Source of the DNA: Candidatus Latescibacterota bacterium | GTDB taxonomy: Bacteria; Latescibacterota; UBA2968; SICM01 | DNA: 34,523 nt | NCBI GenBank assembly: GCA_009694805.1 | Contig: SICM01000029.1 | Span: 1 to 34,523, forward strand | Direction of reading: 5' to 3' | Shown: positions 1 to 34,523 of the stretch, piece by piece | Position numbering within the stretch: the stretch's first letter is position 1 | How the letters are laid out: each line of letters opens with the position of its first letter | Position numbers and translations under genes: made by a program | Notes under the pieces: model-generated | What the model was told of the DNA's origin: nothing | The model's input: only the letters and a program-made list of their open reading frames with translations | The model's database searches: none

Positions 1-65
1 GCTTGATTCTTCTCTGAAATCTGCGTAAACTTCCTGACAAAATCCATTCAAACGCAGAGGAAAAC

Positions 66-980
66 ATGGACATCAGCTTCGCCACCGGCGCAGGCGGGAA
101 CGCCTGGTCCCTCCAGGCGTGCGCGGCCTGGGCACAGGAGAACGACTTCGACGCCGTGCGCCTCTATACCGTCGGCGTGGCCGACCCCGACCGGGTGCTC
201 CGGGAGGGGCCTGCGGAGATCAACGAGACCCTCCGCTCCCACGGCCTCTACCTGGCCGCCCTCACCGCCTACAACAACCTCCTGCACGACGACCCCGCCG
301 AGCGGGAGGCCGCCGCCGCCCGCCTGACGAAGGCCGTCGAGGCGGCCAGCGTCCTGGGCGCGCCCGTGGTCATCACGCACGCGGGCAGCCCCGTGGGCCA
401 CCACTTCTACGGCCCCTATTCCTCCCCTCCCGGCAACCCGAGAGACCGCTCCGTCGAACTCGTCGGACGCTTCAAGGAGATGTTCGACCCGGTCGTGGCC
501 TTCGCTTCGGACAGAGGCGTGAAGATCGCCCTGGACGTGGCCGTTCGCATGGGGAACATCGCCTGCAACCCGGAGATGTGGGAACGCATCCTGGACGCCC
601 TGCCGTCCGACCACCTGGGCCTCTCCTGTGACCCCTCCCACTGGCTCTGGATGATGATCACACCCGTCGAGGACGCCATCCGGATGTTCGCGGGCAAGTG
701 GTACTATGCCGACATCAAGGACTGCGAGGTCAGCCCGCGCATGCGCTTCCGGCAGGGCATCATCGGCAACTGGTGGTGGCAATACCGGGTGCCTGGCCGA
801 GGTCAGTTGAACTGGGGCACGATCATCGGCGCGCTGGGCGAGGCAGGCTACGACCACGTCCTCTGCGTCGAGAACGAGGACCGGGGGGCGCCCGGCCTGG
901 AGGGGTTCGCCATCGCCTGCCGCCACCTGCGGCCCCTGATCGCCCGGAAAGGCCAGCCCCCACCTGATCTTCGTCATTGA
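66..980 (+). CDS. Sugar phosphate isomerase/epimerase-like TIM-barrel protein
   Basis: A 304-residue single-domain protein resembling the xylose isomerase-like TIM-barrel family (AP endonuclease 2 superfamily), which usually isomerises or epimerises small sugars in the cytoplasm using a divalent metal. Visible landmarks are THAGSP (about 104-109), CDPSHW (188-193), YADIKD (214-219) and VENED (268-272), in the order expected of the family. Two usual metal-site positions look substituted: the common His before the KD pair is Asp (YADIKD), and the strand that often supplies Glu reads ALDVAV. The substrate cannot be predicted and activity may be altered. The ATG follows AGAGG at 56-60 with good spacing. 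The stop codon overlaps the -35 element of the asnB promoter, so this gene probably ends its own transcript. Family assignment is firm, function is not. Confidence 0.8.
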   Translation: MDISFATGAGGNAWSLQACAAWAQENDFDAVRLYTVGVADPDRVLREGPAEINETLRSHGLYLAALTAYNNLLHDDPAEREAAAARLTKAVEAASVLGAPVVITHAGSPVGHHFYGPYSSPPGNPRDRSVELVGRFKEMFDPVVAFASDRGVKIALDVAVRMGNIACNPEMWERILDALPSDHLGLSCDPSHWLWMMITPVEDAIRMFAGKWYYADIKDCEVSPRMRFRQGIIGNWWWQYRVPGRGQLNWGTIIGALGEAGYDHVLCVENEDRGAPGLEGFAIACRHLRPLIARKGQPPPDLRH

Positions 981-1005
981 TTTTCTTAGACGTAGACGTT
1001 ATATT
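977..1005 (+). promoter_or_regulatory. Sigma70-type promoter for asnB
   Basis: TTGATT at 977-982 and TATATT at 1000-1005 are separated by exactly 17 bases and lie in a short AT-rich island within a G+C-rich region. The expected start site is near 1012, giving a leader of about 40 bases before the GTG at 1053. The -35 box overlaps the stop codon of the upstream gene. The same box quality (TTGATA-17-TATATT) recurs upstream of the S55 peptidase gene, which supports the call. Confidence 0.7.
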
Positions 1006-1052
1006 TAAAAGCTTTTCCAATCTGGCTACTTTACATAAAACAGAGGTGGGGC

Positions 1053-2948
1053 GTGTGCGGAATCATCGGCGTGGTCAGCCCCGGAGGCCCCCCGGTTGAA
1101 CCGGACCTGTTCGCCCGGATGTGCGATACGCTCGCGCACCGGGGCCCTGACGACCGGGGGACCTGCCTGTTTTCGTCCGACCGGGGTCCGGGCGCGGCCC
1201 TCGGTCACACGCGCCTGGCCATTCTGGACCTGTCTCCCAACGGCCGCCAGCCGATGGCGAACGAGGAAGGCTCCATTCACCTGACCTGCAACGGCGAGAT
1301 CTACAACCACGCCGAACTCAGGACGCAGACCGAAGGGCGGGGGCATGGCTACTGCTCCCGCACCGACGTGGAGACCATCCTTCATCTCTACGAGGACTTC
1401 GGCATCGACGCCCCGGAGCGCCTGAACGGGATGTTCGCCTTCGGGGTCTGGGACGGGCGGCGTCGGGAGCTGCTCCTGGCCCGCGACCGGGCCGGCATTA
1501 AGCCCCTTTACTACACCTTTTCCGGCGGAAGGCTGGCGTTTGCCTCCGAACTCAAGGCCCTGCTCCCGCTCCCCTGGGTGAGCCGGGAGATCGACCCGGA
1601 GGCCCTGGACCTCTACCTGTCGCTGCTCTATGTCCCGGCCCCCTGGAGCATCTTCCGGGACATCCGGAAACTCCCCGCAGGCCATCGCCTCCTCTGGCGA
1701 GACGGGGAGGTCCGGGTCGAGCCTTATGGCGAAGTTCGAACTTCGAACTTCGAACTTCGAACTTCGAAATCTGTCGAGGCGGAGGCTGCCGAAGCCCTGA
1801 CAGCCCATCTCGACCGCTCCGTGCGGATGCAACTGCAGGGAGACGTGCCCGCCGGCGCGCTGTTGAGCGGAGGGCTGGATTCCAGCCTGATCGTCGCCCT
1901 CATGGCCCGGCACGTCGGCCGGCCCATCCCCACGTTCTCCCTCGGCTTCAAGGGCGCGGGCTACTACGACGAACGACCCCACGCCCGGCGGGTGGCGAAA
2001 CTTTTCGGGACGGAACACGTCGAAGAGGAGATGGATGCGCGCATCTCGGACCTCCTGCCGGCCCTCGCCAGGACGTTCGATGAGCCGTTCGGCGACGCCT
2101 CCGCCGTCCCCACCTACCTGATCGCCAGGACCGCAGGCCGCCGGGTGAAGGTCATCCTGTCCGGCACGGGGAGCGACGAACTGTTCGGGGGCTACCGGCG
2201 TCACGCAGCCGGGCCTGCCATTCGGGCGCTCCGCCGCCTCCCGGCCCCGGCGCTCCGCGCCGCCTCCGCGCTGTTGTCCCTGCTGCCCGCCTCCCGGACG
2301 AGCGCCTTCGGGGAGCGCGCGCTCCTGGCCCGCCGCCTGATGGACGCGGCCCGCGAGGAGAACGGCCGCGCCTACCTCCGCCTCGTCACCTCCGTGGACG
2401 GGGCGCTGAAGAAGAGAATCTGGAGGACGGGGGCGGAGGGGCTCCTCGATCGGCTGTTCGAGGACCGCACCGCCGGCAGCCACACCTTTTTGGACCGGGC
2501 CCTCGCCTTCGACAGGGCCGTCTATCTGCCGGATGATCTCCTGGTCAAGGAGGACCGGATGAGCATGGCCGTCTCGGTGGAGGGCCGGGTGCCCTTCCTG
2601 GACAATGACCTGATGGACTTCGCCGCCGCCCTCCCGGCCTCGCTCCAGGTGCGGGGCCGGACCACCAAGGTCCTGCTCAAACGCGCCGCGGCCGGCCTGT
2701 TGCCGGACGACGTCATCCATCGCCCCAAGCACGGGTTCGGCGTCCCGATCTCCGAATGGCTACGGGGCGACCTGGCCGGGATGGGTCGGGACCTTCTGCT
2801 GGGCCCGTCGGCCCGGCGCCGGAGCCTCCTCAACGCCGATGCCGTCTCGGACCTCTGGGAGCGGCACGCGCAGCGAAGGGCCGACTTCGGCCCGGCCCTC
2901 TGGGGCCTCATCATGCTGGAGCTATGGCATCGGGAGTATGCAGCGTAG
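1053..2948 (+). CDS. asnB: Asparagine synthase (glutamine-hydrolysing), AsnB type
   Basis: A 631-residue cytoplasmic amidotransferase that uses glutamine-derived ammonia and ATP to amidate aspartate. In polysaccharide loci, relatives may amidate sugar acids instead. The class II glutaminase domain begins MCGIIGVV, so Cys2 becomes the N-terminal nucleophile, followed by HRGPDD (29-34), GHTRLAILDL (51-60) and NGEIYNH (80-86). The synthetase domain carries the PP-loop SGGLDSS near 272-278. The start is GTG at 1053, dictated by the need for Cys2 and preceded by AGAGG at 1042-1046. Residues 228-239, in the linker between the domains, are encoded by a 7-bp tandem array, an in-frame repeat insertion. 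The gene is followed by a dispersed repeat and then by glycosyltransferases, which suggests a role in surface polysaccharide synthesis. Confidence 0.93.
   Translation: MCGIIGVVSPGGPPVEPDLFARMCDTLAHRGPDDRGTCLFSSDRGPGAALGHTRLAILDLSPNGRQPMANEEGSIHLTCNGEIYNHAELRTQTEGRGHGYCSRTDVETILHLYEDFGIDAPERLNGMFAFGVWDGRRRELLLARDRAGIKPLYYTFSGGRLAFASELKALLPLPWVSREIDPEALDLYLSLLYVPAPWSIFRDIRKLPAGHRLLWRDGEVRVEPYGEVRTSNFELRTSKSVEAEAAEALTAHLDRSVRMQLQGDVPAGALLSGGLDSSLIVALMARHVGRPIPTFSLGFKGAGYYDERPHARRVAKLFGTEHVEEEMDARISDLLPALARTFDEPFGDASAVPTYLIARTAGRRVKVILSGTGSDELFGGYRRHAAGPAIRALRRLPAPALRAASALLSLLPASRTSAFGERALLARRLMDAAREENGRAYLRLVTSVDGALKKRIWRTGAEGLLDRLFEDRTAGSHTFLDRALAFDRAVYLPDDLLVKEDRMSMAVSVEGRVPFLDNDLMDFAAALPASLQVRGRTTKVLLKRAAAGLLPDDVIHRPKHGFGVPISEWLRGDLAGMGRDLLLGPSARRRSLLNADAVSDLWERHAQRRADFGPALWGLIMLELWHREYAA
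1734..1768 (+). repeat. 7-bp tandem array (CTTCGAA) inside asnB
   Basis: Four exact copies of CTTCGAA (1741-1768) follow one variant copy, GTTCGAA (1734-1740). The core TTCGAA is its own reverse complement, so the array can fold in several registers. It keeps the asnB frame open and falls in the linker between the glutaminase and synthetase domains, where extra residues are tolerated. A one-copy change would shift the frame, because 7 is not a multiple of 3. Confidence 0.95.
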
Positions 2949-2966
2949 TCTTAGAATGAAAGTCCA

Positions 2967-3177
2967 AAGGCGCGCCGTCCCGGCTTTCAAGCAGAGCGTC
3001 CGTTCAGGCAAGGTGGGGTACGAGCGCCGAAGGCGCGGGGGTGCAGTGGAAGGGGCTCGTCCTACCACGGGACCCCGATTACGCCACTGGACAGAGTACG
3101 GCGCGCCAAAGCCCCTCCGGCGTCTGAGGAGCGTGCTTCTTTTGTCCAACTTTTCTTGCACGAGCAAGAAAAGTTGG
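2967..3177 (+). repeat. Dispersed repeat element, copy A, ending in a perfect hairpin
   Basis: This 211-base stretch between asnB and the next glycosyltransferase matches 32,133-32,349 along nearly its whole length and in the same orientation. The first 60 bases differ at only a handful of positions, and the right end matches strongly again. It ends in a perfect 14-bp stem (3146-3159 with 3164-3177) closed by the loop ACGA. No T-run follows the stem, so it is not a typical intrinsic terminator. No convincing protein is encoded. The element fills almost all of the 259-base gap, ending 30 bases before the next start codon. Confidence 0.85.
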
Positions 3178-3207
3178 AATGCAGGGGCGGTGGGGTGGGG
3201 AGCGTAA

Positions 3208-4332
3208 ATGCGCGTCCTCTTCGTCATGCCCTACGGCGCCCTGGCCGCCAGCAGTCGGACGCGGGTCTATCAGTATTTTCCTTACCTGGACCGGGCGGGG
3301 ATCTCCTACGACGTCCTGACGGTCTTCCCGGACGCCCGCATCCACGGCATCACCCTCCCTCTGCTCAGGGGGCCGGCCCGCAAGGTCGTCTACTACGTCG
3401 AGGGCTGGGTCCGGACCCTCTGCGTGGGCTGGCGCACGCTCCTCCGGGCGCGGCGTTACGATGTCCTTTTTTTTCAGCGGGCCATGCTTCCGCCCCCCGT
3501 CCCGGCCCTGCTCCGGTGGCGGAAGACCCGCATTGTCTACGACTTCGACGACGCGACCTTCACGACCGACGTCACGGAGCGGAGCCTGGTCAACCGGATC
3601 GTGCGCTGGCGGAACAGCCGGGGGCTGCCCCCCATGCTCAGGACCTCCGCGCACGCCATCGTTGAGAACGACTACACGCGGGCCTACGCGGAGCGATACT
3701 GCCCCCGCGTCTCCACCATCACCGGCCCCATCGACACGGACCGCTACCGGCCCCTGGAATCCCCGAAGCCCTGCGGGAGTCCCGTCGTCCTCGGCTGGAT
3801 CGGAAGCCCGACCACAGAGAAGTACCTGGAGACGATCCGGAGGCCGCTGGAGGAGGTCGGGAGACGATTTTCAAACGTCCGCCTCGTGCTGGTCGGGGCC
3901 TCGTCGTTCGAGGTCGCGGGGCTGCCCACCGAACGCCTGAAGTGGGATGTCGAACGGGAGGTGGCCGACCTCCGGACGTTCGACATCGGCCTGATGCCCC
4001 TGCCCGACGACGAGTGGACGCGGGGCAAGGGGGGCTACAAACTGCTTCAGTACATGGCCGTCGGCATCCCGGCGGTGACCAGTCCCGTGGGCGTCAACCG
4101 CGTCCTCGTCTCCGACGGCGCCGATGGCTTCTGGGCGGCCGGGGAGGAGGCGTGGACGGACCGCCTCTGCCGCCTGATCCGGGACGCCGACCTCCGACGC
4201 AACACGGGCGCAGCGGGCCGCCGGAAGATGGAACGCGAGTATGCCCTGTCGGTCAGCGCAGACCGGTGGATTGAGATCCTGAAGGCGACGTGCCCAGACC
4301 CATCCGCATCCTCCGCATCATCGACCGCCTGA
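3208..4332 (+). CDS. Glycosyltransferase, GT4-like (GT-B fold)
   Basis: A 374-residue protein resembling group 1 (GT4-type) glycosyltransferases. The N-terminus, MRVLFVMPYG with SSRTRVYQYFPYL close behind, matches the first Rossmann strand and acceptor side of GT-B enzymes that process surface polysaccharides. The C-terminal donor half contains VLGWIGSP (about 191-198) and GKGGYKLLQYMAVGIPAVTS (about 273-292), the sugar-nucleotide binding region. It would transfer a sugar from an NDP-sugar to a growing lipid-linked or surface glycan at the inner face of the membrane. ATG at 3208 follows GGGGAG at about 3197-3202. The 3' end overlaps the next glycosyltransferase by 43 bases, implying co-transcription and coupled translation. 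Donor and acceptor cannot be told from sequence. Confidence 0.85.
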   Translation: MRVLFVMPYGALAASSRTRVYQYFPYLDRAGISYDVLTVFPDARIHGITLPLLRGPARKVVYYVEGWVRTLCVGWRTLLRARRYDVLFFQRAMLPPPVPALLRWRKTRIVYDFDDATFTTDVTERSLVNRIVRWRNSRGLPPMLRTSAHAIVENDYTRAYAERYCPRVSTITGPIDTDRYRPLESPKPCGSPVVLGWIGSPTTEKYLETIRRPLEEVGRRFSNVRLVLVGASSFEVAGLPTERLKWDVEREVADLRTFDIGLMPLPDDEWTRGKGGYKLLQYMAVGIPAVTSPVGVNRVLVSDGADGFWAAGEEAWTDRLCRLIRDADLRRNTGAAGRRKMEREYALSVSADRWIEILKATCPDPSASSASSTA

Positions 4333-5483
4333 ACGTGGGGGGTCCCACGCACCAGGTGACCCTGCTGACGCGCCGACTGGAGGAGCGGGGATACAGGACG
4401 ACCCTCGTCAAGGGGTGCGTGGCCCCGGGCGAGGTGGAGATGACGGACGTGATCGCCGAGGCCGGCGTGCGACCCGTTCAGGTGTCCACGCTCGGCCGGG
4501 CGATCTCCTGGCTGGACGACCCGGCCTCGCTCATCGCCCTCTGCCGGCTCATCCGGCAGGTCCGCCCCGATGTCGTTCATACACATAAATCCAAGGCCGG
4601 GACCCTGGGCCGCATCGCCGCCCGGCTGACCGGCGTCCCGGTGGTGGTCCACACCTTTCACGGCCACGTCTTCCGAGGCTACTTCAGCCCGGCCAGGTCC
4701 GCCGCCGTCGTGCTCGTGGAACGCCTGCTCGGCGCGTGGACCGACGCCGTCGTGGCGATCAGCCCGGCGCAGCGCCGGGACCTCCTGAGCTACGGCATCG
4801 CGCCGCCGGAGCGGATGCGCTGCATCCCCCTCGGCCTTCGGCTCGACCGTTTCCGAAGCGCGGATCGCCTCGCCGGGCAGTTTCGGGCGGAGATCGGAGT
4901 CACCCCCGATCAACCCCTGGTCGGCTTCGTCGGCCGCCTCGTCCCGATCAAGGGGGTGGAGGTCTTTCTGAAGGCCGCCGCGCGGGTCTTGAAGCGCTTC
5001 CCCGTGGCCCGGTTCGTCGTCGTGGGCGACGGGGAGCGCAGGCCGGCCCTGGAGGCAGAGGCAGAGGCCCTGGGGATCGCGAAGGCCGTGCGCTTCACCG
5101 GCTACCGCCAGGACACGGACCGGGTCTACGCCTCGCTCGACCTGTTCGTGCTCTCTTCCTTCAACGAGGGGCTGCCGGTCACGATCATCGAGGCCCTTGC
5201 CGCCGGATGTTACGTCGTGGCCGCGCGGGTGGGCGGCGTCCCCGACCTGCTCACGAGCGACCGACTCGGCCTGGCGGTGGCGTCAGGAGACCCGGTGGCG
5301 CTGTCGGAGGCGATGATCAGGGCCTTGTCGGAACGGCGAAGAATTTCAGAGGAGGATCGGGACGCGACGTATCAGCGCTACGGCATCGACAGGCTGGTGG
5401 AGGATCTGGACGGTCTGTATCGAAGTTTGTTAAAATGCAAAGGGTGCAAGTTGGAAGGCTTTCGGGAGGACAAGGACGTATGA
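4290..5483 (+). CDS. Glycosyltransferase family 4, EPS type
   Basis: A 397-residue GT-B glycosyltransferase. The N-terminal half has LNVGGPTHQV (15-24) and VHTHKSKAGTLGRIAA, typical of capsule/exopolysaccharide GT4 enzymes. The C-terminal half has GFVGRLVPIKG (about 212-222) and SSFNEGLPVTIIEALAAG, which contains the E-x7-E motif that binds the donor nucleotide sugar. The start chosen is GTG at 4290, with GAAGG at 4281-4285; it lies inside the previous gene. The 3' end overlaps the following SDR gene as ATGA (5480-5483). The last 16 or so residues (KCKGCKLEG and onward) are unlike the family end and come from a TGCAAG-rich stretch, possibly a decayed repeat. Specific sugar unknown. Confidence 0.9.
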   Translation: MPRPIRILRIIDRLNVGGPTHQVTLLTRRLEERGYRTTLVKGCVAPGEVEMTDVIAEAGVRPVQVSTLGRAISWLDDPASLIALCRLIRQVRPDVVHTHKSKAGTLGRIAARLTGVPVVVHTFHGHVFRGYFSPARSAAVVLVERLLGAWTDAVVAISPAQRRDLLSYGIAPPERMRCIPLGLRLDRFRSADRLAGQFRAEIGVTPDQPLVGFVGRLVPIKGVEVFLKAAARVLKRFPVARFVVVGDGERRPALEAEAEALGIAKAVRFTGYRQDTDRVYASLDLFVLSSFNEGLPVTIIEALAAGCYVVAARVGGVPDLLTSDRLGLAVASGDPVALSEAMIRALSERRRISEEDRDATYQRYGIDRLVEDLDGLYRSLLKCKGCKLEGFREDKDV

Positions 5484-6442
5484 GAGTGCTCATCACGGGT
5501 GGGGCAGGGTTCATCGGGTCGCATCTCGCGGATCGTCTGCTGGCCAGAGGGGATGAGGTGTATGTGATCGACAACCTTTCCACCGGCAGCTTCTCCAACA
5601 TCAACCACCTGGAGGATAATCCCCGCTTTCACGTCACGATAGACACGGTTCAGGACCAGAAGGTCATGAAGAACCTCGTGGCTCAGTGCGATGTCATCTA
5701 CCACCTCGCCGCCGCCGTGGGCGTGCAGTACGTCATCGACAACCCCCTCGAGTCCCTGATCAACAACATCCGGGGCACGGAGATCGTCCTCGAACAGGCC
5801 AATGTTGAGAAGAAGAAGGTCATCCTGGCTTCCTCCTCGGAGATCTACGGGAAGAAGAACGGCAATGTCCCCTTCCGGGAGGACGACGACCGAATCCTCG
5901 GCCCCACGACCGTCATCCGGTGGAGCTACTCCACCTCCAAGTCCGTCGATGAGCTGCTTGCCCTGGCCTACTGGCGGGAGAAGAAACTGCCCACGGTCAT
6001 CGTCCGGTTCTTCAACGTGATCGGTCCCCGCCAGACCGGGCGCTACGGCATGGTGGTCCCCCGGTTCGTCAAGCAGTCTCTCCTCAACCATCCGGTCACC
6101 ATTTATGGCGACGGGGAGCAACGCCGCTGCTTCACCGACATCGACGACGCCCTCGACGGCCTCATCGCCCTGGCCGAACACCCGAGCGCGGTGGGGGAGA
6201 TCTTCAACCTGGGGTCCAACTTTGAGATCAGCATCAAGGACCTGGCGCACAAGATCAAGACCATGACGGAGAGTTCTTCACCCATCAAGTTCATCCCCTA
6301 CGAAGAGGCCTTCGCCAACGGGTATGAGGACCTCCACTACCGGGTGCCGAACCTGGACAAGATCAAATCGTTCGTCAACTACAACCCGAAATTCAACCTC
6401 GACGCGACGATCAGAAAGATCATCGCGTATCACGAGGCGTAA
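5480..6442 (+). CDS. NAD-dependent sugar-nucleotide epimerase/dehydratase (extended SDR)
   Basis: A 320-residue cytoplasmic nucleotide-sugar modifying enzyme. The Rossmann motif is ITGGAGFIGSHL (5-16), LAAAVG follows the fourth strand, and the catalytic pair is Tyr150-x3-Lys154 in WSYSTSKS. The family includes UDP-glucose 4-epimerase, GDP-mannose dehydratase and UDP-glucuronate decarboxylase. RFFNVIGPRQ and IYGDGEQRRCFTDI are shared by all of them, so I leave the exact reaction open. The start is ATG 5480, preceded by GGAGGA at 5465-5470; the same reading frame stays open well upstream, but that part is an out-of-frame shadow of the glycosyltransferase. It overlaps the upstream stop as ATGA and is followed 18 bases later by rpmH, an unusual neighbour. 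Confidence 0.9.
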   Translation: MRVLITGGAGFIGSHLADRLLARGDEVYVIDNLSTGSFSNINHLEDNPRFHVTIDTVQDQKVMKNLVAQCDVIYHLAAAVGVQYVIDNPLESLINNIRGTEIVLEQANVEKKKVILASSSEIYGKKNGNVPFREDDDRILGPTTVIRWSYSTSKSVDELLALAYWREKKLPTVIVRFFNVIGPRQTGRYGMVVPRFVKQSLLNHPVTIYGDGEQRRCFTDIDDALDGLIALAEHPSAVGEIFNLGSNFEISIKDLAHKIKTMTESSSPIKFIPYEEAFANGYEDLHYRVPNLDKIKSFVNYNPKFNLDATIRKIIAYHEA

Positions 6443-6460
6443 ACCAAGGAGGCTTTTTCC

Positions 6461-6598
6461 ATGAAAAGGACTTTCCAGCCCAGCAATCGCAAAAAGAGCA
6501 ATAAGCACGGCTTCCGGGAGCGCATGAAGACGCCGGGAGGCCGGAAGACCCTCAACCGGCGTCGCGCCAAGGGCCGCAAGCGGGTCTCGGTGCAGTAA
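6461..6598 (+). CDS. rpmH: 50S ribosomal protein L34
   Basis: A complete 45-residue L34: [12 protein letters not shown] at the start, HGFRERM (16-22) and [12 protein letters not shown] (30-41), the standard pattern of this small basic protein of the large ribosomal subunit. A strong AAGGAGG at 6446-6452 precedes ATG 6461. In most bacteria rpmH is immediately followed by rnpA near the replication origin. Here it sits between sugar-nucleotide genes, and rnpA begins about 3.5 kb further on. The open 3' flank carries a 7-bp repeat array (6637-6664). The gene is intact, so only its context is odd. Confidence 0.98.
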
Positions 6599-6636
6599 AA
6601 GGATTCCAGGTTAAAAAGCTGCAAGTTCAAAGCCAG

Positions 6637-6664
6637 AACCTTGAACCTTAAACCTTGAACCTGC
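6637..6664 (+). repeat. 7-bp tandem array (AACCTTG type) before the racemase-like gene
   Basis: Four successive 7-base units AACCTTG, AACCTTA, AACCTTG and AACCTGC end one base before the ATG at 6666. They take the place where a ribosome binding site would be expected, and no good Shine-Dalgarno sequence is visible here. Upstream (about 6607-6633) is a looser complementary stretch (AGGTTAAA, AAGTTCAAAG), so the region may fold as an imperfect hairpin. Confidence 0.85.
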
Positions 6665-6665
6665 C

Positions 6666-7778
6666 ATGCGCATCGACCGCATCGAGATCTACTACGTCCG
6701 CCTGCCGCTGATCTACCCCTGGAAGACCGCCTACGGCGAGGACGCGGACATCCACTCCGTCCTCTTCCGGATGACCTCCGGGGACTGCGAGGGCTGGGGC
6801 GAGACCACGCCCTTCTTCGCCCCGACCTACTCCCCGGAGACGGCCTCCACGGTCTTCGTCCTGAATCAGGAGGTCTTCTGCCCCGCGCTGGCAGGCCGGG
6901 ACTTCGAAACGGCGGAGGACCTGCTGGACGCCCTGAAGGTCTTCAAGGGCAACCCCTTCGCCAAGGCCGGGCCGGAGTCCGCCTGGTGGGACCTGAAGGC
7001 GCGAAAAGAAGGGAACCCCCTCCATCGCCTGCTGGGGGGGCAGCGGACGACCGTGGACGCGGGGTCCGACTTTGGCGTGCAGGACACCCTCGACATGCTG
7101 CTCCAGAAGATCCAGGGGGCCATCGACCAGGGCTTCAAGCGGACCAAACTGAAGGTCCGCCCCGGCTGGGACCTGGAGATGCTCAGGCTGGTCCGCAGCA
7201 CGTTCCCGAAGCATACCTTCCACATCGACTGCAACTCCGGCTACGCACTGAGCGACCTCCCGCTCTTCAAGGCAATCGATAAGCTGAACCTGGCCATGAT
7301 CGAGCAGCCCCTGTTCCACCGCGACCTGCTCGACCACGCGGAACTCCAGCGCCAGCTCGACACCCCCGTCTGCCTGGACGAGTCCATCACGTCCGTGCGC
7401 GACTTCGAGCAGGCGCTCAGGCTGAAGGCCTGCCGCTACCTGAACATCAAGATCGGCCGCGTGGGCGGCATCTCTGTGGCCAGGTCCCTGCACGACCGCG
7501 CCCGCGACGCCGGCATCCCCTGCTGGGTGGGCGGCATGCTGGAGAGCGGGATCGGCGGCGGCCTCAACGTCGAACTCGCCAGTCTGGGCAACTTCACCTA
7601 CCCCGCCGACCTCTTCCCCTCCGCCTTCTTCTACCGCCGGGACCTCACGGAACCGGAGCTGGTCCTCAACCCGGACTGCACGTTCAACGTGTCTGCCGTC
7701 CCCGGAACGCCCTACCGGCCCATCCCGGAGCGCATCGAGGCCGTGACTGTGCGCAAGGCCGTCATACGACCCTCTTAA
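6666..7778 (+). CDS. o-Succinylbenzoate synthase / N-acylamino acid racemase-like enolase-superfamily enzyme
   Basis: A 370-residue member of the muconate-lactonising subgroup of the enolase superfamily. It has the full catalytic set: KLK at 161-163 (Lys163), Asp188, Glu213, Asp238 and Lys262 in NIKIGRVGG, plus GGMLESGIG (289-297). These positions nearly coincide with those I recall for the Amycolatopsis N-acylamino acid racemase/OSBS (Lys163, Asp189, Glu214, Asp239, Lys263). The enzyme should form an enolate from an alpha-proton substrate with Mg2+. No menaquinone genes lie nearby, so MenC function is not supported; racemisation of an N-acylated amino acid, possibly for a glycan, is an inference. 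ATG 6666 is the start matching the family N-terminus, but it lacks a clear ribosome site. Confidence 0.85.
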   Translation: MRIDRIEIYYVRLPLIYPWKTAYGEDADIHSVLFRMTSGDCEGWGETTPFFAPTYSPETASTVFVLNQEVFCPALAGRDFETAEDLLDALKVFKGNPFAKAGPESAWWDLKARKEGNPLHRLLGGQRTTVDAGSDFGVQDTLDMLLQKIQGAIDQGFKRTKLKVRPGWDLEMLRLVRSTFPKHTFHIDCNSGYALSDLPLFKAIDKLNLAMIEQPLFHRDLLDHAELQRQLDTPVCLDESITSVRDFEQALRLKACRYLNIKIGRVGGISVARSLHDRARDAGIPCWVGGMLESGIGGGLNVELASLGNFTYPADLFPSAFFYRRDLTEPELVLNPDCTFNVSAVPGTPYRPIPERIEAVTVRKAVIRPS

Positions 7779-7780
7779 AA

Positions 7781-8632
7781 ATGAGCAACCTCCTCATCAC
7801 CGGCACGAGCGGCTTCATCGGCCGCCAGCTCGCGGCCTCCATGTCGCGTGACCACCGCGTCGTCTGCCTCTCCCGAAAGAAGACGGAGGTAGAGGACGTC
7901 GTCGCGCTCCAGGGAGACTTCACCTCGCCCGACGACCTGCGCCGACTCGACCCGCACCCCGTCGACGTGCTGGTCCATCTCGCCGCGGTGACCGGCGGCT
8001 GTACCGAGGAGGATGGCCTCCGGGTCAATGTCCTGGGCACGCACCGCCTTCTGCGGTACCTCATCGGCCGGGGGTGCAAAAAGTTCGTCCTGGCCAGCTC
8101 CATTGCCGCCGTCGGGTTCCAGTCCGTCCGGTTCCGCCCCCTGCAATTGCCCATGCCCGATGAGCACCCCTGCCTGGACCGGGATGGATATGGCCTCTCC
8201 AAGTACCTTATGGAAGAGGTGACCCGCTACCTGTCGCGGCAGGATGAGGGCCTGGACTTCATCGACATCCGCCTGGCCAGCATCCTCCCGGACGACCGGG
8301 CGCCCACGCCCCGAAAGGCAGGCCCGATCACGCCCTGGGCCATCGGCTCCCTCTCCGTCATGTACGCCAGCGACGCCGTCCGCTGCCTCGTGATGGCCGC
8401 ACAGGCCCCCCTCAAACCGGGCGTCCGGATCATGAACGCGGTGGGCGCTCAGGCCTGCGCAGCGGACACGGTCCCGGAGATCCTCCGCGCCTGGTACGGA
8501 CCCGACGCGGACAGGATCGACCTGTCCCACTACGCGCGCCCCGGCCACGAGCGGGACCCGGTATATGACATCTCGCGCATCCGGGAGGAGCTGGGCTTTG
8601 TGCCCGAACGAAGCGTGCTGGAAAGATCATGA
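7781..8632 (+). CDS. NAD(P)-dependent epimerase/dehydratase (extended SDR)
   Basis: A 283-residue SDR with LLITGTSGFIGRQL (4-17) for NAD(P) binding, HLAAVTGG after the fourth strand, SSIAAVG, and catalytic Tyr137-x3-Lys141 in GYGLSKYL. It is shorter than the SDR at 5480 and only distantly like it, so the two are not recent duplicates. The substrate is probably a nucleotide sugar or related carbonyl compound. It starts 2 bases after the preceding racemase-like gene and overlaps the deacetylase gene as ATGA (8629-8632), so these genes form one operon. Confidence 0.85.
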   Translation: MSNLLITGTSGFIGRQLAASMSRDHRVVCLSRKKTEVEDVVALQGDFTSPDDLRRLDPHPVDVLVHLAAVTGGCTEEDGLRVNVLGTHRLLRYLIGRGCKKFVLASSIAAVGFQSVRFRPLQLPMPDEHPCLDRDGYGLSKYLMEEVTRYLSRQDEGLDFIDIRLASILPDDRAPTPRKAGPITPWAIGSLSVMYASDAVRCLVMAAQAPLKPGVRIMNAVGAQACAADTVPEILRAWYGPDADRIDLSHYARPGHERDPVYDISRIREELGFVPERSVLERS

Positions 8633-9498
8633 AAAATGCCCTGACCATAGACCTCGAAGACTGGTATCACCCGGAACTGGTCAAACGGTACGTCCAGGGA
8701 GACCCGGCGCCCCAGGTCGTCGAGGCCACGGATCAGATCCTCCGCCTTCTGGACAGGCATCGCGTCAGGGCCACGTTCTTCGTCCTGGGTGACATCGCCC
8801 GGAAGCACCCGGACCTTATCCGGACCATCCACGCGCGGGGCCACGAGATCGCCTCCCACGGCACGAGCCATACGCCTCTCTGGGACCTGGACTATGAAGG
8901 TCTGGATCAGGAATTGAAATCCTTTCGTGCAGTCATGGCCGACGTCCTGGGGCCGGCGGTGAACATCTCGGGCTTTCGAGCGCCCACCTTTTCGATGGAC
9001 AACCGGACCCGGTATGCCCTGAGATGCCTCGTGGACAACGGCTACCGCTACGACACGAGCATCTTTCCGGCGAAGAATCACATCTACGGGGTAAAGGACG
9101 CGCCCTGTACGCTCTACAGGCCCGACTTGAACGACCTCCGGCTGAAAGATGCCCGGTCGGACATCCTTGAATTCCCCCTGACCGTCTTTGAGTGGGGCAG
9201 GGTCCGAATCCCCGTGAGCGGAGGGTTTTATCTCAGGGTCTTCCCCTATTTCATCCTGAGAGCGCTCCTCCGGAAGATCAACCGAACAAGACCCTTCGTG
9301 ATCTACTTTCATCCCTGGGAGGCCTATCCTGAGACGCCGCGCGTGAAAGGGATCGGCCTCAAAAATGCCCTCATAACGTATTATGGGATCAAAGGCGCCT
9401 TCGAAAAAATCGAGCGCCTCTTGCAGGACTTTGAGTTTGAGCCGATGATCGACGTCATCCAGCGCACGGAACAGGCGGGGTATGCCATCAGAGCGTGA
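8629..9498 (+). CDS. Polysaccharide deacetylase (NodB domain, DUF3473-type)
   Basis: A 289-residue carbohydrate esterase 4-like protein that would remove N- or O-acetyl groups from a glycan. It opens with ALTIDLEDWYHPEL (Asp8/Asp11 region), then has the metal motif SHGTSH (His77, His81), GFRAPTFS (116-122) and, near the end, YFHPWE. This arrangement matches the polysaccharide deacetylases with a C-terminal DUF3473 segment found in exosortase/EPS loci. No signal peptide is visible, so it acts in the cytoplasm or on a lipid-linked intermediate. Base composition is visibly more A/T-rich than the flanking genes, as is the next gene. The ATG overlaps the upstream stop and the 3' end overlaps the methyltransferase by 17 bases. 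Confidence 0.9.
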   Translation: MKNALTIDLEDWYHPELVKRYVQGDPAPQVVEATDQILRLLDRHRVRATFFVLGDIARKHPDLIRTIHARGHEIASHGTSHTPLWDLDYEGLDQELKSFRAVMADVLGPAVNISGFRAPTFSMDNRTRYALRCLVDNGYRYDTSIFPAKNHIYGVKDAPCTLYRPDLNDLRLKDARSDILEFPLTVFEWGRVRIPVSGGFYLRVFPYFILRALLRKINRTRPFVIYFHPWEAYPETPRVKGIGLKNALITYYGIKGAFEKIERLLQDFEFEPMIDVIQRTEQAGYAIRA

Positions 9499-10150
9499 TC
9501 AGGTAAAAGACTACTTTGAAAGATGCGCGGATCGTTTCGACGGGTTTTATAAGGAAGGCCACGGAAGTCTGTTTCAACGCCTGGCCCACGTCGTCTTCAG
9601 GAAGCCCGGCCTCGTGCGACGCTTTCAGGCCACGGTCGATATCCTGGGGGACGTCCGGGGAAAGACCCTCCTGGACGTGGGGTGCGGGTCCGGGATCTAT
9701 GCCATCTACTTCGCCCGGAAGGGCGCGGAGGTGACGGGCATCGATTTCTCCGAGCCCATGCTGTCCCTGGCCCGTAAAAATGCCGGGGATGAAAATTGCA
9801 AAATCGATCTGATCAAGGACGATTTTCTAAAACGACCCCTGGAGGCCCGTTTTGACCATGCCCTCTTCATAGGCGTTTTCGACTACGTCAAAAAAAACGA
9901 CCTCCTCAGCTACTTTGAGAAGGCCCTTCAGGTCACGGATCAAAAAATCATCGCGACATTTCCGAAGAGATACACGGTTCTTCAGACGCCGATCCGGTAT
10001 TTCTGGCTCAAAAGGCAGAACTGCCCCGTCTACTTCTACACCCGAAGACAGATCAGGGCCCTTGCCAGACAGGCAGACCTTTCGTTAAAATTTCACAACT
10101 GCGGCCCCATATGGACTGTAGAATTCATCAGAAAACAGGGGCGCGTGTGA
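9482..10150 (+). CDS. SAM-dependent class I methyltransferase
   Basis: A 222-residue Rossmann-fold methyltransferase with motif I LLDVGCGSGIYA (63-74), motif II VTGIDFSEPML, and an acidic-aromatic segment IGVFDYV in the position of motif IV. The substrate is unknown; neighbours suggest a sugar or lipid-linked glycan. The start ATG 9482 lies inside the deacetylase gene, and AGGCGGGG just upstream is the likely ribosome site. Composition is A/T-richer than the surroundings. The last codons (IRKQGRV) share a nearly identical stretch of about 20 bases with the 5' part of rnpA, which begins 4 bases after this stop. Confidence 0.85.
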   Translation: MPSERDQVKDYFERCADRFDGFYKEGHGSLFQRLAHVVFRKPGLVRRFQATVDILGDVRGKTLLDVGCGSGIYAIYFARKGAEVTGIDFSEPMLSLARKNAGDENCKIDLIKDDFLKRPLEARFDHALFIGVFDYVKKNDLLSYFEKALQVTDQKIIATFPKRYTVLQTPIRYFWLKRQNCPVYFYTRRQIRALARQADLSLKFHNCGPIWTVEFIRKQGRV

Positions 10151-10207
10151 CCTTATGCAAACCAACCTCCAGAAACGAGTCGAGGCCATCCGAAAAACAG
10201 GGGCGCG
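10132..10207 (+). repeat. 14-bp direct repeat spanning the methyltransferase/rnpA junction
   Basis: AAAACAGGGGCGCG occurs at 10,132-10,145 in the last codons of the methyltransferase gene and again at 10,194-10,207 in rnpA codons 14-18. The preceding bases (ATCAG versus ATCCGA) extend the similarity to about 20 bases. The two copies are 62 bases apart and are read in different protein contexts, so shared protein function does not explain them. Confidence 0.85.
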
Positions 10208-10490
10208 AGGACGGGGCCAGTGGCTCCGCGTCTGCTCCGGCCCCGGCGCGGAGGGCCGCGTCGTCATCTCCATCCGGCGAAAGTTCGGCAAGGCCGTCAG
10301 GCGCAACCGCATCCGGCGTCAGATTCGCGCCCTCTGCCGCGCCCTGTACGACGCCTCGTGGGACGATCGGCTCACCCTGCTGTCCGTGGACGATCGGGCC
10401 GGAGGCGTCTCCTATGCGGCGCTCCGGGAGGATCTGACGCGAGCGTTGAGACAGGCCAGAGTGCCGGTCCGCCCCCCGGAGGCGCCATGA
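10155..10490 (+). CDS. rnpA: Ribonuclease P protein component
   Basis: A 111-residue basic protein that supports the RNase P ribozyme in trimming tRNA 5' leaders. The signature is intact: [13 protein letters not shown] (about 36-48) followed by [14 protein letters not shown] (49-62), the conserved RNR helix that contacts RNA. The N-terminal part is shorter and less typical than usual, lacking the aromatic-rich first strand, and it overlaps the direct repeat shared with the upstream gene; its 5' end may have been altered by a rearrangement. The ribosome site is weak. The stop overlaps the yidD start as ATGA. Upstream rpmH is missing from its normal adjacent place. Confidence 0.93.
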
Positions 10491-10705
10491 GTCCCGTCGC
10501 CTCCCTCCTCGCCTGCGGGGTTAGATTCTACATCTCCGCCATCTCGCCCCATACCCCGCCCCGCTGCCGGTTCCTGCCCACCTGCTCCGCCTATGCCCTG
10601 GAGTCCCTCCAGCGCCACGGCGCGGCCCGGGGATCATATCTCTCTCTCCGCCGCCTCCTCCGCTGCCACCCATGGGGAGGATCGGGCCACGACCCGGTCC
10701 CATAG
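10487..10705 (+). CDS. yidD: Membrane protein insertion efficiency factor YidD
   Basis: A 72-residue small protein with the whole family signature: [20 protein letters not shown] (14-33), [13 protein letters not shown] and [15 protein letters not shown] to the end. YidD is an inner-membrane-associated protein that helps insertion by the YidC pathway. The start ATG 10,487 overlaps the rnpA stop, preserving the widespread rnpA-yidD pairing. The usual next gene, yidC, is absent; a glycosyltransferase starts 4 bases later instead. A longer reading in another frame across this stretch is a shadow. Confidence 0.95.
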
Positions 10706-10709
10706 ACAG

Positions 10710-11846
10710 ATGTCCTCTCGTGACCTTCGTCCGACCGTGGTCCACTGCGCCAGCCCCTTCCTGAACCTGACGATGACCTGGGTCTACCGGCAGATCGCGC
10801 ACCACCGCCGGTATCGTCCCGTGGTCCTCACCCAGGAAGCTCGGAACCTCGGCCTCTTCCCCGTCGAACCCCTCCACGACGCCGCGCAGTGGCCCATCGC
10901 CAAACGCCTCGCCCATCGGCTCCGGCTCCGGCTGACCGGCCAGTACGCCTTCTATACCCCTATCCTCCGCCGCGAACAGGCCGACCTGATCCACGCCCAT
11001 TTCGGACAGGAGGGCTACCGCTGCCTGAACGCCAGGCAGCGCGCAGACATCCCTATGGTCACGACCTTCTATGGCCTGGACGTCTCCGCCCTGCCCCGCA
11101 TCCCCGCATGGCGTCGGCGATTCAGACGGCTGTTCGAGGAGGGCGCGCGCTTCCTGGCCGAAGGGCCCTGCCTTGGCGAGCGGCTCGTGGACCTCGGGTG
11201 TCCTCCAGAGAAGGTCCGCGTTCAGAGACTCGGCGTCGACCTGTCCACCATCCTCTGCAGGCCCTTCCGAGACCCGGTGGAGGGCTGCCAGATCGTCCTG
11301 ATGTGCGCCTACTTCAACGAGAAGAAGGGCCTCCCCTACGGTGTCCGGGCCTTTGGCCGGGTCGCCGACCGGCACCCCCACGCCCGGTTGCACATCATCG
11401 GCGACGGCCCCCGCAGGCCGGAGATCGAGGCAGCCGTTCAGGAGCTTCGCCTCTCGGACCGCGTGACCTTTCTGGGCCTGCTCCCGGCGTCTGAATATCT
11501 CGAACACCTCCTCCGGTGTCACGTCCTGCTCTATCCCAGCGTCACCGCCTCCGATGGCGACACCGAGGGGGGCGCGCCCGTCACCGTCCTCGAAGCCCTC
11601 GCCTCCGGCCTCCCCGTCGTCTCCTCCCGACACGCCGACATCCCCGCCGTGGCCCCCGACGGGACGTGCGCCCTGCTCGCGCCGGAGCGGGACGTGGACG
11701 GTCTCGCAGAACGGCTCGACGCCCTGCTGTCGGACCCGGCCCTGCGGGGGCGCATGGGGGAGGCCGGCCGCCGTCACATGGAGGAGCATCACGATGCGGT
11801 CAAACAGGGGGAGAAGCTGGAGACGATCTACGATGAGGTGATATAG
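10710..11846 (+). CDS. Glycosyltransferase family 4, colanic-acid (WcaL/ExoL) type
   Basis: A 378-residue GT-B enzyme. The N-terminal half contains FLNLTMTWVYRQI (about 17-29) and ADLIHAHFGQEG, typical of the colanic acid/EPS GT4 subgroup. The donor half carries FNEKKGLPYGVRAF, HIIGDGPRRPEIEAA and then EGGAPVTVLEALASGLPVVS, with the E-x7-E motif. It would add a sugar to a lipid-linked oligosaccharide at the cytoplasmic face. The frame is open further upstream through yidD, but ATG 10,710 gives the family-like N-terminus and lies 4 bases after the yidD stop; the ribosome site is weak. It ends the plus-strand block and converges on the minus-strand genes. Confidence 0.88.
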   Translation: MSSRDLRPTVVHCASPFLNLTMTWVYRQIAHHRRYRPVVLTQEARNLGLFPVEPLHDAAQWPIAKRLAHRLRLRLTGQYAFYTPILRREQADLIHAHFGQEGYRCLNARQRADIPMVTTFYGLDVSALPRIPAWRRRFRRLFEEGARFLAEGPCLGERLVDLGCPPEKVRVQRLGVDLSTILCRPFRDPVEGCQIVLMCAYFNEKKGLPYGVRAFGRVADRHPHARLHIIGDGPRRPEIEAAVQELRLSDRVTFLGLLPASEYLEHLLRCHVLLYPSVTASDGDTEGGAPVTVLEALASGLPVVSSRHADIPAVAPDGTCALLAPERDVDGLAERLDALLSDPALRGRMGEAGRRHMEEHHDAVKQGEKLETIYDEVI

Positions 11847-11862
11847 GAAAAATCGGAGGATG

Positions 11863-11886
11863 GGGGTCGGGGATCAGAGGTCAGGG
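11863..11886 (+). repeat. Short imperfect 7-bp tandem array
   Basis: GGGGTC, GGGGATC and AGAGGTC follow one another so that the TC pair recurs every 7 bases (11,867, 11,874 and 11,881). It lies just after the glycosyltransferase stop. It is short and imperfect, and is listed because the period matches the other arrays in the window. Confidence 0.6.
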
Positions 11887-11969
11887 AAAAGGCCAGTCCA
11901 AATGACTAGGGGCGCGCCGCCAGAAACCCCCACTACCAGAGTACAGAAGAAGCAACCCACTTTCCGGGG

Positions 11970-11985
11970 GCACATCATGATGTGC
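11970..11985. other. Perfect 16-bp palindrome in the convergent gap
   Basis: GCACATCATGATGTGC reads the same on both strands. It lies in the 322-base gap between two convergent genes (11,847-12,168), so it is not in an obvious operator position. It could be a protein-binding site or part of a mobile repeat remnant. No other copy was noticed in the window. Confidence 0.5.
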
Positions 11986-12005
11986 GTCAACTGAATGTCA
12001 AGGTT

Positions 12006-12160
12006 GCGGCGCGCCAGAGTCTCCCCGGCGTTTGAGGGGCGCTCTTTCTTTTGCCCACTTTTCTTTGAGCGATCAAAGAAAAGTGGGAAGGCCGGTAAGA
12101 AAGGCTCTGAGCGGGCCTGCTTCTCTGGCCCTACCTTTTCTTCACGAACAGGAAAAGTTG
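12006..12160 (+). repeat. Degenerate partial copies of the dispersed element with hairpin ends
   Basis: The 82 bases at 12,006-12,087 resemble the right end of the element at 2967-3177 and finish in a perfect 15-bp stem (12,054-12,068 with 12,073-12,087) with loop GCGA. A second, more decayed hairpin end follows at about 12,110-12,160 (GCGGGCCTGCTTCT through GGAAAAGTTGG). The left part of the element is missing or scrambled: only pieces such as CTACCA and AGAGTAC are recognisable before 11,960. With the array at 11,863 this accounts for most of the convergent intergenic gap. No T-run follows the stems, though they might slow converging transcription. Confidence 0.7.
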
Positions 12161-12168
12161 GAAACCGG

Positions 12169-12852
12169 TTACCGAGCCTTCAACACCAGCGCCCTCCGGC
12201 TGGCCCCGCGCAGGTCGCGAACGACCTCGAAGCCGGACCGTCGGGCCAGGCGGGCCAGGCGGCCAAAAGAGGGATACCGGGCGAGGAGATAAAAATCCGG
12301 GACCAGACGAAGGCCCAGACGGCGCGTCAGGGCCTTGCGGACGGCCATCGCGACCCCGTACCGGGAGCAGGGGTCACGGTCAAACACGATGAACACCCCC
12401 TTCTCCTCCAGCAGGGATCGGACGCGGGAGAAGAGCAGACCGTGATCCCGCCGGTCGATCTGCTGAACCACGTCATAGGCATAACAGAGGGAGTACCCGC
12501 CCGCCATATCCCCTTTCAGGACATCCGCGACGGACAGGGCCGGCGCGGGAACCAGGTCCTTCAGCGCCGCCTTCGCCAGATCGATCAACCCCGGCGTGAC
12601 ATCCGTACCGTGCAGGTTCACGGCCAGCCCCCCCTCAGCCGCCGTCTGCGCGACCGCCCGGAGCCAGTAGCCATTCCCGCAGCCGATCTCCAGAACCCGG
12701 ACGGGAGGAGGGCCGGCGACCTGAGACAGCGCCGTCCGCAGGACCGTGTCGAAAAAGGCGTGGGACTCCGGCGGATGCCGGTACTCGGGTCCATAGACCG
12801 AATCCGCCACGGCGCTGAACCCGGCGACGACCTTCTGCATGTCTGTCTTCAT
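12169..12852 (-). CDS. SAM-dependent class I methyltransferase
   Basis: A 227-residue methyltransferase with motif I VRVLEIGCGNGYWL (about 51-64), motif II LHGTDVTPGLIDLA, and DVLKGD then CYAYDVVQQI in the positions of motifs III-IV. The C-terminal helical part (RLGLRLVPDFYLLARYPSFG) resembles methyltransferases from polysaccharide clusters. The substrate is unknown. It starts with ATG overlapping the stop of the formyltransferase fusion gene (ATGA at 12,852-12,849), so the two are translationally coupled. It is the last gene of the long minus-strand block and ends next to a decayed repeat element. Confidence 0.85.
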   Translation of the reverse strand: MKTDMQKVVAGFSAVADSVYGPEYRHPPESHAFFDTVLRTALSQVAGPPPVRVLEIGCGNGYWLRAVAQTAAEGGLAVNLHGTDVTPGLIDLAKAALKDLVPAPALSVADVLKGDMAGGYSLCYAYDVVQQIDRRDHGLLFSRVRSLLEEKGVFIVFDRDPCSRYGVAMAVRKALTRRLGLRLVPDFYLLARYPSFGRLARLARRSGFEVVRDLRGASRRALVLKAR

Positions 12853-14837
12853 AGGTCCTGCTGAAGCCGCTTTTCAACGACCTCCTTCAGCCGTTCGTGC
12901 ATCGCGAAGTACTGCCTCCCTTCGCCTCGCTTCTGGGGCATCCGGGCGACCCGCCCCTCCTGAAGGCCCACCACCGCCTCCACCGCCACCTCCACTGCAA
13001 CCTGAGCGATGCGCCCCCGCGCCTCGGGGATCGTCCGGATGCCTGCGGCGGGAAACGAGCGCCGGACCAGGATCGGCCCTGTGTCCACCCCCCGGTCCGC
13101 GAAATGCGCGGTCACACTCAGCGGCCTCCCCTCGAACAGCGCCCACTCGACCGTGTCCACGCCCCGGCAGTCGGGCAGAGATCCCGGGTGCAGATTGATG
13201 ACCCCGATCCGCGCAGCCCCCAGCACCGGCGCACGCACGATTCGCGTCCCCAGCAGAAGGATGAGGTCCGGCCCCCATTTCCGCAGCGTCTCCACGCAAA
13301 CCCGGCTGTTGTGGTCCTGAACCGAGACGTAGGGTGTCCCGCAGCGCCTCAGGTCGTCCACCAGATAGACCGTCGGAGCCCCTATCCCACTTTCTCGCCG
13401 CGCGCGCCAGCGGCCCAGGGTCAGCATCCGAACACGGCGGACGAGCCGCCCCGCAGCGTCCCGGAGCGTCCCGCTCCTCAGGAGCTTGAGCAGGTGCGTC
13501 CGCGTGGCCTCCTCGAAGACCACCCCGCGCACCTCCACGCCGCGCGCACGCAGCCCTTGCGCCACGGCCATCGGATAGGCATTGGGGTTCCGCCGGCGGC
13601 CCGTCAGGAGGACGACGGAGAGAGGCCCTAACCCTCTGCCCCCCTGCCCCACAGGGGAAGAGGGAACAGATTTCTCCCCTCGCCCTTCGAGGGAAGGGTC
13701 TTGTCGCATCACCCGCTCTTCCAGCATCAGCGCATCCACGAAGAACTTCGCCGCCCAGTTGGGATGCCGGAACGGGAGGTAGGCCCCCCACGCCGGCTGC
13801 GAGCCCTTGATGCCGCCCCGGATGCCGGGGTTGAGAGAGGTCAGATCCTGCGTGGATCGGACGAAATCGTTCATCTTGAGCGCCGCGTTCAGGAACCGCC
13901 CGTCCCCTCCGGCCTCGGACAGGCGCAGCCAGAGATGCGCGAACTGTGCGTTCCCCGTCAGACAGGCATACCGGTCTCCCGTCTGCCAGCGCGCATCGTA
14001 GGTCCCCCCAAAGAAACGCTGCACCTCAAACCGGCGCATCAGCCGCTCCGCCGGCCCCGTCGCCCGCGCCACGAGCCCCGCATCCCCGAGGATCAGTCCG
14101 CACTCCAGAAACCCCCGAAGGGCGTAGGCAAGGGTATGCGTAAACGGCGGGGAGGACGCCTCAAACGCGCAGAGGGCCAGCCAGCCGTTCTGCTGCTGCT
14201 GCCCGGCGGCCCATCCCAGGTTGCGCACCGCGGCCTCCCGATACGTCCCCTCCGGCGCAACGTCGTACAGATCGAGCAGCGCCCAGGCCACCCGCGTGTG
14301 ATAGGTGTGCGGAATACCCTGAAACGTGTGCTGGCGCCACGCCCCATCCGGGTCCTGAACCTCCGCCAGCCAGGCCCCGGCCCGCTCCGCCGCCTCCCGA
14401 TAGGCCTTTTGCCCGGTCCTCCGGTACGCCTCGGTGAGACCGAAGAGGATCATCCCGGTGTTGAACACCTCCGGACGGGGCGGCTCGTCTGCGGTCCCGC
14501 CGGAATACGCCCCGGAGGGCATCTGGAGGCCGAGCAGCCAGGCCGCCATCCGCTCCGCGCGGTCCGCGTACAGGGTTTCGCCGAGGTGGTCTGCAGCAGC
14601 GTAAAAGGTGGGAATGAGGTAGCCCGTGGTCTCGGGGTAGGGGGCGTGCCACCCCCGTTTCAGACCGTAGGCGAAGGACACCCCCCCGCAGCCGGTGGCG
14701 TCCTGGGCGCGGCAGAGCCAGTCGAGGGCGGCGTGCAGGTGGATTCGGGGAGGATGGAGGGGATGCCGGAGGCGCAGGGCGTCGCGCAAAAGGACTGCGC
14801 CTGAGCTGAAGGGACGAAATGGCGTCTCGGATCGCAC
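12849..14837 (-). CDS. Fusion: alpha/alpha-toroid glycan-locus protein plus formyltransferase
   Basis: A 662-residue two-part protein. Residues about 25-372 look like an alpha/alpha-toroid (terpenoid-cyclase or glycosidase-like fold): repeated helix-turn segments such as WLCRAQDATGCGGVSFAY, ETTGYLIPTFY and NTGMILFGLTEAYRRTGQ. Residues about 406-655 match the formyltransferase family (Fmt/ArnA N-domain): SVVLLTGR at the start, LLLGTRIV, GVINLHPGSLPDCRGVDTVEWAL with catalytic-type Asn/His, and GVDTGPIL. The two are joined by residues about 378-405, which derive from a dispersed C/G-rich palindromic repeat, so the fusion looks repeat-mediated. It could formylate an amino sugar. The start GTG 14,837 has no clear ribosome site and could lie somewhat downstream. 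Confidence 0.75.
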   Translation of the reverse strand: MRSETPFRPFSSGAVLLRDALRLRHPLHPPRIHLHAALDWLCRAQDATGCGGVSFAYGLKRGWHAPYPETTGYLIPTFYAAADHLGETLYADRAERMAAWLLGLQMPSGAYSGGTADEPPRPEVFNTGMILFGLTEAYRRTGQKAYREAAERAGAWLAEVQDPDGAWRQHTFQGIPHTYHTRVAWALLDLYDVAPEGTYREAAVRNLGWAAGQQQQNGWLALCAFEASSPPFTHTLAYALRGFLECGLILGDAGLVARATGPAERLMRRFEVQRFFGGTYDARWQTGDRYACLTGNAQFAHLWLRLSEAGGDGRFLNAALKMNDFVRSTQDLTSLNPGIRGGIKGSQPAWGAYLPFRHPNWAAKFFVDALMLEERVMRQDPSLEGRGEKSVPSSPVGQGGRGLGPLSVVLLTGRRRNPNAYPMAVAQGLRARGVEVRGVVFEEATRTHLLKLLRSGTLRDAAGRLVRRVRMLTLGRWRARRESGIGAPTVYLVDDLRRCGTPYVSVQDHNSRVCVETLRKWGPDLILLLGTRIVRAPVLGAARIGVINLHPGSLPDCRGVDTVEWALFEGRPLSVTAHFADRGVDTGPILVRRSFPAAGIRTIPEARGRIAQVAVEVAVEAVVGLQEGRVARMPQKRGEGRQYFAMHERLKEVVEKRLQQDL
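13622..13706 (-). repeat. C/G-rich palindromic repeat forming the fusion linker
   Basis: On the plus strand this contains CCCTCTGCC, CCCCACAGGGG, AGAGGG, then CTCCCCTCGCCC and CCTTCGAGG: nested inverted repeats of the kind found dispersed between genes in many G+C-rich genomes. Translated on the minus strand it gives a low-complexity Gly/Pro/Ser stretch with no relation to either flanking domain. It keeps an open frame from the toroid domain to the formyltransferase domain. I recognise the repeat style from general experience, and no second copy lies in this window. Confidence 0.65.
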
Positions 14838-14849
14838 AGGTAGGGGTCC

Positions 14850-14948
14850 GCAGATGAACGCAGATGAACAGGGAAGGGAGACGATCCGGTGAATCGTCCG
14901 GGGGGTGGATGGGTTTCTATCTGCGCCTATCTGCGAAAATCTGCGGAT
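14850..14948 (+). repeat. 10-bp tandem units in inverted arrangement
   Basis: Two CGCAGATGAA units (14,850-14,869) face three units ATCTGCGCCT, ATCTGCGAAA and ATCTGCGGAT (14,919-14,948). CGCAGAT and ATCTGCG are reverse complements, so the arms can pair. A short inverted repeat GACGAT/ATCGTC lies between them. This fills the 115-base gap between the fusion gene start and the FemAB-like gene stop. A single related unit (TCTGAAATCTGCG) appears at about 13-25 of the window. Confidence 0.8.
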
Positions 14949-14952
14949 GATT

Positions 14953-16044
14953 TTAAAAGGTACGGCGGAGGTCGGACATCAACTGCTTCAGGTCGTGACG
15001 GACCTTCACCCAGGGGCTGGCCACCTTCGTGATGCGGAAGAATCGCCGCTGCTCCCCCCCGAACGCCCGGAAGAACCGCTCCACCCCCTCGATCATCGAC
15101 CCCCCGAAGTCGAACGACGGAGCGACCCCTGCTGCGGCTTGCAGCGCGTGCCAGAGGAGCAGCGAGTGCGCCCCCGACGTGCGGAGGTCCGGGTCCCCTC
15201 CCCCCATGACGTAGTGGCACCCCTTGGCGTCCCAGACCAGGTAGGCGGCGGCGTGGAGGCGGTCTGCCCCGTCCACGGCACCGAGGATCATCCGGCGCCC
15301 CCGCCCGGCCATCGCCCGCTCGAACCGCTCGGCCCACGACTCCGTGAACGGGAGAGACATGCCTTGCCGCTCAAAGGTCAGGCGCTGCACCCCCAGAAAC
15401 CGGTCGAACGGCAGGTCCTCCCGCACCGCGATCCCCTGACGCTCGGCCTTGCGGACCTCCCGGCGGATGTTCTCCCGGAGCCCGGCCCAGACCCGCTCCC
15501 GGTCGCCCAGGCCGTCGATCACATAGGTGTAGCAGGTGGCGTCCTGGAACCCGGCCCAGTGGAGGGGAAGCCCGTTCGTGAAGGCGGGATGGAACTGCTG
15601 CGAGAAGATTGTGAACGGCGGCAGCGTCCCCATCAGCGCCTGGATCACGTCTTTCTCGCCCCCCAGCCGGTGGGCGGACTTGGCCCCGGAGGGCCGGAGG
15701 AGCACGCCGAGGTGCTTGGTCAGCGGCGGCATGCCGAAGACCCGCTCCGGCCTCCCTCCGTTGGACAATCGCCGGAACGCGGACGCCCGATCCTCGCACG
15801 GAAGGGCGATCCCCCCCAGGATGCCCCCCTCGTTCCGGCAGACGAGCAGGTCGTACCGGTCGCAGACCGCGTCCAGCCACCAGGTCCGATCATACAGACA
15901 CCCCTGAGGGGATTCGTCCACGAACCGGTCCCACAGGTCGAACGCCGTACGCGCGAGCATCTCCACGCGAAAGGGCCGGCGATCTTCTTCGTCACGCCCG
16001 TCGATCTGGGCGGTCACCTCTTCCTGGCCGGCATCTTCCCGCAT
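14953..16044 (-). CDS. FemAB/CelD-like GNAT acyltransferase
   Basis: A 363-residue protein of the GNAT fold used by FemAB-type peptidyl/acyl transferases and the BcsL/CelD family linked to exopolysaccharide synthesis. Evidence includes the central RENIRREVRKAERQGIAVRE (about 190-209), which matches the helix before the acyl-CoA/aminoacyl binding domain, the YVMGGGDPDLRTSGAHSLLL segment, and the terminal FDFGGSMIEGVERFFRAFGG. It probably transfers an acyl or aminoacyl group to a sugar or lipid in the cytoplasm. ATG 16,044 follows the secA stop by 10 bases with GAGG nearby; a later ATG at 15,960 would drop a charged tail and is an alternative start. Its neighbours downstream are the formyltransferase fusion and a methyltransferase. 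Confidence 0.75.
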   Translation of the reverse strand: MREDAGQEEVTAQIDGRDEEDRRPFRVEMLARTAFDLWDRFVDESPQGCLYDRTWWLDAVCDRYDLLVCRNEGGILGGIALPCEDRASAFRRLSNGGRPERVFGMPPLTKHLGVLLRPSGAKSAHRLGGEKDVIQALMGTLPPFTIFSQQFHPAFTNGLPLHWAGFQDATCYTYVIDGLGDRERVWAGLRENIRREVRKAERQGIAVREDLPFDRFLGVQRLTFERQGMSLPFTESWAERFERAMAGRGRRMILGAVDGADRLHAAAYLVWDAKGCHYVMGGGDPDLRTSGAHSLLLWHALQAAAGVAPSFDFGGSMIEGVERFFRAFGGEQRRFFRITKVASPWVKVRHDLKQLMSDLRRTF

Positions 16045-16054
16045 ACTCGCGCCT

Positions 16055-19000
16055 CTATGCCGCTCCCTTTCCGTGGCACTTCTTGTACTTCTTCCCGCTC
16101 CCGCACGGGCATGGGTCGTTCCGGCCCACCTTCGGCCCCACGCGCACGGGCTGGACCACGGCCGGCCCCTCCTCCGGGGCGTTCGTGGTCATCTCCCCCC
16201 GCGAAGGGACTTCCGGCGCGGCCCCGAACCCCACCACCTCCTGATGGATCGCCGTGATCCGCTCCGGGACCCGGCGATGGGACAGCCGCTGGGGGGCCTC
16301 CTCCGCCACCGGGATGCGGAACAGCACCCGGAGCGTCTCCCGGTTGATCTCGTCCAGCAGCCCCACGAACATGTTGAACGCCTCTTTCTTGTACTCCACG
16401 AGGGGGTCGCGCTGCCCGTAGGCCCGGAAGCTGATCCCCTCCTTGAGTTCGTCCATGTTGTAGAGGTGCTCTTTCCACTTGTCGTCGATCACGCTCAGGG
16501 TGACCCCCCGCTCGACCTGCCGCATCTGCTCCGCCCCGAAGGCCCGCTCCCGGCGCGCGTAAGCGTCCCGGATCACGGCCTTGACCCGCTCCTTCAGGTC
16601 CTCGACGCGCGTGAACTGCGCGTCCTCCCCCTGAAACGTCGGGGCGACCAGGAAGACGCCCCGCAGGTCCGCCTTCAGCCCCTCGATGTTCCACCCTTCC
16701 GGGTGGTCCTCCTCGTTCGTCTGTGCGTCCACGATGGCCTCGACCACCTCGTCGATCATCTCCTGGATCTGGTCCGAAAGGTCCGCCTGCTCCAGCGCGT
16801 ACCGCCGGCGGTCGTAGACCACCTCCCGCTGCTGGTTCATCACGTCGTCGTATTCGAGGAGATGCTTCCGCATCTCGAAGTTGCGGGCCTCCACCCGGCG
16901 CTGCGCCCGGCTGATCGACTTGGTCACCATGGAGTGCTCGATGACCTCCCCCTCCTCCGCGCCCAGCCTGTCCATGATCGAGGCGATCCGGTCCGACCCG
17001 AACAGCCGCATCAGGTCGTCCTCCAGCGAGATGAAGAACCGGGACGAGCCGGGGTCCCCCTGCCGGCCACTGCGCCCCCGGAGCTGCCGGTCGATCCGCC
17101 TCGCCTCGTGCCGCTCGGTCCCGATGATGTGCAGGCCGCAGGGCACGTCCTCCCGGCAGGTGTACTCCTTCAGGTGCGGGCAGAGCGGGCGGGGGTCCTT
17201 CGAGTTGGACACGAGGGCGCAATAGTGGCCCTCCGGGGCCTTGACCACGCCGGCGCCCAGCTTGATGTCCGTCCCGCGCCCCGCCATGTTCGTGGCGATG
17301 GTCACGGCCCCCGACTGCCCGGCCCGCGCCACAATCTGCGCCTCCTGCTGGTGGTAGCGGGCGTTCAGGACGTTGTGCCGGATGCCGCGCCGGTCCAGCA
17401 ACCGGCTGAGGAGCTCGGACACCTCCACCGAGATCGTTCCGACCAGGGCCGGGATGCCCTTCTCGTGCAGCCGGGCGACCTCCTCGACGATGGCGTTGTA
17501 CTTCTCCCGCTTGGTCTTGAAGATGAAGTCGTCGTAGTCGATCCGCCGGACCGGCTGGTTGGTCGGGATGACCGTCACGTCTAACTTGTAGATCTCGAAC
17601 AGCTCCGCGCTCTCCGTCTCCGCCGTGCCCGTCATGCCGGCCAGCTTGTCGTAGAGCCGGAAATAGTTCTGGAGGGTGACCGTGGCGATCGTCTGGGTCT
17701 CCTGCTCGATCTGGACGTTCTCTTTGGCCTCGATGGCCTGGTGAAGGCCGTCGGAATAGCGATGACCGGGCTGCGCCCGGCCTGTGTACTCGTTGATGAT
17801 GACCACCCGCCCACCGTCCACGATATACTGCACGTCCTTCTCGTACAGGGCGTAGGCCTTCAGGAGCTGGTGGACGTTGTGGATCGCCTCGCTCTTCAGG
17901 GCATAGGCCCGGTGCGCCTCGTCCTGGCGTTTGACCTTCTCGTCGTCCGACAGGGTCGGGTCCTCCTCGATCTGCTGGAGGTCCACGCTCAGGTCGGGCA
18001 GCACGAACGCGTCCTGCTCCTCCGGGGACAGGGACGCCCGCCCCCGCTCCGTCAGGTCCACGACGTGGCTCCGCTCGTCCACGCTGTAGTACAGGGGCTC
18101 GTCGATCTCCGCCATCCGCTTGTCCCGCAGGTAGTCCAACTCCACGCGGGTGATCAGCTTCTTGATCCCCTCCTCCTGCAGGAGCTTCATGAACCGCCGG
18201 TTCCTCGGCGCGCCCCGCTGCACCTGGAGGAGCTTGATCCCCGTCTCGTAATCGTCCTTCTTCTCCTCCATCATCCGCTCCGCCTCCGCCAGGGTGCGGT
18301 TGACGACCTCAGCCTGACGGCGCACGAGCTTCTGGACGAGCGGCTTCATCTCCTCGTACCGGTGGGTCGATTCGGGGACCGGGCCGGAGATGATCAGCGG
18401 CGTGCGCGCCTCGTCGATCAGGATGCTGTCCGCCTCGTCCACGATGGCGAAGTTGTGCCCGCGCTGCATGATGTCCTCGACGCGGACGGCCATGTTGTCG
18501 TACAGGTAGTCGAACCCGAACTGGTCCTTCGACCCGTAGGTGATGTCCGCGGCGTACGCGTCCTGGTGCTCGCACGGGATGAGCTTGAAGGTCTCCCCCT
18601 CCTGCGCCAGCAGATAGGCGTCCGCCGGCTCCACGCGCCGGTCCTGGATGATCCCCACCGTCAGGCCCAGGAACAGGTAGATCGGCCCCACCCACGTGGC
18701 GTCCCGCCGGGCCAGGTAGTTGTTGACCGTGACGAGGTGGACACCCCGGCCGGTCAGGGCGTTCAGATAGATCGGCATGGAGGCCACCAGGGTCTTCCCC
18801 TCGCCCGTGGCCATCTCCGCGATCTTCCCCTGATGCAGCACGCTCCCGCCGATGAGCTGGACGTCATAGGGGACCTCGCGCCACGTGACCTGCTCCCCGG
18901 CCCGGTCGAAGGTCAGTCCCCGGTCCCGGAACCGCCGGCAGACCTCCTTGACCACGGCGTAGGCCTCGGGCGTGATCTCGTCGAGGATCTCCGCCTCGAT

Positions 19001-19294
19001 CTCCTTGATCTCGCGCTCGGTCTCCCCGACCTCCTCCATCAGGGCGGTCCGCTCCTCCGTGGACATCGGCGCCAGGAGGCGTTTCTGCATCTCTGCGAGG
19101 TCCTCCCGGAGCGCCGCCGTCTCCTCCGCCAGCTTCGTCCTGAACGCCCCCGTCCTGGCCTTCAGTTCCTCGTCAGACAGCCCGTGAAGGGTCCCGGAGA
19201 CCGCGTTGATCTCCTCCACGATGGGCGCGATCTTCTTGATGTCCCGATCGTGTTTGTTCCCGAACATCTTCGTCAACAGCCCTGTCACGCTCAT
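16055..19294 (-). CDS. secA: Preprotein translocase ATPase SecA
   Basis: The ATP-driven motor that pushes unfolded preproteins through SecYEG. The chosen ATG (19,294) gives 1079 residues beginning [20 protein letters not shown], with GGGGAG upstream; an earlier in-frame start would lie in a repeat. Walker A is MATGEGKT (about 160-167) and the DEAD box is VDEADSIL (about 282-289). The C-terminus holds the SEC-C zinc motif [19 protein letters not shown]. It is much longer than the roughly 850-900 residues common in proteobacteria: one helical, charged insertion lies after LIISGP (about 320-410), and a second carries Cys692, Cys705, Cys713 and Cys719 just before [20 protein letters not shown]. 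Such enlarged SecAs occur in several non-proteobacterial phyla. Confidence 0.97.
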
Positions 19295-19316
19295 ATGAGA
19301 TGATCTCCCCAAAGGG

Positions 19317-19392
19317 AAAATGCAAAATGGAGAATGCAAAATTCAAAATACGATTTTCATTTTGCACTTTGCACTCTGCACTCTGCACTCTT
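19317..19392. repeat. Inverted 7-bp arrays upstream of secA
   Basis: The left half reads AAAATGC, AAAATGG, AGAATGC, AAAATTC, AAAATAC in strict 7-base register from 19,317. The right half reads TTTGCAC, TTTGCAC, TCTGCAC, TCTGCAC (19,361-19,388). The reverse complement of the right half (AAAGTGC/AGAGTGC type) resembles the left half, so a long imperfect hairpin is possible in the secA leader. Next to it at 19,393-19,418 is a 9-base pattern (CTTTACGTC, CTTGGCGTC, CTTTGCGGT). This occupies most of the 132-base gap between the phosphoesterase stop and the secA start. Confidence 0.85.
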
Positions 19393-19426
19393 CTTTACGT
19401 CCTTGGCGTCCTTTGCGGTTTGACCT

Positions 19427-20146
19427 CTATCTCCCAACCGCCAGCCGCTCCGCCAGGGAAGGCGGCAGCCCGGCTGCCACGATCCTGCGTTGAGCGCCGG
19501 CGATGTCATAATCCACGCGAACGATCCCGATTTCCCCGCGGGACCGGTCCCACAGGGCGAACGCCGCGCGGGGGTCGAAGTCCCGGGGTTGCCCCACGCT
19601 CCCCACGTTGATCACGTACCGGCATCCGTCGGAGATGAGGGATGACGCGGCCATCTCCCGGCCCTGCCCCCTGGCGACGCAGATGAACGCCACGTGAGAG
19701 TGGCCCAGGAAGCAGAACGTCCGGTCGGTCTGTGCGAAGCATACCTCCGTATCGTCGGCGTCGAACACGTAGTGCCACGCCTCCGGCTCGTAAGGGGCCG
19801 CGTGGACGAACACGGCGTCCGCCGTCTCGAGGACCATCGGGCGCTCCCGAAGGTATTCGGCGTTCTGCCCGGTCAACTGCCCGGCGGTCCAGACCGCTGC
19901 GGCGCGCGCGAGAGGGTTGAAGGTGTTCAGATCGGCCAGCCCCACGGCCGCGTAGTCGTGGTTGCCGGCCACGGTACAGTCCGTCAGAGTCCGCACACGC
20001 TCCACGCACGCATTCGGGCCGGCGCCGTAGCCCACCACGTCGCCGAGACAGATGTAATCATCCACGCCGGAGGCGTCGCAGAAGGCCAGGACGGCCTGAA
20101 GGGCCTGCAGATTGCCGTGGATGTCCGAGAGGACTGCCGTGCGCAT
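19427..20146 (-). CDS. Calcineurin-like metallophosphoesterase (YfcE/MJ0936 type)
   Basis: A 239-residue cytoplasmic phosphodiesterase with all the dinuclear-metal motifs in order: SDIHGN (7-12), LGDVVGYG (34-41), AGNHDY (60-65), VHAAP and FLGHSHVAF (about 146-154). Members hydrolyse phosphodiester or phosphomonoester bonds with Mn2+ or similar metals; natural substrates are mostly unknown. CFAQTDRTFCFLGHSH and the NVGSVGQPRD segment place it among the YfcE/MJ0936-like proteins, not the protein phosphatases. The ATG at 20,146 overlaps the stop of the upstream GT2 gene by one base (TGATG), so it is translated with that gene. Confidence 0.88.
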   Translation of the reverse strand: MRTAVLSDIHGNLQALQAVLAFCDASGVDDYICLGDVVGYGAGPNACVERVRTLTDCTVAGNHDYAAVGLADLNTFNPLARAAAVWTAGQLTGQNAEYLRERPMVLETADAVFVHAAPYEPEAWHYVFDADDTEVCFAQTDRTFCFLGHSHVAFICVARGQGREMAASSLISDGCRYVINVGSVGQPRDFDPRAAFALWDRSRGEIGIVRVDYDIAGAQRRIVAAGLPPSLAERLAVGR

Positions 20147-21155
20147 CAGGTTCTCGGCTGAAGAAGGGATTCGCTGATCGCCGCCATTTCGGGATGCCCC
20201 TTTTCCAGCGCATACGTATGCAATGCAGAGAGAAACCCGCGCTGGTTTTCGCTCAGAGCCAACCCCGGATGACGAACAAGATGGTCTTGAACGAGGTGGA
20301 GGTCCCTCACCGTCTCCTCTGTCAGCATCGTATTGGCGACCATCCAGGCGCGATGCAACAGGGCGACGAGAAGTCGTTTGGGCTCTTCAAAGGCTTCTGC
20401 CTGATCGGGTAAAACGGCGCCTAAGGGGACTTCCCAGTAGACTTTTTGCACGATGATGCGATGATACCAGCGGTATCTTTCGTTCTGTTGGGAGACATCA
20501 AGCCGATCCTGGGCAGCGCCTCTCTGACCGCCATGGAGGCGCACCTTCACCGTCGGGCGTTCCACGACTCCCGCCCTGAACCCTGCCCGCACCAGCCGGA
20601 TCCACATGTCGTAATCTTGAGACCGGATGAGCCGTTCGTCGTAGCACCCCACGCAATCATAGCAACGCCGCCTGACGATGACCGTGACCCCGCCGATGAA
20701 ATTCTCCATCAAAAGCTTCGCCAGCATCTTTCCTTCAGGGTAACAGACCGGCGCCACCGTCCGGGTCACCTGCTCCACCTCCTCCCCTTCAAAACAGGTG
20801 TACCCGCTGTAAACAAACCCGATTTCAGGATTTTTTCAAACAGGGAGACATGACTTTCAACCATATCGGGCAGAGCGATGTCATCATCGTCAAAGACCCA
20901 GACATAGTCGCCCGTGGCATATCGCAACCCAAGATTGATCGCCGAAGATTTGCCTCCGTTGGACTTCTCCAGGTATAAAATTCGATCTCTGAAGGCGCCT
21001 AACTTATCTTTTGTCTCATCCGTGGAGCCATCATTGACAACCACGATCTCGATATTGGGATAAGTCTGCGCCAGGAGACTCTCAAGGGATTCTATAAGAT
21101 AGTTTGCCCGGTTGTAAGTGGGAAGAATAACCGAGACTTTTTTCGTGCCTTCCAT
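20146..21155 (-). pseudogene. Glycosyltransferase family 2 gene interrupted by a one-base frameshift
   Basis: The gene reads as two overlapping frames. The first (from ATG 21,155) gives VSVILPTYNRANYLIESLES, VVNDGSTDETKD and VFDDDDIALPDM, the GT-A nucleotide-sugar domain, then runs off after HVSLFEK. The second gives the rest, including ENFIGGVTVIVRRRCYD and RSQDYDMWIRLVRAGF, typical of the GT2 C-terminal half. Adding one A to the A6 run (T6 at 20,831-20,836 on the plus strand) restores one frame reading FEKNPEIGFVYSGYTCFEGE, exactly the family pattern. Either the base is a sequencing or assembly error, or the gene is truly broken or needs slippage. About 336 residues if repaired. It is A/T-richer than its neighbours, hinting at acquisition. 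Confidence 0.85.
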
Positions 21156-21211
21156 ACCTGATGGACTCCTGTACAGCTCAGCGCCCCCTCGCACAGGAAA
21201 AAATAGCCGTG

Positions 21212-21673
21212 CTACTCCGGATCGCCGATCGCTGATCCCTCAGAGGTGTCTTTTAACATGCCACGTTTCTTGACGATGGCGTCCAGGATGCCGTTGATGA
21301 AGCCGGGCGACTCCTCCCCGCCGAACCGTCGTCCCAGTTCGATCGCCTCATCGATGGAGACCTTGATCGGGATGTCGTCGAAACAGAGCATCTCCGCCAG
21401 CGCCATTCGGAGCACCGTGCGGTCCACGCGGGCGAGGCGCTTGATGTCCCAGTGCTCGGCCACCTCCGAGATCATCTCATCCAGGCCCTCCCGCCTGTCG
21501 AGCACCTCCGCGCCCAGACGCACGGCGAACACCTTGGACGGGCCGTCGAGATGGGCCATCTCCGAGACGCCCTGAACGGCTTTCTCAAACGGGTCGCCGG
21601 AACTCTCGACCCAGTACAGGGCCTGCAGCGCACCCTCCCGCCCTTTTCTTCTCTCCGAAAAGCCTTTGTTCAC
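21212..21673 (-). CDS. nusB: Transcription antitermination protein NusB
   Basis: A 153-residue all-helical protein that binds boxA RNA together with ribosomal protein S10 in rRNA antitermination. Diagnostic segments are [13 protein letters not shown] (9-21), [21 protein letters not shown] (about 75-95), [20 protein letters not shown] and [14 protein letters not shown] near the end. The start is GTG 21,673, overlapping the ribH stop as GTGA. The ribH-nusB pairing is common in bacteria. The 56-base gap to the GT2 gene contains no clear promoter. Confidence 0.95.
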
Positions 21674-22146
21674 GTCTTCCCGATCTTTTTCACGAGACTC
21701 GCCATCTCAACCGCCGCCAGCGCCGCGTCCCACCCCTTGTTCCCGGCCTTCGTCCCGGCCCGCTCGATCGCCTGCTCAATCGTATCTGTCGTGAGCACCC
21801 CGAACAGGACCGGCACGCCGGAGGCCAGGGAGACGTGGGCAACCCCCTTGGAGACCTCGCTGGCCACGTAGTCGAAATGGGGCGTCGCGCCCCGGATGAC
21901 GGCCCCCAGGCAGATCAGGACGTCGTACCGCCCGGACCCGGCCATCTTCTGCGCGATCAGCGGGATCTCGAAGGAACCCGGTACCCAGGCCACGTCGATC
22001 TTCCCCTCCTCCGCGCCGTGGCGGCGCAGGCAGTCGAGCGCCCCCTCCAGCAACTTCGACCCGATCAACTCATTGAACCGGCTGATCACGATCCCGAACC
22101 GCATCTCCCCGGCGGAGAGAAAATCACCCTCGAATACGTTTGGCAT
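21670..22146 (-). CDS. ribH: 6,7-dimethyl-8-ribityllumazine synthase
   Basis: A 158-residue enzyme that condenses the RibD-derived pyrimidine with 3,4-dihydroxy-2-butanone 4-phosphate, the penultimate step of riboflavin synthesis; it usually forms a pentamer or icosahedral shell. Landmarks are [12 protein letters not shown] (about 17-28), [29 protein letters not shown] with the catalytic-type His, and [20 protein letters not shown]. The ATG at 22,146 was chosen because GGGGGA lies 5 bases upstream and the product then begins like the family. The frame is open further back, but that part is translated from the 7-bp repeat. Confidence 0.97.
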
Positions 22147-22168
22147 AAGTCCCCCAAAACAGTGGCCA

Positions 22169-22235
22169 AAAGTGTCACGTGTCACGTAAGCCCTTTTCTT
22201 GACACTTGACACTTGACACTTGACACTTGACACTT
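22169..22235. repeat. Inverted 7-bp arrays (GACACTT) between ribBA and ribH
   Basis: Five exact copies of GACACTT (22,201-22,235) face AGTGTCA and CGTGTCA (about 22,170-22,183) on the other side of a short spacer, so the arms can pair over two units. The ribBA reading frame runs through the exact array and stops inside the opposing arm (TGA at 22,184-22,182), giving RibBA a repeat-encoded tail of about 17 residues. Confidence 0.93.
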
Positions 22236-23480
22236 GCTTTTACCCACCTTCAAATCCCGCTCGTCGAACATGTGCCCCATCTTCTCCCGCTTGGTCCGCA
22301 GGTAGCGCACGTTCCACCGGTTGGGCCGGATCTTGATCGGCACCCGCTCGGCGATCTCGATGCCATAGGCCTCCAGGCCCACCCGCTTGGACGGGTTGTT
22401 CGTCAGCAGACGCACCTGGCGGATGCCCAGGTCGCTCAGGATCTGCGCCCCGATCCCGTAATCCCGCTCGTCCATCCTGAAACCGAGCTTGAGGTTGGCA
22501 TCCACCGTGTCGTAGCCTTCGTCCTGAAGCTGGTAGGCCCGGATCTTGTTGGCCAGGCCGATCCCCCGCCCCTCCTGCCGCATGTAGACGATCGCCCCGC
22601 GCCCCGCCTTGGAAATGATCTGCATGGCGGTGTCGAGCTGCCCTCCGCAGTCACACCGCTGCGACCCGAACACGTCTCCGGTCAGACACTCGGAATGCAT
22701 GCGGACCAGGACCCCGTCCCCCTGCGACACATCGCCCCGGACGAGGACGAGATGATTCCGTTCGTCCACGTCGCTCGCGTAGAGGTGGAGCTGGAACTCC
22801 CCGTGGCGCGTGGGCAGGCGCACCGTGGACAGACGGTGAACGAGCTTCTCGGACCGCCTCCGGTACGCGATCAGATCCTTGATCGTGATCAGCTTGAGGT
22901 CGAAACGCCCGGCGAGCTTCATGAGGCCCGGCAGCCGGCTCATCGTCCCGTTCTCGTTCATGATCTCACACAGCACGCCCGCCGGAGACAGGCCCGCCAG
23001 GCGGGCCAGGTCCACCGTCGCCTCCGTGTGTCCCGCCCGCCGGAGCACCCCTCCGGGCCGGGCCTGGAGCGGAAAGATGTGGCCCGGACGGGCGAAGTCC
23101 TGCGGCTGCGCCTTCGGGTCCACGAACTTGCGGATCGTCGTGGCGCGGTCGTGCGCGGAGATGCCCGTCGTCGTCCCCTCCACCGCGTCGATCGTCACTG
23201 TGAACGGCGTGCCGTGCAGGGCCGTGTTCTCGTTGACCATCAGGTCGAGTTCCAGCTCACGCAGCCGCTCCGCCGTGGCCGGAAGGCAGACCATGCCCCG
23301 GCCGTACCGGGCCATGAAGTTGATTGCCTTGGCCGTGGCCTTCTCCGCGGCCATGATGAGATCACCCTCGTTCTCCCGGTCCTCGTCGTCCACCACGATG
23401 ACCATCTTCCCCCGGCGGATGTCCTGAACCGCATCCTCGATGGAATCGAACCTGAGATCTGTCTTTTTACGCGCGGGCAT
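22182..23480 (-). CDS. ribBA: Bifunctional DHBP synthase / GTP cyclohydrolase II
   Basis: A 432-residue fusion catalysing the two entry steps of riboflavin synthesis. The N-terminal domain (1 to about 205) makes 3,4-dihydroxy-2-butanone 4-phosphate: [11 protein letters not shown] (31-41), [15 protein letters not shown]. The C-terminal domain (about 210-410) opens [23 protein letters not shown] with the three zinc cysteines, [13 protein letters not shown], and [12 protein letters not shown] 23,480 has GAGG 7 bases upstream. The last 17 residues (from about 416) come from the GACACTT array and look dispensable. It sits in the order ribD-ribE-ribBA-ribH-nusB, a complete riboflavin operon apart from the unassigned phosphatase. 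No FMN riboswitch is visible before it or before ribD. Confidence 0.97.
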
Positions 23481-23513
23481 CCAGAGTCCTCAAACTGACG
23501 ATGTTTGCTCTTC

Positions 23514-23534
23514 TTTCATTCTTCATCCTTCATC
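23514..23534. repeat. Short 7-bp array (CTTCATC) between ribE and ribBA
   Basis: TTTCATT, CTTCATC and CTTCATC lie in 7-base register in the 62-base gap between the ribE stop and the ribBA start. The same unit, CTTCATC, forms the array at the end of the window (34,365-34,378), so one unit sequence is shared by two loci 11 kb apart. Confidence 0.8.
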
Positions 23535-23542
23535 CTTTGCCC

Positions 23543-24181
23543 TCAATACCCCATCCCCCTCAGTTTCTCCTCGCTCAATCCTTCTCCTGCGCGACCTCCG
23601 ATCAGCCGTTCCACGTACCGCGCCACCAGATCGACCTCCACGTTCACAGGGTCCCCGGCGCGGCGCAGGGCGAGGGTCGTGGCCTTCAGCGTGTGCGGGA
23701 TGATCGCGACCGTGAAGTGGCGTCCCGTCACCGCCACGACCGTCAGGCTGATCCCGTCCACGGCCACGCTCCCTTTCTCGGCGATGTACTTTTCAAGCCC
23801 CTCCGGGACGTCAAACCGGAAGACCGAGTCTGTCAGCCCGTCAGACCGGTCCGCCACGCGCCCCACGCCATCCACGTGCCCGGCCACCAGGTGTCCGCCC
23901 AGCCGGTCGCCGACGCGCAGAGACCGCTCCAGGTTCACCCGCTCCCCCGCCTTCAGGCGGCCCAGCGTCGTGCGCCGCAACGTCTCCGCCACGGACTCAA
24001 ACGCGAACCCCTCCCGGCCGCAGGCCACGACCGTCTGGCACGCCCCGTCGATGCTGACGCTGTCGCCGGTCTTCAGGCTGTCCAGAAAGGCCGCGCTCGC
24101 GGCCACGGCCGTCCGCTGAAAATCTCCGTGTCGCTCCGCACGCACAACCGTGCCGATCTCTTCGATCAAGCCTGTGAACAT
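23543..24181 (-). CDS. ribE: Riboflavin synthase, alpha chain
   Basis: A 212-residue enzyme dismutating two lumazine molecules into riboflavin plus the pyrimidine. It has the two lumazine-binding repeats: MFTGLIEEIGTVV with DGACQTVVA (about 45-53) in the first, and LVAGHVDGVG with VDGISLTVVAV (about 141-151) in the second. The ATG follows AGAAGG by 4 bases, and the gene starts 8 bases after the ribD stop. It makes the final product of the operon. The gene is also called ribC in some organisms. Confidence 0.97.
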   Translation of the reverse strand: MFTGLIEEIGTVVRAERHGDFQRTAVAASAAFLDSLKTGDSVSIDGACQTVVACGREGFAFESVAETLRRTTLGRLKAGERVNLERSLRVGDRLGGHLVAGHVDGVGRVADRSDGLTDSVFRFDVPEGLEKYIAEKGSVAVDGISLTVVAVTGRHFTVAIIPHTLKATTLALRRAGDPVNVEVDLVARYVERLIGGRAGEGLSEEKLRGMGY

Positions 24182-24189
24182 AGAACCTT

Positions 24190-25275
24190 CTATCTTGTCG
24201 CCGGTTCGACACTCGCAATATATAACAGATCCTCCCCCACGCGCTCGACCTCCACCTCCGTCAACCGGACGCTGTCCGCGACCCTTTCGATTCCCAGGTC
24301 CCCGACAGCCCCCAGCCCGGCCCCGATCACCCTCGGCGCGATGAAGACCTGCGCCTGATCCACGACGCCCGCCTTCAGGGCCGACGCCGCCACCGCCGCC
24401 CCCCCTTCGATCATCACACTCAGGAACCCCTGACGCCCCAGCTCGGCCATCAGCGCCCGGAGGTCCACGCGCCCCTCCGCAGAAGGGAGACGCCAGACCT
24501 CCGCGCCCCCTTCCTGAAGCCTCCGGCCGCGCCCTTCGTCCGCCCCCTCCGTCGTCGCCACGATCGTCCGGCCCGGCCCGAAGACGCGCGCCGACGCCGG
24601 AATGCGCAGGGCGCTGTCCACGATGACCCGCGCCGGGTCACGCCCGGCGACCCTCCACACGGTCAGCATCGGATCGTCGGCGATCACCGTCCCGACGCCG
24701 ACCAGCACCGCATCCACGCGGCTGCGCAGGAGGTGCGCCCGGCTGCGTGCGGCCTCCCCCGTGATCCACCGGGAGTCCCCCGGGGCCGTGGCGATACGCC
24801 CGTCCAGCGACTGGGCCAGCTTCAGGATGACGAACGGAAGGCCAGTCGTCCGGTGCTTCACATAGAAGGCATTCAGCCGCCGCGCCTCGGCCTCCAGAAC
24901 CCCCACCATGACCTCGACCCCGGCCTTCTGGAGTCGCTCGATGCCCCGGCCGGAGACGAGAGGGTCCGGGTCCACCATCGCACAGACGACGCGGGAGATG
25001 CCCCGTGACAGGACCAGGTCCGCGCAGGGCGGCGTGCGCCCGTGATGAGAACAGGGCTCCAGCGTCACGTAGAGCGTCGCCCCTGCGGCCCGGTCGCCCG
25101 CCTCATCCAGCGCGCCTACTTCAGCGTGCGGCCCCCCGATCTGCGCGTGAAACCCTCGGCCCACGACCGTCCCGTCCCGCACTGCAACCGCCCCCACCAT
25201 CGGATTCGGGCTCGTCCGCCCCTCCCCCTGCCGGGCCAGGTCCAGCGCCAGCCGCATGTAGGCTTCGTCGCTCAC
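24190..25275 (-). CDS. ribD: Bifunctional pyrimidine deaminase/reductase RibD
   Basis: A 361-residue enzyme for the second and third steps of the riboflavin pathway. The deaminase domain (1 to about 140) has the zinc motif PHAEVGAL (49-56) and TLEPCSHHGRTPPC (71-84). The reductase domain (about 146 to the end) has LAQSLDGRIA, WITGEAARSRAHLLRSRVDA and IEGGAAVAASAL, for NADPH-dependent ribose side-chain reduction. The start is GTG 25,275, with a G-rich ribosome site overlapping the stop of the upstream propeller gene. It is the first rib gene here, but with only 3 bases to its neighbour it has no private promoter or riboswitch. Confidence 0.97.
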   Translation of the reverse strand: MSDEAYMRLALDLARQGEGRTSPNPMVGAVAVRDGTVVGRGFHAQIGGPHAEVGALDEAGDRAAGATLYVTLEPCSHHGRTPPCADLVLSRGISRVVCAMVDPDPLVSGRGIERLQKAGVEVMVGVLEAEARRLNAFYVKHRTTGLPFVILKLAQSLDGRIATAPGDSRWITGEAARSRAHLLRSRVDAVLVGVGTVIADDPMLTVWRVAGRDPARVIVDSALRIPASARVFGPGRTIVATTEGADEGRGRRLQEGGAEVWRLPSAEGRVDLRALMAELGRQGFLSVMIEGGAAVAASALKAGVVDQAQVFIAPRVIGAGLGAVGDLGIERVADSVRLTEVEVERVGEDLLYIASVEPATR

Positions 25276-25278
25276 CTC

Positions 25279-27363
25279 TCACTTCCCCCGAATCATGACC
25301 TTCCCCACGACGACGTTGTCCGTGGCGTCCGTCACCCGCACCAGCACGACATGGTCCCCCTCCGAAAACCCCGTGACCTTGAAGGAAAACGCCTCGGTCC
25401 GGGAGTCGAAGATCCCGTCCGACGGGAAGAAGGCGTTCCAGTCGCCGGAGTCCACCGCATACTCCCCGCTCTTGAGCGGGCTTGTTTCATCCGACGCGCT
25501 CCCCTCGACGCGAAATCCGCCTTCCGGAAGGACCTTCAGAGAGACGATGTGCGGAGGCGTGTTGTCCACCTCGAAGGGCTCGCTCACCCGCTCGGTCGTC
25601 AGCGCGATCGGATCCGGGTTGTCAGGCCGATCCGACGCCACCACCTTGATCAGGGTCGTTCCGTCCGGCGTCGACTCGGAGTTCCACGGGTAGGAGGTCG
25701 TCGTCAGGTCCTTGGCAATCAGCCGCCAGCCTGTCTCGTCGATCCCCCGGACGTAGAGCGTATAGGACAGGTCGTCTACGTTGGGATCGCTGGCCGCCCA
25801 CTGGACGAGGGGGGTGCCCCGCTTCGACGCCGGGCCGGGCTTGGGAGTGCCCCCGCCCCCCTGTCCCCCCTGCGGGGTGCGCTGCGGAGGCGGTCCCCCT
25901 TCGGAAGACTTCCGGCCCGGCAGAAGCACGTCCAGCAAGGAGACCGTCGGCCTCAGGTTCTCCTGAAGCCCGGTGACAGCCACCTCCCGCAGGTTCGGCG
26001 TCACGCCCGGCGTCGCCGAGGTCAGTCGGACGCGATACTGGAGGAATCGGGCCGGAGGGCTGGGGATCTGGCTCCCTGACGCATCCTTGAGGTCCGTGGA
26101 CCACGCGCTCCACCCGTCGTCCGACTTCTCGGTGTTGCCCGATCGCGCCTGAACGGACACCGAGGTCCCCGGCGGCATCTCTGCCCGCCAGGTGATCTTC
26201 CCCCATCGTGCCCCTGAGCCAAAATCGTACCGTCTGGACGTGAAGGTCCCCTCCGGCCCTACCCCCTTCCACATCCGGTAGACTTTCCCGGATCCCCCCA
26301 TCCCCACAAAGACCTCTCCCTCTTTTCCCCCGCAGGTGACCAGCGGCTGAGCCTCCTCGAACCGCGTCACGACCGCCGCCGCCCCGTCGTCCCCCACGCG
26401 GTAGAACAGCCCCTTGTCCCCCGTGGCCAGCAGGACCCTGCCATCCCCGTCCATCAGCGCGGACAGCAGGAGCGGCTGGGTAGACTCCCACAGCCGGAGC
26501 ACGGCCCCGGACGGGGAGATGCGGTAGAGGCTCGACCGCTCCTCCGTCGAAACCCCATCCGGCCTGGGTCTCGGCGGCTCCTCCTTCCCCTCCTCCAGCC
26601 GGACCGCGCCCGACATCGTCCCGGCGTAGAGCGTCCCGTCCTTCCCCACGGCCAGACCGCGCACCTCGCGCTCCGGGGCATCGTACAGGACCTGCATCCG
26701 CCCCCCGTCGATCCGGTACACGAGACCATTCCCCTCCGTCCCGGCGTAGAGCGTCCCGTCCTGGCCCGAGGCCAGCGAGACGATATGTTCGTCCGAGGAG
26801 GCCCCTATCTCCGTGGTCTTTCCGTCCGGCGAGACGCGGAGGACCTTCCCGCCCCCGCCCGTGGCCGCGTACAGATCCCCCTTCGGCGTGAGGGCCAGCG
26901 CCCAGACGTAGCGCGCCCCGGTGCTGCAGACCAGGGCAGGGGCCTTTCCCGGCACGATCCGATAGATCGCCCCGCCCGGCGAGGTCCCGGCGTAGACCGT
27001 GCCCCCCCCATCCACGGCCAGCGCGTGGACGATCCGGGCCCCCGGAAGGACACCCGCCAGGTCCGCCTTCCGGTCCGGGCCTATCCGGAAGACCTTCCCC
27101 TCGTTCCCGGTCCCGGCGTAGAGGTTCCCCTGCGCGTCCCGCGCCAGCGACCAGACGTGCAGCGCCTTCGTGTCCGCGTACTCCTCGACGGCCTGTGAAA
27201 GGGTCACGCTCCCGTCGGCGGTCACGGAGATTCCCTTCATCTCCCCCTTCTCGAACTCCGCGAACGTGTCGTCCCGCCAGACCGTCGGCGTCACAGCGAA
27301 AACCGGCTGGCTCAAAGCCAGCGCCAGGGTCAATCCCGTCATCCAGATGCGCCTCACCATCAC
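25279..27363 (-). CDS. Exported beta-propeller protein with C-terminal Ig/Fn3-like region
   Basis: A 694-residue protein with a signal peptide (MMVRRIWMTGLTLALALS, probable cleavage after PVFA near 23). Residues about 65-370 contain repeated blades of the type GNLYAGTGNEGKVFRI, GTVYAGTSPGGAIYRI, GDLYAATGGGGKVLRV and GTLYAGTEGNGLVYRI, an NHL/SMP-like propeller. Two adjacent blades are near-identical in DNA at 120-base spacing (about 26,621 and 26,741). A middle segment (YDFGSGARWGKITWRAEMPP) and a later part after a Gly/Pro linker (PPPQRTPQGGQGGGGTPKPG) look like beta-sandwich domains ending KVMIRGK. Role unknown; periplasmic or surface binding is likely. A start 3 bases later (second Met) is equally possible. 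It is transcribed between the Uma2 gene and ribD. Confidence 0.8.
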   Translation of the reverse strand: MMVRRIWMTGLTLALALSQPVFAVTPTVWRDDTFAEFEKGEMKGISVTADGSVTLSQAVEEYADTKALHVWSLARDAQGNLYAGTGNEGKVFRIGPDRKADLAGVLPGARIVHALAVDGGGTVYAGTSPGGAIYRIVPGKAPALVCSTGARYVWALALTPKGDLYAATGGGGKVLRVSPDGKTTEIGASSDEHIVSLASGQDGTLYAGTEGNGLVYRIDGGRMQVLYDAPEREVRGLAVGKDGTLYAGTMSGAVRLEEGKEEPPRPRPDGVSTEERSSLYRISPSGAVLRLWESTQPLLLSALMDGDGRVLLATGDKGLFYRVGDDGAAAVVTRFEEAQPLVTCGGKEGEVFVGMGGSGKVYRMWKGVGPEGTFTSRRYDFGSGARWGKITWRAEMPPGTSVSVQARSGNTEKSDDGWSAWSTDLKDASGSQIPSPPARFLQYRVRLTSATPGVTPNLREVAVTGLQENLRPTVSLLDVLLPGRKSSEGGPPPQRTPQGGQGGGGTPKPGPASKRGTPLVQWAASDPNVDDLSYTLYVRGIDETGWRLIAKDLTTTSYPWNSESTPDGTTLIKVVASDRPDNPDPIALTTERVSEPFEVDNTPPHIVSLKVLPEGGFRVEGSASDETSPLKSGEYAVDSGDWNAFFPSDGIFDSRTEAFSFKVTGFSEGDHVVLVRVTDATDNVVVGKVMIRGK

Positions 27364-27384
27364 ACTCTGCTTTCTAAGAGTCCG

Positions 27385-27987
27385 TTACCAGATCTCCCGC
27401 ACGTCAAACACGAAACCGGGCAGGACGGGATCGCCGCTGAGCGTCGCCGGATTGTCCAGGCATTCCACAGGTTTCCCTGGACGATAGAGATAGACGCGCC
27501 GGCCCAGGGGATCGATCAACCATCCCAGCCGGGCGCCATTTTCGAGATATTCTGACATCTTTTCCTGTAAGACAGACAGGCTGTCCTGGGGCGAGCGAAG
27601 CTCCACGACGAAGTCAGGGCAGAGTGGGGCAAACCCCTCCTGCTGTTCTTCGCTCAACGCCTCCCAGCGCCCTCGCTGCACCCACGCCGCGTCCGGAGCG
27701 CGCTTCGCACCGCCGGGCAGGGTAAAGCCGGCCGAGGAGTCGAAGGAGAGTCCGGTTCCCTCCCTTTCAGCCCAGTTCGCCAGGCGTTGATTCAGTCTGC
27801 TATTTCGCCAGCCCGTCTTTGAGCCTGTCGGGGCCATGATCACCAACTCCCTGTGCGCTGTCAGCTCCAGTCGAAGATCCGGGTTGTCCTGACACAGCCG
27901 GTAAAACTGTCCGTCCGTCAACTCGGTGGACCGGACGCTGAGCGTCAGCAGGTGCGGCGTGTGTTCGGAGGTTACCACCTCAGCCAT
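27385..27987 (-). CDS. Uma2-family (DUF820) restriction endonuclease-like protein
   Basis: A 200-residue protein of the Uma2 family, a PD-(D/E)XK nuclease fold of unknown physiological role, often present in many copies in cyanobacteria and environmental bacteria. The motifs are present: LELTAHRELVIMAPTGS (about 39-55), RAPDAAWV (about 96-103), CPDFVVELRSPQDSL (about 123-137) and KMSEYLENGARLGWLIDP, ending with a beta-rich tail. The catalytic Asp/Glu and Lys positions look intact. ATG 27,987 has AAGGAGAAGG upstream and lies 8 bases inside the end of the Gfo/Idh gene, so it is translationally coupled. No methylase or toxin partner is nearby. Confidence 0.88.
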   Translation of the reverse strand: MAEVVTSEHTPHLLTLSVRSTELTDGQFYRLCQDNPDLRLELTAHRELVIMAPTGSKTGWRNSRLNQRLANWAEREGTGLSFDSSAGFTLPGGAKRAPDAAWVQRGRWEALSEEQQEGFAPLCPDFVVELRSPQDSLSVLQEKMSEYLENGARLGWLIDPLGRRVYLYRPGKPVECLDNPATLSGDPVLPGFVFDVREIW

Positions 27988-29056
27988 GACCTTCTCCTTG
28001 CGAGGATTTCAGCATCCGCATGTATTCCCGCGCCACCTTCAGATCCTCCAGCGCCTCCTCGCTGTCGCAGGGCGGCGGGGCCTCGCCCCGAATCGCCCTC
28101 ACGAAGTTCATCGCCTGCTGGCGCATGGCGTGAACCCACGGAAGTTGCGGGCGGACCGTCTCCGGCGTGACGCCATTCCCCGGATCGCGCAGCACCTCGA
28201 CGCTCCCCGGCCGGTGGGTCGCCAGCGGCGCGGGCAGTTCCAGCCTCACGTAGCCCCGCTCGAACGCGACCAGCGCCGACTCCTGCCAGTCCACCGTCGT
28301 CCGGTACGGGCTCATCTCAAGGACACACGGGACGCCGCTCTGGCCCTGTCCGGCCAGCACCACCCCATTCGGGTCCGCATAGGTCACCGAGTAGGGCTCG
28401 CCCAGCAGGTGGCGCATCAGGTTGATCTGGTGGATGTAGTAGTTCACGAAACCGACGTACTGCTTGAAGGTCGCCTCGTCCATGTCCGGCGCGGGGGGAT
28501 CAAAGTCGAGCTTCGGTGGCGGGTCATCCTCCCGGATGAGGTCCGTGAACCCGCCTGCGATCCACTCCCCCGCCGGCATCGTGATGCGGACATAGGTCAG
28601 CCTCCCGACCTCCCCCGACGCCTGGAGCCGCTCGATCTCCGCCCTGGCCCAGATCGTCGCCGGGTCGCTGCGCTTGTGGTAGCCCACCATGTGCCAGGTC
28701 CCGCCCTCCCGCGCGGCCCGTACGATCCGCTCGCCGACCTCCACCGAGGCGGCCAGGGGCTTCTCGCTGAGGACCGGGAGGCCTGCCCGCAGGAGTTCGG
28801 GCAGGATGACGCCGTGCCGGGTGAACGGCTGCGGGGCCACGACCCCGTCCAGCCGCTCGTTCGCGAGCATCTCCTCGTGCGTGCGGTAGACCTTCGGGAT
28901 GCCGTAGCGCTCCGCCACCCGCCGGGCCGTCTTCTCGCGCAGCTCGGCGATGGCCACGACCTCGCACCCCGGGACCGTGACGTAGTTGCGCAGGTGCGCG
29001 CACTGCCCCATGTTTCCGACCCCGACGAATCCGATGCGCACGTTCCGTTCTGGCAT
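27980..29056 (-). CDS. Gfo/Idh/MocA-family oxidoreductase
   Basis: A 358-residue NAD(P)-dependent dehydrogenase acting on sugars, inositols or related polyols. The Rossmann N-terminus VRIGFVGVGNMGQCAH, the VLSEKPLA motif with the conserved Lys (about 95-102), and the catalytic-region NYYIHQINLMRHLLGEP are visible, as is a C-terminal beta-sheet domain. I chose ATG 29,056, which has AGGAGG 11 bases upstream. A TTG nine bases earlier sits too close to that site. It lies 16 bases after the S55 peptidase stop and overlaps the Uma2 start. The substrate cannot be predicted, though the sugar isomerase-like gene at 66 suggests the genome handles unusual sugars. Confidence 0.9.
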   Translation of the reverse strand: MPERNVRIGFVGVGNMGQCAHLRNYVTVPGCEVVAIAELREKTARRVAERYGIPKVYRTHEEMLANERLDGVVAPQPFTRHGVILPELLRAGLPVLSEKPLAASVEVGERIVRAAREGGTWHMVGYHKRSDPATIWARAEIERLQASGEVGRLTYVRITMPAGEWIAGGFTDLIREDDPPPKLDFDPPAPDMDEATFKQYVGFVNYYIHQINLMRHLLGEPYSVTYADPNGVVLAGQGQSGVPCVLEMSPYRTTVDWQESALVAFERGYVRLELPAPLATHRPGSVEVLRDPGNGVTPETVRPQLPWVHAMRQQAMNFVRAIRGEAPPPCDSEEALEDLKVAREYMRMLKSSQGEGHG

Positions 29057-29072
29057 GCCGTTCAACGCCTCC

Positions 29073-30857
29073 TCATTCCGGCTCCACCATCACCGTCGTC
29101 TGTTGCCCCCCGGCCAGGACAAACGCCGTCCGGATGTGAACCCGCGCGAGCACCACACCCTCCACCCGGTCCGTCGCCCCGGTCTGCCGGGACATCCGCA
29201 GGATGGACAGCACGGAGGACGGCGGCGCGGTCAGCTCTTCCCCGCCCACGGTCACGCCCCGTTCCTGCGAGAGGACCTCCACCACCAGGTCGTCGTTCCG
29301 CTCCTCCTGCGAGATCAGACCCAGGAGATGGGCGAAGTCCCTGGGAGAATACCGTCCGGGCGCGCGCTTGACCTCCAACTTCTCCAGGGTCTGCGCGCTC
29401 CCGGTCCGCAGCGCCAGCGGCCCGGCAGGGACGTAGGGCGGAAGCGTGACCTGACCGGAGACCACCTGTTCATCCCCGTGAAACGGCCTCAACCGGACCT
29501 CGAACGGGATCGTATCGCCCGGATGGAACCGTCCCTTGAAGAGCCTCAGCCCTTCCACCGAGGCCGTGCGAAGGCTCTCTTCCAGCGCGATCTCGAACCG
29601 AACCTCCTTCACCGGCGCAGACAGGAAGGGGTTGTCCATCACCGCATCCAGTGGCTTCACCAGGTCCAGGATTGTCAGGCCCAGGGCCTGCGCCCCGGAA
29701 TAGGTGTTCTCCAGACGGAGGTCGGGATATCCCTCCATCCGAATGACCGACCGGGTGCGCGTCGTGACGTCCCCGCTCTGCTTCTCGGCGGAGATCAGCG
29801 CGCTCAACAGCGTGCCACGGGTCAGGATGGGCGTCAGGTCCGGGTGTCGGATCACCTCGAACCGGTAGTCCCGCGTCCCGGCGTCGGACCGGATGGTCAC
29901 CGCCACCGGGATCATGCTGGCATCGCGACCCACGACCCCCACGATGCCGGCGGCCCGGTCCTCGACGATGGACCCCTGCACAGCGGAGGCGGCGCCGAGC
30001 TTGAAGGAGATGTACTGGCTGGCGACCACACTATAGATATATGCGGACGACATGGGAAAACTGCTCCGTCCCCCGGAGAACATCGGATGGCCGAAGGCCA
30101 CCACCCGGTTCGCGTCCCGGTAGGTCAGGGTGCCGATGCCGGCCAGGCTCAGGTCTCCCCGGACGAGCTGTACGCCCACCGCCGCGCCGGGTTCCAGAGC
30201 CCCTGGCGCGAGCGTCGTGTCGGTCCCACCCACGCCCTGTACCGGGAGAAACCCGTAGGGCGACAGGTCAGCCCGCAACTGTTCGACGGCGCCGGGGGCG
30301 AACCCGCCGGCGGCCAGGGGCACGGCCAGGGGCCGGATGGCGGACCCGCCTGGCTCGTAGGGGGAGGTGAGCCGGGGTTCCGGTGACCGATCGCCCCGGA
30401 TGCGGCCCAGACGATTCTGGCCCGGAGGAAGGGGCTGATCCTCGGTCACACGATTCAGGGCGTTGAGCATCTCCGATATCGGAGTGATCCCGCAGAGCGA
30501 CTCCTTGGAGAAAAGGGTCAGGGCGTAGGAGACGGCCCCGATCAGCTTGCCGTCGACGTAGACCGGGCTCCCGCTCATCCCTTGGATCACGCCCGTCTTC
30601 TCCAGCGGGAGCGGACCTCCTGACAGCCGGGCCAGGATGAGATCCTCCTTGGGGCCGAACACGTTCCGCATCACATCTACGATCTCTACGCCGAACGTAT
30701 CGATCTTCGTCCCCCGGAACACCGTCTTTCCAAAGCCCACCATACCCGGACGGATCTGGTCCGCGCTCAGCGTCGGGACCTCTCCGGCCGCGCCGGAGGA
30801 GAGCAGGGCCGTCAGGATGAAACATAAACACGAAACAGACCACTTCCATCTTCGCAT
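29073..30857 (-). CDS. Exported SpoIVB-type (peptidase S55) protein
   Basis: A 594-residue protein with an N-terminal signal (MRRWKWSVSCLCFILTALLS, probable cleavage near AAG). The next region matches the SpoIVB peptidase S55 domain: QIRPGMVGFGKTVFRG, then GVIQGMSGSPVYVDGKLIGA (about 87-106) with the family's nucleophile Ser in GMSGSP, and later NRVVAFGHPMF. In Bacillus, SpoIVB triggers sigmaK processing, but no sporulation genes are here. Similar proteins in non-sporulating bacteria have no known role. The 300-residue C-terminal part is unrecognised. ATG 30,857 was chosen because AGAGG lies 5 bases upstream and a promoter sits at 30,917-30,945; a longer reading would start inside that promoter. 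It heads the minus-strand block. Confidence 0.85.
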   Translation of the reverse strand: MRRWKWSVSCLCFILTALLSSGAAGEVPTLSADQIRPGMVGFGKTVFRGTKIDTFGVEIVDVMRNVFGPKEDLILARLSGGPLPLEKTGVIQGMSGSPVYVDGKLIGAVSYALTLFSKESLCGITPISEMLNALNRVTEDQPLPPGQNRLGRIRGDRSPEPRLTSPYEPGGSAIRPLAVPLAAGGFAPGAVEQLRADLSPYGFLPVQGVGGTDTTLAPGALEPGAAVGVQLVRGDLSLAGIGTLTYRDANRVVAFGHPMFSGGRSSFPMSSAYIYSVVASQYISFKLGAASAVQGSIVEDRAAGIVGVVGRDASMIPVAVTIRSDAGTRDYRFEVIRHPDLTPILTRGTLLSALISAEKQSGDVTTRTRSVIRMEGYPDLRLENTYSGAQALGLTILDLVKPLDAVMDNPFLSAPVKEVRFEIALEESLRTASVEGLRLFKGRFHPGDTIPFEVRLRPFHGDEQVVSGQVTLPPYVPAGPLALRTGSAQTLEKLEVKRAPGRYSPRDFAHLLGLISQEERNDDLVVEVLSQERGVTVGGEELTAPPSSVLSILRMSRQTGATDRVEGVVLARVHIRTAFVLAGGQQTTVMVEPE

Positions 30858-30916
30858 AGAGCCTCTCGGATGAAACGAAAAATGATGGCCCTCCCAAAAT
30901 GAGACCGTAAAGAGAT

Positions 30917-30945
30917 AATATAGCAAAAGTGGTGTCGAATATCAA
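30917..30945 (-). promoter_or_regulatory. Sigma70-type promoter for the S55 peptidase operon
   Basis: On the minus strand TTGATA (30,945-30,940) and TATATT (30,922-30,917) are separated by exactly 17 bases in an AT-rich stretch. The expected start site is near 30,910, giving a leader of about 50 bases before ATG 30,857. It is the only strong promoter seen for the minus-strand block, so many downstream genes may depend on it or on internal promoters I could not identify. Confidence 0.7.
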
Positions 30946-30986
30946 ATGAACATGAGCGGAGTCCGGGCGCACACGAAACATGAGGC

Positions 30987-31014
30987 TTGAATTTTAGCTG
31001 AAATTTGTTATCTT
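30987..31014 (+). promoter_or_regulatory. Candidate promoter for the corrinoid methyl-transfer genes
   Basis: TTGAAT (30,987-30,992) and TATCTT (31,009-31,014) are 16 bases apart, each matching four of six consensus bases. The start site would be near 31,021, about 55 bases before ATG 31,076. The site is back-to-back with the stronger minus-strand promoter, about 40 bases away, so shared regulation is possible. No cobalamin riboswitch core was seen between here and the gene. Confidence 0.5.
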
Positions 31015-31075
31015 AAAGTTTTACCCGTAACCTATGGATCGTGTGAAGAATCTACTTTTTTCCGGAGGGTGCGCG

Positions 31076-32113
31076 ATGGCCTTCGTCGAGACCATGAAGC
31101 CTCGGGAGCGCGTCCTGGCGGCGCTCAACCGGCAGCCGGTGGACCGCACGCCCTGCTCCAACCCGACCTCGGTGGCCACGGTGGAGCTGATGGACCTGGT
31201 GGACGCCCCGTTCCCCGATGCCAACCGGGACCCGGAGAAGATGGCCCGGCTGGCCGCCACGGGCTACACGGAACTCGGCTTCGACAGCATCATGCCGGTG
31301 TTCTCGATCATCCAGGAGTCCTCGGCCCTCGGTTGCGACATCCAGTGGGAGGAGAAGGACAACTGGCCCACCGTGCGGATGAACCGGCCCATCTGGAAAA
31401 CCCCTGATGACATCAAAATCCCCAAAGACTTCCTGAAGCACAACGATACGAAGTGCGTCCTGGAGGCCATCCGAATCCTCAGGCGGGAATTCGGCGACGA
31501 GGTCGCCATCATCGGCAAGACGATGGGCCCCTGGTCCCTCGGCTACCACTGCTTCGGCGTGGAGAACTTCCTGCTGATGTCCTATGACGATCCCGACAAG
31601 ACGAAGCGCTGTCTCGACCTCATGAAGGAATCCACGGTGGTCTTCGGCAACGCCCAGATCGAGGCCGGCGCCGACGCCCTCACCCTCCCCGACCACGCCA
31701 CCGGCGACCTGGTCAGCGGGGAATACTACAGGGAGTACTTGCAGGACCTCCACGTCGAGTTTGCCGACCAGATCAAATGCCCCCTCATCCTCCACATCTG
31801 CGGGAACACCCTGGACCGCATGGGCTACATCGCGCAGACGGGCATGCACTGCTTCCACTTCGACTCTAAAAACGACCCTCAGGCGGCCCGCCAGATCACG
31901 GAGGGCAAGATCGCCCTCGTGGGCAACGTGAACAACCCGGAGACCCTCTATGCGCGCAGCCCGGAGGTGGTGCGGAAGGAGATCTACCGATGCCTCGACG
32001 CGGGCGTGGAACTCGTCGCCCCGGAGTGCGCCATCCCCCTCCGCACGCGGCTCGAAAACCTGACGGAGATTCCCAAAGCCGTCAAGGACTGGCACAGGGA
32101 GCACGCGAACTAG
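31076..32113 (+). CDS. MtaA/UroD-family corrinoid-dependent methyltransferase
   Basis: A 345-residue TIM-barrel protein of the uroporphyrinogen decarboxylase superfamily, on the methyltransferase side (MtaA/MtbA/CmuA) and not the haem enzyme. The N-terminus KPRERVLAALNRQPVDRTPC is typical of this group. The zinc motif of MtaA-like enzymes is intact: His240-x-Cys242 in LHICGNT and Cys318 in APECAIPL. Such proteins move a methyl group between a corrinoid protein and a thiol or from a methylated substrate. ATG 31,076 has GGAGGG 6 bases upstream; an earlier in-frame ATG (31,034) lacks one. A B12-binding protein and a homocysteine methyltransferase-like gene follow, so it probably loads or unloads that corrinoid. 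Direction and substrate are unknown. Confidence 0.88.
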   Translation: MAFVETMKPRERVLAALNRQPVDRTPCSNPTSVATVELMDLVDAPFPDANRDPEKMARLAATGYTELGFDSIMPVFSIIQESSALGCDIQWEEKDNWPTVRMNRPIWKTPDDIKIPKDFLKHNDTKCVLEAIRILRREFGDEVAIIGKTMGPWSLGYHCFGVENFLLMSYDDPDKTKRCLDLMKESTVVFGNAQIEAGADALTLPDHATGDLVSGEYYREYLQDLHVEFADQIKCPLILHICGNTLDRMGYIAQTGMHCFHFDSKNDPQAARQITEGKIALVGNVNNPETLYARSPEVVRKEIYRCLDAGVELVAPECAIPLRTRLENLTEIPKAVKDWHREHAN

Positions 32114-32132
32114 ATCTCGTACAGATAAAAAG

Positions 32133-32349
32133 AAGGCGCGACGTCCCGGCTTTCAAGCAGGGCGTCCGTCCAGGCACGATGGGGTACGAGCGACGCGAAG
32201 CGGCGCGGGTGGGTGGCGGAAGGGGTTCGGACTACCACCGGACTCAGATTACACAACCCGAACAGAGTACGGCGCGCCCAGCCTCCCGCGGCGCTTGAGC
32301 GGGCGTGCTTCTTTGGCCCCACCTTTCTTGCACGAGCAAGAAAAGTTGG
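32133..32349 (+). repeat. Dispersed repeat element, copy C
   Basis: This is the second long copy of the element at 2967-3177, in the same orientation and similarly placed: 20 bases after one stop and 31 bases before the next start. The left 60 bases and the right end (AGAGTACGGCGCGCC, then TTTCTTGCACGAGCAAGAAA) are nearly identical between copies, while the middle has drifted. The terminal hairpin is less perfect here (8-bp core, 32,324-32,331 with 32,336-32,343). It accounts for most of the 267-base gap and holds no credible gene, although reading frames extend into it from both sides. Confidence 0.85.
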
Positions 32350-32380
32350 CAAGTGTAAGTGTGGACAAGAAAGGACCTCG

Positions 32381-33259
32381 TTGAGCACCCTCTTAGACCG
32401 CCTGAAATCCGGCGAAGTCCTCATCTCCGACGGCGCCACGGGGACCTACCTCCAGGGAAAGGGCCTGGAGCCGGGCGGGTGTCCGGAGGAGTGGAACGCC
32501 TCCCACCCGGAGGTCGTGCAGGGCATGGCCGCCGACTACTTCGCCGCCGGGGCCGACGCCGTGGAGACCAACTCCTTCGGCGGCAGCCCCTTCATGCTCA
32601 AAAAATACGGCTATGCCGACCACCTTGAGGAACTCAATCGCCTCGCTGCTCGGCACGTCCGGAGCGCCGCCCCCCCCCACTGCTACGTCATCGGCTCCGT
32701 AGGACCCACCGGGGAATTCCTGGAGCCCCTCGGACCCGTAAGCGTCGAGGAGATGTACGAGGGGTTCGTTCGACAGGTAACCGCCCTGGCCGAAGGGGGG
32801 GCTGACGCCATCTGCGCCGAGACCATGACCGCCCTCGAAGAGGCCTGCCTGGTCGTCCGGGCCACGAAAGAGCACACGGACCTGGTGGCCATGGCGACCA
32901 TGACCTTCGACAAAGGCCCGCGCGGGAACTTCACCATGATGGGCGTGACCCCGGAGGACGCCGCCCGGGGTCTGCTCGACGCCGGGGCGGACGTGGTCGG
33001 CTCCAACTGCGGCAACGGCATCCTCTACATGGTCGAGATCGCAGGGGAGTTTCGAAAAGTCACCGATGCTCCCATCCTGATCCACGCCAATGCGGGCATC
33101 CCGGTCATCCGGAAGGGGCAGATCGTCTACCCCGAAACCCCGGACTGGATGGCCCCGCACTTCCGGGCGCTCGTGGATGCCGGGGCCACCCTCGTCGGCG
33201 GCTGCTGCGGAACGACGCCGGATCATATACGAGCCATTGTCAGGGCGCTGCGCGAATAG
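32381..33259 (+). CDS. Homocysteine S-methyltransferase-domain protein
   Basis: A 292-residue TIM-barrel protein matching the homocysteine-binding module of MetH and of BHMT/MmuM enzymes. Landmarks: ISDGATGTYLQ (about 14-24), NASHPEVV, ETNSFGGSP, IGSVGPTGE, and the zinc cysteines Cys210 in GSNCGNG and Cys275-Cys276 in GGCCGTTPDHI. It should bind homocysteine as a zinc thiolate and accept a methyl group, here most likely from the corrinoid protein encoded next. The start chosen is TTG 32,381, with AAGGA 5 bases upstream (32,371-32,375). The open frame reaches further upstream only through the dispersed repeat, and no ATG fits. The folate-binding, corrinoid and reactivation modules of MetH are absent from this chain. 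Confidence 0.88.
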   Translation: MSTLLDRLKSGEVLISDGATGTYLQGKGLEPGGCPEEWNASHPEVVQGMAADYFAAGADAVETNSFGGSPFMLKKYGYADHLEELNRLAARHVRSAAPPHCYVIGSVGPTGEFLEPLGPVSVEEMYEGFVRQVTALAEGGADAICAETMTALEEACLVVRATKEHTDLVAMATMTFDKGPRGNFTMMGVTPEDAARGLLDAGADVVGSNCGNGILYMVEIAGEFRKVTDAPILIHANAGIPVIRKGQIVYPETPDWMAPHFRALVDAGATLVGGCCGTTPDHIRAIVRALRE

Positions 33260-33264
33260 AAATT

Positions 33265-33293
33265 GTAGGGGCGACCGGCCCGGTCGCCCCTAC
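33265..33293. repeat. REP-like perfect palindrome between methyltransferase genes
   Basis: GTAGGGGCGACC (33,265-33,276) and GGTCGCCCCTAC (33,282-33,293) form a 12-bp perfect stem with a 5-base loop. It starts 5 bases after the stop of the homocysteine methyltransferase-like gene. A short mixed tail follows (CTTGCCCTTATG), not a T-run. I recognise the sequence style as a palindrome dispersed in many environmental genomes. It may stabilise or separate the two cistrons' messages. Confidence 0.8.
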
Positions 33294-33318
33294 CTTGCCC
33301 TTATGAGGTCTTGACCCT

Positions 33319-34071
33319 ATGCCGATCACGAATGAAGGTATCCAGCAGGAGATCGACAAACACGTCCACCGCCCGGAGGAACAGGAGAAGTTCATCGCCT
33401 GGTTCAGCGAGATCTCTCCCCTGATGCAGGACATCGCCTATGCCCTGATCAAGGGCAAACAGCACGACGTCAGCCGGCTGGTGAAACAGGCCCTCGACGA
33501 GGGCGTGGAGGCCCACGACGTGCTGGACGACGGCCTGATCGCCGGCATGGGCATCATCGGGGTGAAGTTCCGGGACAACATCATCTTCGTCCCGGAGGTC
33601 CTCGTGGCCGCGCGGGCCATGAAGGCCGGGATGGCCCACGTCGAGCCCATCCTCTCTGCGGCCGGCATCGAGCCCGTCGGAAAGGTCATCATGGGCACGG
33701 TGAAGGGGGATCTCCACGACATCGGCAAGAACCTCTGCATCATGATGCTGCGCGGGGCCGGGTTTGAGGTGATCGACCTCGGCGTGGACACCAAGCCCGA
33801 CCAGTTCATCGCCGCCGTGGAGGAGCACGACGCCCGCATCGTGGGCATGTCCGCGCTCCTGACGACCACGATGCCCAACATGGGGAAGACCATCCAGGCG
33901 TTCATCGACGCGGGGCTGCGGGACGACGTCAGGATCATGGTGGGCGGCGCGCCCGTGACCCAGGACTTCGCCGACGAGATGGGCGCCGACGGCTACGGCA
34001 AGGACGCCATGGCCTGCGTGGCCAAGGCCAAGGAATTCGTCGACGCATCGGGGGTCTCGACAGAGGCGTGA
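33319..34071 (+). CDS. B12-binding corrinoid protein (MtaC/MtbC/MetH-cap type)
   Basis: A 250-residue carrier of a corrinoid cofactor. The helical cap domain (about 35-115) includes IKGKQHDVSRLVKQALDEGV and VGVKF-like GVKFRDNIIFVPEVL. The Rossmann B12 domain (about 120-240) has GDLHDIGKN, with Asp131-x-His133-x2-Gly136 for His-on ligation of cobalt, GMSALLTTTM, and MVGGAPV. The protein would shuttle a methyl group between the two neighbouring methyltransferases. Compared with MtaC it has a longer N-terminal tail (about 30 residues). ATG 33,319 has GAGG about 10 bases upstream. Its stop overlaps a GTG of the next small gene, so the two are closely coupled. No corrinoid reactivation (RACo-like) protein is in the window. 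Confidence 0.93.
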   Translation: MPITNEGIQQEIDKHVHRPEEQEKFIAWFSEISPLMQDIAYALIKGKQHDVSRLVKQALDEGVEAHDVLDDGLIAGMGIIGVKFRDNIIFVPEVLVAARAMKAGMAHVEPILSAAGIEPVGKVIMGTVKGDLHDIGKNLCIMMLRGAGFEVIDLGVDTKPDQFIAAVEEHDARIVGMSALLTTTMPNMGKTIQAFIDAGLRDDVRIMVGGAPVTQDFADEMGADGYGKDAMACVAKAKEFVDASGVSTEA

Positions 34072-34073
34072 GC

Positions 34074-34334
34074 ATGGCCGGACCGGACAGGGCGCGATTT
34101 CGGAAGAGCCTCGACCGGCTCAACGAGATCATGGGGGAACTCGTCAAGAAGGCGGAGGAGGTCTCGCTCCAGCGCTGCCCCTACAAGAACGCCGAGGACC
34201 GGTGTACCGCCCACTTTGGATGCCGTTACCAGAGGCCGCCCCTGGAGCCGGAGGGCCTGAAGGTCTGCACGAGCGACGACAAGCTGGACTACCGGAAGGC
34301 GTGGGAGGTCGATGAAGCGAAGGATAAAGGATGA
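34074..34334 (+). CDS. Small four-cysteine protein coupled to the corrinoid gene
   Basis: An 86-residue hydrophilic protein I do not recognise with certainty. A helical N-terminal half (FRKSLDRLNEIMGELVKKAE) is followed by a cysteine cluster, Cys35-x8-Cys44-x5-Cys50-x14-Cys65, around CPYKNAEDRCTAHFGC. The pattern could bind zinc or an iron-sulfur cluster. ATG 34,074 is preferred over the GTG at 34,068 because AGAGG (34,062-34,066) then has a 7-base spacing. It begins 2 bases after the corrinoid protein stop, so a role in that system, such as redox reactivation or assembly, is an inference from position only. Its last codons and stop lie in the left arm of an inverted 7-bp repeat array. Confidence 0.7.
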   Translation: MAGPDRARFRKSLDRLNEIMGELVKKAEEVSLQRCPYKNAEDRCTAHFGCRYQRPPLEPEGLKVCTSDDKLDYRKAWEVDEAKDKG

Positions 34335-34377
34335 AGGCGGAAGAATAGGATTTCATCCTTTATCCTTCATCCTTCAT
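34319..34377. repeat. Inverted 7-bp arrays with a perfect 16-bp stem at the gene end
   Basis: GAAGGATAAAGGATGA (34,319-34,334) is the exact reverse complement of TCATCCTTTATCCTTC (34,353-34,368), with an 18-base loop; further CTTCATC units follow to 34,377. The left arm encodes the final residues and the TGA stop of the four-cysteine gene. The hairpin could act as a 3' message end or weak terminator, although no run of T follows. Confidence 0.9.
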
Positions 34378-34378
34378 C

Positions 34379-34523
34379 CATTTCCGTAAAGTTAAGCTTA
34401 ACATATTGAATAAAAATAAGATACAAAAAATTATATGGGGGATTCTGCGAGCATTTCTTAGGAGAACTCACCCATTGGCCCGCCTAAAGTGGCCTCTGCG
34501 CCCCTAATTGCTGAAAAATCGAG
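34379..34523 (+). other. AT-rich non-coding tail with a 12-bp palindrome
   Basis: The final 145 bases contain no gene. A perfect palindrome GTTAAGCTTAAC (34,391-34,402) is followed by an AT-rich stretch. TTGAAT (34,406) and TTATAT (34,431) are spaced 19 bases apart, a poor promoter match. AGGAG at 34,460-34,464 might be a ribosome site, but no convincing start and open frame follow before the window ends. Confidence 0.4.

Follow-up and report, generated by a model that had tools for sequence, protein, structure and literature searches.

In Ruegeria pomeroyi, a hub made up of MtgC, MtgD, MtgE, MetF2 and RamA carries out betaine demethylation as well as methionine synthesis, and neither proceeds without MtgD (PMC12478193), and a three-part methionine synthase has been shown genetically in Phaeobacter (PMC5764234). 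Modular B12 methyltransferases have been little studied outside Proteobacteria and Firmicutes. We analyzed a 34,523-nucleotide contig of a Candidatus Latescibacterota bacterium (the window; C222 in our numbering) that carries a gene group of this type together with a UroD-type enzyme. On balance, the operon is probably of the split methionine synthase/demethylase kind, with a corrinoid hub that would take an S- or Se-methyl group via the UroD protein and pass it to folate or homocysteine. The components are read directly from the gene content; the donor and the direction of transfer are inferred.

Genes of the window

The UroD-type enzyme, homocysteine methyltransferase and corrinoid protein named in the original prediction are all present, encoded in the same direction and with matches far above chance. 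A fourth, conserved open reading frame (34068-34334, 88 aa) within the same span had been overlooked.

31076..32113, + strand: UroD-fold, MtaA-like (Mlp) zinc methyltransferase (UroD), 345 aa (PF01208, TIGR01463, 4AY7)
32131..32349, no strand assigned: copy of a dispersed intergenic repeat, ~220 bp (blastn)
32381..33259, + strand: single-domain homocysteine S-methyltransferase (HcyMT), MtgE/Bmt-like, about 292 aa (PF02574)
33319..34071, + strand: free corrinoid protein (B12 cap plus B12-binding domain), 250 aa (PF02607 + PF02310)
34068..34334, + strand: small four-Cys protein ('sm'), 88 aa (RCPY...C...C...C...LDYR.AW)
34369..34378, no strand assigned: 10-bp target-site duplication (TSD) ATCCTTCATC (pairing of contig ends)
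34379..34523, no strand assigned: left arm (145 bp) of a 215-bp MITE-like element, ending the window contig (repeat comparison)

The UroD protein, whose gene has an alternative start at 31034, matches PF01208 with an E-value of 2e-71 and scores 279.6 bits against the NCBIfam model mtaA_cmuA (TIGR01463; cut-off 235.4), which places it in the MtaA/CmuA family. Its nearest solved match is MtaA, the methylcobalamin:CoM methyltransferase (PDB 4AY7, E 2e-54). With the MtaA equivalog model NF040654 it reaches 251 bits, under the cut-off of 400, and is thus not assigned to the CoM-specific equivalog. The UroD fold fits an acceptor role equally well, and MtaA itself methylates coenzyme M. The ligands of the predicted zinc site (His240-X-Cys242 ... 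Cys318) are invariant across 12 aligned relatives, and this His-Cys-Cys site is of the kind typical of S/Se-methyltransferases, such ligands having been tied to sulfur or selenium substrates (PMC10418091).

A function of the UroD protein as a heme enzyme was rejected, as it scores 76 against the hemE cut-off of 303, and a separate HemE-kind PF01208 match lies elsewhere in the genome (C66, 447 bits). The window has one Mlp, and the genome's other PF01208 matches lie on different contigs. A plasmid search for annotated relatives returned only matches of ~26% identity, mostly HemE.

HcyMT has PF02574 as its sole domain (E 1.5e-64), matches MetH of T. maritima and carries the NCG and GGCC motifs that hold the zinc cysteines of the family; its PRK07534 score of 238 bits is under the cut-off of 338. 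Orthologs in Chloroflexota, Entotheonella and Fuerstiella are 60-69% identical. The most likely start of the gene is TTG 32381 rather than GTG 32213, because the upstream part falls in a genome-wide repeat. The 267-bp gap between the UroD and HcyMT genes holds one copy of this ~220-bp repeat, and blastn finds further copies in the window at 2967-3177, upstream of metH on C181, and on C281 and C202.

The corrinoid protein carries the DxHxxG motif and matches PDB 1Y80 with an E-value of 3e-62. With PF02574 in one protein and PF02607 + PF02310 in the other, HcyMT and the corrinoid protein are indeed stand-alone counterparts of MetH modules, as had been proposed. The corrinoid gene overlaps that of the four-Cys protein by 4 bp. 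Cys 37, 46, 52 and 67 of the latter are invariant; it matched no Pfam or PDB family, and its AlphaFold model is of low confidence. In relatives, it is encoded adjacent to RACo or, in many of them, is fused to the RACo N-terminus.

Probable continuation of the operon on a second contig

Judging from the contig ends and gene order, the window genes appear to be the 5' half of a longer operon that is interrupted by a contig break and completed on contig C202. A 75-bp overlap between the two contigs was rejected as proof of adjacency. Because this overlap lies within an element that recurs at some 26 contig ends, we used pairing of the target-site duplication instead: among 12 candidate right-arm ends, ATCCTTCATC is common only to the window end and the start of the C202 flank, although it falls within a locally repetitive motif. 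The proposed join relies on TSD pairing, synteny and single copy. The operon would continue on C202 with the following genes.

C202 7126-5513, - strand: RACo
C202 about 5491-3910, - strand: methylene-THF reductase (MTHFR)
C202 3833-2712, - strand: methyl-THF:corrinoid methyltransferase (MeTr) (PF00809, PRK07535)
C202 2701-1865, - strand: amidohydrolase
C202 1803-1462, - strand: PF13769 protein

MeTr scores 215 bits against PRK07535, the NCBIfam model of methyl-THF:corrinoid methyltransferases, under its cut-off of 259. The MTHFR gene has an apparent frameshift, either an assembly error or real decay. A DUF1638 partner was not seen in the operon, and the operon neighbors give no firm clue to the donor.

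These genes bear directly on the original prediction, in which the methyl group of the donor went to homocysteine only, free of folate, with the UroD protein standing in for the folate module of MetH. That version holds for the window contig on its own. With a PF00809 MeTr and MTHFR in the same operon, and a folate module and MTHFR likewise in relatives, the replacement of the folate module is not supported and the folate-free version is already contradicted, unless C202 is not adjacent to the window contig; we regard it as extremely unlikely. The corrinoid chemistry survives, as does homocysteine as a probable acceptor, with the donor left unnamed as before. The missing folate enzyme illustrates how a contig break can produce a false 'missing module'.

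Relatives and the rest of the genome

Orthologs of the UroD protein that are 72-77% identical are spread over about nine phyla; the group occurs in Latescibacterota, Poribacteria, Acidobacteriota, Chloroflexota, Gemmatimonadota, Planctomycetota and others, which are mostly uncultured. Similar operons are found at many loci. The trio that was to be sought in relatives does recur in a Chloroflexota contig (L104), where the whole series UroD-HcyMT-corrinoid-small-RACo-MTHFR-MeTr is unbroken. Across 81 loci, many of them cut by contig ends, the genes found near UroD are c5 (73/81), the corrinoid protein (62/81), RACo (57/81), sm (48/81), HcyMT (30/81), MeTr (23/81) and MTHFR (21/81). The UroD and corrinoid proteins are the best-conserved parts at about 72-77% identity, compared with 54-64% for RACo and MeTr. 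The usual neighbor c5, a protein of about 211 aa with two CGxxH motifs, is without a Pfam entry, and a fold search in PDB gave nothing at E <= 0.001.

Of the genes that the original prediction proposed to look for in the genome, RACo is present, and C181 encodes a complete MetH, activation domain included, apart from the operon. MetE-C-type proteins were also found, with matches too generic to decide on MetE. The MtgB family PF06253 has no match anywhere in the genome, while the positive control was detected.

Proposed mechanism and alternative readings

If the operon works as a corrinoid hub fed by the UroD protein, RACo, perhaps aided by the four-Cys protein, would reduce the corrinoid protein to Co(I), and the His-Cys-Cys zinc of UroD would bind the S or Se of a methylated compound whose methyl group would then move to cobalt. 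The methyl-corrinoid could be drained by MeTr to folate, with the resulting methyl-THF oxidised by the reductase, or alternatively by HcyMT, which would move the methyl group to homocysteine to give methionine. With MeTr reversed and the donor absent, the set could act as a split folate-dependent methionine synthase. Because UroD would be the methyl entry point of this mechanism, it seems to take the donor position that belongs to MtgB in roseobacters, not the place of the folate module. Methionine supply alone does not require this operon, as the genome also encodes a full MetH carrying its activation domain.

The UroD protein could instead work on the acceptor side as MtaA does, with methyl-THF feeding MeTr, the corrinoid and finally an acceptor that is not homocysteine but another small thiol, a selenol or a sulfide. 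Its nearest characterised relative, MtaA, runs in this direction, and the His-Cys-Cys site suits thiols (PMC10418091). Many relatives also keep UroD, corrinoid protein and RACo without a nearby HcyMT, an arrangement that favors an acceptor-side UroD and argues against a plain split folate-dependent methionine synthase. The proposed check for coenzyme M genes yielded one ComA-family match, which would fit an acceptor-side enzyme, but the family also matches in B. subtilis and so does not point specifically to coenzyme M. Neither a product nor a dedicated thiol pathway was seen nearby, and the downstream MTHFR and MeTr fit catabolic donor use better, so we consider an acceptor-side role unlikely. 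A plain split synthase, with UroD and c5 as accessories in assembly, repair or regulation and no methyl entry, is a distinctly improbable reading. MeTr, the corrinoid protein, HcyMT and RACo match the three-part synthase of Phaeobacter (PMC5764234), yet no component is more conserved than UroD, whose zinc ligands are all retained, and MetH is already in the genome.

The component list also agrees with an acetogen-kind four-component O-demethylase or haloalkane system, having UroD as MT I, the corrinoid protein, MeTr as MT II and an activating enzyme, and OdmB, MtvB and CdmB are MT I enzymes of the UroD superfamily (PMC13222342). However, in the O-demethylases of the superfamily at least one of the two Cys ligands is substituted (PMC10418091), CdmB is without zinc (PMC13222342), and the window protein has MtaA as its nearest solved match, which together make such a system very unlikely. 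We thus retain the corrinoid hub fed by UroD as the preferred reading.

Significance and comparison with known systems

None of the papers searched describes this exact cluster, an absence that is not proof of novelty. We tentatively suggest an undescribed, phylum-spanning system in which a highly conserved, MtaA-like enzyme may feed S- or Se-methyl groups into a folate C1 and methionine hub, with the c5 and four-Cys families as part of it. The UroD group couples an MtaA-like enzyme with a split methionine synthase hub in mostly uncultured phyla and is accompanied by these two undescribed conserved proteins; whichever compound serves as donor would mark out a C1 or sulfur/selenium route for many such lineages.

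In canonical MetH all modules are in one polypeptide, whereas the operon has them separate. MtaA (4AY7) shares fold and zinc ligands with the window UroD, which scores below the MtaA equivalog cut-off. The acetogen O-demethylase and Cdm systems (PMC13222342) likewise bring together a UroD-superfamily MT I, a corrinoid protein, an MT II and an activating enzyme, but differ in zinc ligands and, judging by the nearest solved match, in closest relatives, and HcyMT is extra here. Type 1 mlp clusters (PMC10418091) have in common with this operon an MtaA-like His-Cys-Cys protein, a corrinoid protein and a RACo-type activase. They are defined by at least two Mlps, compared with one here, and by the exclusion of a tetrahydrofolate methylase within 20 kb, compared with the MeTr on C202; the phyla in which we find the UroD group are mostly outside Firmicutes.

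With the roseobacter MtgBCDE system and three-part synthase, the operon shares HcyMT, corrinoid and pterin proteins that are separate and gathered on one corrinoid hub, as well as a RamA-like (RACo/DUF4445) activator and a second MetF. Of the genes that mark the MtgCDE type, we find a separate HcyMT, B12 cap plus B12 domain, a pterin protein and a RACo-type activator. The donor enzyme of the roseobacters is the PF06253 protein MtgB, whereas UroD is found here, and the operon goes beyond their system in having the four-Cys protein, a complete MetH in the same genome and, in relatives, c5.

Operon reconstruction across a contig break

The window is one complete contig of a 4.9-Mb metagenome bin, and its right end carries four genes that all run in the same direction. 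Their continuation was found on a second contig of the genome, C202.

Genes of the operon and its surroundings
Window 31076-32113: UroD-fold, MtaA-like enzyme (UroD); strong family and PDB matches
Window 32381-33259 (likely): single-domain homocysteine S-methyltransferase (HcyMT); strong family and PDB matches
Window 33319-34071: corrinoid protein; strong family and PDB matches
Window 34068-34334: 88-aa small protein; overlaps the corrinoid gene by 4 bp
C202 7126-5513: corrinoid activator (RACo)
C202 about 5491-3910: methylene-THF reductase (MTHFR) with DUF5981 C-terminus; in two frames
C202 3833-2712: pterin-binding methyl-THF:corrinoid methyltransferase (MeTr)
C202 1462-1803 (L095): PF13769 protein
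C202 74-1126 (L095): 2-hydroxyacid dehydrogenase
C202: amidohydrolase

The UroD-type, homocysteine and corrinoid genes lie together as originally predicted (31076-34071), with motifs intact: the UroD zinc ligands (His240, Cys242, Cys318), the HcyMT zinc ligands and the B12 motif DxHxxG. A Pfam search with the four-Cys small protein found no family. Between UroD and HcyMT (32131-32349) is a copy of a ~220-bp dispersed intergenic repeat, also present at 2967-3177, upstream of metH on C181, and on C281 and C202. A 29-bp near-perfect palindrome, GTAGGGGCGACC...GGTCGCCCCTAC, with the appearance of dispersed hairpin elements, separates the HcyMT and corrinoid genes (33265-33293).

The window's last 145 bp (34379-34523) belong to a 215-bp MITE-like element with terminal inverted repeats CGTAAAGTTAAGC, of which they form the left arm; arms of this element terminate about 26 places in the assembly, which they fragment. 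Every insertion whose two sides could be paired carries a 10-bp target-site duplication at its borders. When 14 left-arm ends were compared with 12 right-arm ends, six of the 14 had a perfect 10-bp duplication with exactly one right partner. For the window's duplication, ATCCTTCATC, C202 is the only partner among the 12; since this motif is locally repetitive, we checked the pairing against synteny. C202 begins with the body of RACo, which occurs once in the genome, and in relatives the small protein is fused to the RACo N-terminus or immediately precedes RACo. One unbroken Chloroflexota contig (L104) carries UroD, HcyMT, corrinoid protein, small protein, RACo, MTHFR and MeTr in order. At sequence level, we regard the adjacency, the gene set and the UroD zinc site as shown or strongly supported. 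The MTHFR gene appears frameshifted because it lies in two frames (split at about 4380-4085), which may be assembly error or decay.

With a folate module (MeTr) in the operon, the central proposal of the original prediction, that UroD replaces this module of MetH, fails. The searches it recommended located RACo on C202 and, elsewhere in the genome, a complete MetH (1153 aa) that includes an activation domain of its own.

Distribution in other bacteria

Searching one genome per species identified 322 UroD relatives. The best 80 of these (72-77% identity to the window UroD) are from genomes labelled Latescibacterota, Poribacteria, Acidobacteriota, Gemmatimonadota, Chloroflexota, Planctomycetota, Alphaproteobacteria, Entotheonella (Tectomicrobia) and Verrucomicrobia. 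Across 81 loci (same strand, -5 to +9 kb), many cut by contig ends, UroD is accompanied by the uncharacterised c5 family (73), corrinoid protein (62), RACo (57), small protein (48), HcyMT (30), MeTr (23), MTHFR (21) and PF13769 (21).

The UroD tree places the window in a clade (100/100) whose other members are six Chloroflexota and one Entotheonella, away from the remaining Latescibacterota. Members of this clade carry orthologous HcyMT and typically the order (PF13769)-HcyMT-c5-UroD-corrinoid-small-RACo. The pattern points to transfer of the operon; a bin error or deep paralogy could also account for it.

The c5 protein (~211 aa, two CGxxH motifs) has a confidently predicted structure (pLDDT 89, pTM 0.84); it matched no Pfam family, and its model no PDB fold. 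It directly precedes UroD in relatives, and the window's genome has a solitary copy on contig C175 (L208, 3229-3924, minus strand). Some Poribacteria loci pair c5 and UroD with no corrinoid or RACo genes nearby (L155, L156, L159-L161, L166, L167, L171, L172, L174, L178, L179), so the pair may be the functional core.

Corrinoid, MTHFR and HcyMT genes of environmental bacteria regularly have PF13769 beside them (L054 3732-4004, L095 and many more loci), and the family name 'virulence factor' therefore looks misleading. 2-Hydroxyacid dehydrogenases of a single family recur near the operon (L095, L146, L151, L153, L157, L126, L149, L150), perhaps tied to serine or C1 metabolism. Upstream of the operon, L059 has a kinase-like gene (4391-5395; cluster c9/APH in the loci of other Latescibacterota). 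Its resemblance to S-methyl-5-thioribose kinase is weak, at 55 bits where the cut-off is 275, and gives a slight pointer to methylthio metabolism.

Proposed role and comparison with known systems

In Ruegeria, methyl groups of glycine betaine enter through MtgB (PF06253) and pass to the corrinoid protein MtgC, which serves as a hub. MtgD moves them reversibly to and from folate and MtgE makes methionine; MetF2 and RamA are proposed to oxidise methyl-THF and recharge cobalt, respectively (PMC12478193). Without the donor, this set is the Phaeobacter synthase (PMC5764234). Every hub part has a counterpart in our operon, and no PF06253 protein was found in the genome. UroD is the sole methyltransferase of the operon beyond the hub set, is, along with the corrinoid protein, its best conserved part, and has a His-Cys-Cys zinc site of the kind linked to S/Se substrates (PMC10418091). 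On these grounds we infer that UroD would hold the donor slot and feed methyl groups to the corrinoid hub, an S- or Se-methyl compound being its likeliest substrate; donor role, donor identity and direction of methyl flow are all part of this inference.

The operon is not MetH. Its UroD is a member of the MtaA/CmuA family that scores under the cut-off of the MtaA equivalog. A single Mlp and the presence of a folate methyltransferase exclude the operon from the type 1 mlp clusters. Although the absence of MtgB keeps it from strict membership, the operon would work like the MtgBCDE system.
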